Assembly: GCF_019711395.1 (NCBI RefSeq)
Contig: NZ_JAIGNL010000001.1
Location: 806,001-870,000, forward strand
Source of the DNA: Qipengyuania xiapuensis
Lineage (GTDB): Bacteria > Pseudomonadota > Alphaproteobacteria > Sphingomonadales > Sphingomonadaceae
Reading direction: 5' to 3'
DNA: 64,000 nt
Part shown: in pieces, positions 1 to 64,000 of the stretch
Layout of the letters: every line of letters starts with the position of its first letter
Position numbering within the stretch: the stretch's first letter is position 1
The notes under the pieces: model-generated
What the model was told of the DNA's origin: nothing
What the model saw: only the letters and a program-made list of their open reading frames with translations
Database searches by the model: none
Program-made: the position numbers and the translations under genes

Positions 1-1152
1 ACCGAATTCATCAGCTCCTTCTGGTTCAACCAGCTCCTACCGCCATGGAAATCGGACGGCGCGCGCGGGTGGGTCTTCGTCATCGAAGTCCCGCACGAGG
101 ACGTGCAGGGATATCTCGACCGCGAGTTCAACCTGGCGGCCCCCGACCGGGCACCCTATTACTACGAGGCCTTTCCCGGGCGCACCTTCGGCATCCTTCG
201 TTTCATCGACCATCCCTGCTTCTACAGCGGGAAGGCGACCGAAGAGGGGCGCAACCGCATCCAGCACAAGGAACTGACCTGGACCTTCCCGGCCTACCGG
301 CACCCGGTCACGAAGGACAATCTGGTCCATCGCGATACGGCGGTCGTCTGGATCCAGCCCTTCTCGTTCGACAACAACAGCTACTTCATGTTCTCGAGCC
401 GCGAGGTGCTGGGGAACGAGACCCAGATGGCCGTGATCGACAGCCAGGAGGCGATGGGCGGGCCCGGGCTGCGCGTCGATGTCGGCGTGCAGGGCATGCG
501 CAAGTTCAAGCCGAGCGCGACCAGCCACAAGATCGGTGCCTTCGCGATCGAAGTCGACAACAAGGCGAAGACCGAGGACGGACAGAAGATCATCGAATCC
601 AGCCCCGATCTCGATCGCTTCATCGGGACGCTTTCCGGCTCGGTGAACTTCGCACCGCCGCCCGAAGCGGAAGGCACGCTCCAGACTGGTGGTGTCAGCC
701 CCTTCGCGGTGTTCCAGGGCGCGATACAGGATACGGTCAAGCAATTCCGCGACGTGTTCGACTGGGACGTAGCGGCCTATCGCGCGCTGGTGTCCTCGAG
801 GCTGCGCTATACCGACGTGAAAGACCCCAAATTCTACGACGGGAAATATATCGATATCCGTCTCATGTGGTCGGACAGCCTCAAGGAAACCTTCACCTCG
901 TTCTTTTCGGTCGAAGCCCCCGAAAGCCCGCCCGAACAGGAAGACGCCGTTCCCGGATATGGCGGGGGCTGGGGCGACAACGGGATCGGCTATCCGCTCG
1001 GCAAGGAACTGCCGAAAGACGATCTGATCGACTGGCAGATGCCCTCGGTGAAGCTGGATGTCGCGCTGGCGATTTCCTTTACTGCCAATGCGGAGATTTC
1101 AGCCGAGGGGACGCTCTTTACCTATGGCCACGATGGCACTCACGCCGGCTGA
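1..1152 (+). CDS. Hypothetical protein, 5' end outside the window
   Basis: The frame is open from base 1 and stops at 1150-1152, so the start codon and an unknown number of N-terminal residues are missing; 383 residues are visible. I do not recognise the family. The visible part is soluble in character, rich in aromatic residues in its first third (for example YYYEAFPGRTFG) and carries a glycine-rich stretch near residue 320. No membrane helix is seen, and a signal peptide cannot be judged without the start. The 3' end overlaps the convergent TIR gene by 13 bases. Codon use matches the neighbours, so it looks like a normal chromosomal gene. Confidence 0.75.
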   Translation, partial: TEFISSFWFNQLLPPWKSDGARGWVFVIEVPHEDVQGYLDREFNLAAPDRAPYYYEAFPGRTFGILRFIDHPCFYSGKATEEGRNRIQHKELTWTFPAYRHPVTKDNLVHRDTAVVWIQPFSFDNNSYFMFSSREVLGNETQMAVIDSQEAMGGPGLRVDVGVQGMRKFKPSATSHKIGAFAIEVDNKAKTEDGQKIIESSPDLDRFIGTLSGSVNFAPPPEAEGTLQTGGVSPFAVFQGAIQDTVKQFRDVFDWDVAAYRALVSSRLRYTDVKDPKFYDGKYIDIRLMWSDSLKETFTSFFSVEAPESPPEQEDAVPGYGGGWGDNGIGYPLGKELPKDDLIDWQMPSVKLDVALAISFTANAEISAEGTLFTYGHDGTHAG

Positions 1153-3095
1153 GCTTTCTGCGCATCGCGTGCGCTGCGCATTTCTCTCTTGAAATCGTAC
1201 GGTACCCAGCCTGCCGTATCCGGCCACTTGCCGGTGGCGATCCAGTAGTCCGCAAGCCCCAGCTGCGCGCACAATTCAGCAAAGCGTGGCAGCTTCGCCA
1301 CCTCGCTCCAGGGTCCGAGAAGGACGCCGGGATAGTAGCCCCCGGGACGCGCTCCCTGCGGGTGGAAAACGAAGCTGTAGTCCGACTTGAGGGCCACATC
1401 GAGCGCGAATTCTCCTCCCTTCAGGTCGGCGAGCGACTGGATAAGGTTGAGCGGTACCGAGCCGATCTTGTCCAGCAGGCCGACATACCGCTCCACACGC
1501 CGCTCGACGAGTTCGGGGTCCTTGGTGCGGGCAGCTTCGGCAAAGGCTATGGTCGCGCGCAGGTCGCGGGCCGTCCAACCCTCGAATCGGTCGACGTCCT
1601 GCAGCGTCTCGTCGTGAAGGTCCCAGAAACCCAGCGATGCGGAAAAGCCCATTAGTGAGATCATGATGCCGGCATTGTCGGGCCAGCGCCGATGCAGCTC
1701 GCGGTGCATCTGCATGCTGGTTTCGTAATTACCGACGTAGGTATGCATCTGCGCGACGTGCAGCCGCGCGGCGGGCATCAGCGGATTGAGCTCGCTCGCC
1801 TTCAGCGCCATCTCCAGCGCTTCCTTGAAACGGCCCACGGTCCAGTAGAAATGGCTCATCTCGGTGAGCGCCGAGGGATCGTTGGGCGAGACGGTAATCG
1901 CCTTGGTGAGCAGCTTCTCGCGCTCGCGATAGGCTCCCCAGGGTTCGAGCAGCGCCTGCGCGAGATAGGCTTCGCCGCGATTGTGATCGAGCGCGAGCGC
2001 CTTCGCTGCCGCATCCTCCACGATGGCGCGGCGTTCCTCGTAGTCGCCTTCGAAATGACCCGAGCGCAGGCTTGCCGCGCCCGAGCTGGCCAGTAGTTCC
2101 CACGCCGGTGCGTAGTCGGGTGCGGCCTCGGTCACTTCGAGCAGCAGGGGGAAAGCGCGCTCCGCGGAATCGTCGAACAGCGCGTCGCCTGCCGTGATGC
2201 GCCCGCGTGCGCGCAGGAATTTCTCGTAGAGCTCGGCGGGCAGGCTCTGCTCGGTGCGGCTGGGTAGCAGCGCCACCTTGAGCGCGTGGGCGACTTCGCT
2301 CGCGATCGAGTCCTGCAGTTCGAAGACATCGTCGAGATCGCCATCGAACCTGTCGCCCCAGAGCACGCGCTGGGTAGAGCATTCCACGAGTTCGGCGCTG
2401 ATGCGCACGCGCGAACCGCCGCGCCTGACCGAACCGTCGAGCAGGTGTGTCGCGCCGAGAGCGCTTGCGACCTTGCCGGTCTCCTTCTGCGCGCCGCGGA
2501 ACTGGAAGCTCGATGTCCGCGCCACGACCTTGAGCCGGCTGGCCTCGCTCACCGAACGCTGGATTTCCTCGGACACGCCATCGCAGAAGAATGCCAGTTC
2601 CTCGTCGGACGAGAGATTGTCGAACGGCAGCACCGCGAGCAGCGGCTCCCTGGACGCAGCCGGTCGCGGGGCGGGCTCGCTGCGAGGCTTCGCCTCCGCA
2701 TTCTTCGAGCCGACAAGTTCATCGAGGCTGGCGACGATCTTCGGCCAGCAGGGCGGCTCATGCTCGCCATTCCAGCCCTTCGCCATCTCGCAATGGACGC
2801 GGTTGAACGGCAGGGGCGGAAGTTCCCCGTCGAGGCTCATCTGCACGAGCTTGTCCGCGTTGTAGGCGAGGTCGGCTTCTGCAGGGACCCAGCGTGAACG
2901 CTTGGCGTCGGCTGACCAGAGTACGAGGACCGCCTTGGCCTCGGTCAGGTGTTCTTCGATTACGGTCGAGAAGGCCCGGTGCGCGGGCAGGTCGTCATCG
3001 ATCCAGACCGAGTATCCGTCATCGCAAAGCACATCGGCGACGCGGCGGGCCGCATCGTAATTGCTGCGTGCGTAAGACACGAAAACATCGGTCAC
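1140..3095 (-). CDS. TIR domain / TolB-like / TPR repeat protein
   Basis: 651 residues with three regions. Residues 1-130 form a TIR domain: it opens with FVSYARS, has WIDDD near residue 31, and a W69-V-P-A-E73 helix whose Glu sits where NAD-cleaving TIR domains carry their catalytic Glu. Residues about 150-280 (LAVLPFDNLSSDEE, then DGVSEEI, then GSVRRGG) match the TolB/CyaC-like module often paired with TPRs. The remainder is helical TPR-like sequence. The start is GTG at 3095. No signal peptide is visible, so it is probably cytosolic. It may be a signalling scaffold or an NADase; the partner is unknown. It stands alone between a convergent gene and a 129-base gap. Confidence 0.85.
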   Translation of the reverse strand: MTDVFVSYARSNYDAARRVADVLCDDGYSVWIDDDLPAHRAFSTVIEEHLTEAKAVLVLWSADAKRSRWVPAEADLAYNADKLVQMSLDGELPPLPFNRVHCEMAKGWNGEHEPPCWPKIVASLDELVGSKNAEAKPRSEPAPRPAASREPLLAVLPFDNLSSDEELAFFCDGVSEEIQRSVSEASRLKVVARTSSFQFRGAQKETGKVASALGATHLLDGSVRRGGSRVRISAELVECSTQRVLWGDRFDGDLDDVFELQDSIASEVAHALKVALLPSRTEQSLPAELYEKFLRARGRITAGDALFDDSAERAFPLLLEVTEAAPDYAPAWELLASSGAASLRSGHFEGDYEERRAIVEDAAAKALALDHNRGEAYLAQALLEPWGAYREREKLLTKAITVSPNDPSALTEMSHFYWTVGRFKEALEMALKASELNPLMPAARLHVAQMHTYVGNYETSMQMHRELHRRWPDNAGIMISLMGFSASLGFWDLHDETLQDVDRFEGWTARDLRATIAFAEAARTKDPELVERRVERYVGLLDKIGSVPLNLIQSLADLKGGEFALDVALKSDYSFVFHPQGARPGGYYPGVLLGPWSEVAKLPRFAELCAQLGLADYWIATGKWPDTAGWVPYDFKREMRSARDAQKAQPA

Positions 3096-3128
3096 ACTCT
3101 TGTGGCACTCCGCCCTGTTTCCGCGACC

Positions 3129-3157
3129 CGGATAGGCAATTTACCATAATGTCACAA
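3129..3157 (-). promoter_or_regulatory. Possible sigma-70 promoter of the TIR gene
   Basis: Read on the minus strand: TTGTGA (3157-3152), 17-base spacer, TATCCG (3134-3129), about 35 bases before the GTG start at 3095. The match is moderate and was found by eye only. Confidence 0.3.
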
Positions 3158-3224
3158 CCGGATACACCGGTTGCTGCAACCAGCCCGGCGACGCGATTGC
3201 GCCTGCCGGACCGGCGCGAACAGA

Positions 3225-4124
3225 TCAGTTTTCGAGGCGTTCGATGATGGCTTCGCGCAGGTCCTCGAGACGCGAAGCATTGTAGCCGAGGTCCGACACG
3301 CCCACCCGGCTGACCGAGCGCAGGTCGATCTGGCCGTCCTCGAGGCGGGCGACGACATCGTCCTTGAAGCCGAAGGCAAAGGTTTCGGCCACACCCTCGA
3401 CATTGCTGGTTCCCTCGACGCGGCGCACGTTCTGCAGGCCGATTTCGCCCATCGCGGCGACGATGGCGTCCATCGCTTCCTCGTCGCTCGCACCGCCGAC
3501 GATGATCGGCTGCAGGTCCTCGTATTCCTCGGCGATGATGTCCGCGTGGTTCTTGGCCTTGAGCGCCTCGTCCTGCGAATTTGCCCACATCGGCAGTTGT
3601 CCGAGGGGCGTACCGTAATCGTTGATCGGATTGGCTTCCGCCTCGGCGCGGACTGCCATGGTTTGCGCGGAGAAGGTCGGCGGGTTGCGCAGGTCGGTCG
3701 CCACATCGTGGATCGGCGGAACCGATTCGGCCTGTGCGCGCATCGTCAGCAGGCCGAGGAAGAGGATGACCGGGATCGCCAGCGCGATCGCCGCTTTCCA
3801 CCAGGGGCCGCGCGGTGTCTTGAAGAAGGCGAAGAGCAGCGCGATCAGTGCGAAAAGCGCCGACACGCCGATGAGGAGCAGTCCGGCATCGCGGATCATG
3901 AAGATGAGGCCGGTCTGCCAGCCGATAATGCCGATCTTCGGTCCGAAGACCGCAAAGGCGAACCATGCGAGGACGGCCAGCGATACCCACAGCGACCACT
4001 TGGGCAGCGCCTTGCGCCACACGAGGGGCGCCTTGGCGGGTGTGTCTGCCGGTGCGGGCGTGGCAGCCGGAGCCTCGACTGGGGTTTCTGCAGGGTTGTC
4101 CTGCGGTTCGTTCGTATCGGTCAT
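3225..4124 (-). CDS. DUF1499 family membrane protein
   Basis: 299 residues. A Pro/Ala-rich N-terminal tail (residues 1-35) is followed by three hydrophobic helices (about 40-60, 70-95 and 105-125), then a DUF1499 domain to the C terminus (PPIHDVATDLRNPPTF is typical). The ATG at 4124 is chosen because GGGGGAGAGG lies just before it; a GTG/ATG 30 bases further upstream would run into queF. The queF stop TAA (4126-4128) is one base from this start, so the two are cotranscribed. The role is unknown; members are inner-membrane proteins of conserved but undefined function. Confidence 0.85.
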   Translation of the reverse strand: MTDTNEPQDNPAETPVEAPAATPAPADTPAKAPLVWRKALPKWSLWVSLAVLAWFAFAVFGPKIGIIGWQTGLIFMIRDAGLLLIGVSALFALIALLFAFFKTPRGPWWKAAIALAIPVILFLGLLTMRAQAESVPPIHDVATDLRNPPTFSAQTMAVRAEAEANPINDYGTPLGQLPMWANSQDEALKAKNHADIIAEEYEDLQPIIVGGASDEEAMDAIVAAMGEIGLQNVRRVEGTSNVEGVAETFAFGFKDDVVARLEDGQIDLRSVSRVGVSDLGYNASRLEDLREAIIERLEN

Positions 4125-4125
4125 C

Positions 4126-4584
4126 TTATCCTCTCCCCCTGTATGACGAGACACCCTGGTCGGGCACCCAAAGCCCTTCGGGCGCCGCGCCGCTCTGCCA
4201 GAATACGTCGATCGGTATGCCGCCGCGCGGATACCAGTATCCGCCGATGCGCAGCCATTTCGGGTTCATTTCCTCGAACAGGCGCTGGCCGATACCGACC
4301 GTCACATCCTCGTGGAAACCGCAGTGGTTGCGGAAAGAGCCCAGGAACAGCTTCAGGCTCTTCGATTCGACGATCGTTTCGCCCGGCGCATAGTCGATCA
4401 CGAGATGTGCGAAGTCGGGCTGACCGGTCACCGGGCACAGCGAAGTGAATTCCGGGGCCGCAAAGCGAACCATGAATAGTTGCCCGGCGCGCGGGTTGGG
4501 TACGTAGTCGAGTTCTGCTTCCTCCGGCGAGGAGGGAAGCGGGCTGTTTTCGCCCAGGAACTTGGGTGTCACTGTGTCGCTCAT
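4126..4584 (-). CDS. queF: NADPH-dependent 7-cyano-7-deazaguanine reductase (QueF)
   Basis: 152 residues, the short unimodular QueF type. The enzyme reduces preQ0 to preQ1 in queuosine tRNA modification. The nucleophilic Cys lies in [11 protein letters not shown], followed by the substrate-binding Asp, and [15 protein letters not shown] is the family signature that binds NADPH. No other queuosine gene is nearby; the gene is followed directly by the DUF1499 protein. The start ATG at 4584 gives the usual N terminus. Confidence 0.95.
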
Positions 4585-4686
4585 GCCGCGCTCCTGCCGC
4601 GAATGGCGTGCCAGCGCAAGGCGGGGCTTGGAAGCTGGTGCTTCAGTGCCTATTCAGCGCGCCGATCCGATCAGGTCCCATAGTCC

Positions 4687-5817
4687 ATGTATACCCGTAT
4701 TCGCATACCCTTTGTCGCGCTCGTTCTCGCGGCGCCTGCAGCCCTTTCGGCGCAGAGCGTGCAGGAGTTCCAGCTTCCGCCGAATCCGACGCCGACACCC
4801 AGCCCCAATGTGCAGGGACCGGTGGATGCCGATGGCAACGCCGTGCCCATGCGCCCGCGCGTCATTGCCACGCCTACGCCGACGCCCCGACAGACACCGG
4901 CCCCTACGCCGACGCCCACTTCGACCCAGCCCGCCATGGTCCAGCCTCTTCCCGAGGCGACGAATGCGCCGGCGCGGCAGGCGAGTACTCAGTCTGCGCC
5001 CGTAAGGCGGCCGGTGGAAACGCCTGCGCCCCAGATCCTGCCTGCGCCGCAGCAGGACCTCGTGCCGGAGGCCACCGCCACCCCGGTTCCCGGCCTGCCC
5101 GCAGATACAACCGAGCAATCGACCGGCAATTCACCGGTAACCGAGGGCGCATCGACCACTCCGACCCTCGCTGCGGACGAAAGCGCTTCGGGTGAGCAGC
5201 CCGCATGGCTCTGGCCGGCAGTCGGTGGCGGCCTCCTCGCTCTGCTCGGTCTCGGCTATCTTTTCTCGCGCAGGCGCAGTCAGGCCGAACCGCCGCAGAT
5301 CGAGCGGCCGGTCGTTGCACCCGCGGCCGGTGCCGCAAGTGCCGGTCCCGATATCCGCATCAGCGCTGAAGCAATCAAGCTCACCCGATCGGTGATGAAC
5401 GCAACGCTCCATTACCGCGTGAATGTCCTCAATCGCTCGGGCACTGCCGCCGGAGGCCTCACGCTGGGTGCCGACGTAGTTTCGGCGCATGGCGGCGTTC
5501 CGGTGGAGCAGCAGGTTGCCTCTCCCGACCAGACACTCGAACAGCGACACACATTCGAGCGGATCGCACCCGGACAGAGCGTTCGCTACGAAGGACAGAT
5601 CATCATCCCGCTCTCGCAGGCGCGCATCATCCGCCAGGGAACGGCTTCGTTGTTCGTGCCCCTGCTGCGCGTGCGTCTCGACGGCGCGGGCGAGGAACCG
5701 CTGGTGAAGACCTTCGTGATCGGACAGGGCGTTCCCGATGGCGGGCGCGTCAGCCCCTTCCGTCTCGATGACGGGCCGCGCAGCTACCAGCCGATTGCGG
5801 CAAGGGCGCTCGACTAA
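4687..5817 (+). CDS. Proline-rich single-pass membrane protein
   Basis: 376 residues, not assigned to a known family. A signal peptide ends near ALSAQS (residue 21). A long Pro/Thr-rich segment (TPTPSP and PTPTPR repeats, residues 30-170) leads to a transmembrane helix (about 178-195, WLWPAVGGGLLALLGLGYLF) followed by SRRRS, so the C-terminal domain (about 200-376) should be cytoplasmic. That domain is beta-rich with few Cys. It lies between divergent queF and sseA; no Shine-Dalgarno is evident before the ATG. Confidence 0.75.
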   Translation: MYTRIRIPFVALVLAAPAALSAQSVQEFQLPPNPTPTPSPNVQGPVDADGNAVPMRPRVIATPTPTPRQTPAPTPTPTSTQPAMVQPLPEATNAPARQASTQSAPVRRPVETPAPQILPAPQQDLVPEATATPVPGLPADTTEQSTGNSPVTEGASTTPTLAADESASGEQPAWLWPAVGGGLLALLGLGYLFSRRRSQAEPPQIERPVVAPAAGAASAGPDIRISAEAIKLTRSVMNATLHYRVNVLNRSGTAAGGLTLGADVVSAHGGVPVEQQVASPDQTLEQRHTFERIAPGQSVRYEGQIIIPLSQARIIRQGTASLFVPLLRVRLDGAGEEPLVKTFVIGQGVPDGGRVSPFRLDDGPRSYQPIAARALD

Positions 5818-5870
5818 ATCCTTCATCGCCGCATCGACAGCCCATCGCCCGCGCGCTAGCACCGTGGGCG

Positions 5871-6704
5871 ATGGACAATCTCGTTTCGACCGAATGGCTT
5901 GCCGCAAGGCTCGATGCCCCCGATCTCGTCATCCTCGACGCGACGATGCACCTGCCCGACGAACCGCGCGACGCCCGCGCCGAGTTTGCCGCCGGGCATA
6001 TTCCGGGGGCCCGCTTCCTCGACCTTGCAAGCTTCGTCGACCCCGCCTCGGACGTGCCCAAGGCCATCCCCACTGCCGAACAGTTCGCGGCCCGCATGGA
6101 GGCGCTCGGCGTGCCACCGGGCAGCCGCATCGTCCTTTACGACGACAGCGCGATACGCTCCTCAGCGCGCGCCTGGTTCATCCTGACCCGCTATGGCGAG
6201 CAGAAGGTAGCAATCCTCGACGGCGGGATTGCCAAATGGCGCATGGAAGGTCGGGGTCTCACCGATCTCGCGACCGGATACGCGCCACGTCCGCGCTCCG
6301 TCTGCGAGGCATTGCGCAGTGTCCGCGACAAGCGCGAAATGCTCGCCAACATCGATAGCGGGGAATGGCAGGTCGTCGATGCACGCGATGCCGCACGTTT
6401 CGAAGGCAGGTTCGGGAGCGGCTCGGAAGGCCATATACCTGGTGCCCGCAACCTGCACTTTGCACGCCTGCTGCGCGAGGACGGAACCTATCGTTCGCCC
6501 GACGCCATCCGCACCGAGTTCGAGAGCGCGGGGATCGATCTAGATGAGCCCGTCGTGACAAGCTGCAATAGCGGCATGACTGCTTCCGTCCTTCTCTTCG
6601 CCTTAGCGCGCATCGGGAAGTACGATGCGACGCTCTATGACGGAAGCTGGCTCGACTGGGGCTGCGATCCCGATCTGCCGAAGGAAAGCGGGGAGGCGCG
6701 CTAG
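5871..6704 (+). CDS. sseA: 3-mercaptopyruvate/thiosulfate sulfurtransferase (two rhodanese domains)
   Basis: 277 residues, the normal length for SseA. An N-terminal inactive rhodanese domain (1-130) is followed by a catalytic one (150-277). The active loop is C232-N-S-G-M-T-A; the family norm for mercaptopyruvate sulfurtransferases is CGSGVTA, so Gly and Val are replaced. It transfers sulfur from 3-mercaptopyruvate or thiosulfate to thiol acceptors or cyanide. It is followed after two bases by metC, which suggests a cysteine/methionine sulfur operon. Confidence 0.9.
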   Translation: MDNLVSTEWLAARLDAPDLVILDATMHLPDEPRDARAEFAAGHIPGARFLDLASFVDPASDVPKAIPTAEQFAARMEALGVPPGSRIVLYDDSAIRSSARAWFILTRYGEQKVAILDGGIAKWRMEGRGLTDLATGYAPRPRSVCEALRSVRDKREMLANIDSGEWQVVDARDAARFEGRFGSGSEGHIPGARNLHFARLLREDGTYRSPDAIRTEFESAGIDLDEPVVTSCNSGMTASVLLFALARIGKYDATLYDGSWLDWGCDPDLPKESGEAR

Positions 6705-6706
6705 GC

Positions 6707-7918
6707 ATGGCGAAGGGCGGCAAGCAAGATCGTTCGCCGGCGACGCGGCTCGTTACCTCGGGGCGCTCGGGGAATTTTGCCGATCACGTCGTCAATCCGC
6801 CGGTCTGGCGGGCAAGTACGCATCTCTATCCCGATTGCGAAGCACTGCGCGAAGGCGTGAAGTCCAATGCCGATGGCCAGTTCTTCTATGGTCGCAGGGG
6901 CGCTCCGACGCAGTGGGCATTGTGCGATGCGCTGACCGAGCTCGAGCCCGGAGCGGCCGGTACCGTGCTTTATCCCAGCGGCGTTGCAGCCATCGTCGGT
7001 TCTCTACTGGCCGTGCTGCGCGCAGGCGACGTCCTGCTGGTGACAGACAATGCCTACGATCCGACGCGCAACACCGCGATGGGATTGCTGAAACGCTTCG
7101 GCGTCGAGCACCGCTTCTTCGATCCGCTCGATCACGAGGCCTTCGAAGCGGCTTTCTGCGACCGCACGAAGGCTGTCATGCTCGAGAACCCGGGCAGCCT
7201 GACGATGGAGCTTTGCGATATACCGGCGCTCGCCCGAATTGCCCGTGAGAAAGGCGCGGTGAGCCTGATGGACAATACCTGGGCGACCTCGCTCGGATTC
7301 CACGCGCTCGAGCATGGCTGCGATATCGCGATCACCGCGCTGACAAAGCATGTCGGCGGGCATTCGGACCTCATGATGGGCGCGGCTAGCGCGGGTGAGC
7401 GCTGGTACCGCCGCCTTCGCCAGACCGCGCAGCAGCTGGGTCATGTCGTCTCGCCCGACGATGCCTCGCTCGCGCTGAGGGGACTGCGGACGATGGGCGT
7501 CAGGCTGGAGCGCGAGACGGCGACGGCGCTCGAACTGGCGCGGTGGTTAGATGCGCGCGAAGAAATCGCCCACGTACTTTGCCCGATGCTGCCCGGCTCG
7601 CCGGGGCATGAGCTATGGTCGAGGGACTTCGGCGGCGGATGCGGCCTTTTCAGTTTCGTGCTCGAGGGGCGGGACGATGCGGCCCGATGCCGCCTGATCG
7701 ATGCGCTGGAGCTTTTCGGCATCGGCTACAGCTGGGGCGGCTTCGAAAGCCTCGCCCTTCCGTTCGACGTAACGCCGGTGCGATCGAAAATGTCGTGGCC
7801 GAAAGAAGGATGGGGGCTTGAGGATACTTGCGGCATTCGCCTATCCATCGGTCTTGAAGATCCCGCGGACCTGATCGCGGACCTCGAGCAGGCCTTGGCC
7901 GCGATGGACGAAGGATAG
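6707..7918 (+). CDS. metC: Cystathionine beta-lyase (PLP-dependent)
   Basis: 403 residues of the Cys/Met metabolism PLP-enzyme family. The PLP lysine is K214 in ITALTKHVGGHSDL, and the YGRRGAPTQ stretch and LMDNTWAT are further family marks. It cleaves cystathionine to homocysteine, pyruvate and ammonia in methionine synthesis. It starts two bases after sseA and stops two bases before the mscS start, so the three form an operon. Confidence 0.92.
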   Translation: MAKGGKQDRSPATRLVTSGRSGNFADHVVNPPVWRASTHLYPDCEALREGVKSNADGQFFYGRRGAPTQWALCDALTELEPGAAGTVLYPSGVAAIVGSLLAVLRAGDVLLVTDNAYDPTRNTAMGLLKRFGVEHRFFDPLDHEAFEAAFCDRTKAVMLENPGSLTMELCDIPALARIAREKGAVSLMDNTWATSLGFHALEHGCDIAITALTKHVGGHSDLMMGAASAGERWYRRLRQTAQQLGHVVSPDDASLALRGLRTMGVRLERETATALELARWLDAREEIAHVLCPMLPGSPGHELWSRDFGGGCGLFSFVLEGRDDAARCRLIDALELFGIGYSWGGFESLALPFDVTPVRSKMSWPKEGWGLEDTCGIRLSIGLEDPADLIADLEQALAAMDEG

Positions 7919-7920
7919 AC

Positions 7921-8976
7921 GTGCAAGGCGAAGCAGCACCCACCGACACCGCCGAAACCGAGGTCGCGCCGGTCGAACAGGCCTGGGTGCAGGCGGAAAC
8001 CGCGCCCGAGGAAAGCAGCGTCGCGGCCGCCGAAGGCATCAAGGAAGCCGTCAGCGGCAAGAACGAGACCGTGGGCTCGATGGTCGAGACGCTCGATTCC
8101 ATGGCGATCGGCATGGGCGACATGCGCATTTCGCTGTTCGACGTGCTGGTGGTGTCCACGGTCGTATTGGGCGTCATCGCGCTCGCATGGTTCCTGAGCA
8201 AGGTCTCGCGCCGGCTGGTCCGCCGTTTCACCTCGCTCGACGATACGCAGCAGCTGCTGACCGAGAAGATCCTCACGATCGTCATCTGGGCGGCGGCCTT
8301 CTTCCTGGGCATCGATCTGCTCGGCATCGACCTGACCGCGCTTGCTGTCTTCTCCGGTGCCTTCGGTCTCGCGATCGGTTTCGGCCTGCAGAAGACCTTC
8401 GGTAACCTGATCGCCGGGATCATCCTGCTGATGGACAAGTCGATCAAGCCGGGCGACGTGATCGCGGTGACCGACATGGCGGGCAACGAGAGCTTCGGCC
8501 AGATCCGCAAGATCGGCGTGCGTGCCGTTTCGGTGACGACGCGCGACCAGCGCGAATACCTCATCCCGAACGAAAACCTGATGATCAACCAGGTCGAAAA
8601 CTGGTCCTATTCATCGAAGAACGTCCGCATGCAGGTGCCGGTCGGGGTCAGCTACGAGGCCGATATGGACCTCGCCGAAAAGCTCATGCTGGAAGCGGCC
8701 AAGAGCTGCGACCGCATCCTCAAGGCGCCCCCTCCGACCGTCTGGATGAGCGAATACGGCGACAACTCGGTCAACTTCGTCATCCATTGCTGGATCAGGG
8801 ATCCCGAAGACGGCGTGGGCAACGTGCGCAGCGCCGTGCTCAAGAAATTGTGGTGGCTGTTCAAGGACAACGGGATCGAAATTCCCTTCCCGCAGCGCGA
8901 CATCCACATCCGTTCGTCCGACCAGCTGGAGCGCTGGTTCGAGGCCATGGCGAGCGAGAAGGTTACAAAAGAATAG
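7921..8976 (+). CDS. Small-conductance mechanosensitive channel (MscS family)
   Basis: 351 residues. An acidic N-terminal tail (1-70) is followed by membrane helices (about 78-98 and 118-140) and the pore helix TM3, rich in Gly/Ala (FSGAFGLAIGFGLQKTFGNLIAG, about 140-165). The beta and alpha/beta MscS domains follow to the end. The start used is GTG at 7921, with GAAGGA overlapping the metC stop. It relieves osmotic downshock in the inner membrane. It is the last gene of the sseA-metC unit; the link to sulfur metabolism is probably only positional. Confidence 0.92.
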   Translation: MQGEAAPTDTAETEVAPVEQAWVQAETAPEESSVAAAEGIKEAVSGKNETVGSMVETLDSMAIGMGDMRISLFDVLVVSTVVLGVIALAWFLSKVSRRLVRRFTSLDDTQQLLTEKILTIVIWAAAFFLGIDLLGIDLTALAVFSGAFGLAIGFGLQKTFGNLIAGIILLMDKSIKPGDVIAVTDMAGNESFGQIRKIGVRAVSVTTRDQREYLIPNENLMINQVENWSYSSKNVRMQVPVGVSYEADMDLAEKLMLEAAKSCDRILKAPPPTVWMSEYGDNSVNFVIHCWIRDPEDGVGNVRSAVLKKLWWLFKDNGIEIPFPQRDIHIRSSDQLERWFEAMASEKVTKE

Positions 8977-9073
8977 GTTCACGCCCGCACAGCGTGGATT
9001 TCAAAATTTCCGCTTCCTCGCCGCACACGCATTCTGATTGGCGTGCCGAACGCTGCTTGCTCATCTTGGCAGC

Positions 9074-9829
9074 ATGGCAAAAACCGGAACCATCTTCCTT
9101 GTCGGCGCGGGGCCGGGCGATCCCGACCTGCTGACGCTGCGCGCGGCAAGGCTCATCGAAAAGGCGCAGGTCGTCGTCCATGACGGCCTCGTCGATCCCG
9201 CAATCCTCGAGCTCACGCACCCCCATGCGGAGCTGATTTCGGTCGCCAAGCGGCGCTCGAAGCACACTCTCCCGCAGGAAGAGATCAACCGGCTGCTGGT
9301 TGCCTATGCCCGCAGCGGCGTCGATGTCGTGCGGCTGAAAGGCGGCGATCCCTTCATCTTCGGCCGCGGCGGCGAGGAAGCCGAAGAAGCGCGCGCCGAG
9401 GGCATCCGCGTCGAGGTCGTCCCCGGTATCAGCGCCGCCAATGGCGCGGCCGCCGCATCGCAGATCGCGCTCACGCACCGCGACGCCTCGAGCATCGTCA
9501 GCTTCGTCGCCGGCCAGTGCAAGGGCCTGAAGGACCAGGACTGGGCAGGGCTCGCAGGCAAGGGCCGCACGCTGGTGATCTACATGGGCGTGAAGACCGC
9601 GCCGCAGATCGCCGAAAAGCTGATGGAAGACGGCCTTGCGCCCGACCTGCCGGTTGCCGTCATCGAAAACGGCGCGCGCCCGAATATGCGTGTGCTGCGC
9701 GGCTCGCTTGCCGCTCTCCCGGAAATCGTCGAGCGTCAGCAGGTCGTCAGCCCGGCGCTGATCGTCATCGGCGAAGTGACCGCGCGCGAGGATGCGCTGG
9801 CGCAGATCGCGGTGGAGGCATCGGCATGA
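9074..9829 (+). CDS. cobA: Uroporphyrinogen-III C-methyltransferase (stand-alone SUMT)
   Basis: 251 residues. It methylates uroporphyrinogen III to precorrin-2, the first step to siroheme for sulfite reductase. The SAM-binding GAGPGDPDLLTLRA loop is at the N terminus; RLKGGDPFIFGRGGEE and the PGIS motif follow. The ATG at 9074 is chosen to give the normal family N terminus; a TTG 36 bases earlier only adds an atypical extension. First gene of the sulfate-assimilation operon; its stop overlaps the next start (ATGA). The dehydrogenase partner is encoded about 30 kb away at 38.9-39.7 kb. Confidence 0.95.
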   Translation: MAKTGTIFLVGAGPGDPDLLTLRAARLIEKAQVVVHDGLVDPAILELTHPHAELISVAKRRSKHTLPQEEINRLLVAYARSGVDVVRLKGGDPFIFGRGGEEAEEARAEGIRVEVVPGISAANGAAAASQIALTHRDASSIVSFVAGQCKGLKDQDWAGLAGKGRTLVIYMGVKTAPQIAEKLMEDGLAPDLPVAVIENGARPNMRVLRGSLAALPEIVERQQVVSPALIVIGEVTAREDALAQIAVEASA

Positions 9830-10122
9830 GGATCCTCACCGGAAACGACCTCAAGACCGGAGCGGTGACCTGGTGGACCGGCCAGGATTGGTCGCTCCAT
9901 GTCGAAAATGCCGTCGACGTGACCGGCAGCGAGGACGAGATCGCCCGCCGCGAGGAATCCGCCCGTAGGGTCAACGTGCCCTATGCGATCGATGCCGAAC
10001 TGCACGAGGGCAAGCCCCGTCCGGCGCATATCAAGGACCGCGTCCGCGCATTGGGCCCGACCGTGCGCCCCGATCTCACTCTCAAACCGGCCGATCCCGA
10101 TATCGGCAACTGGGTGATCTGA
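9826..10122 (+). CDS. DUF2849 domain protein
   Basis: 98 residues. Small soluble protein of the DUF2849 family, which in alphaproteobacteria nearly always sits between the uroporphyrinogen methyltransferase and the sulfite reductase. It overlaps cobA by ATGA and cysI by TGATG, so translation is coupled on both sides. The constant position suggests a helper for siroheme delivery or sulfite reductase assembly; this is inference from context only. Confidence 0.92.
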   Translation: MRILTGNDLKTGAVTWWTGQDWSLHVENAVDVTGSEDEIARREESARRVNVPYAIDAELHEGKPRPAHIKDRVRALGPTVRPDLTLKPADPDIGNWVI

Positions 10123-11753
10123 TGTATCTCTACGATCAATACGACCAGCGACAAGTCGATGCCCGCGTGGAGGAATTCCGCGACCAGGCCCGCCGCCGCC
10201 TCGAAGGCAAGCTGACCGAGGACCAGTTCAAGCCACTGCGGCTGATGAATGGCCTCTACCTCCAGCTCCACGCCTATATGCTGCGCGTCGCCATTCCCTA
10301 TGGCACGCTGAACAGCCGCCAGATGCACGCGCTGGCCGACATCGCGGACAGGTACGACCGCGGCTACGGCCACTTCACCACGCGCCAGAACATCCAGTAC
10401 AACTGGATCAAGCTGGAAGAGGCCGCCGATTTGCTGGCCGATCTCGCCAAGGTCGAGATGCACGCCATTCAGACCAGCGGCAACTGCATCCGCAACATCA
10501 GCTCCGACCATTTCGCCGGCGCTGCTTCGGACGAGCTTGTGGACCCGCGCCCTTATGCGGAACTGCTGCGCCAGTGGTCGAGCTTCCATCCCGAATTCAG
10601 CTACCTCCCGCGCAAGTTCAAGATCGCAGTGATCGCCAGCGACACCGACCGCGCGGCGATGCGCCTCCACGATATCGGCATCCAGATCGTCCAGCAGGAC
10701 GGGGAGTTGGGCGCTGCTTTCTACGTGGGTGGCGGCATGGGCCGCACCCCGATGATCGCACCCTGCATCAAGGACTTCGTCCCGCTCGACCGGCTCGTCA
10801 CCTATGCCGAGGCAGTCCTGCGGGTCTACAACCGCTACGGACGGCGCGACAACAAGTACAAGGCGCGTATCAAGATCCTCGTCCACGAAATGGGCAAGGA
10901 CGAGTTTACGCAGGCCGTCGACGAGGAATTCGCGCGCATGCTCGACGAGGGCATCGAACCGCCCTTCGCCGAACTCGAACGCATCCGGACTTTCTTCGAG
11001 GACCCGCTTTTCGAAGCCGGTGCCAGCGAGGAGATCGACCGCGGCGATCCCGATTTCGCACTCTGGGTCGACCGCAATACGGTCGCTCACAAGGCTCCGG
11101 GATACGTCTCTGCGGTGATCAGCCTCAAGCCGGTCGGCGGCATTCCGGGCGATGCGACTTCGGAACAGATGCGCCTGATGGCCGATCTGGCGAAGGATTA
11201 CAGCTTCGACGAGCTGCGCGTCATGCACACGCAGAACATCGTCCTTCCGCATGTCCGCAAGGCCGATCTCCACGCGCTGTGGACCGCGCTCGACGGTGCA
11301 GGACTGGGCGCGCCCAATCTCGACACGATCGAGGACATCATCGCCTGCCCAGGCCTCGACTATTGCAGCCTCGCCAATGCGCGCTCGATTCCCGTGGCGC
11401 AGAAGATTTCCGAGCGTTTCGCCGCCAACGGCAAGACCGAGGCGCTGGGGCAGCTCAAGCTGAAGATCTCGGGCTGCATCAATGCCTGCGGCCACCACCA
11501 CGCGGGACACATCGGTATCCTCGGCGTCGACCGTAAGGGTGTCGAGAACTACCAGCTCCTGCTCGGCGGGAGCGAGGCCGAAGACGTCAGCCTCGCCAAG
11601 ATCACCGGTCCCGGTTTCGACGAGGCCGGCATCGTCGACGCGGTCGAAACCGCTGCCGACGTTTACCTGCGCGAACGCGAAGACGGCGAGCGCTTCCTCG
11701 ACACCTACCGCCGCATCGGCATGACCCCATTCAAGGAGGCGCTTTATGGCTGA
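10122..11753 (+). CDS. cysI: Sulfite reductase hemoprotein (nitrite/sulfite reductase family)
   Basis: 543 residues. Six-electron reduction of sulfite to sulfide using siroheme and a [4Fe-4S] cluster. The cluster cysteines are visible as C409-x5-C415 and C452-x3-C456 (ACPGLDYC and SGCINACGHH), and FTTRQNIQYNWI is a siroheme-binding signature of the N-terminal half. No flavoprotein subunit is encoded nearby, so the electron donor may be ferredoxin or an unlinked reductase. It overlaps DUF934 by 8 bases. Confidence 0.95.
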   Translation: MYLYDQYDQRQVDARVEEFRDQARRRLEGKLTEDQFKPLRLMNGLYLQLHAYMLRVAIPYGTLNSRQMHALADIADRYDRGYGHFTTRQNIQYNWIKLEEAADLLADLAKVEMHAIQTSGNCIRNISSDHFAGAASDELVDPRPYAELLRQWSSFHPEFSYLPRKFKIAVIASDTDRAAMRLHDIGIQIVQQDGELGAAFYVGGGMGRTPMIAPCIKDFVPLDRLVTYAEAVLRVYNRYGRRDNKYKARIKILVHEMGKDEFTQAVDEEFARMLDEGIEPPFAELERIRTFFEDPLFEAGASEEIDRGDPDFALWVDRNTVAHKAPGYVSAVISLKPVGGIPGDATSEQMRLMADLAKDYSFDELRVMHTQNIVLPHVRKADLHALWTALDGAGLGAPNLDTIEDIIACPGLDYCSLANARSIPVAQKISERFAANGKTEALGQLKLKISGCINACGHHHAGHIGILGVDRKGVENYQLLLGGSEAEDVSLAKITGPGFDEAGIVDAVETAADVYLREREDGERFLDTYRRIGMTPFKEALYG

Positions 11754-12192
11754 CCTTTCCTCCGGAACCGACACGCTCATTCGCTACCGCGAGGACGATC
11801 CCGTCGATCACGCGGCAGTGACCGTGGATTCCTTCCTCGACCAGTCATCGGCCAGCGCGGTTCGCGTCGAGCCGGGTGATGACGCGCGCGAGTTGATCCC
11901 GCATCTGGAACGCCTTTCGCTGGTCGAAGTGAACTTTCCCGCCTTCGGCGATGGGCGCGGCTATTCCTCCGCCCGGCTCCTGCGCGAAGCGGGATATGAT
12001 GGCGAACTTCGGGCGGTGGGCGATGTGCTGGTCGACCAGGTCGCCTATATGCGCCGCTGCGGTTTCGATGCGTTCGATCCGGACGCCCCGCTCAACGAGG
12101 ATGACCTCGAAGCGGCCTTCAACCGCTGGCCCGAAGTCTACCAGTCGGCCGCCGACGAGCGCACGCCGATCTGGAGCAAGAGGCACGCGTGA
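11746..12192 (+). CDS. DUF934 domain protein of the cys operon
   Basis: 148 residues. DUF934 proteins occur almost only between sulfite reductase and cysH in alpha- and betaproteobacteria. The sequence shows the conserved FPAFGDGRGYSSARLLRE motif and an acidic C-terminal half ending near WSKRHA. Function is not established. The start overlaps cysI by 8 bases and the end overlaps the cysH GTG start (GTGA). Confidence 0.92.
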   Translation: MADLSSGTDTLIRYREDDPVDHAAVTVDSFLDQSSASAVRVEPGDDARELIPHLERLSLVEVNFPAFGDGRGYSSARLLREAGYDGELRAVGDVLVDQVAYMRRCGFDAFDPDAPLNEDDLEAAFNRWPEVYQSAADERTPIWSKRHA

Positions 12193-12944
12193 ACGACGCA
12201 CGCGCCATCGACCGGCTCGACACCGGGCCGCGGTTCACGGAGCATGACGCAATCCGGCTGAACCGCATGTTCCGCGGGAGTGAGACCGAGGAGTGGCTGG
12301 GTGCCGTCCTCGAAGGCAATCTCGCGGGCGACGTGGCGATGGTATCCAGCTTCGGCGCGGAAAGCGCAGTGCTGCTGCACCTCGTCTCGCGGATCGATGC
12401 TTCGGTCCCGGTTCTATTTCTCGAGACGGGCAAGCACTTCGCGGAGACGCTGGCCTATCGCGACCTGCTGGCGGAGCGTTTCGGGCTGAACCTCGTCAAT
12501 CTCTATCCCGATATCGAGGAGCTGCAAGCGCGCGACGAAAGCGGCCTCAGGTGGTCGTACGATCCGGACGGCTGCTGCGAGCTGCGCAAGGTCCGCCCGC
12601 TCGAAAAGGCGCTCGCCCGCTACGATGCGAGCTTCACGGGCCGCAAGGCCTTCCAGTCCTCGACGCGCGCCAACCTGCCGCGCTTCGAGCTCGACACTTC
12701 GGATGCACAGGGCCGGTTGAAGATAAACCCGCTGATCGACTGGGATGCGGAGCGGATCACAGCCTATTTCGAAGAGCACGACTTGCCTCGCCACCCCCTG
12801 GTGGAGCGCGGCTACGCCTCGATCGGCTGTTCGCCCTGTACACGCGCCGTCGCTCCCGGAGAGGACCCGCGTGCAGGCCGCTGGGCAGGCTGGGACAAGG
12901 TCGAGTGCGGCATCCACAAGCCGGGCGAAGAACCCTTCCTGTGA
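12189..12944 (+). CDS. cysH: Assimilatory APS/PAPS reductase
   Basis: 251 residues with a PP-loop fold: SSFGAESAVLLHL near residue 55 is the pyrophosphate loop. C129-C130 together with C214-x2-C217 are the four [4Fe-4S] ligands, and C240 in ECGIHK is the catalytic cysteine. The iron-sulfur cysteines mark it as the APS-type reductase, which reduces adenylylsulfate to sulfite with thioredoxin. GTG start at 12189 overlapping the DUF934 stop. Last gene of the operon, followed by a hairpin. Confidence 0.94.
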   Translation: MNDARAIDRLDTGPRFTEHDAIRLNRMFRGSETEEWLGAVLEGNLAGDVAMVSSFGAESAVLLHLVSRIDASVPVLFLETGKHFAETLAYRDLLAERFGLNLVNLYPDIEELQARDESGLRWSYDPDGCCELRKVRPLEKALARYDASFTGRKAFQSSTRANLPRFELDTSDAQGRLKINPLIDWDAERITAYFEEHDLPRHPLVERGYASIGCSPCTRAVAPGEDPRAGRWAGWDKVECGIHKPGEEPFL

Positions 12945-12955
12945 CCTGACGCAAA

Positions 12956-12988
12956 GAAGGCACCGGGGCCGAAGCCGCCGGTGCCTTC
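12956..12988. terminator. Hairpin between cysH and a convergent lipoprotein gene
   Basis: An 11-bp perfect stem, GAAGGCACCGG (12956-12966) with CCGGTGCCTTC (12978-12988), with a further GGC/GCC pairing in the loop. No long T run follows on the plus strand; on the minus strand it is followed by TTT. It lies 12 bases after the cysH stop and 17 bases before the end of the convergent gene, so it probably serves both. Confidence 0.7.
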
Positions 12989-13004
12989 TATCATTGGATT
13001 GGCG

Positions 13005-13424
13005 TCAGCTTTCGACGCGTTCGACGATTGCGGTCTCGCCCTTGTCGTTGACCGAAGTCCAGACGCCGTCCTCGCCGATCTGCTCGGTGTTGCACTTGCG
13101 CGTTCCGTCGTCGTCCTCGCTGATGTAGGCCTCGTCGATCGTCGTGCAGTATTGGTCCGGCGAGGGCTGTTCCCACCTGCCGGTTTCGGTCACTTCGCCG
13201 TCCTTGGTGGTGACATAGGTCCCGTCGGCCTTGACCTCTTCCATGTAGACGTCGCCTGCCTCGGTCGTGACCCGGTACATTCCGGGCGTTTCGGCACCGT
13301 CGGCAGCGAGCGCGGCGGCTTCGGTTTCGGCAGCTTCGGTGGTTTCGACGACCGGTTCGGCTTCTTCCGCCTGCGAGCAGGCAGCAATGGCCAGCGCACT
13401 GGCCACGATCAGCAAATTCCTCAT
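13005..13424 (-). CDS. Small lipoprotein of unknown function
   Basis: 139 residues. The N terminus MRNLLIVASALAIAAC is a lipoprotein signal with the modified Cys at about 17, followed by a Glu/Ala/Thr-rich linker (20-60). The globular remainder holds two further Cys (DQYC and RKC). The ATG at 13424 is set by GGAGA six bases upstream. Likely anchored in the envelope; no family recognised. Confidence 0.8.
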   Translation of the reverse strand: MRNLLIVASALAIAACSQAEEAEPVVETTEAAETEAAALAADGAETPGMYRVTTEAGDVYMEEVKADGTYVTTKDGEVTETGRWEQPSPDQYCTTIDEAYISEDDDGTRKCNTEQIGEDGVWTSVNDKGETAIVERVES

Positions 13425-13567
13425 GAGATTCTCCACTCGCGACCCATGACGAACAGGCGGACTTTTCCGCTCACGACTCGCGACCCCCGCGAGCGAGGGT
13501 AGGCGGAAAAGGGGCAAAGGCAATCGGGGCGGCCTAAGCCTTCGTTTTCACAGGGTTTTGCAGGAGA

Positions 13568-14473
13568 TCAGAGCCAGCCTTCGCGCTCATACCAGCGGGC
13601 AGTTGCCGCAAGCCCCTCCGGTCCCGGAAGGCGCGGTGTCCATATCTCGGCTGGCACTGCGCGCTCGGGGAGGCACACCCAGTCGGGGTGCACCATGTAT
13701 CCGACGCGGTCGGGCGTGAGCTTTGCCTTGTCGCCGCGCAGGAGCCGGTCACCCTTGGCCGCGAGCTTCAGGAGCGGGGCGGGGATATTCGGTGCCAGCA
13801 CCCTCTTCCCTACTGCCTGGCCGATAAGCTTGGCCAATTCGCCATGTTCATAGCCGCCGCTGCGGGCGTCATCCGGTTCGAGTGTCGCGCCGGTGGCGGT
13901 TCCGGCAGGGGCGAGCGCGAGCAGGCATTCGGCGAGGTCGTCGACATGGATGATCGAGGTGCTGCCCTTGGGCGGGACGGGCACCAAACCGTATTTCGCC
14001 GACCGGAAAAGCTCGAACATGTCCTTGTCGCGCGGGCCGTAAACGGCCGGCGGGCGGACGATGGTGAAGTCGAGCCCGCTAGTCTCGACGAAGGCTTCGG
14101 CATTGGCCTTGGACGCACCGTAGAGCGAAAGCGAAGGCTCGCGCGCCGAGAGTGAACTTGTGAAGACGAAGCGGGGCACATCTGCGCGCTTCGCCGCGTG
14201 CAGCAGCCTGCGTGTGCCGATCACGTTGGCTTCCTCGAACTCGGCGGGATCCGGCGTGTTGGTAAGGCCGGCGACATGGACGATCGCCTCCGCTCCCCGG
14301 ACCAGTTGTTCGAGCGAAGGCGAATCCGAAAGACTGCCCTCGACCCAGATCACACCGTCGCGCGGTGCCTGTTCGCGCCGGGTCAGCGCGCGGACGGGCA
14401 AACCCGCCTTTGCAGCGGCATCGAGCACCGCCTGGCCGACAAAACCGGTCGCTCCAGTCAGTGCGATCGTCAT
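13568..14473 (-). CDS. NAD(P)-dependent epimerase/dehydratase (extended SDR)
   Basis: 301 residues. Rossmann motif GATGFVGQA at the N terminus and the active YGASKANAE (Y-x3-K) near residue 130, followed by RPPAVYGPRD. Sequences of this kind are close to the NDUFA9-like atypical SDRs, which bind NAD(P)H without a settled reaction. The ATG at 14473 overlaps the proB stop (ATGA), so it is cotranscribed with proB and obgE. The exact substrate cannot be read from the sequence. Confidence 0.88.
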   Translation of the reverse strand: MTIALTGATGFVGQAVLDAAAKAGLPVRALTRREQAPRDGVIWVEGSLSDSPSLEQLVRGAEAIVHVAGLTNTPDPAEFEEANVIGTRRLLHAAKRADVPRFVFTSSLSAREPSLSLYGASKANAEAFVETSGLDFTIVRPPAVYGPRDKDMFELFRSAKYGLVPVPPKGSTSIIHVDDLAECLLALAPAGTATGATLEPDDARSGGYEHGELAKLIGQAVGKRVLAPNIPAPLLKLAAKGDRLLRGDKAKLTPDRVGYMVHPDWVCLPERAVPAEIWTPRLPGPEGLAATARWYEREGWL

Positions 14474-15591
14474 GCGCGCACCATGTGATCGCGGTGCACC
14501 ACCGCGGCGCGCGGTGCGTAACCTAGCTTTTCGGCCTGTTCCTCTTCCCTCAGCCCGAGGATGGCGCGGCATTCGCTTGCGGCATATTCGACGAGACCCT
14601 GTCCGAGCCTCTCGCCCTTCGCGCCGTGGATCGCGACGAGGTCACCCCGGCGGAAATCGCCCTCGACATCGGTGAGACCTGCGGCAAGAACGCTCGCTCC
14701 CTCGGCGAGAGCGGCAGTGCAACCGGCATCGACGGTGAGGACGCCGGCCGGCGCGAGACGGCCCGAGAGCCAGGCCTTGCGTGCATTCTCGTCGCCTTGC
14801 GGCAGGAAGAGCGTTCCGCGACCTGCATCGATGGCTTTCGCGATCGGTGCCTCGTGCGTGCCATTGACGATGGCGAGCGCGATACCTGCGCGCTCCGCGA
14901 TGCGGGCCGCCTGCAGTTTTGCGATCATCCCGCCCGAGCCGAGGCCCGATGTCGAATCCGCGCTGGCCATGGCAATGATTTCGGGGGTCACACCCTCGAC
15001 GCGTTCGACCAGCTGCGCGCCGTCTTCTTCGGGGTGGCGATCATAGAGACCGTCGACATCGGAGAGCAGCAGGACGGCCTCGGCCTGCGCTGCCTGTGCC
15101 ACGCGCGCGGCGAGCCTGTCGTTGTCGCCGAAGCGGATTTCTTCCGTGGCTACGCTGTCGTTCTCGTTGACAACGGGGATGGCTTCCGCAGCGATCAGCC
15201 GTTCCAGCGTGGCCGAAGCGTTGAGGTAGCGTCGGCGGTCCTCGAGATCGTCCAGCGTGACCAGCATCTGCGCTGCGACAAGGTCATGCGCGCCAAGAGC
15301 GTCCGACCACAGACGCGCCAGTTCGACTTGCCCCACGGATGCAGCCGCCTGCGCATCGGCGAGGCTCCCGCGGCCGCCCTTGGGCAGGCCCAGTTTCGCG
15401 GCGCCCAGCGCAATCGCACCTGAGGACACGACGATGATCTCAGTGCCCTTGGCCTTCAGTCCGGAGAGTTCCTTCGCCAGAGTGGCGAGCCAGTCACCGC
15501 GCGCCTTGCCATTCTCGATCAGCAGCGCAGAGCCGACCTTGACCACGAGGCGCTTCGCCTCGGCGAGTTCGGAAAGCGTGGTGACCGTCAT
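14470..15591 (-). CDS. proB: Glutamate 5-kinase
   Basis: 373 residues. First step of proline synthesis, phosphorylating L-glutamate. An amino-acid kinase domain (1-260) has VVKVGSALL, SSGAIALG and the VVNENDSVATEEIRFGDND segment. A C-terminal PUA domain (about 280-370) follows. The ATG at 15591 lies 6 bases after the obgE stop. The obgE-proB order is common in alphaproteobacteria. Confidence 0.95.
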   Translation of the reverse strand: MTVTTLSELAEAKRLVVKVGSALLIENGKARGDWLATLAKELSGLKAKGTEIIVVSSGAIALGAAKLGLPKGGRGSLADAQAAASVGQVELARLWSDALGAHDLVAAQMLVTLDDLEDRRRYLNASATLERLIAAEAIPVVNENDSVATEEIRFGDNDRLAARVAQAAQAEAVLLLSDVDGLYDRHPEEDGAQLVERVEGVTPEIIAMASADSTSGLGSGGMIAKLQAARIAERAGIALAIVNGTHEAPIAKAIDAGRGTLFLPQGDENARKAWLSGRLAPAGVLTVDAGCTAALAEGASVLAAGLTDVEGDFRRGDLVAIHGAKGERLGQGLVEYAASECRAILGLREEEQAEKLGYAPRAAVVHRDHMVRA

Positions 15592-15596
15592 GCGCG

Positions 15597-16658
15597 TCAG
15601 ATGGGCGACCACTCGCCGCCGCCGTCTTCCTCGGTGTTTTCCACCTCGGCGGCCTTGGTTTCGGTCGAGGTCCGCTCGGGCAGGTAGGAGAGGACAGCAT
15701 CGAGCAGTTCCTCGATACCCTCGCCCGTCGCGCCGGAAATGGAGAAAACCTTGTCCGCGCCTGCCGCCAGAAGTTCTTCGGCGAAGGCTTCGCCCAGTTC
15801 TGCGTCGGCTAGATCGAGCTTGTTCAGCGCGACCAGCTGCGGTTTGTCTTCCAGTCCTTCGCCATAGGCTTCGAGCTCGGCATTGACTGTCCGATAGGCA
15901 TCTGCGGGGTCTTCGCCCGCAATATCGATCAGGTGGATCAGCACGCGGCAACGCTCGATATGGCCGAGGAAGCGGTCGCCGATCCCTGCACCCTCCGCTG
16001 CGCCCGAAATCAGGCCGGGAATATCGGCCAGCACGAATTCGCGGCCCTTGTGGCGCACGACGCCCAGCTTCGGGATCAACGTGGTGAAGGCATAATGGCC
16101 GACCTTCGCCTTGGCGTTGGTGACCTGGTTGATGAAAGTGCTCTTGCCCGCATTGGGCAGACCGAGGAGGCCGACGTCAGCGAGCAGCTTCAGCCGCAGC
16201 CAGACCCACATTTCCTCGCCCGGTTCACCCGGCTGGTGCTGGCGCGGCGCGCGGTTGGTGCTCGACTTGTAGCTCGCATTCCCGCGGCCACCCATGCCGC
16301 CTTCGAGGAAGACGACTTCCTGTCCGACCTCGGTGAAATCGGCGAGGACTTCTTCCTTGTCCTCCGACAGTACCTGCGTGCCCACGGGCACTTCGATGAT
16401 CAGGTCGTCAGCGCCCGCGCCGGTACGGTCCTTGCCCATGCCGTGATCGCCACGCTTCGCCTTGAAGTGCTGCGTGTAGCGGAAGTCGATCAGCGTATTG
16501 AGGCCCTGCACGGCGCGGAACACGATATCGCCGCCCTTGCCGCCGTTGCCGCCGTCGGGACCGCCGTATTCGATATACTTTTCGCGCCGGAAACTGACGG
16601 CGCCGGGGCCACCCGCGCCGGACTTCAGATAGATCTTGGCTTGGTCGAGAAAATGCAT
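15597..16658 (-). CDS. obgE: GTPase Obg/CgtA
   Basis: 353 residues. Essential ribosome-associated GTPase. The Gly-rich Obg fold is at the N terminus (GGPDGGNGGKGGD, residues about 33-46). The G domain has GLPNAGKST (G1), DIPG (G3) and NKLD (G4). The C-terminal tail is acidic, without an extra OCT domain. First gene of the obgE-proB-epimerase unit; the 178-base region upstream is shared with a divergent gene. Confidence 0.96.
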   Translation of the reverse strand: MHFLDQAKIYLKSGAGGPGAVSFRREKYIEYGGPDGGNGGKGGDIVFRAVQGLNTLIDFRYTQHFKAKRGDHGMGKDRTGAGADDLIIEVPVGTQVLSEDKEEVLADFTEVGQEVVFLEGGMGGRGNASYKSSTNRAPRQHQPGEPGEEMWVWLRLKLLADVGLLGLPNAGKSTFINQVTNAKAKVGHYAFTTLIPKLGVVRHKGREFVLADIPGLISGAAEGAGIGDRFLGHIERCRVLIHLIDIAGEDPADAYRTVNAELEAYGEGLEDKPQLVALNKLDLADAELGEAFAEELLAAGADKVFSISGATGEGIEELLDAVLSYLPERTSTETKAAEVENTEEDGGGEWSPI

Positions 16659-16763
16659 GGAGCGCGCCCTAGACGGTTTTCCAATTCATGGCGAGCATAA
16701 CGAATGGGGCCGGAAAAGACGGCAATTCTGCTCGCGGGCGAAAATTTATCGCACGCCAGATGA

Positions 16764-16799
16764 ATTAAATCGCAAACGAGGTCCGTTTTCCTTTCAAGC
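16764..16799. promoter_or_regulatory. Shared bipartite element, copy 1
   Basis: ATTAA at 16764-16768, then 14 bases, then CCGTTTTCCTTTCAAGC at 16783-16799, ending 37 bases before an exported-protein gene. The same ATTAA, same 14-base spacing and identical 17-mer occur at 19879-19914 before another exported-protein gene. It is likely a promoter or operator; which factor reads it is unknown. Confidence 0.55.
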
Positions 16800-16836
16800 C
16801 GGTCGCAGGGGCGCCCGGCAGCAAAAGGAGAACGTC

Positions 16837-17181
16837 ATGAAACTCACCGCCACCTTGCCGATGATCGCCCTCGGCCTTGCCACTGCCGCGACTGCCGCAG
16901 TGCCGATGCTGCACGAAGAGAAGTACGCGCGCGACCAGGAAGCGCTGATCTTCACCAGCCCGATCGCCGGCATCGAGAACCGCTTCTGGTTCGACTACCG
17001 CATCGACATCACCGAAGCGCAGAAGGAACTCACCAGCGACCTTCGCCGCGCATCTGACATCGAAGACCTGCGTGATGCGTGGGAAGAATATGGTCACGAG
17101 CTCAAGGAAGAACGTGAGCACTACATCAAGGAAATGGCCGAGCGCGGTTATCGCTACGGCCAGGTGATCGTGGTCGAATAA
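16837..17181 (+). CDS. Small exported protein, unknown function
   Basis: 114 residues. An N-terminal signal peptide (MKLTATLPMIALGLATAATA, cleavage near residue 20) is followed by a charged, largely helical domain rich in Glu and Arg, without Cys. The ATG at 16837 has AAAGGAG nine bases upstream. It is followed by a strong terminator, so it is monocistronic. It shares an upstream element with the exported protein at 19969. No family recognised. Confidence 0.8.
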   Translation: MKLTATLPMIALGLATAATAAVPMLHEEKYARDQEALIFTSPIAGIENRFWFDYRIDITEAQKELTSDLRRASDIEDLRDAWEEYGHELKEEREHYIKEMAERGYRYGQVIVVE

Positions 17182-17236
17182 TCTCGAAAACCAAGTCCCA
17201 CGGCCTCGCGTGTCCCTGCGCGAGGCCGACCCTCGA

Positions 17237-17271
17237 GGAAGGACCGGTCGACCCGCCGGTCCTTCCTTTTT
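17237..17271 (+). terminator. Rho-independent terminator
   Basis: An 11-bp stem, GGAAGGACCGG (17237-17247) with CCGGTCCTTCC (17256-17266), an 8-base loop, then TTTTT (17267-17271). It ends the small exported-protein gene on the plus strand. Confidence 0.9.
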
Positions 17272-17292
17272 CGTGCCTGCGGCGAATTGCGC

Positions 17293-17331
17293 AAAAAGAA
17301 AGGTCGCGGTCCCGTTGGGGAGCGCGACCTT
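17293..17331 (-). terminator. Rho-independent terminator of the sigma/anti-sigma operon
   Basis: On the minus strand AAGGTCGCG (17331-17323) pairs with CGCGACCTT (17308-17300) and is followed by TCTTTTT. It lies 25 bases after the anti-sigma stop. Confidence 0.85.
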
Positions 17332-17355
17332 CACTGATGCAATTGAGAACGGGTC

Positions 17356-18066
17356 CTAGCGCCAGCCTGCTTCGCGAGCAGCCGCTTCGGCCCCGGCATC
17401 GAGGGCGGGCCCTGCAGAGAGTTCCTGTGCGATCGCGAGAATCTCGCCATCGCCAGCGCCAGCCATGCGGTATTCGGTTCCCGAGGCTTCGCTGCTTTCG
17501 CCGAGAGCTTCCAGTTTCCAGCCAGTCTCGTCGCGGCAGGCGATACCGCCACCTTCGGACCCGCTGAAGGCCCGGCAGAATTCGGCGTCGTCGTTACGGA
17601 AGCTCAGCAGGATGCGTGTATCGGCACCGCGCTGCTGCTCTGCCACCAGCGCTTGATCGAGCACGGAGGCGAGCTCGGCATCGGCATAGCCTTCGGGTCC
17701 TTCATCGCCGCGCGGCAAGAATACCGCGATGGCGAGCGAAGCAGCGAGGGCTGGGCCGGCAATCCAGCCCCAGCGCGGCATCTTGCGCTTCTCATCGCGG
17801 CGCTCTTTTGCTGCCGCGAAATCGACGACTTCGGCCGAAGCTTCGGTCTCTGCAGCCGGCTGCAACATTGCCGCTAGGTGCCCAGGGACCGGTTCTTCGG
17901 CGATCGGCTCGAAATGGCCCTTGAGCATCGCCTTGAGCGCGCGATGCTTGGCAACCTCTTCCATCAAAGCGGGATCGGCCGCGACTGCGGCGGCCACTTC
18001 AGCCTCGCGCTCACCTGTAAGCTGGCCGTCGGCAAAGGCAGCGAGTTCTTCGCTGGTGATGCTCAT
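17356..18066 (-). CDS. Transmembrane anti-sigma factor
   Basis: 236 residues. The N-terminal cytoplasmic part (1-95) starts SITSEELAAFADGQLTGER, typical of zinc-less anti-sigma domains that bind ECF sigma factors. One membrane helix (about 103-120, WGWIAGPALAASLAIAVFL) leads to a periplasmic domain with two Cys near residues 165-180 (EFC...IAC). It overlaps the sigma gene by ATGA, the usual coupling for such pairs. It should hold the sigma factor inactive until an envelope signal arrives. Confidence 0.88.
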   Translation of the reverse strand: MSITSEELAAFADGQLTGEREAEVAAAVAADPALMEEVAKHRALKAMLKGHFEPIAEEPVPGHLAAMLQPAAETEASAEVVDFAAAKERRDEKRKMPRWGWIAGPALAASLAIAVFLPRGDEGPEGYADAELASVLDQALVAEQQRGADTRILLSFRNDDAEFCRAFSGSEGGGIACRDETGWKLEALGESSEASGTEYRMAGAGDGEILAIAQELSAGPALDAGAEAAAREAGWR

Positions 18067-18527
18067 GTTGCTTCTCCCAGGAGGCCCATCAACGCGTCGC
18101 GCCCGCGAACGAGCCGCGAATTCAGCGTCCCCACGGGGCAGCCCACGATTTCGGCGGCCTCCTTATATGCGTAGCCTTCGACCATGACGAGGAGCACGGC
18201 TTCGCGCTGGTCTTCGGGCAGTTTCTGCATGGCGCGGTCGATATTGGACAATTCCACTGCCGATTCCTGTGCGCCGTCACCGCCGACGCCTGCGCCGGCT
18301 TCCTCGGCGACGAAAGTCTCGCGGCGCCGCGTAACCTTGCGGCCTTCGTCGATCCAGATATTGCGCATGATCCGGTACATCCAGCTGTCGAGCCGCGTGC
18401 CCTCGGCCCATTTGGACCGGTTGGACAGGGCGCGCTCGATGGTCATCTGGCAAAGATCGTCACCGTCGGGATGATTGCCGGCGAGCCCGACTGCGAAACG
18501 GCGCAGTCGGGGCATCAGGGCCAGCAA
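18063..18527 (-). CDS. ECF-type RNA polymerase sigma factor
   Basis: 154 residues from a TTG at 18527. Region 2 contains DDLCQMTIERAL and RLDSWMYRIMRNIWID; region 4 has LPEDQREAVLLVMVEGYAYKEAAEIVG, typical of ECF factors. No ATG or GTG lies between the upstream stop (18594-18596) and this TTG. The conserved sequence seems to run further, to CTG at 18551, which has GGAAGG eight bases upstream; that codon would give LSTSFESDLLALMPRL and 162 residues. The anti-sigma gene follows with an overlap. It probably directs envelope-related genes, perhaps including the adjacent protease. Confidence 0.88.
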   Translation of the reverse strand: MLALMPRLRRFAVGLAGNHPDGDDLCQMTIERALSNRSKWAEGTRLDSWMYRIMRNIWIDEGRKVTRRRETFVAEEAGAGVGGDGAQESAVELSNIDRAMQKLPEDQREAVLLVMVEGYAYKEAAEIVGCPVGTLNSRLVRGRDALMGLLGEAT

Positions 18528-18635
18528 GTCGGACTCGAACGATGTGCTCAGTGTCTTTGCCTTCCAGGGATTAAACGGATGATCCGGTGCGTTTCATCCA
18601 TGCTTAATGCGTTTTAGTGGAGTACCGACAGAGCG

Positions 18636-19856
18636 ATGCGTCCCCTTTTCCTCATTTGTGCGCTCTTCGCGCTGCTCACGGCCCCCTTGGCTGCGCAGGT
18701 TTCGCTGCCTCGGATCGGTGTGCCGGATGTCGGCGGCGTGCTCGACCAGGTCGATGACACTCTCGACCGGAGCACGCGCGAGATCGAACGGCAGGTCGAA
18801 AGGCTGGCCCGTGACCGGCTTCGGCGGATCAATCGTCTCGTGAGGCGAAACAGCGATGCAATCGAATTGGACGCAAGCGGAGCGCCCGCGCGCCGGGGTG
18901 AACTGCTGGTCATGGATGCGCCGGCGGAGGCGCTGGAGCGCGCGAACCAGGATGGCTTCACTGTCCTTTCCCGCGAGAACATCGAAGGGCTGGACCTTGC
19001 TGTCATACGTCTCGGGGTTCCCGAAGGCATGAGCCTTTCCGATGCCGAGATGAGATTGCGCGGCATTCTTCCCGGTGCCGAGATTTCCGCCGACAACCTG
19101 CATTTCCAATCGGGCAATGCGAGTGTGGCAACGCTTGCGCTCTCTGCTTCTTCGACCAGTTCCGCAGGGGCGCCGGTCGGCATGATTGATGGCGCGCCCA
19201 GTTCCGCAGTCAAGGTCTCCGAAATGCGCGGATTTGCGAAAGGAGCTCCTTACCCGAGCAATCACGGTAGCGCTGTCGCATCGCTCCTCGCCTACGCAGG
19301 TGCCGGGCCGATCCGCGTCGCAGATGTCTATGGAACAGACAAGGCAGGCGGGAACGCACTCGCCATGGCCAAGGGGCTCGGCTGGCTGGTTGCAAAGGGC
19401 AGCAAGGTGGTGACGATCAGCCTTGTGGGGCCGCGCAATGCGGTCCTTGGCCGCGCCATCGCCGCGGCCCAGCGCAAGGGCGTGGTCGTGGTCGCGGCTG
19501 TCGGCAATGACGGCCCCGCATCCCCGCCTTCCTATCCTGCTTCCTACAAGGGCGTGGTTGCTGTCACTGCAGTCGACGGCAAGCGGCGTGCACTCATCGA
19601 GGCGGGCCGTGCGCTCCACCTCGATTACGCAGCGCCGGGCGCTGACATTTACGGACGCAATGCCAAGGGCCATCGTATCGAACTGCGCGGCACGTCCTTT
19701 GCCACACCGCTGGTCGCGGCACGTGCCTCGCAGGCCATCGCACGGGGCAACGACTGGCGCGGCGTCCTCGACGGCGAAGCGATAGACCTCGGGCGGAAGG
19801 GGCATGATGAAACCTTCGGCCGCGGCCTGGTCTGCGCCTCCTGCACGGGGCGCTGA
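18636..19856 (+). CDS. Exported subtilisin-like serine protease (S8 family)
   Basis: 406 residues. Signal peptide with cleavage near LTAPLAAQ (residue 21). A charged pro-region (25-165) is predicted, then the S8 domain: Asp in VGMIDGAP, His in NHGSAVAS, oxyanion Asn in AVGNDGP and Ser in RGTSFATPL. The spacing of these is normal for S8. The Cys pair at the C terminus (CASC) could form a disulfide. It is divergent from the ECF sigma gene with a gap of about 85-110 bases, so it may be a target of that factor. Confidence 0.9.
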   Translation: MRPLFLICALFALLTAPLAAQVSLPRIGVPDVGGVLDQVDDTLDRSTREIERQVERLARDRLRRINRLVRRNSDAIELDASGAPARRGELLVMDAPAEALERANQDGFTVLSRENIEGLDLAVIRLGVPEGMSLSDAEMRLRGILPGAEISADNLHFQSGNASVATLALSASSTSSAGAPVGMIDGAPSSAVKVSEMRGFAKGAPYPSNHGSAVASLLAYAGAGPIRVADVYGTDKAGGNALAMAKGLGWLVAKGSKVVTISLVGPRNAVLGRAIAAAQRKGVVVVAAVGNDGPASPPSYPASYKGVVAVTAVDGKRRALIEAGRALHLDYAAPGADIYGRNAKGHRIELRGTSFATPLVAARASQAIARGNDWRGVLDGEAIDLGRKGHDETFGRGLVCASCTGR

Positions 19857-19878
19857 GAAATTTCTCGAGATAATTTGG

Positions 19879-19914
19879 ATTAAGCGGAAGACCCCGCCCG
19901 TTTTCCTTTCAAGC
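19879..19914. promoter_or_regulatory. Shared bipartite element, copy 2
   Basis: ATTAA at 19879-19883, 14 bases, CCGTTTTCCTTTCAAGC at 19898-19914, ending 54 bases before the ATG at 19969. It is identical in the 17-mer and in spacing to copy 1 at 16764-16799. Confidence 0.55.
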
Positions 19915-19968
19915 GGATGCACCAAGCGAAGATTTCGCATTCGCCAGAAAGATAGAAAGGGAAACACA

Positions 19969-20829
19969 ATGAAACATCTCATGCTCGCCGCTTCGGCACT
20001 CACTCTCATCGCAGCTCCTGCACATGCCCAGCTTCTGGGCGGTGGCGGTCTCGGCGGCGTGACCGGCACGATCAACGGCACGGTCGACACCACGCTGCGC
20101 AGTTCGACCGATCGTATCCGCTCGACCACTCGCGGTGCAGTTCGTGGCAACGCTTCGACCAATGGCGATCAGAAGGTTGACCGCGACAGCGGCGAAATCT
20201 CGATCAACCGCTCGCTAGACGCCGGGCTCGATGCGACCGCCAGCCAGTTGCTCGAAACGCCGGCCGGCATGGTCACTGGCGACGCGTCGGGCTCCGGAAG
20301 CGCCTCGGGTTCGGGTAGCGCGAATGCCCAGCTGATCGGCACCGACGCGGTGCGCAGCGCCGCCGGTGACACCGTGGGCCGGGCCCGCGACGGAGTGTCC
20401 ACCGTCCGCAACCTCGCCACCCCTGCAGTCGGTGCGGCACGCGAGCGGGCCTCGGGCCTTGCTGGTCAGGCCGGCAGCGTCGCAGGCGCAGCCAATGGTG
20501 CGGCTTCGGGCGCAGGCTCGCTCGACAATGGCATGCTCGCACTTGCAGGCAGCGGCGCGGCAGACGGAGAAGGCGCCTTTGCCGTCGCTCCGGGTATGCC
20601 GGTCTACCTTCCCTCTGGCGAGCAGCTCGGCAATGTCCGCGACATCGTTGCCACGCGCCGCGGCGAGATCCGCGAGCTGGTCGTCGATACTCGTGACGGA
20701 CCGACCGCGATCCCCGCAGCCAATCTCACCGGTAGCGGCAGCGCGCTGATCACTGGCGAGGGTAGCGGATCGGCTTCCAGCGGCGATGAAGTCACGCCGG
20801 AACCGTCGGATGACGAGATCGCCGAGTAA
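19969..20829 (+). CDS. Exported Gly/Ser/Ala-rich protein with PRC-barrel-like C terminus
   Basis: 286 residues. Signal peptide ending at APAHA (residue about 20). A long low-complexity part (25-200) is rich in Gly, Ser and Ala and is likely disordered (for example GSGSASGSGSANAQ). The C-terminal part (about 205-255, MPVYLPSGEQLGNVRDIV) resembles a PRC-barrel; the tail is acidic. The ATG at 19969 has AAAGG upstream. Envelope role unknown. It shares its upstream element with the protein at 16837. Confidence 0.78.
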   Translation: MKHLMLAASALTLIAAPAHAQLLGGGGLGGVTGTINGTVDTTLRSSTDRIRSTTRGAVRGNASTNGDQKVDRDSGEISINRSLDAGLDATASQLLETPAGMVTGDASGSGSASGSGSANAQLIGTDAVRSAAGDTVGRARDGVSTVRNLATPAVGAARERASGLAGQAGSVAGAANGAASGAGSLDNGMLALAGSGAADGEGAFAVAPGMPVYLPSGEQLGNVRDIVATRRGEIRELVVDTRDGPTAIPAANLTGSGSALITGEGSGSASSGDEVTPEPSDDEIAE

Positions 20830-20906
20830 GCGATCAGGAATAAAGAGGGGGCGCTGTACCCCGACGGGGCCGGGCCGCCTTCGGGCAGTCCGGCCTTCAC
20901 TTATCG

Positions 20907-22151
20907 TTACTCCGGCTCGTCTTCGCTCTCGAGGACGGCGGCCATTGGCGTGGTTCGCGGCAGGCTCTGGAAGGCCTGCTGGTCTTCCGCCGGGACGGGT
21001 GCGCGCGCGATGGTCCGCCAGAGGCCGAACAGGGCTCCCATGACCGCCAGCGTGCCGATCGAGGCGAAGAGGCCGGGCGGTCCGAGCGTTCCCATCCCGA
21101 GCGAGGCGATCATCGGTCCGGCAACCGCGCCCACCGAATAGGCGAGGACGAGGCCGCTGCTAGCGCCAATGCGCTCGTCTTCGGACAGGTGGTCGTTCGA
21201 ATGCGCCACGCACAGCGGGTAGAGCGCGAAGGCGAACCCGCCGAACAGGCTACCCAGCGTGATCGTGCCAAAGGGCGAAAGCGGCAGCAGCGCCATGACG
21301 GCGCAGATTGCGGCGACGGCGATGAAGCAGGCGTTCAGCACCATGCGCCGGTCGAAACGGTCCGACAGGATGCCGAGCGGATACTGCAGCACCACGCCGC
21401 CCGCGATCACGCAGGAGGTGAACAGCGCGACTTGCGAGATATCCATGCCGATGCGCTGCACGTAGACTGCGCCGAGGGCGTAGAACGCGCCGAGCATTGC
21501 GCCCGTGGCCAGCGTCCCGACGATACCGAGCGGCGACGCTTCGTAGAGCTCGCGGACCGAGAACGGGGCGACCCTCTCGATGACCGGCTGCTGCATCTTC
21601 GTCAGCAGGATGGGCAGTAGCGCGATCGAGAGCAGGATCGCCGAGATCATGAAGGGCAGGTCGGGCGAATTCTCGCCGAGGTTGAGCAGGAATTGCCCCG
21701 CTGCCTGCCCGGCGTAGAGCGCGATCATGTAGGTGGCGAGGATCGTGCTGCGGCTGGTCGGGCTGGCCTGCTGGTTGAGCCAGCTTTCAAGGCAAACGAA
21801 AACGCCGGCCATTGCGAAACCGTCGATGAAGCGCAGACCGGTCCAGACTGCGGGCTGGTCGATGATGGCATAGGTCAGGCTGCTCGCCGAATAGACCGTC
21901 ACGAATGCGGCGAAGGCGCGGATGTGGCCGACGGAGGCGATCATCCGCTCGACACGGAGCGATCCGAGCATCAATCCGCCGAAATAGGCGGTCGCGACGA
22001 GACCGATGATCCCGGCCGACTGTCCCGCCTGTTCGAGCCGGACCGCGATCAGGGTCGACAGGAAGCCGCTGCCCGCCATGAGCATGAATATCGCCGCGAG
22101 AATGGCGCGTACGGGATAGACCGAGGTCAGCATTGCGCCGCTGCGTAACAT
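20907..22151 (-). CDS. Major facilitator superfamily transporter
   Basis: 414 residues with twelve predicted membrane helices. Loop motifs include GGLMLGSLRVERMI (between helices 2 and 3) and LSDRFDRR (between 8 and 9), typical MFS patterns. It is close to the YcaD-like group of MFS proteins by pattern, but the substrate cannot be inferred. The start at ATG 22151 is chosen over ATG 22133, which would also work. It stands alone upstream of tRNA-Thr. Confidence 0.88.
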   Translation of the reverse strand: MLRSGAMLTSVYPVRAILAAIFMLMAGSGFLSTLIAVRLEQAGQSAGIIGLVATAYFGGLMLGSLRVERMIASVGHIRAFAAFVTVYSASSLTYAIIDQPAVWTGLRFIDGFAMAGVFVCLESWLNQQASPTSRSTILATYMIALYAGQAAGQFLLNLGENSPDLPFMISAILLSIALLPILLTKMQQPVIERVAPFSVRELYEASPLGIVGTLATGAMLGAFYALGAVYVQRIGMDISQVALFTSCVIAGGVVLQYPLGILSDRFDRRMVLNACFIAVAAICAVMALLPLSPFGTITLGSLFGGFAFALYPLCVAHSNDHLSEDERIGASSGLVLAYSVGAVAGPMIASLGMGTLGPPGLFASIGTLAVMGALFGLWRTIARAPVPAEDQQAFQSLPRTTPMAAVLESEDEPE

Positions 22152-22343
22152 CTCTCGCGGCTGCTGCAAGCGAACCGGCAAGTGTGGCCGTCTCCATCGG
22201 AATTTCCGGAAAGGCCGCGGGGATGCTGCGTCATGGCTCGATCAGCTCTCGACAGCCTCGTGCCGGCGGACAAAAGTCATGAATCGCGGAAGCAGACTGG
22301 CCGGGCATGATGCAAATCGAAGGGGTGGGCGCGCTAGGGGAAG

Positions 22344-22419
<76 letters not shown>

Positions 22420-22515
22420 ACTCGGGCGCGTTTGCGGCTGCGCCCTTTGGGCGAAAATTCGCCCTGCGTCCAGTATGATTGCACCTCTCTTGCTAGCGGC
22501 CTATCGCATGGCGCG

Positions 22516-23457
22516 ATGGATCTATCAGCGATCGTTGACGACACTTGGGCCGAACTCGCCGACGAGCGCGGCTGCGGCAATCCGGCAAGCTATATCCCTG
22601 CTCTCGCGCAGGTCGATCCGAACAAGTTCGGCATCGCCGTTGCGACCCGCGACGGCCAGGTTGCCTGCGCCGGTGATGCCGACGAGGCCTTCTCGATCCA
22701 GTCGATTTCCAAGGTCTTCGCGCTTGCGCTGGCGCTCGAACGCGAAGGCGCTGCCTTGTGGGATGCTGTCGGGCGCGAGCCTTCGGGAAATGCCTTCAAC
22801 TCGATCGTCCAGCTCGAGCGCGAGAAGGGCATCCCGCGCAATCCCTTCATCAATTCGGGTGCCTTGGTGACGACCGACCGTCTCATCGGTGACAGGTCAC
22901 CCGACGAGGCGGTGAACGATCTTCTTGCGCGCCTGAGAAGGATGGGGCGCAACGAGGAGATCAACTTCGATCCCGAGGTCGCGCGCAGCGAAAGCGAGAC
23001 AGGATCGCGCAACCGCAGCCTCGCGTGGTTCCTCGCCGATTTCGGCCGCCTCCTGAACCCGGTCGAGGACGTACTTTCGGTCTACTTCCGGCAATGCGCG
23101 CTCGCGATGAGTTGCCGGCAACTGGCGGAAAGCGCGCTGTTCCTCGCCTTCGACGGGACCGATCCCGTCACCGGGCAGGCCATGTGCAGCGCGAGCAGGG
23201 CGCGGCGCATCAACGCGCTGATGCTGCTGTGCGGTCACTACGACAATTCGGGCCAGTTCGCTTTCGAGGTCGGCTTCCCCGGCAAGTCGGGGGTCGGAGG
23301 AGGTATCCTCGCCAGCGTCCCGGGCAGGGCAGCCATCGCGGTGTGGTCGCCGGGGCTAAACCGCGCCGGGACCAGCCTGCTCGGCGCAAAGGCGCTCGCA
23401 TCTATTGCAAGAAGAACCGGATGGTCGGTTTTTAGTGGAAGACTGCCTGAAATATGA
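22516..23457 (+). CDS. glsA: Glutaminase A
   Basis: 313 residues, normal length. Converts glutamine to glutamate and ammonia. It has the serine beta-lactamase-like fold with S-x-x-K as S-I-S-K in [19 protein letters not shown] and [12 protein letters not shown] are further signatures. The ATG at 22516 gives the usual N terminus (MDLSAIVDD). It stands alone between tRNA-Thr and the TM2 gene. Confidence 0.94.
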
Positions 23458-23522
23458 ATTTCATGACTTGTGAATAATTAGCTGTCACTTATGCTTCCGA
23501 CGAATACTTTGAGGGGGTTGAA

Positions 23523-23822
23523 GTGGACGATAATCTTCGTACGCAGTTGAAGTTCGAATCGAGCAAGAAATCGACGGGCGTTTCGTACCTGCTGTGGTTC
23601 TTTCTCGGTGGTTTTGGGGCGCACCGTTTCTATCTTGGCCGTATCCCGAGCGGCGTGGCGCAGCTGCTGCTCTGCCTGCTTGGCTGGCTGCCGCTGTTCA
23701 TCGGCTGGGCCGTGCTGGGCATCTGGTGGCTCGTCGATGCCTTCCTGATCCCGCAGATCATCGAACAGGAAAACAGCAAGCTGATCGAGCGTCTCGAACG
23801 CGGCGGCCACTATTCCTACTGA
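23523..23822 (+). CDS. TM2 domain membrane protein
   Basis: 99 residues. A short hydrophilic head (1-20) leads to two membrane helices (22-41 and 47-73) with the TM2 signature GGFGAHRFYLGR between them. GTG start at 23523 with GAGGGGG upstream. The function of bacterial TM2 proteins is not known; this one has no clear partner. It is convergent with the next gene, with stops 3 bases apart. Confidence 0.88.
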   Translation: MDDNLRTQLKFESSKKSTGVSYLLWFFLGGFGAHRFYLGRIPSGVAQLLLCLLGWLPLFIGWAVLGIWWLVDAFLIPQIIEQENSKLIERLERGGHYSY

Positions 23823-23825
23823 TCG

Positions 23826-24701
23826 CTAGAGCGCGCCGAAGGTCCAGCCTTCGGTGCGGGCGATTTCTTCGGTCATATCCCGGGGCGACCAGCGCTCCGG
23901 CTCGCTCGCGACCTTGCGCAGCCATGCCGCGGTCAGCAGCGCGTCGGTGGCGTGGTCGTCGACCGTGCCGCGCGTCGGCACATGGGATGATCCAAGAACT
24001 TCGAGCGCGGAGTTGAGCTCCTCGTAGCTGCGCATCTTGGCCTTGGCGGCGCTTCGTCCGGCCTCGCGGGCGGCGAGGCTGGTATAGATCTCCACCAGTA
24101 CCGAGCCCGAGGAGGGGAGACCGTCTATCGGCCAGACGGGCAGGTGTCCGCGCAGGCGATGCAGCATGCGCATGCCGGTCAGGCTCGACTTGCCGACCTG
24201 CGCTGCGCCCACGAGGTTGAAATTCGAATAGGGTTTGCAGCCCATCTCCGCTTGCGCGTGCTCGGTAATGCGGAAGCGCCCGCGGCCGTGATCGGCGCCG
24301 TCACAGGTGAAGTAGGCGCCCGTATCGCTGCCGTCGCGGAAATAGGGGCGCAGCTCCGGATGCGCGACGAAGCTGTTCGCACCGAGATTGGGATCGTCCG
24401 AAGCGATGTCGTCGATCAGCGACCAGAGCGCGGGAGCGTCTTCGGGCGTGTCCGCCCAGCCGGGGAAATAGTCGCCGCAATCGGCATGCGGGAGGGCAAT
24501 GCCGAGATCGACTCCTACCAACGTGTCATCGGGCAGTTCGTCGCGCAGGACACCGAGCACATCCTCGCGCGACCAGCCGTGATCGACGAGGATCGGCGGG
24601 CCGCCTTCCGCATGGGCGATCGCCATGGCGATGCCCTTCTGGCGCGGACCCTTCGCTCCCGACCAGTCGATGGCAAGGAAGTGGCCGAAGCGCCTAGCCA
24701 T
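23826..24701 (-). CDS. RNase H-like fold protein, DUF429-like, coupled to rarA
   Basis: 291 residues. The sequence begins FLAIDWSGAKG (Asp near residue 12), has LVGVDLGIALPH in the middle and ends with DDHATDALLTAAWL, the pattern of Asp residues expected of DUF429-like putative nucleases with the RNase H fold. The metal site appears intact, but activity is not shown. The start at 24701 overlaps the rarA 3' end by 8 bases, so the proteins are translated together, which suggests a DNA-related role. Confidence 0.75.
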   Translation of the reverse strand: MARRFGHFLAIDWSGAKGPRQKGIAMAIAHAEGGPPILVDHGWSREDVLGVLRDELPDDTLVGVDLGIALPHADCGDYFPGWADTPEDAPALWSLIDDIASDDPNLGANSFVAHPELRPYFRDGSDTGAYFTCDGADHGRGRFRITEHAQAEMGCKPYSNFNLVGAAQVGKSSLTGMRMLHRLRGHLPVWPIDGLPSSGSVLVEIYTSLAAREAGRSAAKAKMRSYEELNSALEVLGSSHVPTRGTVDDHATDALLTAAWLRKVASEPERWSPRDMTEEIARTEGWTFGAL

Positions 24702-26052
24702 CCCTGTCTTGCGCGAACGCTTCGCTGCTTGAGCGTGGGGCACGCTCGCGCCTGAGCTTGTCCCAATAGTCGAGCCGTTTCTTCACCTCGCGCTCGAAGC
24801 CCCGCTCTACCGGTTCGTAATAGCTCTGCGGCTCCATTTCCTCGGGCCAGTAATTGTCGCCGGAGAAGCCGTCATCGGCATCGTGATCGTAACTGTAGCC
24901 CGAACCGTAGCCGATATCCTTCATCAGCCTGGTCGGCGCGTTGAGGATGTTCTGCGGCGGCATCAGGCTGCCGGTTTCTTTCGCGCTCTTGAACGAGGAT
25001 TTCTGCGCCTTGTAGACCGCGTTCGATTTGGGCGCGGTGGCGAGATAGGTACAGGCCTGCACCAGCGCGAGCTCGCCTTCGGGGCTGCCGAGGAACTCGT
25101 AGGCGTCCTTGGCCGCCATGCACTGCACCAGCGCCTGCGGGTCGGCCATGCCGATGTCCTCGACCGCCATGCGCACGAGGCGGCGCGCGAGGAAGCGCGG
25201 CTCCTCGCCCGCGGTGAGCATGCGCGCGAGATAATAGAGGCTCGCCTGCACATCGCTGCCGCGCACCGCCTTGTGCAGCGCCGAAATAAGGTTGTAGTGC
25301 CCCTCGCGGTCCTTGTCATAGACAGCGACGCGGCGCTGGAGGAAGCTGCCGAGCGCCGCCGGATCGAGCGGTTCCTCGATCTTCGCATTGTAGAGCGTTT
25401 CGGCCTGGTTGAGCAGGAAGCGTCCGTCGCCATCGGCGCTCGCCACCAGCGCATCGCGGGCCTCGGGGGTGAGGGGGAGCGGGCCTTCGAGGCCCTCTGC
25501 CCGGTCGAGCAACTGGCTGAGCGCATCATGGTCTAGCCGCTGGAGGATGAGCACCTGTGCGCGGCTGAGCAGCGCGGCATTGAGCGCAAAGCTCGGGTTC
25601 TCGGTCGTGGCGCCGACCAGCGTCACCGTCCCGCGTTCGACGAAGGGCAGGAAACCGTCCTGCTGCGCGCGGTTGAAGCGGTGGATCTCGTCCACGAACA
25701 GAAGCGTGCGCTGTCCCGCCTCGGCGGCCTTGTCGGCTGCTGCGAAGGCCTTCTTCAGGTCCGCCACGCCGGAAAACACCGCCGATACGCTTTCGAAGCG
25801 CATGCCCACGCTGTCGGCGAGCAGGCGCGCAATCGTCGTCTTGCCGGTGCCGGGCGGTCCCCAAAGGATCATGCTGGAAAGACGGCCTGCCGCAACCATC
25901 CGACCGATCGCACCCTCCGGCCCGGTCAGGTGGTCCTGGCCGATCACCTCGTCGAGCGTTGCAGGGCGCAGCCGGTCGGCGAGCGGCGCATCCTCGCGCA
26001 GTTCGTCGCCTCTGGGCTGCTGGGGCAGGTCGTCTGGAAAAAGGTCGGCCAT
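24694..26052 (-). CDS. rarA: Replication-associated recombination ATPase RarA/MgsA
   Basis: 452 residues. AAA+ ATPase that acts at stalled forks and binds SSB. Walker A GPPGTGKTT, Walker B LLFVDEIHRFN, sensor 1 GATTENPSF, and the RarA tetramerisation domain with DIGMADPQAL. The ATG at 26052 gives MADLFPDD, the normal start; in-frame extension upstream crosses the regulatory palindrome. It is divergent from padR. Confidence 0.95.
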   Translation of the reverse strand: MADLFPDDLPQQPRGDELREDAPLADRLRPATLDEVIGQDHLTGPEGAIGRMVAAGRLSSMILWGPPGTGKTTIARLLADSVGMRFESVSAVFSGVADLKKAFAAADKAAEAGQRTLLFVDEIHRFNRAQQDGFLPFVERGTVTLVGATTENPSFALNAALLSRAQVLILQRLDHDALSQLLDRAEGLEGPLPLTPEARDALVASADGDGRFLLNQAETLYNAKIEEPLDPAALGSFLQRRVAVYDKDREGHYNLISALHKAVRGSDVQASLYYLARMLTAGEEPRFLARRLVRMAVEDIGMADPQALVQCMAAKDAYEFLGSPEGELALVQACTYLATAPKSNAVYKAQKSSFKSAKETGSLMPPQNILNAPTRLMKDIGYGSGYSYDHDADDGFSGDNYWPEEMEPQSYYEPVERGFEREVKKRLDYWDKLRRERAPRSSSEAFAQDRDG

Positions 26053-26112
26053 TGGTCGGCTCACATAGGACGTTCGCCGAGGATTTGCAGTGGCGACTTG
26101 CACTGTGTCCAT

Positions 26113-26126
26113 TAAGATATATCTTA
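26113..26126. promoter_or_regulatory. Perfect palindrome, likely PadR operator
   Basis: TAAGATATATCTTA, a perfect 14-bp palindrome, in the 104-base region between rarA and padR, 30 bases before the padR ATG. Many PadR proteins bind such AT-rich palindromes at their own promoter; binding here is inference. Confidence 0.6.
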
Positions 26127-26156
26127 GCAATATCGAAGATGTCGCTAGGAGAGATC

Positions 26157-26789
26157 ATGTACAGCGCACGGAAAATGAGAAAGCTGCGCAAATTGCGCAA
26201 GATGGGCATGTGGCCGCACGTCCATGTCGCGGGCGGCTGGGGCGACGCGTTCGGCGCCGACGGTCCTTTCGGTCCGGATGGCCCTTTCGGCCCGGGCGGT
26301 CCTTTCGGAAAGCGCGGTGGTGGACGCCGTCGCCGGATGTTCGGCGCGGGCGAGCTGCGGCTCGTACTGCTCAAGCTGCTCGAGGATGAACCGCGCCACG
26401 GCTACGAGCTGATCAAGGCGGTCGAGGACCTGACCGGCGGCAGCTACGCGCCGAGCCCCGGTACCGTCTATCCGACCCTTTCGCTGCTCGAGGACGAAGG
26501 CGCAATCACGCCTGCCAAGGGCGATGAGACCCGCAAGGCCTACGAAGCTACCGATGCGGGCCGCAAGGAGCTCGAGGAACGCGCCGAGGAGGTCGAGCGC
26601 CTGATGGAACGGCTTGCGGGCCACGGCGAGCACCGCCGCGCCTATGCGACGCCCGAGATGTTCCGCGCCGTCGGCAACCTCGCCACCGTCCTCAAGAACC
26701 GCGCGCGTTCGGGCAAGCTCGACGACGAGACGGTTCGCGAAATCGTCGATCTCGTCGACGAACTCGCGAAGAAGATCGAACGCCTGTAG
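26157..26789 (+). CDS. PadR family transcriptional regulator
   Basis: 210 residues. A basic N terminus (YSARKMRKLRKLRK) is followed by a Gly/Pro/Phe repeat (GPFG four times, residues about 30-55) and an RRRR stretch. The winged helix (60-135) has LVLLKLLEDEPRHGYEL and APSPGTVYPTLSLLED, the PadR signature. The C-terminal helical part should dimerise. The ATG at 26157 is set by AGGAGAG just upstream. It probably controls itself and the two membrane proteins that follow 74 bases later. Confidence 0.92.
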   Translation: MYSARKMRKLRKLRKMGMWPHVHVAGGWGDAFGADGPFGPDGPFGPGGPFGKRGGGRRRRMFGAGELRLVLLKLLEDEPRHGYELIKAVEDLTGGSYAPSPGTVYPTLSLLEDEGAITPAKGDETRKAYEATDAGRKELEERAEEVERLMERLAGHGEHRRAYATPEMFRAVGNLATVLKNRARSGKLDDETVREIVDLVDELAKKIERL

Positions 26790-26863
26790 ATTTCTCAACC
26801 GCTTGCGTCCCCCGCGCTTGGCGCTAGTCTGTGCGCCGAGGGACGCGAGAGGGGAGAAATCGT

Positions 26864-27316
26864 ATGGAAACCGCAACCAAGACACCCTGGCACCTGTGGG
26901 TGATCGGTATCGTCGCGACGCTCTGGAATGCCGGCGGCGCCTATGATTACACCATGACCCAGACGCGGAACATGGACTACCTGACGACGGGCGCAGAGAA
27001 TGCAGGCGTGCCGGTCGAGACGCTCGTGGAGTACTACACCGGCTTCCCCGCATGGGCCGACGCCTTCTGGGCCTTCGGTGTGTGGGGAGCGCTGGCAGGT
27101 TCGCTCCTGCTCCTGTTCCACAGCCGCTTCGCCTTCCATGCATTCGTGGTCTCGCTGCTCGGCCTGATCGGTACGACGATCTACACGATGGGCGCCGAAA
27201 TGCCGGCCGAACTCGCTTCGCCGATGATGTGGATCTTCACCGCGGTCATCTGGCTCTCGATCATCCTGCTTGCGTGGTACTCGCGGCGGATGACGGCTGC
27301 AGGCGTGCTGAAGTGA
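26864..27316 (+). CDS. Four-helix membrane protein, paralogue 1
   Basis: 150 residues with four membrane helices (about 10-28, 65-85, 90-110, 120-140). It opens TPWHLWVIGIVATLWNAGGAYDY. The next gene is a clear paralogue, with PWHLW near the start, AWAFGVWG or FWAFGVWG, and LAGSLLLL. No characterised family recognised. The ATG at 26864 has GGGGAG upstream. It lies behind padR. Confidence 0.85.
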   Translation: METATKTPWHLWVIGIVATLWNAGGAYDYTMTQTRNMDYLTTGAENAGVPVETLVEYYTGFPAWADAFWAFGVWGALAGSLLLLFHSRFAFHAFVVSLLGLIGTTIYTMGAEMPAELASPMMWIFTAVIWLSIILLAWYSRRMTAAGVLK

Positions 27317-27729
27317 GCGCTGACGGGGCGAACACCCCGTGGCATCTCTGGCTGGTCGGCGCGCTCGGCGTGCTGTGGAACGGCTTCGGTTGCTACATCT
27401 ACACGATGGCGATGACCCGCGATCCCGAGACTCTGGCCTCTGCGCCGCCGGAAATGGTCGCTGCACTCGAGGCTGCACCGGCATGGTCGAACGGGGCATG
27501 GGCTTTCGGAGTATGGGGCGGCCTCGCGGGCTCGCTCCTGCTCCTGGCCCGATCCCGCTTTGCCGTTCCGGTATTCGTGGTGTCGCTGCTCGGCCTCGTC
27601 GGGACGACCTATTACGAAATCACCTGGGATGTGCCGGTGGACGAGGTGCAGCGCCTGACTATCTGGGGCGCGGCGCTTTTCTTGCTGTTCTATAGCTGGA
27701 GCATGCGCAAACGCGGGGTACTCGGCTGA
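27313..27729 (+). CDS. Four-helix membrane protein, paralogue 2
   Basis: 138 residues. GTG start at 27313 overlapping the stop of its paralogue (GTGA), so it is translationally coupled. It has the same four-helix layout, with PWHLWLVGALGVLWNGFG at the start and a RKRG C terminus, and a shortened stretch before the second helix. The pair arose by tandem duplication and may form a heteromer. Convergent with the glycosyltransferase, stops one base apart. Confidence 0.82.
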   Translation: MSADGANTPWHLWLVGALGVLWNGFGCYIYTMAMTRDPETLASAPPEMVAALEAAPAWSNGAWAFGVWGGLAGSLLLLARSRFAVPVFVVSLLGLVGTTYYEITWDVPVDEVQRLTIWGAALFLLFYSWSMRKRGVLG

Positions 27730-27730
27730 G

Positions 27731-28903
27731 CTAGCCGGCCTTCGCGCGTGCCTCGTGCAGCCGCAGGTAGGTATCGACGACTGCCTGGTTGATCGCATCC
27801 CAGCTGTAGGCCCTCGCGGCCATCTCGCCCGCTGCGCCATGGGCGAGACGCAGCGCATCGTCGGTGCAATAAGGAGCGAGCGCCTCGGCACAGCCTTTCG
27901 GAAATCCTTCGCACTTGCTCGGCGGGACCAGTTGGCCCGTCTCGCCATGCGTCACTAGGCTGGCAGCTCCGGTGGCCCCGGCAGCAACGACCGGCAGGCC
28001 GCAGGCCATCGCCTCGAGCGTGACGTTGCCGAAGGTCTCCGTAATCGAGGGATTGAAGAAGATGTCGCCGCTGGCGAGAGCGCGGCCGAGGTCCTTGCCA
28101 GTCTGGAAGCCGACGAAGATGCCTCCGGGCAGGGCTTTTTCGAACCAGCCGCGTGCTGGCCCGTCACCGATCACCAGCACCTTGTGCGGGACCTGGCGTT
28201 TGCGCAGCTCGACGATGGTGTCGGCAAAGACGTCGAGACCCTTTTCCATCACCAGTCGGCCGAGGAAAACGATCGCGACATCGTCGTCCGCCAGTCCGTT
28301 GGCACGGCGCCATTCCATGTCGCGGCGCGAGGGATCGAAGACCTCGCGATCGACACCGCGCGACCAGATCGAAATGTCTTCGTGCATGCCTTGCGCACGC
28401 AGTTCGTCGATCTGGCTCTGCGAAGGTGCGACCAGCGCATCGCAGCGATTGTAGAAGCGCCGCAGCAGGCTTTCGACGGCGGGTTCGAGGAAGCTCAGGC
28501 CATAGTATCGCGGATAGGTCTCGAAGCGGGTGTGGACGCTGGCGAGGACCGGAATGTCCTTCTTGCGCGCCCATTTGAGCGCGGCATGGCCGGTCGGATC
28601 GGGTGATGAGACATGCACCGTGTTGGGCATGAAATCCTCGAGGTCGCGGCGCGCCTCGTCATTGAGGCCGAGCGGAAGGCGATATTCGCCGCGGCCCTTC
28701 ACCGGCATCCGGACATTGGGCACGTCCACGAGATCTCCGGTCGGCGGGAAGTCGGGCTCGGCGACTACCGGCGAATAGACGCGCAGCGCCGCACCCTGCC
28801 GCAGCAGGTAGTCTGCCAGCCTGTTGAGGGCCTGGTTCGCGCCGTCGCGGGTATAGTTATAGTTCCCGCTGAACAGTGCGATGCGTAGGTCGGTCACATC
28901 CAT
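27731..28903 (-). CDS. Glycosyltransferase family 4 (GT-B fold)
   Basis: 390 residues, normal length for GT4. N-terminal domain begins FSGNYNYTRDGANQALNRL. C-terminal donor-binding domain has FLGRLVMEKGLD, VIGDGP and the E-x7-E motif in PSITETFGNVTLEAMACG. Such enzymes in this group of bacteria often glycosylate lipids (glycosphingolipids or mannosyl lipids), but the substrate cannot be read here. It stands alone. Confidence 0.88.
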   Translation of the reverse strand: MDVTDLRIALFSGNYNYTRDGANQALNRLADYLLRQGAALRVYSPVVAEPDFPPTGDLVDVPNVRMPVKGRGEYRLPLGLNDEARRDLEDFMPNTVHVSSPDPTGHAALKWARKKDIPVLASVHTRFETYPRYYGLSFLEPAVESLLRRFYNRCDALVAPSQSQIDELRAQGMHEDISIWSRGVDREVFDPSRRDMEWRRANGLADDDVAIVFLGRLVMEKGLDVFADTIVELRKRQVPHKVLVIGDGPARGWFEKALPGGIFVGFQTGKDLGRALASGDIFFNPSITETFGNVTLEAMACGLPVVAAGATGAASLVTHGETGQLVPPSKCEGFPKGCAEALAPYCTDDALRLAHGAAGEMAARAYSWDAINQAVVDTYLRLHEARAKAG

Positions 28904-29024
28904 CGGGTTGGGCCTTTAGGGTCTCGGAACGAATTTGGCGAGGGGTAGGTTGATCTACCGAAGCCGGAGTTTCGCAAGGCGCATACCTATTTCGCATTGA
29001 CTCCCGAAGAAGCAACTTTATTGC

Positions 29025-29080
29025 CGCCAGCGGGCCACGCGGTCCCAACGCCGCGCGTGCTCTCTGCAAGGAGAGAATAC
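29025..29080 (+). ncRNA. serC leader (serC-type RNA motif)
   Basis: The region directly before serC can fold with GGGCC/GGTCCC pairing upstream and a CTCTC (29060-29064) / GAGAG (29071-29075) hairpin that includes the Shine-Dalgarno AAGGAGAG. The serC motif is known before serC-serA in alphaproteobacteria, and its last stem covers the ribosome binding site. The ligand, if any, is unknown. I assign it by place and shape, not by a covariance search. Confidence 0.55.
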
Positions 29081-30235
29081 ATGACTGAACCGACGCTCAA
29101 GCCTGAGCGCCCCTTTTTCTCGTCGGGGCCGACCGCCAAACACAAGGGCTGGTCTGCATCCAATCTGAAAACCGAATCGCTCGGACGCTCGCATCGCAGC
29201 GCCCTCGGCAAGTCGCGGCTGAAATATGCCATCGACCTGTCGAAGGAGATGCTCGGCGTGCCCGAGGATTACCTTGTCGGCATCATGCCGGCCTCGGACA
29301 CGGGCGCCCTGGAATGCGCGATGTGGACGATGCTGCGCCCCGACCGCCCGGCTACCGTCGCGGCTTGGGAAAGCTTCGGTAACGTCTGGATCCAGGATGC
29401 GGTCAAGCAGCTCAAGCTGCCGCAGCTGACCACGCTCGATGCCGACTATGGCGAAATCCCCGATCTCGCATCGATCCCGCAGGACAATGACGTCGTCTTC
29501 ACCTGGAACGGCACGACCTCCGGCGCGAAGGTCCCGAACACCGACTGGCTCGCCCCGGGCCGCGAGGGTGTGACCATCAATGATGCCACCAGCGCCGTCT
29601 TCGCGATGGAGATGGACTGGGCGAAGCTCGATGCCACGACCTACAGCTGGCAGAAGGTGATGGGCAGCGAAGCCCAGCACGGCATGCTGATCCTCAGCCC
29701 GAAGGCCGTTTCCCGCATCGAGGAATACGATCCGGCATGGCCGCTGCCCAAGCTCTTCCGCCTGAAGAAGGGTGACAAGATCAACCGCGGCATCTTCGAA
29801 GGGGCGACGATCAACACGCCCTCGATGCTGGCGACCGAAGACTACATCGATGCGCTCGAATGGGCGCAGGCGATGGGCGGTCGCAAGGCGATGTTCGAAC
29901 GCGCCGATGCCAATGCAAAGATCGTCCTCGACTGGATCGAGGCGACGCCGTGGCTGCGCAACATGGTTTCCGACCCTGCCAAGCGCACCAACACGGGCGT
30001 ATGCTTCGTCTTCCAGGGCGACTGGTACGAAAGCCTGTCGGCAGAAGACCAGGCCGCCGTTCCCAAGAAGATCGTCAAGCTCCTCGAAGAGCGCGACGTC
30101 GGCTATGACTTCAACGGCTATCGCGATGCCCCGCCGAGCCTTCGCATCTGGTGCGGCGGCACGGTCGAGCAGGAAGACCTGAAGCGTCTCCTGCCGTGGA
30201 TCGAGTGGGCCTACGAGACCGTCAAGAACGGCTGA
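29081..30235 (+). CDS. serC: Phosphoserine aminotransferase
   Basis: 384 residues, the longer alphaproteobacterial type. Converts 3-phosphohydroxypyruvate to phosphoserine with glutamate, also used in pyridoxal-phosphate synthesis. It has FSSGPTAKHKGW, GALECAMW and the PLP lysine in SWQKVMGSEAQHG. The ATG at 29081 follows AAGGAGAGAATAC; an earlier in-frame start would lie inside the leader. First gene of serC-serA. Confidence 0.95.
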   Translation: MTEPTLKPERPFFSSGPTAKHKGWSASNLKTESLGRSHRSALGKSRLKYAIDLSKEMLGVPEDYLVGIMPASDTGALECAMWTMLRPDRPATVAAWESFGNVWIQDAVKQLKLPQLTTLDADYGEIPDLASIPQDNDVVFTWNGTTSGAKVPNTDWLAPGREGVTINDATSAVFAMEMDWAKLDATTYSWQKVMGSEAQHGMLILSPKAVSRIEEYDPAWPLPKLFRLKKGDKINRGIFEGATINTPSMLATEDYIDALEWAQAMGGRKAMFERADANAKIVLDWIEATPWLRNMVSDPAKRTNTGVCFVFQGDWYESLSAEDQAAVPKKIVKLLEERDVGYDFNGYRDAPPSLRIWCGGTVEQEDLKRLLPWIEWAYETVKNG

Positions 30236-30242
30236 CCAAGCT

Positions 30243-30265
30243 GGCGGCCCGCACGTCGGGCCGCC
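30243..30265 (+). other. GC-rich hairpin between serC and serA
   Basis: GGCGGCCC (30243-30250) pairs with GGGCCGCC (30258-30265). No T run follows, so it is more likely an RNA stabiliser or partial attenuator than a full terminator. Confidence 0.5.
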
Positions 30266-30320
30266 GCCTTCCCCCTAATTTCGACCGGCACAGCCGGGAA
30301 AACGACAGGAATATTCCGTC

Positions 30321-31904
30321 ATGAGCAAACCCAAAGTCCTCATCAGCGACAAGATGGATCCGAACGCTGCGCGTATCTTCGAAGAGCGTGGCTGCGACGT
30401 AGACGTCATCACCGGCGAAACGCCCGAAGAACTCGCCGCCCGCATCGGCGAATACGAAGGCCTCGCTATCCGTTCGTCGACCAAGGTGACCAAGGAAATC
30501 CTCGACGCGGCGACCAATCTCAAGGTCATCGGCCGTGCGGGCATCGGTGTCGACAACGTAGACATTCCCTACGCCAGTTCGAAGGGCGTGGTGGTCATGA
30601 ACACGCCGTTCGGCAATTCGATCACCACCGCCGAACACGCGATCGCCATGCTGATGGCGCTCGCCCGCCAGATCCCGCAGGCCGACGCACGCACGCAGAA
30701 GGGCGAGTGGCCGAAGAAGGACTTCATGGGCATCGAGGTAACCGGCAAGACGCTGGGCCTGATCGGTGCCGGCAATATCGGCTCGATCGTCGCTGCCCGC
30801 GCGCAGGGCCTGCGCATGAAGGTGATAGCGTTCGATCCCTTCCTGACCGAAGATCGCGCAGTCGAAATCGGCGTGGAGAAAGTCGATCTCGACACGCTTC
30901 TCTCGCGTGCCGACTTCATCACGCTGCACACCCCGCTTACCGACGAGACGCGCAATATCCTCTCGAAGGAAAACATCGCCAAGACCAAGCCGGGCGTGCG
31001 CATCGTGAACTGCGCTCGCGGCGGGCTGATCGACGAAGCGGCCCTGGCCGAAGCTCTCGACAGCGGACAGGTCGCGGGTGCGGCGCTCGACGTGTTCCAG
31101 ACCGAACCGGCTACCGAGAGCCCGCTCTTCGGCAAGCCCAACTTCATCTGCACGCCGCACCTCGGCGCAAGCACCACCGAAGCGCAGGTCAACGTGGCGC
31201 TGCAGGTGGCCGAGCAGATGGCCGACTACCTCGTCAACGGCGGCGTCACGAACGCGCTCAACATGCCTTCGCTGAGCGCCGAGGAGGCGCCCAAGCTGCG
31301 CCCCTACATGGGCCTTGCAGAAAACCTCGGTAGCCTCGTCGGCCAGCTGGCGCACGGCAATCTCACCAAGATCAGCATCGAGCGCGAGGGCGCTGCCGCC
31401 CAGCTTTCGGGCAAGCCGATCGAGGGCGCTGTCCTTGCCGGTCTGATGCGCCAGTATTCGGACACGGTGAACATGGTCAACGCACCCTTCCTCGCGAAGG
31501 AGCGCGGCCTCGATATCCGTTCGATCCGCCACGAGAAGGAAGGCGCCTACAACACGTTGCTGCGCGTGACCGTGGGGACCGACAGCGGCGATCGTTCGGT
31601 TGCCGGCACGCTGTTCGGGGCCGATGCTCCGCGTCTGACCGAGATCTTCGGCGTACGCATCGAAGCCGAGCTCGACGGGCACATGCTCTATATCGTCAAC
31701 GAGGACGCGCCGGGCTTCATCGGCCGCATCGGTTCGCTGCTCGGCGAGAACGGCATCAACATCGGCACCTTCAACCTCGGCCGCCGCGAAGCGGGCGGGG
31801 AAGCGGTGCTGCTGCTGAGCGTCGACCAGCCGATCCCGCAGGAAGTCGTCGACAAGGCCTGCGCGCTGGAAGGCGTGAAGACCGTAATGCCTCTGGCATT
31901 CTGA
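30321..31904 (+). CDS. serA: D-3-phosphoglycerate dehydrogenase
   Basis: 527 residues, the long type with an intervening domain and C-terminal ACT domain. First step of serine synthesis. NAD site LIGAGNIGSIVA, catalytic Arg in NCARGGLIDE, and His in CTPHLGAST. The C terminus has DAPGFIGRIGSLLGENGINIG, an ACT domain for serine feedback. It follows serC after 85 bases. Confidence 0.96.
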   Translation: MSKPKVLISDKMDPNAARIFEERGCDVDVITGETPEELAARIGEYEGLAIRSSTKVTKEILDAATNLKVIGRAGIGVDNVDIPYASSKGVVVMNTPFGNSITTAEHAIAMLMALARQIPQADARTQKGEWPKKDFMGIEVTGKTLGLIGAGNIGSIVAARAQGLRMKVIAFDPFLTEDRAVEIGVEKVDLDTLLSRADFITLHTPLTDETRNILSKENIAKTKPGVRIVNCARGGLIDEAALAEALDSGQVAGAALDVFQTEPATESPLFGKPNFICTPHLGASTTEAQVNVALQVAEQMADYLVNGGVTNALNMPSLSAEEAPKLRPYMGLAENLGSLVGQLAHGNLTKISIEREGAAAQLSGKPIEGAVLAGLMRQYSDTVNMVNAPFLAKERGLDIRSIRHEKEGAYNTLLRVTVGTDSGDRSVAGTLFGADAPRLTEIFGVRIEAELDGHMLYIVNEDAPGFIGRIGSLLGENGINIGTFNLGRREAGGEAVLLLSVDQPIPQEVVDKACALEGVKTVMPLAF

Positions 31905-31932
31905 AGCGCGATGGGGCAGGGGCGCTGGCCGT

Positions 31933-33045
31933 ATGACACAGCCTGACGATCTCCTGCCCATCGGCCTCGAAGACGCGCTGCCTGCGCGTGCCGCCGCGAT
32001 CACCCGCGCCATGCGCCAGGTCCTGGGCGCGATGGACAGCCATGGCTACGATCGTGTGCGCCCGCCGCTGGTGGAATTCGAAAAGTCGCTCGCCGGCCGC
32101 ATGGAAGGCGTGGCGACACGCCGAATGGTGCGCTTCACCGATCCCGAAAGCCTGCGCACCCTCGCGCTGCGCAGCGACATCACCGTGCAGGTCGGCCGGA
32201 TTGCCGCGACCAGCCTTGCCGACGCACCGCGCCCGCTGCGCCTTTGCTATGCGGGCGAGGTCGCTAGCCTCAAGGCCGACCAGCTCGATCCGGCGCGCCA
32301 GCGCCTGCAGCTGGGTGCCGAACTCATCGGCAGCGATAGTGTCGCGGCGGCCATCGAAGCCGTGACGGTGGCGCTCGATGCGCTCGAGGCTGCGGGCCTG
32401 ACCGGCCTCTCGGTCGATTTCACGCTGCCCGACCTGGTCGACACACTGGCGGAAAAGGCATTGCCGCTTGCCGAGGAAAAGCGCGGGGCGATCCGCCGCG
32501 AACTCGACATGAAGGATGCAGGCGGCCTCAAGGCGGCTGGCGGCGAGGATTACCTGCCGCTGCTCTATGCGACCGGCCCCTTCGACGAGGCGATCGAAAA
32601 GCTCGCCGCAATCGACGCGGGTGGCGTGCTCGCGTCGCGTATTGCCGGGCTGAAAGAGGTTGTCGCCGCACTTGGCGACCGCGCACGGCTCACGCTCGAC
32701 CCGTCCGAACGCCACGGCTTCGAATACCAGAGCTGGTTCGGCTTCACGCTGCACGCCAGCGGCGCCCGCGCTGCGCTGGGCCGGGGCGGCACCTACGCGA
32801 TCAAGGGCAGTGAAGAAGCCGCGACCGGTTTCTCGCTCTACATGGAACCGCTGCTCGAAGCGCTAGGCAATCACGATGCCCGCGCACGTGAAGCTGTGTT
32901 CCTGCCGCTGGGCCACGACCGTAAGGCCGCAGCAAAGCTCCGGAGCGATGGTTGGCGTACCGTTGCGGCGATCGAAGCGGGCGACGAAGCGGCGGCGCTT
33001 GGCTGCACGCACGTGCTCGATGCGGGCCAAGCGAAAGTGCTCTAG
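31933..33045 (+). CDS. hisZ: ATP phosphoribosyltransferase regulatory subunit
   Basis: 370 residues. HisRS-like protein without tRNA binding, needed with short HisG in the first step of histidine synthesis. It has motif-2-like PRPLRLCYAGEV and a C-terminal GRGGTYAI stretch. hisG is not in the window. It is 28 bases after serA and likely cotranscribed. Its stop shares CTAG (33042-33045) with the convergent GST gene. Confidence 0.9.
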   Translation: MTQPDDLLPIGLEDALPARAAAITRAMRQVLGAMDSHGYDRVRPPLVEFEKSLAGRMEGVATRRMVRFTDPESLRTLALRSDITVQVGRIAATSLADAPRPLRLCYAGEVASLKADQLDPARQRLQLGAELIGSDSVAAAIEAVTVALDALEAAGLTGLSVDFTLPDLVDTLAEKALPLAEEKRGAIRRELDMKDAGGLKAAGGEDYLPLLYATGPFDEAIEKLAAIDAGGVLASRIAGLKEVVAALGDRARLTLDPSERHGFEYQSWFGFTLHASGARAALGRGGTYAIKGSEEAATGFSLYMEPLLEALGNHDARAREAVFLPLGHDRKAAAKLRSDGWRTVAAIEAGDEAAALGCTHVLDAGQAKVL

Positions 33046-33650
33046 CTGGCGGCCTTCCACTGGTCGTGCTTTGTCATCACGCCGGTGAACAGCTCCGAAT
33101 TCACCAGAGCTTCCAGCCACTTGCTCAAGTGCGGCAGGTCCTGCGCGTCGAACCACTCGCGGTCGGCGTTGGCGAACTGGCGCACGAAAGGGAAGATCGC
33201 GATATCGGCAAAGCCCCGCGTCTCGCCGCAGAGGTAGGGCGAGGCCGCGAGCCGCTCGTCGAGCACACGCAGGTGCTTCAGGGCCTCGGAACCGTGCTCT
33301 TCCGGATCGACGTCGTCATAGCGGGTCGAATATTTGTAGCGGTCGAGATGGTGCTTGAACGGACCGTCATTGGCCGCGAGCAGATCGGCATCGCTACGGT
33401 CGAGCCAACCTTCGGGATCGCTCTGCCCCAGAGCCCATCGCATAATGTCGAGGCTTTCCTCCAGCACCGCCCCGTCCTCGGTCACAAGCACCGGCACCGT
33501 ACCCTTGGGCGAGACTTCGAGCATCTGAGGTGGCTTGTCGCGCAGCACGACTTCGCGGTGCTCGTATTCGGCCCCGCTGACAGAAAGCGCCATGCGTGCC
33601 CGCATGGCATATGGGCAGCGGCGGAAGCTGTAGAGGACCGGCTCAGCCAT
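33042..33650 (-). CDS. Glutathione S-transferase-like protein
   Basis: 202 residues. Thioredoxin-fold N-terminal domain with [13 protein letters not shown] (Cys near residue 11 at the glutathione site), [20 protein letters not shown] and an all-helical C-terminal domain. The ATG at 33650 overlaps the trhO 3' end by 8 bases. It probably transfers or reduces with glutathione; the substrate is not known. Confidence 0.88.
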
Positions 33651-34584
33651 CCTCTTCCTTCCGCCCGATATGCTCTTCGCCGCGTGCCTCGGCGAGCCTG
33701 GCTTGCCGGTGCCGCTCGCGATAACGCGCGCGCTGTTCCTCTGTGCGCTCGCCGTGACACTGGTGGCAGGAGACGCCTTCCTCGAAGTGCTCGTGCGAGA
33801 GGTCTTCCTCGGCCAGCGGGCGGCGACAGGCGCGGCACAGGCTGTGCGTGCCGACGTCGAGGCCATGCTTCACGCTGACGCGTTCGTCGAAGACGAAGCA
33901 TTCGCCTTCCCAGCGGCTTTCTTCCTGCGGCACTTCCTCGAGATATTTCAGGATGCCACCCTTGAGGTGATAGACCTCGTCCAGTCCCTCCGACTTCACG
34001 AAGGCGGTCGATTTCTCGCAGCGGATACCGCCGGTGCAGAACATCGCGATCTTGGGTTTGCGGCCTTCCGCCTCGAATTCCTCGCGGCGGGCGCGGAACC
34101 ACTCGGGAAACTCGCGGAAGCTCTTGGTCTCAGGATCGATCGCGCCTTCGAAGGTGCCGATGGCGACTTCGTAGTCGTTGCGCGTGTCGATCAGGATCGT
34201 GTCGGGGTCCGCGATCAGCGCGTTCCAGTCTTGCGGATCGACATAGGTGCCGACCCCGTCGACCGGATCGAGATCGGGCTGCCCCATGGTCACGATCTCG
34301 CGCTTCAGGCGGACCTTGGTACGGTGGAAGGGCATTTCCGCTGCGCGCGATTCCTTCCAGTCGAGTTCGGCACATCCGGGCAGCGCGCGAATGTATTCGA
34401 GCACGGCCTCGATGCCCGCATCGCTTCCGGCAATCGTCCCGTTGATGCCCTCGTTCGCCAGCAGCAATGTGCCGCGCACGCCGTTTTCCTCGGCGCAGGC
34501 GAGCAGGCCCGGCTTGAGCGCGGCAGGATCGTCGAAGCGCGTGAAATGGTAGAGCGCAGCGATGCGGATAGGCAGTTCGGACAT
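33643..34584 (-). CDS. trhO: tRNA uridine(34) hydroxylase / rhodanese-like protein
   Basis: 313 residues, the usual length for TrhO (YceA). It introduces oxygen at C5 of uridine-34 in some tRNAs. The rhodanese domain has the active loop [10 protein letters not shown], and the C-terminal zinc-finger-like part has two CxxC pairs (LCRAC and CHQC). The ATG at 34584 matches the family start. A 12-bp hairpin ends one base before this ATG and there is no visible Shine-Dalgarno. Confidence 0.92.
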
Positions 34585-34617
34585 GACGGCGCGCCGATAG
34601 CATTCCGGCGCGCCGTC
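34585..34617. other. 12-bp perfect inverted repeat abutting the trhO start
   Basis: GACGGCGCGCCG (34585-34596) and its exact complement CGGCGCGCCGTC (34606-34617) with a 9-base loop. The trhO ATG begins at 34584, and the upstream aldo-keto reductase stop is 15 bases beyond the other arm. No T run follows, so a terminator is doubtful. It covers the normal ribosome binding site. Confidence 0.75.
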
Positions 34618-34631
34618 TGCATCCCCGTTTG

Positions 34632-35450
34632 TCAGCCGTTGAAATCGGCCGGATCGGGACCCATCCGCCCATCCGGATCGTCGAGCGCGTCGATACGGCC
34701 CATCTGTTCGTCCGACAGGGTGAAGGACAGCGCCTTGAAGTTCGCCTCGATATGATCGCGGCTCGATGCCTTGGGGATGGGGCACAGCCCGTGCTGGATG
34801 TGCCAGCGCAGGATCACGGCGGTTTCGGGCTGGCCGGTCTCCGAAGCGATCGCCTCGATCACCTCGTTGTCCATGCCCTTGCCCTGTCCGAGCGGCGACC
34901 AGCTCTGCGTCACGATGCCCAGTTCATCGTGCACTTTGCGCATCTCACGCTGCTGGAAGCTGGGGTGCAGTTCGATCTGGTTGAGGGCAGGAGTGACGCC
35001 GGTCTCGTCGATGATGCGGCGCAGGTCTTCTTCGCGGAAATTCGACACGCCGATCGACTTCGCCTTGCCCTGGTCGCGCAGCTCAATCAGCGCCTTCCAT
35101 GTCTCCACGAATAGGTCCTTTTCCGGGCAGGGCCAGTGGATGAGCAGCATATCGACATGATCGCGGCCCAAGCGCCCGAGGCACTTGCCTGCCGCGGCGA
35201 GCGTCCGCTCGTAACCTTGGCTCTCATTCCAGATCTTGGTCTGGAGAAAGATGTCCGACCAGTCGCCGACACCTTTGCCGACGCCCTTTTCATTGCCGTA
35301 GATCGCGGCGGTATCGATCAGCCAGTAGCCGACATCGATCGCGGTCGAGACGGCCTCGGGCGCGTCTTCCTCTTCCATTTGCCAGGTGCCGAAGCCCAGC
35401 TGCGGGATCTGGCGGCCATCGTTGAGTTCGAGGGTGGGATAATCGGTCAT
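34632..35450 (-). CDS. Aldo/keto reductase
   Basis: 272 residues, normal for the 2,5-diketo-gluconate reductase-like AKR5 group. Catalytic tetrad: Asp in LIDTAAIYG, Tyr in the same motif, Lys in LQTKIWNE, His in [13 protein letters not shown]-binding [13 protein letters not shown] is at the C terminus. It reduces aldehydes or ketones; the physiological substrate is unknown. It lies upstream of trhO, separated by the hairpin. Confidence 0.9.
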
Positions 35451-35571
35451 AAGTTCTCCTTTGCCCAGACAATGGAGAAAACAGCCGATGTTTCCTCACC
35501 TGCGCCTTGCCCCGTGCCTCATATGCGCCTAGTGCCGCGCGCGTTTGAGCATCCGACATTGCGAGCTTTGA

Positions 35572-36864
<1,293 letters not shown>

Positions 36865-36872
36865 TCCGCGCT

Positions 36873-37241
36873 TCAGCGCTTCTCCAGCATCGATACCTGC
36901 AACTGCAGGCGCTTCACCTCGCGCAGCACGGTGAGCATGTTCATGCGCGCGAACATCCATTCCTTGAGGAAACCCTGCATGATCAGCAGGCCGAGCGTTG
37001 CCATGCCCCAGCCGACCATCGGCTGCAGCGTATCGGCGGTCATGGCGCGGTAGAAGCAGTATGCGAGGCCGATCCCGATCGCGATTGCCAGGGCGAAGCT
37101 GAACTTCGCCCAGCCGCCGAGCGGGCCGGACATGCTGTCCCCGATCTGGCGGAACATCCCGCGGTCCTCGTCGAGCGAGGCGAGGAAAGCCTTGTCGTCC
37201 TCGTCCAGCGCCCCCCGGATGGTGTCGTCGATATTGGTCAT
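36873..37241 (-). CDS. DUF6768-like membrane protein coupled to an ECF sigma factor
   Basis: 122 residues. N-terminal acidic cytoplasmic part (1-40, TNIDDTIRGALDEDDKAFL), two membrane helices (about 45-65 and 73-93) and a basic helical tail. It overlaps the sigma factor stop by ATGA. Membrane proteins coupled in this way often hold the sigma factor; whether this one does is unproven, and it lacks a recognisable anti-sigma domain. Confidence 0.8.
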   Translation of the reverse strand: MTNIDDTIRGALDEDDKAFLASLDEDRGMFRQIGDSMSGPLGGWAKFSFALAIAIGIGLAYCFYRAMTADTLQPMVGWGMATLGLLIMQGFLKEWMFARMNMLTVLREVKRLQLQVSMLEKR

Positions 37242-37792
37242 CTCTCGTCTCCAGTAAGCGCCGCCTTCAGCTTGCGGCGGGCATGAAAGAGGCGCGTCTT
37301 GGCAGTGCCCACGGGCACCTCCTGCACCTCGGCAACCTCGGCGAGGGTCAGCCCCTCGACGAAGAACAGTTGTGCGGCGAACCGCTGGTCGTCCGGCAGG
37401 CCCGCAAAGGCCTGGTGCAAGGCGGCGGCATCGCCCGCAGATGGCGGCGCAGCCACTTCCTCGGGCATTTCGCCTTCGCGGGTCCGGCGCGCCTGCACCT
37501 GCCTGATCCCGTCGGCACAGCGCCTTCGCAGGATGCCGAATGCCCAGGGCGCAAAGCGCGAGGGATCGCGCAATCCGCCAATGCCGCGCAGGATCGAAAT
37601 CCAGCTCTCCTGCACCGCGACGAGCGCCTGGTCCTCGTCGCGCAGGAGCCGGCGGGCGGTCCTGAGCAAACGCGGCTGCCAGCGCTGGACGAGCCGGTCG
37701 CAGGCGCGGCGGTCACCCGACTGGACATGGGCGACCAGCAGCTCGTCGAACAGTCGTGCCGTTTCCGGCTGCCGTGTGCCTTGCCCCGTCAT
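37238..37792 (-). CDS. ECF-type RNA polymerase sigma factor
   Basis: 184 residues from ATG 37792; a TTG 36 bases upstream would add an atypical head. Region 2 contains RLLRDEDQALVAVQESWISIL and WAFGILRRRCAD; region 4 ends with EGLTLAEVAEVQEVPVGTAKTRLFHARRKL. It is different in sequence from the ECF factor at 18 kb. Its partner gene overlaps by ATGA. Divergent from the winged-helix gene. Confidence 0.92.
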   Translation of the reverse strand: MTGQGTRQPETARLFDELLVAHVQSGDRRACDRLVQRWQPRLLRTARRLLRDEDQALVAVQESWISILRGIGGLRDPSRFAPWAFGILRRRCADGIRQVQARRTREGEMPEEVAAPPSAGDAAALHQAFAGLPDDQRFAAQLFFVEGLTLAEVAEVQEVPVGTAKTRLFHARRKLKAALTGDER

Positions 37793-37854
37793 GTCACTGT
37801 AGTCGCAGGGGAAGGGCCAAAGGTTCAATCGAAAATCGAAACGCGCTCGATTTC

Positions 37855-37887
37855 TTGACAGAGTCCCTTTTTGTTCTCACTACGTTC
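37855..37887 (+). promoter_or_regulatory. Promoter -35 with LexA-type box before the winged-helix gene
   Basis: TTGACA at 37855-37860 and GTTCTCACTACGTTC at 37873-37887, which is GTTC-N7-GTTC, the alphaproteobacterial LexA operator. It ends 28 bases before the ATG at 37916 and overlaps the expected -10 region, where repression would be effective. The opposite-strand sigma gene starts 63 bases away. Confidence 0.6.
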
Positions 37888-37915
37888 GCACTAACGAGCG
37901 CAGGAGAACGATTCG

Positions 37916-38896
37916 ATGCAGGCCGATTTTTCCTACGAGCCGGTGCGCGACGGTGCCGGTTGCCAGCTTGCCGTCACCATCCTTGCCGATCGCGATGCGG
38001 TTCGCGCCCAGATGCTCGAAGATGCGGAGCTGGCCGGATATCGCGTTCTCGAATGCTGCAGCCTCGAAGAATTCGCCAGCGGATCGAGCGGGTCGCTGGG
38101 CGATCTCGTGCTGGTCGACTGTGTGGAGGCCGATGGCGCAGCCATGGCGATCCTCTCGCGGCTCGACATGCGGGCCGGAAAGTCGGGCGCGCAACTGGTG
38201 GTTTCGACCAGTATGGCGGCGCTCGACACGGTCTTCGGTTGCTTTGCCATGTCGGGTGCGCAGATCCTCGTCGATGCAGGCCATGCCGAGCGCGTGATCG
38301 CGATCGGGCGCGCATTGGCGGAGGTCCCCAACCTGCGCCTGCGCGAAATGGCGGAGGAAGACCGCCTCATGGTGCTGCGCCTCACCGAACAGGTGGCCCG
38401 CATGGCCGAGCGGGTGGAACAGCTTTCGCCCGGCCAGCGCGAAGGCGGCGGTGCATTCCGGCTCGAGGCGGCGAGCCAGGCCTGGCGCGGGCAGGGTGAC
38501 GAATATGTCGTGGTGGATGAGACACGGGCGCGGCCGCGCCTGCCCGATGCCGCCTATATCCGGCAGATGATCGCGCAGCGACAGGCGCGTGCGAAGTTCT
38601 TCGATGGAGAGCTTTTCGCCGATCCGGCCTGGGATATCCTCCTCGACCTCGCGGCCGCCCGGGCAGAGCGCCAGCGGGTTTGCGTGACATCGCTCTGCAT
38701 CGCCGCAGGCGTTCCGGCGACAACCGCACTGCGGTGGATTGCGCAGATGGTCGATGCCGATTTGCTGGTGCGTATTCCAGATCAGCATGATCGCCGCCGT
38801 GCACATATCGCGCTTGCCGACAGCACGGCCGATGCGATGGCACGCTATTTCGCAGCGATTGGTGCTCCCAATGCGGAGCCGGTGGCTGCGCTCTAG
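37916..38896 (+). CDS. Winged-helix (MarR-like) regulator with receiver-like N-terminal domain
   Basis: 326 residues. Residues 10-140 look like a receiver or flavodoxin-like fold, but the usual Asp pocket is not clear. Residues about 145-170 form a likely coiled coil (LTEQVARMAERVEQL). The C-terminal part (220-315) is a MarR-like winged helix (VCVTSLCIAAGVPATTALRWIAQMVDADLLVRIPDQHDRRR). The ATG at 37916 has AGGAG upstream. The LexA-type box before it suggests DNA-damage control. Confidence 0.82.
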   Translation: MQADFSYEPVRDGAGCQLAVTILADRDAVRAQMLEDAELAGYRVLECCSLEEFASGSSGSLGDLVLVDCVEADGAAMAILSRLDMRAGKSGAQLVVSTSMAALDTVFGCFAMSGAQILVDAGHAERVIAIGRALAEVPNLRLREMAEEDRLMVLRLTEQVARMAERVEQLSPGQREGGGAFRLEAASQAWRGQGDEYVVVDETRARPRLPDAAYIRQMIAQRQARAKFFDGELFADPAWDILLDLAAARAERQRVCVTSLCIAAGVPATTALRWIAQMVDADLLVRIPDQHDRRRAHIALADSTADAMARYFAAIGAPNAEPVAAL

Positions 38897-39669
38897 CTTT
38901 CCAGCTTCAGGACAACGATCTTGCCTTCCATGGCCGAAGTGTCGGCGGGGAGGGCAACCCGCTGGGCATCGGCGCGGGCGCGGATCAGGATCGCTTCGGC
39001 TACTCCCTCATCGTGCACGACGACATCGGCGGTGCCCAGCGCACGTGCCTGACGCAGGGTGAGGTCGTCGGGGTCGTTGCTGGAGAGCGTGAATTCAAGC
39101 GTCCCGCCATCGACCTCGCCTTCATTGCCCGAAAGCCAGTCATCGACGCGGTCCGCCGATCCTGCAGCGAAGGGATCGAGCGCGCCGCCTTCCTGCAGCG
39201 CTGCATCGATGGCGCGGCGCCGCTTGTCGCCATCGGGGAAGCGGGCGCGGATTTTCTCGCGGGCCGCGGCGAGGCCTTCTGCCAGCCTGCCGAGACCTTC
39301 GGGCAGCAGCCGTTCCAGTCGCAACCGCAAGTGCTTGGCGAGCCCGGCCGATGCGCCGCCCGTGCTCACCGCGACGAGAACCGGTCCGCGTTCGAGGACG
39401 CTCGGCAGGGTGAAGTCGCACAGCTCCGGCCTGTCGGCGACATTGACGAGGAGGCCAGCGCGCTTGAGCCGCAATGCTGCGGCTTCCGCAGCGCGCGGAT
39501 CCTCGAGCGCGACGAATGCCAGCCGAGCGTGGTGTGCCTCGGTCTCGCCGCAGGGAATGCCGCCCGCGCGCTCGACCAGCCGCGCCTTTGCCTCGGCCAT
39601 CTCCCCCGACCCCACGACGACCACGCGGACGCCGGAGATGCGGTGGAAGAGTGGAATCGAGTGGAGCAT
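38893..39669 (-). CDS. Siroheme synthase dehydrogenase/ferrochelatase domain with vestigial methyltransferase segment
   Basis: 258 residues. The N-terminal part (1-200) is the precorrin-2 dehydrogenase/ferrochelatase domain of CysG: VVVVGSGEMAEAK, then VNVADRPELCDFTLPSVLERG. The last 60 residues resemble the start of the SUMT domain (NDPDDLTLRQARALGTADVV aligns with DPDLLTLRAARLIEKAQVVV of cobA at 9.1 kb), but the Gly-rich SAM loop is lost and the protein stops there. The stand-alone cobA supplies that step. Overlaps lysA (TGATG). Confidence 0.85.
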   Translation of the reverse strand: MLHSIPLFHRISGVRVVVVGSGEMAEAKARLVERAGGIPCGETEAHHARLAFVALEDPRAAEAAALRLKRAGLLVNVADRPELCDFTLPSVLERGPVLVAVSTGGASAGLAKHLRLRLERLLPEGLGRLAEGLAAAREKIRARFPDGDKRRRAIDAALQEGGALDPFAAGSADRVDDWLSGNEGEVDGGTLEFTLSSNDPDDLTLRQARALGTADVVVHDEGVAEAILIRARADAQRVALPADTSAMEGKIVVLKLES

Positions 39670-40928
39670 CAGTCGAGCCAGTCCGGCACGCGCTCCGCAT
39701 CCATGATCGCGCCCGCCGCAATACGGTCGGCAACGACGGCATATTTGTCGCCATCGACCAGCACTTCGGCGACGAAACCGCGCGAGTTGTAGCTGCTCGC
39801 CATGGTCGCGCCATAGGCACCGGCCGTGCGGAAGACAGCGAGGTCGCCTGCGGTCAGGACATCGCATTCGCGGTCCATCGCGAAGGTGTCGCCCGTCTCG
39901 CAGATCGGTCCGACGATGTGGGAAATGGTCTTTTCGCCCGTCGGTTCGACCGCCTCGAAATCGTGCCATGCGCCGTACATGGCGGGCCGCGCGAGGTCGT
40001 TCATGGCGGCGTCGACCACCACGAAGGGCCGCTCGATCCCGCGCTTCACCCGGATGACACGGGTCAGCAGCACGCCCGCATTGCCCGCGATCACGCGGCC
40101 GGGTTCGAACATCAGCGTGACGTCCCAGTCCTTGGTGACGCGCTCGACCATGGCACCGTATTCGGCCGGTTGCGGAAGCTCCTCGCCTGCCTTGTAGGGG
40201 ACGCCGAGCCCGCCGCCGAGGTCCGCATGGGTGACCTTGCAACCTCCCGCGCGCAGGGCGGCGATCAGTTCGCCGACCTTGCCGAACGCGGTCTCGAGCG
40301 GTTCGAGATCGGCAAGCTGGCTGCCGATGTGGATCGCGATCCCGCGCATGTCGAGACCGTCCTCGCCTGCAAGCGCGGTGTAGATTTCCTGCGCCTTGTC
40401 GAGCGGCACGCCGAACTTGTTCTCGCGCTTGCCGGTCGAGATCTTCTCATGCGTTCGGGCATCGACATCGGGATTGACCCGCAGCGCGCAGGCCGCGCGC
40501 TTGCCCATACGCCGGGCGATCGCGGCGAGCTCGTAGCCTTCTTCCTCGCTCTCGATATTGAACTGGCCGATGCCTTCCTCGAGGCCCTGCTGCAGCTCGG
40601 CATGGGTCTTGCCGACGCCGGAGAAGACGATGTCTTCGGGTTTCATGCCTGCCGCGAGCGCGCGGGTCAGCTCGCCGCCAGAGACGACATCTGCGCCATA
40701 GCCCTCGTTTGCCAGCACGCGCAGCACGGCAAGGTTGGGATTGGCTTTGACGGCAAAGGCGATGTGCGGGTGTTTCAGCCCCGACAGCGCGTCGCGGAAC
40801 ACGCGGGCATGGCGCACGAGCGTCGCGCGCGAATAGATGTAGACCGGTGTGCCGACATCTTCGGCAATGACCGGCATGGGCACGTCTTCGGCGTAGAGAA
40901 CGCCATCGCGGAGCTGGAAATGGTCCAT
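39669..40928 (-). CDS. lysA: Diaminopimelate decarboxylase
   Basis: 419 residues. Last step of lysine synthesis. PLP-binding Lys in FAVKANPNLAVLRVL, Gly-rich phosphate loop VDLGGGLG-like ADLGGGLGVPY, and the catalytic Cys in VGPICETGD. Followed by the overlapping siroheme-synthase-like gene and preceded by a small lipoprotein gene, the usual argH-lipoprotein-lysA order. Confidence 0.96.
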   Translation of the reverse strand: MDHFQLRDGVLYAEDVPMPVIAEDVGTPVYIYSRATLVRHARVFRDALSGLKHPHIAFAVKANPNLAVLRVLANEGYGADVVSGGELTRALAAGMKPEDIVFSGVGKTHAELQQGLEEGIGQFNIESEEEGYELAAIARRMGKRAACALRVNPDVDARTHEKISTGKRENKFGVPLDKAQEIYTALAGEDGLDMRGIAIHIGSQLADLEPLETAFGKVGELIAALRAGGCKVTHADLGGGLGVPYKAGEELPQPAEYGAMVERVTKDWDVTLMFEPGRVIAGNAGVLLTRVIRVKRGIERPFVVVDAAMNDLARPAMYGAWHDFEAVEPTGEKTISHIVGPICETGDTFAMDRECDVLTAGDLAVFRTAGAYGATMASSYNSRGFVAEVLVDGDKYAVVADRIAAGAIMDAERVPDWLD

Positions 40929-41003
40929 GGAAGCTGCCTGTGCCGAAAGGCGCGGGCAGAGTCTAACAAGCTGTGCTTTTCGGCTTGAAAAAGGCCTTGG
41001 CGA

Positions 41004-41240
41004 TTATTCGGGCGGAAGGTCGAAAGGATCGTCCTCGCGCTCCTCGCTGCGCGTGCGCAATTCCACGCTGCGATCGGGCGCCGCCTGCGGGTCGAGCGCG
41101 AGCAGGTCGGCTGCATCGGGCTGCGTTTCCGCGCCGAAGGGCTTGGGCGGCAGGTCCTGGCCGGCGACCGGTTCGAGCTTGGCCTTCTGGCCGCATGCGC
41201 CGAGCAGCACGGCAAGGGTCAGGGCGGCGACGATGCGCAT
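41004..41240 (-). CDS. Small lipoprotein, LptM-like
   Basis: 78 residues. Signal MRIVAALTLAVLLGACGQK with the lipid-modified Cys at 16. The remainder is short and rich in Pro and Asp/Glu (EDDPFDLPPE at the end). Placement between argH and lysA is that of LptM (YifL), an outer-membrane factor for LptD maturation. The assignment rests mainly on context and size. Confidence 0.8.
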   Translation of the reverse strand: MRIVAALTLAVLLGACGQKAKLEPVAGQDLPPKPFGAETQPDAADLLALDPQAAPDRSVELRTRSEEREDDPFDLPPE

Positions 41241-41243
41241 ATT

Positions 41244-42665
41244 CTACTTGTCCTCCAGCCGCTTGCGGGCCTCTTCGACCTGCTCCCTTACACGGGTCGG
41301 GGCGGTCCCGCCATAAGAGGATCGCGCGGCGACCGAGGCATCGACCGAAAGCGCATCGAAGACGCGCTCGTCGATCCGCGCATCGATCGCCTTGAGGTCC
41401 TCGATGGAGAGACCATCGAGCGCGACGCCCTTCTGGTCGGCCAGCTTCACTGCCGCGCCGGTAATGTGATGCGCCTCGCGGAACGGAATGTCCGCCTGCC
41501 GTACCAGCCAGTCGGCAAGATCTGTCGCGGTTGCGTGCCCCGCTTCGGCTGCCTTCCTCATGCGGGCGGTGTCGAAACCGCTGTCGGCGACCATTCCCGC
41601 CATCGCGGCAAGGCTCAGGTCGAGCAGGCCGGCAGCCTCGAATACCGGCGGCTTGTCGTCCTGCATGTCCTTCGAATAGGCGAGCGGCAGGCCCTTCATC
41701 GTGACCATCAGGCTGGTCGCGCAGCCGATTACGCGGCCCGCGTGACCGCGCACGAGCTCTGCAGCGTCGGGATTGCGCTTTTGCGGCATGATCGAACTGC
41801 CGGTCGAAAGCGTGTCGGGCAGCTTGACGAAGCCGAAGGGCTGGCTCGCCCAGATGATGAACTCCTCGGCCAGCCGGCTTAGGTGGAGCGAACACTGGCT
41901 CGCCGCCATCAGGTAATCGAGCGCGAAGTCGCGGTCGGAGACGGCATCGAGGCTGTTGCGCGTCGGCCTTGCAAAGCCGAGCGCCTCGGCAGTCATCTCG
42001 CGGTCGAGGTCGAAACCGGTGCCGGCCAGCGCCGCCGATCCGAGCGGGCATTCGTCCATTCGTGCCAGCGCATCGGCAAAGCGCGAACGGTCACGCATCA
42101 GCATTTCGAAATAGGCGAGCAGGTGATGTCCGAGCGTCACCGGCTGCGCGGTCTGGAGATGCGTGAAGCCCGGCATGATGCTGCCGGCATGCTCTTGTGC
42201 CCGCTCGACCAGCGCTCCGAGCAGCACGTCGATCCCGGCGACGGCGCGCTGCATCGCGCTCCTTACCCACATGCGGAAATCGGTCGCGACCTGGTCGTTG
42301 CGGCTGCGCGCGGTGTGCAGGCGTCCTGCGGCAGGGCCGACGATCTCGGTCAGGCGCGCCTCCACCGTCATGTGGATGTCCTCGAGGTCCCAGTCTTCGG
42401 GCACGCCATCGCGCTCGTACTCCTCGGCGATCTGCGTAAGGCCATCGGTGATCGTCTCGGCGTCGGCTTCGCTGACGATGCCCTGCTTCGCCAGCATGGC
42501 GACGTGGGCGAGGCTTCCCGCGATGTCTTCGCGCCAGAGCGCCTTGTCGAACGGGATCGAGGCGTTGATTTCGCGCATGATCGCGCTAGGCCCTTCGGCG
42601 AACCTGCCGCCCCACATGCTGTTGGAGCCCGTATTGTCCCGCTTCTCGCTCACGCTTCTATCCAT
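41244..42665 (-). CDS. argH: Argininosuccinate lyase
   Basis: 473 residues. Cleaves argininosuccinate to arginine and fumarate. [12 protein letters not shown] at the start, [13 protein letters not shown], and the signature [16 protein letters not shown] near residue 300. The ATG at 42665 is used because AAGG is five bases upstream; ATG 42617 or GTG 42653 are alternatives. The 5' end overlaps the divergent thioredoxin-like gene by about 32 bases. Confidence 0.93.
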
Positions 42666-43191
42666 TTTCGCCTTGTCTCTGGCCGCCTGCGATAGGAGCG
42701 CGCCCGACGCGGCGCAAGAAAGCGGTGCTTCACCCGCGGCAATCGGCGAATTCGATCGCATGATGGCGGGCGAATTGATGCCAGCAGTCAACGTCACCGA
42801 CCTGGATGGTCGCCAGCTGAACCTCGGAGCCCTGCAAGGCGAGCCGGTGCTCGTGAACCTGTGGGCCACGTGGTGCGCACCATGCGTGAAGGAAATGCCG
42901 CTGCTCGACGAGCTTGCAGCCGATTATGACGGCCGCATGCGGGTCGTGACCGTGAGCCAGGACATGGGCAGCGAAGAGAAAGTGGCCGAGTTCTTCGCGC
43001 GCAACGACTTCGCCTATCTCGAAAGCTGGCGCGACCCGGATGCCGAGCTCGGCTTCGCACTGGGCGGCGTGATGCTGCCGACGACCGTGCTCTACGATGC
43101 ATCCGGCCGGGAAATCTGGCGAGTGCAGGGCGATCTCGATTGGTCCGGCGAAGAGGCACGCGCCGCCATCGATGCGGCGCTGGGAGGCTGA
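42634..43191 (+). CDS. TlpA-like thioredoxin-fold lipoprotein
   Basis: 185 residues from TTG 42634, chosen because GGAG lies six bases upstream and it gives [19 protein letters not shown], a good lipoprotein signal (Cys about 19). ATG 42616 without a ribosome site would add six residues. The periplasmic thioredoxin domain has the active WCAPC in [14 protein letters not shown] and the cis-Pro in MLPTTVLYD. It probably reduces disulfides or helps cytochrome c maturation. Confidence 0.85.
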
Positions 43192-43221
43192 TCGCCCGCA
43201 ACTTGTCAGAACGGCTCCGAG

Positions 43222-43251
43222 GCCTTATATCAGGAATACCTAATATAAGGC
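43222..43251. promoter_or_regulatory. Inverted repeat before the TSUP transporter
   Basis: GCCTTATAT (43222-43230) and its perfect complement ATATAAGGC (43243-43251), 12 bases apart, ending 12 bases before the ATG at 43264. It is a candidate operator, for instance for an ArsR-type repressor, or an mRNA hairpin. Neither can be decided from the sequence. Confidence 0.6.
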
Positions 43252-43263
43252 GCGTGCGGCGAT

Positions 43264-44040
43264 ATGATTGACTGGATCTACTGGACTTCCGGAGCACTTT
43301 CCGGCGTAGCGGTCGGCTTCGTCCTCGGCCTGATCGGTGGGGGAGGCTCGATCCTTGCCGTGCCGCTGATGGTCTATGTCGTCGGCGTGCCCAATCCGCA
43401 CACGGCGATCGGTACCAGCGCACTCGCCGTGGCGGCCAACGCGCTTGCGGGTCTCGTGAACCACGCGAGGCGGGGCACGGTGAAATGGCGCTGCGGGCTG
43501 TTTTTCGCGGCGGCAGGCGTCCTGGGCGCACTTGCCGGATCCACCGTGGGCAAGAATTTCGACGGGCAGAAGCTGCTGTTCCTCTTCGCGATCCTGATGA
43601 TCGTCGTTGGTGCGCTCATGCTCCGCAAATCCGGCCGTGTGAGCAATGCCGACGTCGTGCTGGGCCGCGAGAATGCGCTGCAGCTCGGAGGATACGGGCT
43701 GGGCGCAGGTGCGATGTCGGGCTTTTTCGGCATCGGCGGCGGGTTCCTGATCGTGCCGGGCCTGATTGCCGCCACGAGCATGCCGATGATCTATGCGGTC
43801 GGCACCAGCCTTGTCGCGGTCAGCGCTTTCGGCATCACCACCGCGAGCAACTATGCGCTTTCCGGATATGTCGACTGGCTGCTGGCGGGCGTCTTCGTCG
43901 GCGGCGGCGTAATCGGCAGCTTGGCGGGCACTCGCATGGCACAGAAGCTGTCGAGCACGGGCGCGCTGACCAAGATCTTCGCAGGCGTGATCTTCGTCGT
44001 TGCCGCCTACATGCTGTGGCAGAGCTGGATGGCGATGTAA
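43264..44040 (+). CDS. TSUP family transporter (TauE/SafE-like)
   Basis: 258 residues, eight predicted helices in two similar halves. It has GLIGGGGSILAVPLMV in the first half and GFFGIGGGFLIVPGL in the second. TSUP members move sulfite, sulfonates or other small organic anions. A palindrome lies directly before it. It follows the TlpA-like gene by 72 bases. Confidence 0.9.
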   Translation: MIDWIYWTSGALSGVAVGFVLGLIGGGGSILAVPLMVYVVGVPNPHTAIGTSALAVAANALAGLVNHARRGTVKWRCGLFFAAAGVLGALAGSTVGKNFDGQKLLFLFAILMIVVGALMLRKSGRVSNADVVLGRENALQLGGYGLGAGAMSGFFGIGGGFLIVPGLIAATSMPMIYAVGTSLVAVSAFGITTASNYALSGYVDWLLAGVFVGGGVIGSLAGTRMAQKLSSTGALTKIFAGVIFVVAAYMLWQSWMAM

Positions 44041-44114
44041 GGGATTGGCCCGTCACTTGAGCTCGGGAGTTTCGATCCAAATCCATCCCCTGGATGGGTC
44101 TGACCAATCGAAAC

Positions 44115-44190
44115 TGGTGGGCGCTGACGGGCTCGAACCGCCGACCCTCTCGGTGTAAACGAGATGCTCTACCAACTGAGCTAAGCGCCC
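44115..44190 (-). tRNA. tRNA-Val (anticodon TAC)
   Basis: 76 bases including an encoded CCA. Acceptor GGGCGCT/AGCGCCC, anticodon stem TCTCG/CGAGA with loop TTTACAC, T-loop TTCGAGC. All arms are well paired. No repeat or integrase is seen nearby. Confidence 0.97.
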
Positions 44191-44275
44191 CAACCGGTGT
44201 CGGGTGAAGCGCCACATAGCGTGCGTGACGCGAAAATCAATTGTCGCTATCGCCCCCTTCGTCAAAAGGAGCGCC

Positions 44276-45253
44276 ATGACGACCAGGCTCACAGTCCTTG
44301 CCACCGGAGGCACCATCGCCGGCATTGCCGGGTCCGCAATCGCGCATGACTACCGTGCGGGCGAGATCGGTATCGAGGAATATCTCGAGAAGGTCGGCGG
44401 TCTCGGCCTCGAGGCGGAGCTTTCGGGGCGCCAGATCGCCAATATCGATTCGGCGGATATCGGCCCCGGCGTCTGGAACGACCTGCACCCCGCGATCGAA
44501 GAAGCCCTCGCCGACGAGGCCTGTAACGGCATCATCGTCACCCATGGCACCGATACTCTCGAAGAGACCGCATTCCTGCTCGACCTGACGCTTCCAGCAG
44601 ACAAGCCGGTGGTCGTTGTGGGCGCCATGCGGCCTGCCGATGCGGTGGGCTATGACGGCCTCAGGAACTTCGCAAATGCCGTGCGCGTGGCAAGCGATCC
44701 CGATGCGGCAGGACGCGGCGTGCTGGTGGTCATGGGCGACCGCGTCTTCGCCGCGCGCGATGTGCGCAAGGTCCGTACGCGCGGGACCGAGGCCTTCCGC
44801 GGCTTTCCTCGCGAATCGATCGGCCTCGTCACGCCGGCCAGCCTCGAATGGTTCGGCGCCCCCTGGCGGCAGGGCGGCACTGCGACCTTCGAGTGGAGCG
44901 ACAAGCTGCCCGAGGTCGTGATCGTCTATGCCTATGCCGGGTTCGATGCCGCAGGTGTCGAGCGGCAGGTCGGCGAGAACACGCGCGGTATCGTTGTGGC
45001 GGGCGTGGGCGAGGGCAACATGCCCGAAAGCGCGCGCCAGGCCCTCGTGGCCATGGCGAAACGAGGGCTACCCGTGGTGCGCGCCAGCCGCGCCGACGAA
45101 GGTCTTGTCGACCGCGAGCCCGAAGACACGGAGAACGGCTTCGTCGCCTCGCGCGCGCTCAATCCGCAGAAAGCGCGCATCCTGCTGCAATTGCTGCTGG
45201 CGCGCGGGATCACCGACCCCGCCGCCATCCAGAGTGCCTTCGACGGCCGCTAG
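44276..45253 (+). CDS. L-asparaginase
   Basis: 325 residues, bacterial type I/II asparaginase family. The first catalytic Thr is in LATGGTIAG, the second with Asp in VTHGTDTLEET, and MRPADAVGYDGLRNF completes the site. It hydrolyses asparagine to aspartate and ammonia. The ATG at 44276 has AAAAGGAG upstream; no signal peptide is clear, so it is probably cytoplasmic. Confidence 0.92.
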   Translation: MTTRLTVLATGGTIAGIAGSAIAHDYRAGEIGIEEYLEKVGGLGLEAELSGRQIANIDSADIGPGVWNDLHPAIEEALADEACNGIIVTHGTDTLEETAFLLDLTLPADKPVVVVGAMRPADAVGYDGLRNFANAVRVASDPDAAGRGVLVVMGDRVFAARDVRKVRTRGTEAFRGFPRESIGLVTPASLEWFGAPWRQGGTATFEWSDKLPEVVIVYAYAGFDAAGVERQVGENTRGIVVAGVGEGNMPESARQALVAMAKRGLPVVRASRADEGLVDREPEDTENGFVASRALNPQKARILLQLLLARGITDPAAIQSAFDGR

Positions 45254-45255
45254 GC

Positions 45256-46365
45256 TCAGCCGTGCGGCGTGACGAGGTATTTCTCGCCCGTCTTCATCTG
45301 GCGATAGTCGAGGATCGCATCCTTGGTCAGCATGCCTTCGAGGTCGACCTTGGTCTTGTAGTGGCTGGCGAAAGTGGTGGTGAGGTTTTCGAGCACGCGG
45401 GTGCGCATGCGCATCACGGTTTCCATCCCGGCGTTCTGCAGGAACGGCGTCAGCAGCCAGCCCGATAGCGTCCAGCCGAAGCCGTAGGCAGGCGTCAGCA
45501 CGGTGGGCCCGAAATCGAGGCGGCCATAGATGAACATGCGCTTCTGCTGGTTCGACCCGTAGCGCGAATATTCGGTCATCTTGGACACGGCGACCTGTTC
45601 CATCGCGCGGAAGCAGCTGTCGACCATCTGCCCGCCGCCGATCGGATCGAAGCCGTAGAAAGCGTCGGTCTCGTCGATCGCGCTCTTGAGCTGGTCCATG
45701 AAATCGTCGTCCGAGGAATTCACGACATGCTTCGCGCCCTGCGACTTGAGCAGCTCGGCCTGGTCGTCCTTGCGCACGATGTTCACGAGCTCGATGCCGT
45801 CCTCGAGGCAGATGCGGTTGAGCATCTGGCCGAGGTTCGACGCGCCGACCGTGTGCAGGATCGCCTTCTGGCCATCCATCTTCGCGTTCTCGACGAAACC
45901 CAGCGCGGTCATCGGATTGACGAAGCTCGAAGCGCCGGCCTCGCTGCTGTGTTCGCCGAGCGGCAGGCACATGGCCGCATCGGCGATGGCATACTGGCTG
46001 AAGGCATTGCCGGGCACACAGGCGACGCGCTGGCCCATCAGTGCCTTGGCCATGTCGCTGTCACCCGTCGCGATGACCGTGCCTGCGCCTTCGTTACCTG
46101 CCGGAAGCTTCTGGCCGTGGCGCGATTTCGACGCCGAATTGAACGGTTCGGGCATCTTGGCGACGACCTTCCCGTCGGAATACTCCGCGTTCTCGAAGTC
46201 GGCCGCGCCGGTGAGGATCGCGAGGTCTGACGGGTTGATCGGCGCAGCTTCCATCTTGACCAGCACCTGGTTGCCGGTCGGCTCGGGGAAGGTGACCTCC
46301 TCGATTGCAAGCGTGAGCGTGCCGTCGCTTTCGAGCGTGGTGAAAAGCTGTTTGCCGGTGGTCAT
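45256..46365 (-). CDS. Zinc-type medium-chain dehydrogenase/quinone oxidoreductase
   Basis: 369 residues of the MDR superfamily. N-terminal domain with APINPSDLAIL and the GNEGAGTVIATG substrate-entry motif; NAD(P)-binding part near VGASNLGQ. The structural zinc Cys cluster is not evident, so it is closer to zinc-less members. The substrate is unknown. It stands alone, with the stop 3 bases from the asparaginase stop. Confidence 0.85.
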   Translation of the reverse strand: MTTGKQLFTTLESDGTLTLAIEEVTFPEPTGNQVLVKMEAAPINPSDLAILTGAADFENAEYSDGKVVAKMPEPFNSASKSRHGQKLPAGNEGAGTVIATGDSDMAKALMGQRVACVPGNAFSQYAIADAAMCLPLGEHSSEAGASSFVNPMTALGFVENAKMDGQKAILHTVGASNLGQMLNRICLEDGIELVNIVRKDDQAELLKSQGAKHVVNSSDDDFMDQLKSAIDETDAFYGFDPIGGGQMVDSCFRAMEQVAVSKMTEYSRYGSNQQKRMFIYGRLDFGPTVLTPAYGFGWTLSGWLLTPFLQNAGMETVMRMRTRVLENLTTTFASHYKTKVDLEGMLTKDAILDYRQMKTGEKYLVTPHG

Positions 46366-46448
46366 CCAATTCCCTTTCGTTGCGTTACGAAACCTGTTTG
46401 TGGGCCTCGCTACGCCTCGTTCAAGGGCTTGGCTAGGGTGCCGTTACG

Positions 46449-47198
46449 TCAGATGTCGTCCGGATAGGTCGCATCGACGAAGTAAAGCCCATGCGGCGGA
46501 GCGTTGAGGCCGAGCGCCTGCCGGTCCTTCGCTTCCAGTGCTTCTGCGACCTGCTCCTCGCGCCAGCGGCCCATGCCGACCAGCGCGAGGCATCCGACCA
46601 TCGAGCGGACCTGGTGGTGGAGGAAGCTGCGCGCTGCGGCGTGGATGCGGACTTCGTCGCCCTCGCGCTCCACATCGAGCCGGTCGAGGGTCTTTACAGG
46701 GCTTTGCGACTGGCACTGGACCGAACGAAAGGTCGTGAAATCGTGGAGGCCGACCAGCGCCTTGGCTGCGCGGTCCATTGCCTCGTGGTCGAGATCCTGC
46801 GGAACCTGCCAGAGCCGGTTTCGGTCCAGCGTCAGCGGCGCGCGGCGGTTGGCGATGCGGTAGACATAGCTGCGACCGGTGCAGGAAAAGCGCGCATGCC
46901 AGTCGTCCGGCACCACTTCGCAATGCGTCACCGCGATCGGGTCGGGGCGCACCTGCGCATTCAGCGCCTCCATCAGGCGGAAGGGTTCGATGTCCTTCTC
47001 GATATCCATGTGGCTGCGCATGGCGAGCGCGTGGACGCCGGTATCTGTCCTCCCCGCGCTGAAAAGCCGCACTTCCTCGCCCGTGACGCGAAAGGCGGCG
47101 TCTTCCAGCGATTGCTGGACGCTCGGACCATTGTCCTGTCGCTGGAGCCCGACGAAGGGTGTCCCGTCGAATTCGATGGTGAGCGCGAAGCGGGTCAC
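46449..47198 (-). CDS. truA: tRNA pseudouridine(38-40) synthase
   Basis: 249 residues. Isomerises uridines 38-40 in the anticodon arm. The catalytic Asp is in [11 protein letters not shown] near residue 50; the [13 protein letters not shown] motif near residue 195 is also conserved. Start ATG 47198 overlaps the fmt stop (ATGA). Confidence 0.95.
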
Positions 47199-48103
47199 GA
47201 GAGGCTCGCGCCTTTCCCGATGGTGTTGCCGCGCAGGAATTCGCCGCGCTCCATCGCCGGCTTGCCCGCGCGCTGGAGGCGGACGGGGCGGATGGCGCCT
47301 TCACCGCAGGCAATCGCGAGATCGTCGTCGAGCACCGTGCCCGGCTCGCCAGAACCCTCGGCCAGTTCGGCGCGAAGCAGCTTCACGCGCACACCGTCCA
47401 TCTCGAACCATGCGCCGGGGAAGGGCGAGAGACCGTGGACGTGGCGCACGACATCCTGAGCCGGACGCGACCAGTCGATCCGCGCCTCGGCCTTGTCGAT
47501 CTTCTTCGCATAGGTCGCCGCTTCGTGATCCTGCTCGACCGGGTGGAGCGCATCGAGATCGATCAGCGTACCGACCATCAACTGCGCGCCCAGCTCGGCC
47601 AGTTCCTCGGTCAGTTCGCCCGTAGTCTTGTCCTCGACCGGCGTGCGCACGGTGGCGAGCATCGGGCCGGTATCGAGGCCCGCTTCCATCTGCATGATGG
47701 TGACGCCGGTCACCTCGTCGCCCGCCATGATCGAGCGGTGGATCGGCGCCGCCCCGCGCCAGTCGGGCAGGAGTGAAGCGTGGACATTGAGGCAGCCGTG
47801 CTTCGGCGCATCGAGGATCGCTTGCGGCAGGATCAGTCCGTAAGCGGCGACCACGCCGATATCGGCCTCGAGCGCGGCGAACTTCTCCTGCTCCTCGGCC
47901 GACTTGAGCAAGGTTGGATGGCGCACTTCGATGCCGAGCCGCTCGGCCAGCTGGTGTACGGCGGTCTTGGTCAGTTCCTTGCCGCGGCGCCCGCCGGGGC
48001 GGGGCGGCTGGGTGTAGACGCACACCACTTCATGCGCGGCATCGACCAGCGCCTGCAGCGTCGGCACGGCGAATTCCGGGCTACCCATGAAGATTATGCG
48101 CAT
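47195..48103 (-). CDS. fmt: Methionyl-tRNA formyltransferase
   Basis: 302 residues. Formylates initiator Met-t[13 protein letters not shown] at the start, the formyl-transfer site [16 protein letters not shown] (His and Asp), and the C-terminal RNA-binding domain. The ATG at 48103 gives the standard MRIIFMGS start. Cotranscribed with truA; def lies close by on the other strand. Confidence 0.95.
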
Positions 48104-48155
48104 GACGTCTCTTGTGACCTTTCGTGTTCGGCCCCGGCCCCCTATCTGTGCCTCC

Positions 48156-48752
48156 ATGGCATCGCAAGAGATCGAGACGCTGGCCGCCGCGCTGGCACGC
48201 CTTCCCGGCCTCGGCCCGCGCAGCGCGCGGCGTGCCGTGCTGTGGCTGGTGAAACGCCGCGAAAGCGCGCTTCCCGCCCTGTTGGAGGCACTGGCGATGG
48301 TGGGCGAGGCGCTGGTCGAATGCGACACTTGCGGCAATGTCGACACCACGAACCCCTGCGGCATCTGTGCCGACCCGCGCCGCGACGGCAAGGGGCTGTG
48401 CGTGGTAGAGGATGTTGCCGATCTCTGGGCCCTCGACCGGGCGAAGCTCTTCACCGGCAAATATCACGTGCTCGGCGGCAAGCTCTCCGCGCTCGACGGG
48501 ATACGGCCAGAGGATTTGAACATCGCAAGCCTCTTGTCGCGCGTCGAGGAGGGCGGCATCGACGAGGTCGTGCTCGCCATGAATGCCACGCTAGAAGGCC
48601 AGACCACGGCGCATTACCTCGCCGAGCGGCTCGAGGACTTCCCTGTGCGCATCACCCAGCTCGCGCATGGCCTGCCGGTGGGTGGCGAGCTTGATTATCT
48701 CGACGAGGGCACGCTGGCGCAGGCTTTGCGCGCCCGCCGTCCGCTTGGCTAA
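48156..48752 (+). CDS. recR: Recombination protein RecR
   Basis: 198 residues. Helix-hairpin-helix region ([14 protein letters not shown]), zinc finger with [16 protein letters not shown], then the Toprim domain beginning [11 protein letters not shown]. Works with RecF/RecO in loading RecA. The ATG at 48156 matches the family. It is divergent from fmt and 63 bases before def. Confidence 0.95.
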
Positions 48753-48815
48753 GCGATCAGTCTGAGCGGCCCAATTCGATTGAAAAAGGCGGATTCCGCG
48801 CCTATCTGACCCTCC

Positions 48816-49382
48816 ATGGCTATCCGTGAGATTATTGAAGTGCCGGATCCCCGGCTCAAGGTCGTGTCCGAACCGGTTACCGAGTTCGACGATGAACTGC
48901 GCGAGCTCGTCTCCGACATGTTCGAAACCATGTATGACGCGCCCGGTATCGGTCTCGCGGCCATCCAGGTCGGCGTGCCGAAGCGCGTGCTGGTGATCGA
49001 CCTCCAGCCCGAGGACGAGGAAGCCGAGGGCGAGGTTTGCAATCACGGCGGTCACGAACACGTCCACTATCCGACGAAGAAGGAACCGCGGGTCTTCGTG
49101 AACCCCGAAATCCTCGATCCGGCGGAAGAGCTTGCGACTTATCAGGAAGGTTGCCTCTCGGTCCCCGACATCTTCGCCGATGTCGACCGTCCGGCGACCT
49201 GCCGCGTGCGCTACCAGGATCTCGAGGGCGAGACCCACGAGGAAGACATGGAAGGCCTGATGGCCACCTGCATCCAGCACGAGATGGACCACCTCGAAGG
49301 CATTCTCTTCATCGATCACCTCTCGCGCCTCAAGCGCAACATGGCGCTCAAGAAGCTGAAAAAGCTGCGTGAAGCAGCCTGA
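48816..49382 (+). CDS. def: Peptide deformylase
   Basis: 188 residues. Removes the formyl group from nascent Met. The three motifs are [17 protein letters not shown] and QHEMDHLEG, with the metal ligands Cys and the two His. An insert of about 20 residues ([14 protein letters not shown]) between motif 1 and motif 2 is usual in this order. It overlaps the next gene by 14 bases. Confidence 0.96.
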
Positions 49383-49566
49383 CAAGATCAGCTGGTCGCG
49401 GGCAGCCGCGGCCGGCCTCCTGTTTGCGCTCGTGATGTGCGCGTGGGTCTGGATCGACCGCAATCCCGGTTTCGACCAGCTGGCGATCCGCTTTTCGGCC
49501 TATTTCGTCGCCTTCACCTTCGGCTTCTATTTCCTCTACAATCTGGTCGCCGGGCAAAAACGGTAG
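49369..49566 (+). CDS. Small two-helix membrane protein
   Basis: 65 residues. GTG start at 49369 within the 3' end of def. Two hydrophobic helices (10-28 and 40-60) separated by [11 protein letters not shown]. No family recognised. Overlap with def supports translational coupling, but there is no second evidence. Confidence 0.6.
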
Positions 49567-49784
49567 AAAGCTTCGACGAAACACTAGCGTGTGCGGTCGC
49601 CTCGCGTATGTTGTAGGGGACTCGATGACAGGCAAATCGGGTTGCGAAGAACCGCTTCGCGTTGCCAATGCTAGTGGGCAATCGGTTCCTTTATCTAAGA
49701 CATGACCCTCGGAAGAGCTGCATGTCGGCGGTAACATAACCATCCCAATCTGCGGCGGTGACAGCCCAAGCACAGGAGAGTGGC
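49567..49784. other. Intergenic region of 218 bases
   Basis: The largest gap in the window. It contains a TTGCC/GGCAA hairpin near 49668-49682 and no frame with good codon use on either strand. It probably holds the promoter of the 49-residue gene and rmuC; no clear -35/-10 pair could be chosen. Confidence 0.5.
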
Positions 49785-49934
49785 ATGCGCCATCTCTATA
49801 ACCTGTGTTGCCTGACAGATGGCTGGCACTGGATGCGCATCGCAGAAAGTGGCCATATCATTCGTGTGTCGGATCGCGGATTTGAATCTCGCGATGAGGC
49901 ATACTTTGACATGGTGCGCCATCGTCAGGGCTGA
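49785..49934 (+). CDS. Very small protein of 49 residues
   Basis: Starts at ATG 49785 with AGGAGAG six bases upstream and ends TGA at 49934. It reads MRHLYNLCCLTDGWHWMRIA in its first part and contains an ESGHIIRVSDRGFESRDEA stretch, reminiscent of short DUF2188/DUF1508-like proteins. A ribosome site and good codon use make it a likely gene. Function unknown. Followed by rmuC after 51 bases. Confidence 0.65.
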   Translation: MRHLYNLCCLTDGWHWMRIAESGHIIRVSDRGFESRDEAYFDMVRHRQG

Positions 49935-49985
49935 CAACACCGTGCCGCCGGCGTTCAGCGTCGGCGGCAATGGAGGATATGTGGC

Positions 49986-51398
49986 GTGATGGATCCCATG
50001 CTTTTCATTCTCATGGCGCTGCTGGGCGGCCTCGTGGTCGGCGGCTTCGCCGGTTGGTTCTTCGGTTCGCGCCCGGCGGCCGATTGGAAGGCGCGCCATG
50101 CCGAGCGTGATGCAGAGGCGAAGGACCTTTCCGAGAAACTTTCGCGCATGGCGCCAGAGCTTGCGACCATGTCGGAGCGTGCCGATCGCGCCGACGAACT
50201 CGCACGCAAGCTGGACGAGGAGCGCGAGGCTCACGGAGCACTGAAAGCGAAGGCCGCGGGCTTCGAGGAGCAGAAGCGCCTGCTCGAGGAAAGCCGCGAG
50301 AAGCTGCTCAAGGAATTCGAGAACACCGGTGCCAAGGTGCTCGAGGCTGCGCGCGAGCGGTTCAGCAACGAGGCGACGAGCAGGCTGGGCGAGGCGGAAG
50401 CCAAGCACAAGGAGGCCGTCGCTTCGCTGCTCAAGCCGGTCAACGAACGCCTGCAGAAATACGAGGAACAGGTCGGCTCGCTCGAGCGCCAGCGCGCCGA
50501 TGCCTTCTCGCGCCTCCATCAGCAGATCGAGGGTATGCGTATCTCGCAGGAGGAGGTCCGCAAGGAAGCCCAGCGCCTCGGCAACAGCCTGACCAATGCG
50601 CCCAAAGCGCGCGGCCGCTGGGGCGAACGGGCGCTACAGAACGTGCTCGAACAGGCAGGGCTTGCCGAACATACCGATTTCATTCTCGAGCAGTCGCTCG
50701 AAACCGACGAAGGCCGCCTGCGCCCCGATGCCATCGTCAACGTGCCCGGCCAGAAGAAACTGGTCATCGATGCAAAGGTGTCGCTGAATGCCTACCAGGC
50801 CGCGTTCGAAGCCGATGACGACGATGTGAAGCGCCAGCAGCTTTCGCTGCACGCAAAGTCCATGCGCAGCCACGTCCAGACGCTCGGCGCGAAGAGCTAC
50901 CAGAGCCAGTTCGACGAAGCACCCGACTACGTCGTGATGTTCGTGCCCGGCGAACATTTCGTCGCCGCTGCGCTCGAAGCCGATCCCGACCTGTGGGACT
51001 TCGCCTTCCACAACAAGGTGCTACTGGCCACGCCGACCAACCTCGTAGCCATCGCGCGCACGGTGGCGCAGGTCTGGCGCCAGGACACGATCGCCCGTGA
51101 GGCGGTGGAGATCGGCAAGGCAGGGGCGGAGCTCTATGACCGTCTCGCCGTCGCTGCCGAGCATATGAAGCGCGTCGGCGGCGGTCTCGAGACTGCGGTC
51201 AACAATTACAACAAGTTCGTCGGCAGTTTCGAGCGAAACGTGCTGTCAGCCGGAAGGCGCCTGCACGAAAAAGGCATCGAGATCGGCAAGCGTGAAATCG
51301 AGGAGGTGCCTAAAGTAGAGGCCACTCCGCGCTATAATGCCGAAGACGCAGCGCAAATCGAGGATGGCCGCGCGGAAGACCGCGAGGCTGCGGAATAG
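49986..51398 (+). CDS. rmuC: DNA recombination protein RmuC
   Basis: 470 residues. N-terminal membrane helix (5-25), long coiled coil (40-200), then the RmuC nuclease-like domain (about 230-400) with KARGRWGERALQNVLEQAGL and KKLVIDAKVSLNAYQ. It limits inversion between short repeats. Start GTG 49986, with GGAGG nine bases upstream, or ATG 49989. Confidence 0.92.
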   Translation: MMDPMLFILMALLGGLVVGGFAGWFFGSRPAADWKARHAERDAEAKDLSEKLSRMAPELATMSERADRADELARKLDEEREAHGALKAKAAGFEEQKRLLEESREKLLKEFENTGAKVLEAARERFSNEATSRLGEAEAKHKEAVASLLKPVNERLQKYEEQVGSLERQRADAFSRLHQQIEGMRISQEEVRKEAQRLGNSLTNAPKARGRWGERALQNVLEQAGLAEHTDFILEQSLETDEGRLRPDAIVNVPGQKKLVIDAKVSLNAYQAAFEADDDDVKRQQLSLHAKSMRSHVQTLGAKSYQSQFDEAPDYVVMFVPGEHFVAAALEADPDLWDFAFHNKVLLATPTNLVAIARTVAQVWRQDTIAREAVEIGKAGAELYDRLAVAAEHMKRVGGGLETAVNNYNKFVGSFERNVLSAGRRLHEKGIEIGKREIEEVPKVEATPRYNAEDAAQIEDGRAEDREAAE

Positions 51399-51401
51399 GA
51401 A

Positions 51402-51429
51402 ATTTCGTTGGTTAATCGCGTAACGAAAT
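51402..51429. other. Inverted repeat between rmuC and the PilZ gene
   Basis: ATTTCGTT (51402-51409) and AACGAAAT (51422-51429), a perfect 8-bp pair with a 12-base loop, just after the rmuC stop. The plus strand continues with A, not T, so it is not a forward terminator. It may be an operator for the PilZ gene. Confidence 0.5.
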
Positions 51430-51510
51430 AAAAACATTGTTTCTTGGTGCATAAGACGCAATTGTCGCGTTACTACAATTGTGGTTTCGTAGGCTGACGG
51501 GGTTCGCCAA

Positions 51511-51816
51511 ATGGATTTGAGGCGGGAAAAGCGCTACTCGATTTCGGTCATGGGCCGGTACCGCAAGGGTACCGGTGTGCGCTTCGATATCGCTATCCGC
51601 GATCTCTCCGAATACGGCTGCCAGTTCGCCGACCTGGTTGGCCGGCTCCGCAAGGGTGACGAGATCACCCTGCGCATCGGAGACATCGGCCCGATCGCCG
51701 CACGCACCAAGTGGGTGGAGAAGCGGCAGGTAGGCGTCGAGTTCGACCAGCCGCTGCATCTTTCGGTGCTCGACCACATCATCGAACATGGCGGTACGAA
51801 CAAGGCCGAAGACTGA
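51511..51816 (+). CDS. PilZ domain protein
   Basis: 101 residues. RREKRYSI (R-x3-R pattern) near residue 4 and RDLSEYGC (D-x-S-x2-G) near residue 31 are the c-di-GMP contacts. A single-domain PilZ protein with no other domain. It probably reads c-di-GMP for motility, adhesion or polysaccharide control. Alone between rmuC and a convergent methyltransferase. Confidence 0.9.
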   Translation: MDLRREKRYSISVMGRYRKGTGVRFDIAIRDLSEYGCQFADLVGRLRKGDEITLRIGDIGPIAARTKWVEKRQVGVEFDQPLHLSVLDHIIEHGGTNKAED

Positions 51817-51834
51817 CCTCTTCCGGCACGAATT

Positions 51835-52641
51835 TCAGGATAGAGAAGCGAGTACTTCGTAGCCGAGCACTGCGGCGGCGACCGCAGCGTTGAGGCTGTC
51901 GGCGCGGCCTTTCATCGGCATGGTGACCCGCAGGTCGCAAGCCATCTCATATTCCTCGGGAAGGCCGCGGCTTTCATTGCCGACCATCACGAAACAGGGC
52001 GCCGCATAGGGCGCACCGCGATAGGGCTGGGCATCGCGCAGCGAAGCGGCGACAAGCTGTCCATCGCCTTTTCTCAACCAGCTTTCGAACTCGGCCCAGT
52101 GTGCCTGAGCGAGCTTCTGCGTGAAGATTGCACCCATGCTGGCGCGCACGGTCTCGACACTGAAGGGATCGGCACAGTCGTCGATTAGGATCAGCCCGCC
52201 CGCTCCGATGGCGTCACCGGTGCGCAGCATGGTCCCGATATTGCCCGGATCGCGCAGCGCCTGGGCGACAAGCCAGATATCCGCGCACGAGCGATCGAGC
52301 GTCTCCAGCGAGGTGTCGAACTCGGCAAAAACACCTGCGACCGCCTGCGGATTGTCCTTGCCGGTGATCTTGGAAAGGATGTCCGGCGTGGTCTCGATCA
52401 CTTCGCCGCCGCTGGCCTCGACGGCCTCTTCGAGCGCGGTGAGCAGCGGATGCGGATCGCGGCGATCGGCGAGCACGAGCACTTCGGGAATGTGTCCGCA
52501 TTCGCGCGCGTCGGTGAGCAGGCGCAGGCCTTCGGCAAGGAACCGGCGTGCGGCCTTGCGATGCTTTTTCTCGCGCAGCGCCCGCAGCGCCTTGACGGTG
52601 GGATTGGAAAAGCCGGTGATGACCCGGCGGTGCGCGGCCAT
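51835..52641 (-). CDS. TrmH/SpoU family RNA 2'-O-methyltransferase
   Basis: 268 residues. N-terminal substrate-binding domain (1-100) followed by the SPOUT knotted domain with VAQALRDPGNIGTMLRTG, FVMVGNESRGLPEE and PMKGRADSLNAAVAAAV, the three SpoU motifs. It methylates a ribose in rRNA or tRNA; the target is not set by the sequence. It starts 2 bases after ptsH. Confidence 0.93.
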   Translation of the reverse strand: MAAHRRVITGFSNPTVKALRALREKKHRKAARRFLAEGLRLLTDARECGHIPEVLVLADRRDPHPLLTALEEAVEASGGEVIETTPDILSKITGKDNPQAVAGVFAEFDTSLETLDRSCADIWLVAQALRDPGNIGTMLRTGDAIGAGGLILIDDCADPFSVETVRASMGAIFTQKLAQAHWAEFESWLRKGDGQLVAASLRDAQPYRGAPYAAPCFVMVGNESRGLPEEYEMACDLRVTMPMKGRADSLNAAVAAAVLGYEVLASLS

Positions 52642-52643
52642 GC

Positions 52644-52922
52644 TCAGGGCTCCCCGAAGCCGTCCTCGACCATTGCGGAAAGCTCGGCCATCACGGCATC
52701 GGCATTGTCGCCGGCGACGATCAATTCGATGGTGTCGCCCTTGGCAGCGCCGAGCATCATGAGCCCGAGGATCGAGCCGCCGGCCGCCTCATTGCCACCC
52801 TTGGCCACGCGAACGCTGCAGCCTTCGGGGATCTCCGCGACCGCGCCGACGAACTTGGCGCTGGCCCGCGCATGAAGGCCCCGCTGATTCACGACCGTCA
52901 GTTGTTTACGAAGTTCGCTCAA
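52644..52922 (-). CDS. ptsH: Phosphocarrier protein HPr
   Basis: 92 residues. Phosphorylation site His17 in NQRGLHARASAKFV. The HprK serine site is about Ser50 in GGSILGLMMLGA, so both sites are present. Overlaps the EIIA gene by ATGA. Part of a PTS branch without a local sugar permease. Confidence 0.95.
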   Translation of the reverse strand: MSELRKQLTVVNQRGLHARASAKFVGAVAEIPEGCSVRVAKGGNEAAGGSILGLMMLGAAKGDTIELIVAGDNADAVMAELSAMVEDGFGEP

Positions 52923-53344
52923 CTCGCCTTCCGTGCGCTCTCGATGTCCTGGCCGAGGAATTCGCTCGCCACGGTGATGTAGTTGCGTCCGGCAGTCTGC
53001 GCCGCGGCGACGGCTTCGACGACGTTCATGCTCTTGCGCGCACCGGCAAGGCGGATCAGCATCGGCAGGTTGATGCCGGCGATCACTTCGATCCGTCCGG
53101 TGTCGAGCAGCGAAATGGCCAGATTGGAGGGCGTGCCACCGAACAGGTCGGTGAGGATGATCGCGCCATCGCCCGTGTCGACCTCGCCGATGGCGTCGGC
53201 GATGTCCTTGCGCCGCTGTTCCATATCGTCATTGGGGCCGATGCAGATGGTGGCCACGCCTTCCTGCTTGCCCACCACGTGCTCCATCGCATCGATAAAA
53301 TGTTCGGCAAGCTTGCCGTGGGTGACGAGAATCATGCCGATCAT
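52919..53344 (-). CDS. PTS EIIA component (mannose family)
   Basis: 141 residues. The phosphorylated His9 is in MILVTHGKL. It has the mannose-type EIIA fold with TDLFGGTPSNLA. No EIIB or EIIC follows, so it probably acts as a regulator, as in other alphaproteobacteria. It stops in overlap with ptsH and lies 72 bases after rapZ. Confidence 0.92.
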   Translation of the reverse strand: MIGMILVTHGKLAEHFIDAMEHVVGKQEGVATICIGPNDDMEQRRKDIADAIGEVDTGDGAIILTDLFGGTPSNLAISLLDTGRIEVIAGINLPMLIRLAGARKSMNVVEAVAAAQTAGRNYITVASEFLGQDIESARKAS

Positions 53345-53416
53345 GCGTGCACTGCGTCCGTTGCGTTTCCCGAGGGGTGAAGTTTCTGCGTTTTCGCCAT
53401 TGCGCGTGGTTTGAAA

Positions 53417-54313
53417 TCAACCACGCTCGAGCGGATCGGCGGGGCGGCTTCCAAGATTGCGGTGAATGACCGTGGGCGAAAATCCTGCCTCGCGCAAGAC
53501 CTCGGCGGCCGCTTCCGCGCTGTAAACCGAGCGATGTCTCCCGCCGGTACAGCCGAAGGCGATGTTGAGATAGCTGCGATCCTGGGCGGCGTAACGCGGC
53601 AGCAATTCGAGCAAGGTCTCGGAAATGCGGGCGAAAGCGGGCGCGAAGGCAGGGTCGCCCTCGATATGTTCGCCAACCGCCCGGTCGAGGCCCGTCTGGT
53701 CGCGAAGATCGGGCACCCAGTGCGGGTTATCCAGAAAGCGCATGTCGAACATCAGGTCGGCCAGTGGCGGCATGCCGCGCGCAAAGCCGAAGCTGGAAAC
53801 CGTGATGGTCATCTCTCGCCCACCGCTCCTGCCGAACCGCTCGCGCACGACCTGCTGTAGGTCGCCGGAAGTATAGTCGCTCGTGTCGAGCACGATATCG
53901 GCCCATTGGCGCAAGGGTCCAAGAAGCTCACGCTCGGCCTTGATCCCGGCCGCCACCGGCCGCTCGCGCGCCATCGGGTGTGGGCGGCGGGTTTCGTTGT
54001 AACGACGCTCGAGCTCGGCGGCGGAGCAGTCGATGAACATGGTAGTCAGTTCGACATCGCTGCGCTTGGCCAGCTGCTCGCACAATTCGATTGTCTCGGC
54101 CGGTACGAAGCCGCGGGTCCGCGAATCGAAACCGATCGCGAGCGGGGCCGGATGGTCGCTGTCCCCGCCAAGCATCGAGCCAAGCAAGCGGACAGGGAAA
54201 TTGTCGATCGTCTCCCAGCCCAGGTCTTCCAGCACCTGCAGCGCGGTCGACTTGCCCGCGCCGGACAGGCCGGTCACGAGAAGGATGCGCTGGAGGGACG
54301 GGTCCGTGGTCAT
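53417..54313 (-). CDS. rapZ: RNase adapter protein RapZ
   Basis: 298 residues. Walker A GLSGAGKST near residue 15, Walker-B-like FIDCSAAELERRYNETRR, and the C-terminal FGCTGGRHRSVYSAE, all RapZ signatures. In enteric bacteria it binds GlmZ sRNA and directs RNase E. In alphaproteobacteria it lies beside the regulatory PTS. It overlaps hprK by ATGA. Confidence 0.94.
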   Translation of the reverse strand: MTTDPSLQRILLVTGLSGAGKSTALQVLEDLGWETIDNFPVRLLGSMLGGDSDHPAPLAIGFDSRTRGFVPAETIELCEQLAKRSDVELTTMFIDCSAAELERRYNETRRPHPMARERPVAAGIKAERELLGPLRQWADIVLDTSDYTSGDLQQVVRERFGRSGGREMTITVSSFGFARGMPPLADLMFDMRFLDNPHWVPDLRDQTGLDRAVGEHIEGDPAFAPAFARISETLLELLPRYAAQDRSYLNIAFGCTGGRHRSVYSAEAAAEVLREAGFSPTVIHRNLGSRPADPLERG

Positions 54314-54741
54314 TTGCCGACCGGCAGCCCGTGTTTCTCGAGCGCGTATTCGGCGCGCAGGGCCTGGGTCATGTCTCCCGCGCGGAACATCAGCACGGGG
54401 ATGGAGGTGCCCCTGATATCCGTGTGCGGGATCTCGGTGGGATAGCGCGGCGCTTTCTTCTCGGTCAGCTGCAGCGCCAGCGCGACAGGCGCGCTCGTGG
54501 TGGGCAGCTTGACGAGGCCGACATTGCGCACCTCGATCAGCCCTTCGGTGGTCATCGGCGGATGGGCATGCGGGAAGCCGTCTTCCTCGACGATCCGGAT
54601 ACCGTCATCACCGATCAGCGTGGCGCCGCGGTCGATCAGCGCAAGTGCAAGGCTGGACTTGCCGAGCCCGGGCTCACCCGCGATCAGCAGCGCGCGGCCG
54701 TCGATCGCGACGGCGGTAACATTCGGAATAACTAGCTTCAT
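54310..54741 (-). CDS. hprK: HPr kinase/phosphorylase, short type
   Basis: 143 residues, about half the Gram-positive enzyme: only the kinase domain remains. P-loop GEPGLGKSS near residue 22 and LIGDDGIRI follow; the C-terminal signature is EVRNVGLVKLP. It should phosphorylate HPr on Ser. Overlaps chvG by ATGA and rapZ by ATGA. Confidence 0.92.
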   Translation of the reverse strand: MKLVIPNVTAVAIDGRALLIAGEPGLGKSSLALALIDRGATLIGDDGIRIVEEDGFPHAHPPMTTEGLIEVRNVGLVKLPTTSAPVALALQLTEKKAPRYPTEIPHTDIRGTSIPVLMFRAGDMTQALRAEYALEKHGLPVGK

Positions 54742-56303
54742 TTGGCTGCCGGCAAGTCTAGCACGAGACAGGCCCCCTTCTTTCCATCGGCCCGCCCATC
54801 GGCATGGAGCGAGCCGTCATGCGCTTCGGCGATGGTGCGCCCGATGGCAAGACCAAGTCCGGAATGATTGCCGAAATCTTCGTCCTCGGGCCGGTCGGAA
54901 TGAAAGCGGTGAAAGACTTTCTCGCGCTTCTCTTCCGGAATGCCCGGGCCCTCGTCGCAGACCGTCATGATGATCCGCCCGTCGCGGCAGCGGATGATGA
55001 CCTCGATTGTCCCGCCATCGGGAGAAAAGGACACAGCATTGTCGAGCAGGTTCTCGATCACGCGTTCTAGCCTCACGGCGACGCCGTAGACGCACAATTC
55101 TTCGCCGATGGCCTCGATGGTCACGGTGTTTCCGCGGTTCTCGCCGCGCTCGTCGCGGCTTGCGACCACGTTTCGCGTGAGTGCGGCAATGTCGACCATT
55201 TCGAATTCGGCGCGCGACATTTCCGCGTCGATCCTGCTGGCATCGGAAATCTCGGTGACGAGGCGATCGATGCGGCGCACGTCATGCGTGGCGATATCCA
55301 GCAATTGCTTGCGCAGCTCGGGGTCCTCGACCTTGCCGAGCGATTCCGTGGCGCTGCGCAAGGATGCGAGCGGGTTCTTGATCTCGTGCGCCACGTCCGC
55401 GGCAAAGCTTTCGACCGCGTCGATCCGGTGGCGCAATGCGGCGGTCATGTCGGACACGGCGCGGGCGAGCATGCCGATCTCGTCGCGCCGGTCGGGAAGG
55501 CGCGGGACCTCAACCTGCCGGTCGCGACCCTGCCGCACGCGGACAGCTGCCTGCACCAGTTCGCGCAATGGCCGCACGATGGTCTGCGCAAGGAAGAAGC
55601 TGAGCAGGGTCGAGACGAGCAGGAAGAGCAGCACGATCAGCGCGACATTGGTGCGCGCCTCGCGGACGCGCTGCGTGATGTCGACCGGATTGCGTGTTAT
55701 CAGCAGCGTGTCTCCGTCGAGACCGACCGGGGCAGCCGCATTGATGACATGCGTGCCGTCGGGCGCGTCGCGCAGCACGATTTGCGTGAGGCTTTCCTCG
55801 CGCGCACGCACAAGTTCTGGCCACGCGCTTGCATCGTCGGCTTCGGGATCGACGTAATCGGGAAGCGCCGGGGCATCGACCACGGTGTCGAACCAGCGGT
55901 CGAGGCGGAGCGCGAAGTCATCCTGGTTGACCTCGCTTGCCTCGGGCAGGTCGAAGCTCGGCGGGGCGAGCTGGAAGCTGTCGGATTCGAGGATCCCCTC
56001 GGGCCCGTAGACACGGATGCGGAGGCGCTGCTCCTTGCCGATCTGGATCAGCAGCGCTTCCTGGCGTTGCGGTGTCGCCCCCGCGAGCGCCTCGGCAGTG
56101 ATCTGCGCTTCGACCAAGGCAAGCTTGAACCGCTCGTCGAGCAGCTGCTTGCGGTAGCTGTCGAGATAGATGACCCCGCCGCCCAGCAGCACCAGCGGCA
56201 GGACGTTCACGAAGAGGATGCGGCTGGTGAGCGAAAGGCGGCGCGACCAGCGGAGTTTGTCGAGCCGGGGATCGCCTTTCAGGACGCTGCCGGTCTCAGC
56301 CAT
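54738..56303 (-). CDS. chvG: Sensor histidine kinase ChvG
   Basis: 521 residues. Two membrane helices (about 28-48 and 240-262) enclose a periplasmic sensor domain. HAMP region follows (265-318). The phosphorylated His is in [16 protein letters not shown], and the ATPase domain has [22 protein letters not shown] and GLGLAI. It senses acid or cell-envelope state with ChvI. The ATG at 56303 overlaps the chvI 3' end by 8 bases. Confidence 0.94.
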
Positions 56304-57042
56304 CGCTAAAACTGTAGCCCGCGCCGTAGAGCGTTTCGATCGAGGAAAACTCCGGATCGACGCTGCGGAACTTGCGCCGCATGCGCTTGATGTGGCTGTC
56401 GACGGTGCGATCGTCGACGAAGACATCGTCGGGATAGGCCGCGTCCATCAGCTGGTTGCGGCTCTTGATGACGCCCGGATGCAGTGCGAGTGCTTCGAGC
56501 AGGAGGAATTCTGTGACGGTGAGCGAGACGGGTTTTTCGTCCCACGTCACGTGGTGGCGCGCCGGGTCCATGCGCAGGCGGCCGCGTTCGATGATCTCTG
56601 CCGGAAGCTCGCCAGGTTCGATCGGTATCGGGCGGCGCGCATCGCTGCGGCGCAGGATCGCGCGGATACGGGCAAGCAGCAGGCGCAGGCTGAACGGCTT
56701 GGCGATGTAATCGTCCGCGCCCATCTGGAAGCCGGCTTCCTCGTCCTGCTCGTCGTCCTTGCTGGTCAGGAAAATGACCGGAAGCGGCGAATGCTCGCGC
56801 AGGCGGCGCAGCAATTCCATCCCGTCCATCTTGGGCATCTTGATATCGAAGATCGCGAGGTCGGGCGGGTTGCCGAGCAGGGCGGACAGGGCCGCTTCGC
56901 CGTCGGAATAGACCCTGGTTGCGAAACCTTCCGCCTGTAGCGCGATAGAAACCGTCGTCAGGATGTTGCGATCATCGTCGACGAGCGCAATGACCGTGCG
57001 GTCATCGGCTGGCTTTGCGGCATCTCCGGCGGTGTTTTCCAT
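56296..57042 (-). CDS. chvI: Response regulator ChvI
   Basis: 248 residues. Receiver domain with VDDDRN and the phosphorylated Asp in [14 protein letters not shown], followed by the OmpR-type winged helix ([25 protein letters not shown] and [17 protein letters not shown]). A GTG codon directly upstream would add one residue. Divergent from pckA, a likely target in alphaproteobacteria. Confidence 0.95.
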
Positions 57043-57226
57043 CACAGCGGCGATTAACGCAGTTCTTCAAGCATGACAACGCGCTGCCCCTAGAGGATAG
57101 TGCGAATATCCCGATGGGCGTTTGACCTCACATAACTCGCCGACTAAAGACCGAGGTGAGGGCGCGCATTCGTATGCGCAGCGATTCCCGATCACCAATG
57201 ACGCTTCATTTGCGCTGGAGAATTCA

Positions 57227-58816
<1,590 letters not shown>

Positions 58817-58857
58817 CGGTTAGCCCGCCATCTGCGGGCACTCAGTTGGAGAGGAGG

Positions 58858-58901
58858 CCCCCGGCCGCACCAAGGAGAGAGGGTGCGGACCGGGGGTTTT
58901 T
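58858..58901 (+). terminator. Rho-independent terminator of pckA
   Basis: CCCCCGG plus CCGCACC (58858-58871) pair with GGGTGCGG and CCGGGGG (58881-58896), about 14 base pairs with a single bulged A, then TTTTT (58897-58901). Confidence 0.92.
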
Positions 58902-59008
58902 CGTGCGCGGGGAGGCTTCCCCACCATGCTTACGAATGCATGCAGGCGGCCGATTGCGAGGCTGCGGAGCGACTGATAGCCCTCCCGAAGGGAAGAGGGA
59001 GTAACCGC

Positions 59009-59947
59009 ATGAGCGGTCGCGCATTTATGGCACTTGCCGCGGGGGCATTGACGCTAGCGGCCTGTGGAAGTGGCAGCGGCAGCACGTCGCCGGCAACCGG
59101 CGGAACCGCTACGCCCACCCCCACCCCCACCCCCACTCCTACTCCTACTCCGACACCGTCGCCCGCCTCATTCGATACGTTGGTGTTCGAAGAGCAGTTC
59201 GCCGACGGTTCGCTCGATCGGTCGGTGTGGAATGTCGAAGGGCCTTCCTTCTGGGTGAATAACGAGCAGCAGGCTTACATCGATTCCGCGGACACGATCC
59301 TCTTCGGCCCCGTCGCGGGGGCGGAGGACGGGCAGGCGCTCATCCTGAAGCCGCAATGGCGCGAAGGATTCGCGACCCCGACCGGCCGGACGACCGATTT
59401 CGTCTCGGGCCGCATCAACACCGCCGACAAATACGATGTCACCTATGCGAAGGTCTCGGCCCGGATCCGCATGCCCGATGCGCGCGGCGCATGGCCCGCA
59501 TTCTGGATGCTGGGCTACGGCAGTTGGCCCGATGCGGGCGAGACCGACATCATGGAATATGTCGGCGAGAAGGACTGGACGAGCTCCGCGCTCCATGGCC
59601 CCGGTTATTCCGGCGATACGCCCATCGCCGAGCGGCAGAGCTTCACTTCGGGAGAGGACGTGACCGGCTGGCATGTTTACTCTGTCGAACGGCGCGACCA
59701 GGACCTGCGCTTCTTCGTCGACGACCGCGAGTTCTACCGCGTCACCAAGGCCGACGTCGAACGATACGGTCCGTGGCGCTTCGACCGGGCGCAGTACATC
59801 ATCCTGAACTTCGCGCTCGGCGGCACCTATCCGCAGGGGGTCAACAACGTCACCTCACCCTATCCCGGCCTTCCGCAATCGACGGTCGACCGGATCAAGG
59901 CCGGCGAAATCCAGATGGAAGTCGACTGGGTCCGCGCCTGGGAATGA
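59009..59947 (+). CDS. Exported GH16 endo-beta-glucanase (laminarinase-like)
   Basis: 312 residues. Lipoprotein signal with Cys near residue 19 (LTLAACGSG), then a Thr-Pro repeat linker (about 35-50, eight TP pairs) and the GH16 domain. The catalytic pattern is E178-T-D-I-M-E183 in GETDIMEYVG. It should cut beta-1,3-glucans outside the cell. The ATG at 59009 has AGGGAG upstream. Confidence 0.92.
   Translation: MSGRAFMALAAGALTLAACGSGSGSTSPATGGTATPTPTPTPTPTPTPTPSPASFDTLVFEEQFADGSLDRSVWNVEGPSFWVNNEQQAYIDSADTILFGPVAGAEDGQALILKPQWREGFATPTGRTTDFVSGRINTADKYDVTYAKVSARIRMPDARGAWPAFWMLGYGSWPDAGETDIMEYVGEKDWTSSALHGPGYSGDTPIAERQSFTSGEDVTGWHVYSVERRDQDLRFFVDDREFYRVTKADVERYGPWRFDRAQYIILNFALGGTYPQGVNNVTSPYPGLPQSTVDRIKAGEIQMEVDWVRAWE
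59111..59158 (+). repeat. Thr-Pro codon repeat in the GH16 linker
   Basis: Sixteen codons alternating Thr and Pro. Four of the pairs are ACC/ACG + CCC and run as a near-perfect hexamer repeat, then ACT CCT pairs. The repeat is in frame, so changes in number would vary linker length, not the frame. Confidence 0.85.
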
Positions 59948-59976
59948 GGTGAGGCGCGGCCTGTCGCGCGACGCGG

Positions 59977-61830
59977 CTAGGCGGACGCCCCCGCGATATA
60001 GCGCGACACGTTCTTCTCCAGCACATCCATCGGCACGTTCCCGCCGAGGATGACCGCGTCGTTGAACGCCTTGAGGTCGTAAGCCTTTCCGAGCACCGCC
60101 TGCGCGCGCTTGCGCTGGTCGACGATGCGGCTGTGGCCGAGCTTGTAGCCGGTCGCCTGTCCGGGCCAGCTGCAATAGCGATCGACTTCGCTCTGCACTT
60201 CTTCCGGCTTGGAACCATTGCGCTGGATGAAAAACTGGCGGCCCTGTTCGCGGCTCCAGCCCTTGGCGTGCAGGCCGGTGTCGACGACCATACGGCAGGC
60301 CCGGAAGGCGAGGCTCTGGAGATAGCCGAGCTGCCCCACTTCGAAGCCGTCATAGGCGCCCAGTTCGTCGGCCAGCTGCTCGCCGTAGAGCGCCCAGCCT
60401 TCGGAAAACGGATTGAAGGCGAGGATCGAGCGGATCAGCGGCAGGCGGTTGGAATATTCGCCCTCCCACACGTGGCCGGGAATGGTTTCGTGATAGGTGA
60501 GGTCGGCGAGATCGTATTTGCGGTGCAGTTCGGTGGTGCGCAGGTTGATCCAGAACCGGCCCGGGATCGTGCCGTCCTTGCTGCCCGCCCCGCCATAGGC
60601 GCCGGGTGCACCGGCTTCCTCGGCCACCGGGATGCGGACGACTTCGAGATTGGGATCGACCAGTGTGTTGAACGCGCGCGGCATCTGCGCCTTGATCCAG
60701 TCCACGCGCTCGGCGATGAAATCCATGATCTCCGCGCGGCCCTCGTCACCGGGGGCGAATTTGTAGCGCGGGTCCTGCGACAGCGCGGTCATGCGCGCAC
60801 CGACGCTGCCCTCGGTATAGCCGATCTTGCGCAGGATCGGGTCCATGCGCGCGTGTAGCGCTTCGAGTTCCTCGAGGCCCTGCTGGTGCACATCGTCCGG
60901 CGAAAGGCGAGTGGTCGTGCTGGAACGCAGAGCCCAGCTGTAGAACTCCTCGCCATAGGGGCGGGCCGACATGCCCGGATCGTCGGTGGAGACGGCGCGT
61001 TCGGCGCGCAATTCGGTGAGCTGGCGTTCCAGCGCTTCGGCGATCACCCCGCTTTCGAGGATCTTCGCGCGGTTGGCATGGCTTTCGGGCATGCCCGCTG
61101 CATTCAGCTTGGCGCGCAAGTCGTCGGCGAACAGCTCGCCCTTGCCGGCGCTGGCGATGGTCTGCTCCATCTGGACGATCGCCTTGTCGAGCAGGAAAGC
61201 TGGCGGGACCACGCCCATGCCGCGTGCCTCGCGAATGCGCGCCAGCTCGCCGTCGAGCGATGCCGGGAAGGCTTCGAGCCGCTCGATATAGGCATCGGCA
61301 TCATCGCCGTTCTCGACCTTCTGGGTCGACTGCATGAAGCGGGGCATAGCGAGATATTCGCCCACGTTCTGGATGACGACATAGGGCGCGGTACGCCAGT
61401 TGCCGACGGGCGTGTCGCCATAGGGGAGGGCGAAGCCGTCGAGCGCGAGTTCATAGGCGCTCTGCACCACGTCGAGATTGGTGACCGTCTCGCTATCGAG
61501 CCCATCGCGCGAATAGGCGGCGACCCGCGCGAGATCGTGCCTCAGCGTGGCGGCATAGGCGTCCTGTCCGGCAGGCGACTGGTCTTCGAGCTTCCCGCGC
61601 AGATAGGCGTAGCGGCCCGTGTCGACGCCGAGGCTGGTGGCGCGTTCGGGCTCATGCTCGAGCAGGTTGTAGGCGATTGTCTCCAGCAACCGCTCCGCGC
61701 CGATCTGGCGGGCGGCGGCAATGCCTTCGGGGCGCGGTGTCGGGGCACATCCGCCAAGCGTGAGGGCGGTCGTCGCGCCAAGCCCTGCAAGGACCTGGCG
61801 ACGGGTTGCTTCAATCGTGTGTGTGGTCAT
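59977..61830 (-). CDS. DUF885 family putative metal hydrolase, exported
   Basis: 617 residues. A twin-Arg and lipobox start (EATRRQVLAGLGATTALTLGGC) suggests Tat export as a lipoprotein. The body is the DUF885 alpha-helical hydrolase domain. Its metal motif is H-E-x-x-P-G-H in LTYHETIPGHVWEGE, and FSEGWALYGEQL contains a further conserved Glu. Probably a peptidase; the substrate is unknown. Confidence 0.88.
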   Translation of the reverse strand: MTTHTIEATRRQVLAGLGATTALTLGGCAPTPRPEGIAAARQIGAERLLETIAYNLLEHEPERATSLGVDTGRYAYLRGKLEDQSPAGQDAYAATLRHDLARVAAYSRDGLDSETVTNLDVVQSAYELALDGFALPYGDTPVGNWRTAPYVVIQNVGEYLAMPRFMQSTQKVENGDDADAYIERLEAFPASLDGELARIREARGMGVVPPAFLLDKAIVQMEQTIASAGKGELFADDLRAKLNAAGMPESHANRAKILESGVIAEALERQLTELRAERAVSTDDPGMSARPYGEEFYSWALRSSTTTRLSPDDVHQQGLEELEALHARMDPILRKIGYTEGSVGARMTALSQDPRYKFAPGDEGRAEIMDFIAERVDWIKAQMPRAFNTLVDPNLEVVRIPVAEEAGAPGAYGGAGSKDGTIPGRFWINLRTTELHRKYDLADLTYHETIPGHVWEGEYSNRLPLIRSILAFNPFSEGWALYGEQLADELGAYDGFEVGQLGYLQSLAFRACRMVVDTGLHAKGWSREQGRQFFIQRNGSKPEEVQSEVDRYCSWPGQATGYKLGHSRIVDQRKRAQAVLGKAYDLKAFNDAVILGGNVPMDVLEKNVSRYIAGASA

Positions 61831-61867
61831 GCGCGCCGGTGTGTATCCGGCGCGCAAGAGTGTCAAA

Positions 61868-62245
61868 TCAATCGAGGAATTCTGCCGGCACCTTGCCGCC
61901 GTTTGCCGACAATTCGCGCATGGTACGCTTGTGCAGCCAGATATTGTCCTCTGCCGTGCCCGAATAGTCCTCGCGGCCGAGTTCGATCGCGAGCGCCTTG
62001 CGGTTCTCATAGCTGGAATCGACCCCGATCAGCTTCATCAGGTCGACGATCGAGGTGCGCCAGTTGAGCCGGTCGGCACCCGGCATGGAATCGAGGCTGT
62101 TCTCGACATCGACGACGGGCTTGGCGACGGCTTCCGTCTTGGGGGCATCCGCCCAGGCATTGCCCGTCTTCGGCTGGACAGGCGCTTCCTGCGCCTTGGC
62201 TTCCTTGCCGAAGATCGCGTCCTTGATGCTGCTGAAGATACCCAT
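61868..62245 (-). CDS. DUF3597 domain protein
   Basis: 125 residues. An N-terminal MGIFSSIKDAIFG helix, a variable linker, then the compact DUF3597 domain (about 50-125, SLDSMPGADRLNWRTSIVDLMKLIG). The ATG at 62245 is preferred over an upstream TTG/ATG. A short protein of unknown function in many proteobacteria. Confidence 0.88.
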   Translation of the reverse strand: MGIFSSIKDAIFGKEAKAQEAPVQPKTGNAWADAPKTEAVAKPVVDVENSLDSMPGADRLNWRTSIVDLMKLIGVDSSYENRKALAIELGREDYSGTAEDNIWLHKRTMRELSANGGKVPAEFLD

Positions 62246-62362
62246 CGCTCGTCCTTTCGCCGGTTGTGCGGAGTTTCGCCGCTTCGCTTTTGCAATCAAC
62301 GGGATGGGATGGAGTGCGTTCCTGTGCTTCCCCGATTGCGCGGCACGGGCTAGGGAGCAGGA

Positions 62363-62575
62363 ATGCTCGATACCGTACTCTCGATCGTCGTCCTTGCCGC
62401 CGTCGCGCTGTTCGTCGGCGCGTTCCTGCTGTGGAAGCGGACCGGCAATGCCAAGAACGCGCTGCTCATGGTGTTGCTCGGGCTGATCGCGCTGGGCAAT
62501 GTGGCGATCTGGACGATCCCCGATGCAGACGGAGAAGCCCCGCTCGACAAGATCGAACGGGGCTCCGACCGGTAG
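62363..62575 (+). CDS. Small two-helix membrane protein
   Basis: 70 residues. Two helices (about 5-25 and 32-52) and a charged tail. Begins MLDTVLSIVVLAAVALFVG. No family recognised. The ATG lies 117 bases after the divergent DUF3597 start, and a ribosome site (GGGAGCAGG) is visible. Confidence 0.78.
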   Translation: MLDTVLSIVVLAAVALFVGAFLLWKRTGNAKNALLMVLLGLIALGNVAIWTIPDADGEAPLDKIERGSDR

Positions 62576-62593
62576 CTGCCTGTCGCGAGGAGG

Positions 62594-63265
62594 CTATTCG
62601 GGCAGCTTCCAGACAACCGATCCCTTGAATTCGCCGGCGACCGGTTCGCCGTTGCTGCCGCGTGCCGGCTCGAACTTCGCGCGGCGGGGCAGGAGGTTGC
62701 AGGTCGCCTCGTCGAGCTGGCGATGACCCGTGCTGCCGGTGATCTCGCAGCCGGTGACCTTGCCGGTCGCAGCGATCTCGAGGCGGAAGCTCGCGGTTCC
62801 GGTCAGCTCCATCCGCGACCATGAAGAACGGTAGTCGCGGTCGCGCAGCCATCCGCCCGGATCGTTGCGCGGCTTTGCGCCCACGGGACTGAAGGTGGCG
62901 GTGGGGCCGGGGATGATCGGCTCGACGATGCGGGTCGGACCCGGATCGAGAATGATCGGACCCTCGGGGAACATTTCCGTCGTTGTCGGGATCGTCGGTT
63001 CGACCGGATCAAGACGGAACTTGTTGTCGGGCACGCTGACGGGAGGTGTGTCCGTGTTGGGCTTCGGCTGGTCCGTCGGCGGGGGCGGCGGCGCGGGAGG
63101 CGGCGGATCCTTCAGCTCGATCCCGACGAAAATGTCGTCCTCTTCCTGAACGATTTGCGCGACGCTGAGCCCTGCGATGATTGCCGCCCCGATGCTCGCC
63201 TGGACAATGATTGCTCCCGCCAGACCCGTGGCGGATGGCCCTCGCTTCTGATCGACATAAGACAT
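62594..63265 (-). CDS. TonB family energy transducer
   Basis: 223 residues. One N-terminal membrane helix (about 15-38), then a Pro-rich stiff region (KDPPPPAPPPPPTDQPKPN, about 52-70) and a C-terminal TonB domain ending VVWKLPE. It couples the proton gradient to outer-membrane receptors. No exbB/exbD is nearby. The ATG at 63265 has AAAGG upstream, and a Zur-like palindrome lies 36 bases before the start. Confidence 0.88.
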   Translation of the reverse strand: MSYVDQKRGPSATGLAGAIIVQASIGAAIIAGLSVAQIVQEEDDIFVGIELKDPPPPAPPPPPTDQPKPNTDTPPVSVPDNKFRLDPVEPTIPTTTEMFPEGPIILDPGPTRIVEPIIPGPTATFSPVGAKPRNDPGGWLRDRDYRSSWSRMELTGTASFRLEIAATGKVTGCEITGSTGHRQLDEATCNLLPRRAKFEPARGSNGEPVAGEFKGSVVWKLPE

Positions 63266-63300
63266 GGATTTTCCTTTCCTCTGCGACTCCAAATCCATTT

Positions 63301-63316
63301 AGATGTTACAACATCT
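63301..63316. promoter_or_regulatory. Palindrome, possibly Zur box, before tonB-like gene
   Basis: AGATGTTACAACATCT: arms AGATGTT and AACATCT separated by AC. It differs from the core ATGTTATAACAT of alphaproteobacterial Zur sites at one position. No other palindrome is seen in this promoter. Confidence 0.55.
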
Positions 63317-63372
63317 CTTTCAAAATGCAAATTTATGGTTCGGGGAGGCTCGGGGGACGGGTTCCGCACACG

Positions 63373-63398
63373 AAAAAGGGCCCGGAAATCGGGCCCTT
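63373..63398 (-). terminator. Hairpin terminator of the partial hydrolase gene
   Basis: AAGGGCCCG (63376-63384) pairs with CGGGCCCTT (63390-63398). On the minus strand TTTTT follows. It is 126 bases after the stop of the hydrolase. Confidence 0.8.
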
Positions 63399-63523
63399 GA
63401 TCGGTTTCAGTCTAATTCGAACTGCGGCACGTGGTTCGCAAGGGCGACCGCCCGCCCGCAGCGAGTGCAGCTTGCTGCACGTCTAGCGAGGACGCACCGA
63501 TGGATGTCGGTGCGAAAAACGGA

Positions 63524-64000
63524 TCACGTAATGGGGCAGGCCGGGTCGAGACGGAAGTCGAGATAGTTGTCGACCGACTTCATCAGCTCTTCCTGCTCAT
63601 TCTCGAAGAAGTGGTTCGCGCGCGGGATTTCTTCGTGATGCACGGTGATGTGCTTCTGCGTGCGCAGCTTCTCGACCAGCTTGGTCACGGCATTGGGCTG
63701 GACGACGGTGTCCTGCGCACCGTGGATGAAGATGCCCGAGGCCGGGCAGGGCGCGAGGAACGAGAAGTCGTACATGCTCGCCGGCGCACCGATGCTGATC
63801 CAGCCGCGGATTTCCGGGCGGCGCATGAGCAGCTGCATGCCGATGAGCGAGCCGAAGCTGACACCGGCGACCCAGGTCACCTGCGCTTCGGGATGGACCT
63901 GCTGCACCCAGTCGAGCGCGGCAGCGGCGTCGGACAGTTCTCCGATACCGTTGTCGAAGCTGCCCTGGCTGCGGCCGACGCCGCGGAAGTTGAAGCGCAG
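63524..64000 (-). CDS. Alpha/beta hydrolase, 5' part outside the window
   Basis: The frame is open to base 64000 on the minus strand, so the N terminus is missing; 158 residues are visible. Nucleophile elbow G-V-S-F-G, acid in HGAQDTVV and His in RANHFF make up the triad. NFRGVGRSQGSFDNG at the start of the visible part is typical of this group of hydrolases. It is followed by two short hairpins and the terminator. Confidence 0.9.
   Translation of the reverse strand: MRFNFRGVGRSQGSFDNGIGELSDAAAALDWVQQVHPEAQVTWVAGVSFGSLIGMQLLMRRPEIRGWISIGAPASMYDFSFLAPCPASGIFIHGAQDTVVQPNAVTKLVEKLRTQKHITVHHEEIPRANHFFENEQEELMKSVDNYLDFRLDPACPIT

Follow-up and report, generated by a model that had tools for sequence, protein, structure and literature searches.

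The window analysed here, a 64,000-nucleotide stretch of Qipengyuania xiapuensis DNA, contains a locus in which the genes for an ECF sigma factor and its anti-sigma factor diverge from the gene for an exported protease, with a gene for a further exported protein on either side. The features are listed below.

16762–16788, plus strand: predicted one-way promoter of exp1, GAATTAA-N14-CCGTTT, 1 mismatch to GGATTAA
16783–16799, plus strand: first copy of a 17-mer, -10 region and probable start region
16837–17181, plus strand: exp1, a 114-aa exported helical protein of a conserved family, no known domain
17356–18066, minus strand: anti-sigma factor, 236 aa; its ATG overlaps the sigma stop; profile match below curated cut-offs
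18063–18551, minus strand: ECF sigma factor, 162 aa; predicted CTG start at 18551–18549, Shine-Dalgarno-like GGAAGG at 18565–18560
18568–18599: palindrome GGATTAAACG-N12-CGTTTCATCC, predicted to be two overlapping divergent promoters
18573–18599, minus strand: predicted sigma/anti-sigma promoter within the palindrome, GGATGAA-N14-CCGTTT
18568–18594, plus strand: predicted protease promoter within the palindrome, GGATTAA-N14-GCGTTT
18636–19856, plus strand: exported S8 subtilase, 406 aa, catalytic triad D185, H210, S354
19877–19903, plus strand: predicted one-way promoter of exp2, GGATTAA-N14-CCGTTT
19898–19914, plus strand: second copy of the 17-mer
19969–20829, plus strand: exp2, a 286-aa exported protein with a PRC-barrel match

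The sigma factor matches Pfam Sigma70_r2 and Sigma70_r4_2 as well as NCBIfam sigma70-ECF above cut-off and, as a short protein with regions 2 and 4 only, is an ECF (group IV) factor. In the anti-sigma factor a hydrophobic stretch, seen by eye only, follows the N-terminal domain, and the predicted structure (mean pLDDT 77.6, pTM 0.46) consists of two folded parts and a low-confidence linker. A fold search with this protein gave no significant match, and a NepR match in its family is weak and occurs in 7 of 27 members. For exp1 there is no solved relative by sequence, and nothing in the fold search reached E 0.001; a ZraP-like identity was considered and dropped, the ZraP entries appearing at E 1.6 and worse, which is no evidence.

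The first-pass annotation had drawn attention to an identical element, ATTAA-N14-CCGTTTTCCTTTCAAGC, on either side of the sigma locus. Both copies were verified on the plus strand (16764–16799 and 19879–19914); they precede the exported-protein genes starting at 16837 and 19969, whose signal-peptide-like starts were judged by eye, and enclose the sigma, anti-sigma and S8 protease genes as described. Its view that the pair is not due to chance is borne out: allowing up to 3 mismatches, the 17-mer matches twice in the window, against a mean of 0.04 in 100 shuffles, none of which held two or more. Following its suggestion of a genome-wide search, we found only these 2 copies in 2,713,266 bases at up to 2 mismatches, and 0 matches in the backwards control over the same 2.71 Mb. 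A motif common genome-wide and unlinked to exported genes, which had been named as counting against the idea, is not what the genome and genus searches revealed. The original observation is correct, yet incomplete, as two further overlapping sites had been missed.

These two sites emerge when the element is reduced to its core pattern, GGATKAA-N15-CGTTT. At 0–1 mismatch the genome holds four such sites, all at the sigma locus, and a whole-genome search found none elsewhere. A wider regulon within this genome was rejected: apart from the four sites, the 21 matches at up to 2 mismatches do not clearly outnumber the 16 given by the backwards control. Two of the four lie head-on between the sigma gene on the minus strand and the protease gene on the plus strand, forming the palindrome. 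Each arm reads as a -35 element on one strand and, on the other, as the complement of a -10 element; since the two elements can be mutual reverse complements, 32 bases suffice for two complete promoters. Across 81 loci the arrangement GGATKAAACG-N12-CGTTTMATCC precedes the sigma gene exactly in 70 and with up to 2 mismatches in all 81. The arms are conserved and the spacer is variable, its self-complementarity not exceeding that of shuffled sequence. This palindromic arrangement is kept across an order and also in some genomes beyond.

The palindrome might drive the sigma operon only, its symmetry towards the protease going unused. Such a role would agree with the autoregulation common among ECF sigma genes (~55%; PMC8103513), but it is the least probable of the readings weighed here: bases required solely for the protease side match the rest in conservation, positions 27 and 28 excepted, and vanish at the one-way sites; an S8 protease gene diverges from the sigma gene in 81/81 loci; and in Sinorhizobium meliloti the sigma factor induces the protease side (PMC6180224).

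The one-way sites themselves are held at a fixed spacing. At up to 2 mismatches a site lies upstream of exp1 in 41/41 regions and at exp2 in 71/77, one of the 71 (L072) falling inside the gene and being no promoter; the remaining 6 exp2 regions have none at this threshold. When N15 was compared with the best of six other spacings (N12–14 and N16–18), these tied or won in 2/41 exp1 and 7/77 exp2 regions and lost in all the rest. Even where exp1 has been relocated or inverted (L081, L083, L088, L093, L094, L095) it keeps the motif. The symmetric extension is missing from the one-way sites: 0/108 carry ATCC after the -10 element and 0/108 carry both extensions. This bears on the first-pass annotation's two options for the element, a promoter of the local sigma factor or an operator. 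Perfect 10-base inverted arms around a 12-base spacer, found in most loci, are what one would expect of an operator with dyad symmetry bound by a dimeric transcription factor, the flanking copies then being variants of that site. We consider this very unlikely, because the one-way copies retain the -35 and -10 halves and their spacing but no dyad; moreover, the sigma factor is the sole DNA-binding regulator among those neighbours in the core of the window that are annotated or were recognized by homology. The promoter option is well supported by comparative evidence, namely the fixed-spacing ECF geometry, the recurrence of the element where the sigma gene itself begins and the lack of any other site in the genome at 0–1 mismatch.

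A survey of 60 genomes of the genus links the sites to this sigma factor. Sigma gene and palindrome occur in the same 24 of the 60, a shared presence that is partly trivial because the two are neighbours, and 33/33 one-way matches precede exp1 or exp2 homologs. A sample of one genome per genus gave matches in 2/59, both expected, and is too thin to use. The sites might instead be read by another sigma factor of the genome, such as a general stress factor of the EcfG type (ECF15). In favour of this, the CGTT -10 is the same, more distant ECF sigma factors (36–41% identical) exist in the genus, and one genome without the local sigma factor (G241) retains exp1 together with an intact site. Against this, the -35 here is GGATKAA rather than GGAAC, and of the 36 genomes in the genus that lack the local sigma factor, 35 have no one-way match; a distant ECF sigma factor is present in all 8 of them that were examined. 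A second factor as the reader of these sites is thus highly improbable. EcfG systems resemble the local one further in a similar promoter spacing and an autoregulated sigma factor (PMC8103513) and differ in the anti-sigma factor, which here has 236 aa and is not a small NepR. The EcfG pattern GGAAC-N16-17-CGTT had been reported as absent, which holds for the locus, where there is no match, but not for the window, which has 1 match at 62298–62322, at chance level (mean 0.84).

The closest described system is RpoE6–EcfR6 of S. meliloti (ECF26; PMC6180224), which likewise has a sigma gene followed by an anti-sigma gene and a divergent serine (S8) protease gene. Its anti-sigma factor is a membrane protein, as the local one may be; the ECF26 layout comprises an N-terminal domain, a transmembrane part and a periplasmic C-terminal domain. 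In that work, overexpression of RpoE6 induced the divergent protease SMa0142, with a mapped start at a GGAATA..CGTT site, and the divergent protease arrangement, named there for the RpoE6 type of ECF26 and universal among our 81 loci, was called widely conserved. Control of the protease by the sigma factor is therefore already known experimentally, without a palindrome: the best S. meliloti match to ours has 8 mismatches, a one-way site points towards the protease only, and the rpoE6 side carries an RpoD/RpoH-like promoter, unlike here (PMC6180224). The -35 is GGAATA in S. meliloti and GGATKAA here, while CGTTT contains the -10 GT of the ECF26 consensus quoted in that paper (-35 GGAATA). The site in L130 is letter-identical to the mapped S. 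meliloti site.

Taken at the level of sequence comparison, the site is best explained, with a probability of roughly 0.87, as a promoter read by RNA polymerase with the local, autoregulated, ECF26-like sigma factor, which would control a small local regulon through a fused bidirectional promoter. The holoenzyme would recognize a -35 GGATKAA, 15 bases and a -10 CGTTT, and the regulon would comprise the sigma/anti-sigma operon, the divergent subtilase, exp1 and exp2. In the gap between sigma and protease genes two promoters appear to have merged into the 32-base palindrome; because every -35 doubles as the complement of the -10 that faces the other way, the same holoenzyme could bind there facing either gene, though presumably not both at once. 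We infer that an envelope signal inactivates the anti-sigma factor, and that the freed sigma factor would then amplify its own operon and turn on the protease, both from the palindrome, and exp1 and exp2 through the one-way copies. Counted against this explanation are the G241 exp1 site without a sigma factor, the exp2 regions lacking a site and the different type of promoter on the rpoE6 side in S. meliloti.

Bidirectional promoters of bacteria have been described for sigma70. In E. coli and Salmonella, polymerase binds near-symmetric DNA in either orientation, one binding event excluding the other; such promoters are defined by divergent starts 7–25 bp apart (PMC10268837) and overlapping -10 elements, and they share a near-symmetric -10, with starts separated by 18 bp or, also commonly, by 10 or 23 (PMC12825309, PMC10268837). 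The palindrome shows comparable symmetry, with a full -35 and -10 on both strands. Here, by contrast, each -10 shares bases with the -35 of the opposite direction and not with the other -10, the predicted starts would lie ~37 bp apart, and an autoregulated alternative (ECF) sigma factor would serve two genes of one module from a single site. A literature search below full-text level found no description of ECF factors with bidirectional, overlapping or palindromic promoters; the repeat treated in PMC3247240 is Zur-like. The palindrome offers a clean test of polymerase competition at a symmetric site and of an autoregulated sigma factor sharing its output with an effector. Tentatively, and at somewhat less than even odds, one near-perfectly symmetric ECF promoter may act as a two-way switch that fires towards sigma/anti-sigma or towards the protease, never both simultaneously, with the conserved CTG start setting the sigma to anti-sigma balance. 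If true, self-amplification would be coupled to effector output with no added regulator.

This CTG is conserved in 67/81 loci, and the sigma gene appears to start there, which would probably limit sigma synthesis relative to that of the anti-sigma factor. The same level of literature search returned no matching description of CTG starts in sigma factors. If confirmed, this would be a regulatory gene whose non-standard start codon has been retained in many genera and leads automatic annotation astray.

The repeat described in the first-pass annotation, two copies of ATTAA-N14-CCGTTTTCCTTTCAAGC, is real and its positions are correct. The 17-mer was rightly judged to be beyond chance: the window holds two matches even at three mismatches, with a shuffle mean of 0.04 and no shuffle in 100 reaching two or more, and a search of the whole genome (2,713,266 bases) returned only these two copies at up to two mismatches. 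Re-reading of the flanks defined the core motif as GGATTAA-N15-CGTTT. A genome scan with GGATTAA-N14-CCGTTT revealed four sites at zero or one mismatch, every one at the sigma locus:

Core sites at the ECF sigma locus
16762, plus strand: one-way site before exp1, an exported-protein gene (genome scan)
19877, plus strand: one-way site before exp2, a second exported-protein gene (genome scan)
18568-18599, both strands: overlapping pair of opposite-strand sites in the gap separating the minus-strand sigma gene from the plus-strand protease gene

Allowing two mismatches gave 14 forward and 7 reverse matches in the genome versus 12 and 4 in the backwards control, and thus no clear excess outside the four sites. 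The overlapping pair forms the palindrome GGATTAAACG-GATGATCCGGTG-CGTTTCATCC.

The comparison covered 81 loci, consisting of the window and the best 80 of 203 sigma relatives; four of these are contigs from a single Erythrobacter donghaensis assembly that are identical in sequence here. GGATKAAACG-N12-CGTTTMATCC lies upstream of sigma in all 81 (70 exact, 8 with one mismatch, 3 with two), each time with a divergent protease homolog. Among 70 distinct 32-mers, 15 of the 20 positions in the arms never vary (2 bits); the variable positions 5, 6, 27, 28 and 31 carry 1.41, 1.81, 1.39, 0.81 and 1.81 bits. Information content in the spacer is 0.08-1.27 bits, and its self-complementarity does not rise above shuffle level. 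Two sigma-locus copies per genome occur in Qipengyuania huizhouensis (L027 and L032) and Croceicoccus ponticola (L074 and L089); the L032 copy has a shortened protease, and no exp1 homolog was detected there.

The encoded sigma factor contains regions 2 and 4 only. The sigma stop and the start of the anti-sigma gene overlap; the 236-aa anti-sigma is kept in 81/81 loci and matches anti-sigma models, but below curated cut-offs. The protease is an S8 subtilase; an alignment of 78 rows shows D185 and H210 in every row and S354 in 75, the remaining three being gaps. The conserved, helical exp1 product of 114 aa is predicted to be exported and matched no known family, and exp2 gave a PRC-barrel match.

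Homologs of exp1 and exp2 are within reach in 41 and 77 of the 81 loci, respectively; some of the other loci end at a contig edge, and elsewhere the gene is relocated or absent. Upstream of exp1 (n = 41), 16, 17 and 8 regions match the one-way site at 0, 1 and 2 mismatches, and upstream of exp2 (n = 77) the counts are 35, 28, 8, 5 and 1 at 0, 1, 2, 3 and 5. The best exp2 matches of L072 (two mismatches) and L101 (three) are intragenic and hence no promoters. Where exp1 is relocated or inverted (L081, L083, L088, L093-L095), the site accompanies it. Logos were built from sites at up to two mismatches, deduplicated to 41 for exp1 and 67 for exp2. ATCC follows the -10 in none of these 108 one-way sites and ACG follows the -35 in eight. 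The dyad is therefore found where two genes diverge and missing where one gene is served, which fits two overlapping promoters, while a dyad operator predicts the dyad at one-way sites too and is disfavoured by these counts.

The promoter reading proposed in the first-pass annotation is supported by core sites before exp1 and exp2 and between sigma and protease, without a dyad at the one-way copies. Free sigma would direct polymerase to GGATKAA/CGTTT, and the holoenzyme could occupy the palindrome in two orientations, probably with steric exclusion between them. By analogy with SMa0142 (PMC6180224), transcripts may start 9 bases past CGTT, which on both strands would place divergent starts about 37 bp apart. 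As a result, sigma and anti-sigma would be autoregulated, protease expression linked, and exp1 and exp2 expressed. The sequence comparisons support a fuller picture, in which a conserved ECF promoter acts in two directions and the regulon is a small set of exported proteins.

Of 297 genomes of the order, 55 have the exact palindrome (control 0); among 387 drawn across the class it is found in 5, two in the order (the window genome and G023) and three outside. Its surroundings were read in 20 of the 55, not counting the window, and in the three from outside the order, and it always lies between sigma and protease. In the family of one of the latter it occurs at up to one mismatch in 5 of 40 genomes, and the three newly found palindromes are likewise between sigma and protease. 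One genome of the order (G167:C1) has two exact palindromes far apart, at 1954851 and 2671546.

We also surveyed 60 genomes of the same genus (sigma at E <=1e-50; one palindrome mismatch allowed, all matches exact). Sigma, palindrome and exp2 are found in the same 24 genomes, and exp1 in 23 of these plus G241. Because the genes form one locus, this shared presence mainly reflects a module gained or lost as a unit. Less trivial evidence than gene co-occurrence is that 33/33 one-way pattern matches precede exp1 or exp2 homologs, among them exp2 paralogs remote from sigma in G719 and G738, with one match in the backwards control. The pattern matches 23 of the 24 sigma genomes; in the remaining one, G060, the sites vary. 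Of the 36 genomes lacking sigma, 1 has a match (G241). Taking the better of two strands, fetched loci have the site at up to two mismatches in 23/24 for exp1 and 26/26 for exp2 (composition-shuffled controls at two mismatches, 1/100); the single miss, L202, ends at a contig end, where the upstream offset is wrong. Paralogs of exp2 remote from sigma (L163, L164, L238, L239; genomes G719 and G738) also carry a predicted one-way promoter.

G241 holds an exp1 copy (L178, 6345-6698; also L153 and L194) that is 92-95% identical to that of the window. Its predicted one-way promoter is intact in a genome without sigma, protease context or exp2, and the 13 kb that hold it contain no homologs of sigma, anti-sigma, protease or exp2. 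The gene may have moved recently, or the promoter may have a second reader.

Plasmid-borne sigma relatives (11 of 1027 records examined) extend the comparison. Three sphingomonad records contain the palindrome, exact in L132 and L186 and with one mismatch in L185. In Sinorhizobium meliloti (L130) and Aminobacter (L179) the only site is a one-way GGAATA..CGTT facing the protease; this site recurs in Sinorhizobium K101 (L181), whose gene table shows no protease there. The gap separating sigma from an S8 protease in Nitratireductor (L180, 1911-1942) carries a near-palindrome of the GGAATAAACG kind, which keeps the two-way layout of the window's sigma locus with a different -35. Paracoccus (L184) has separate sites on the two strands, and in Skermanella (L131), without protease, a one-way site faces sigma. 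Neither protease nor palindrome was found in the records of Tistrella (L182) and Chelatococcus (L183), the latter having an EcfG-like site. The S. meliloti site is letter for letter the mapped SMa0142 promoter in PMC6180224, which reports that RpoE6 overexpression induces SMa0142 and calls a divergent serine protease gene widely conserved for ECF26 sigmas. Gene arrangement and sigma-to-protease control are thus already known. For the fused palindrome with one-way copies at exp1 and exp2, a limited literature search, mostly of listings, found no published description.

The alignment, which sets this place against its counterparts in L024-L103, points to CTG (18549-18551, minus strand) as the probable start codon of the sigma gene in the window. 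The aligned first codon is CTG in 67 of the 81 loci, TTG in 4, CTA in 1 and other in 9, five of which have ATG or GTG just upstream; with duplicates removed, CTG accounts for 63/77. In each of these 63 the leader, 15-25 bases long, contains a Shine-Dalgarno-like stretch by a loose pattern. In 56 the stretch running from the end of the palindrome to codon 8 inclusive is free of in-frame ATG, GTG and TTG, and in 6 the leader has an in-frame stop. CTG makes up 67/72 leucine codons at this position versus 502/1018 at 13 other conserved leucine columns (highest share 0.80). Since the rows are related, none of these CTG counts represents independent events. The TTG start at 18527 given in the ORF list is too short by homology. 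In plasmid records L185 (3429) and L186 (3408) public annotation puts the sigma start at an ATG within the palindrome, which would lie upstream of any likely transcript start; the aligned position reads CTG in L185 and TTG in L186.
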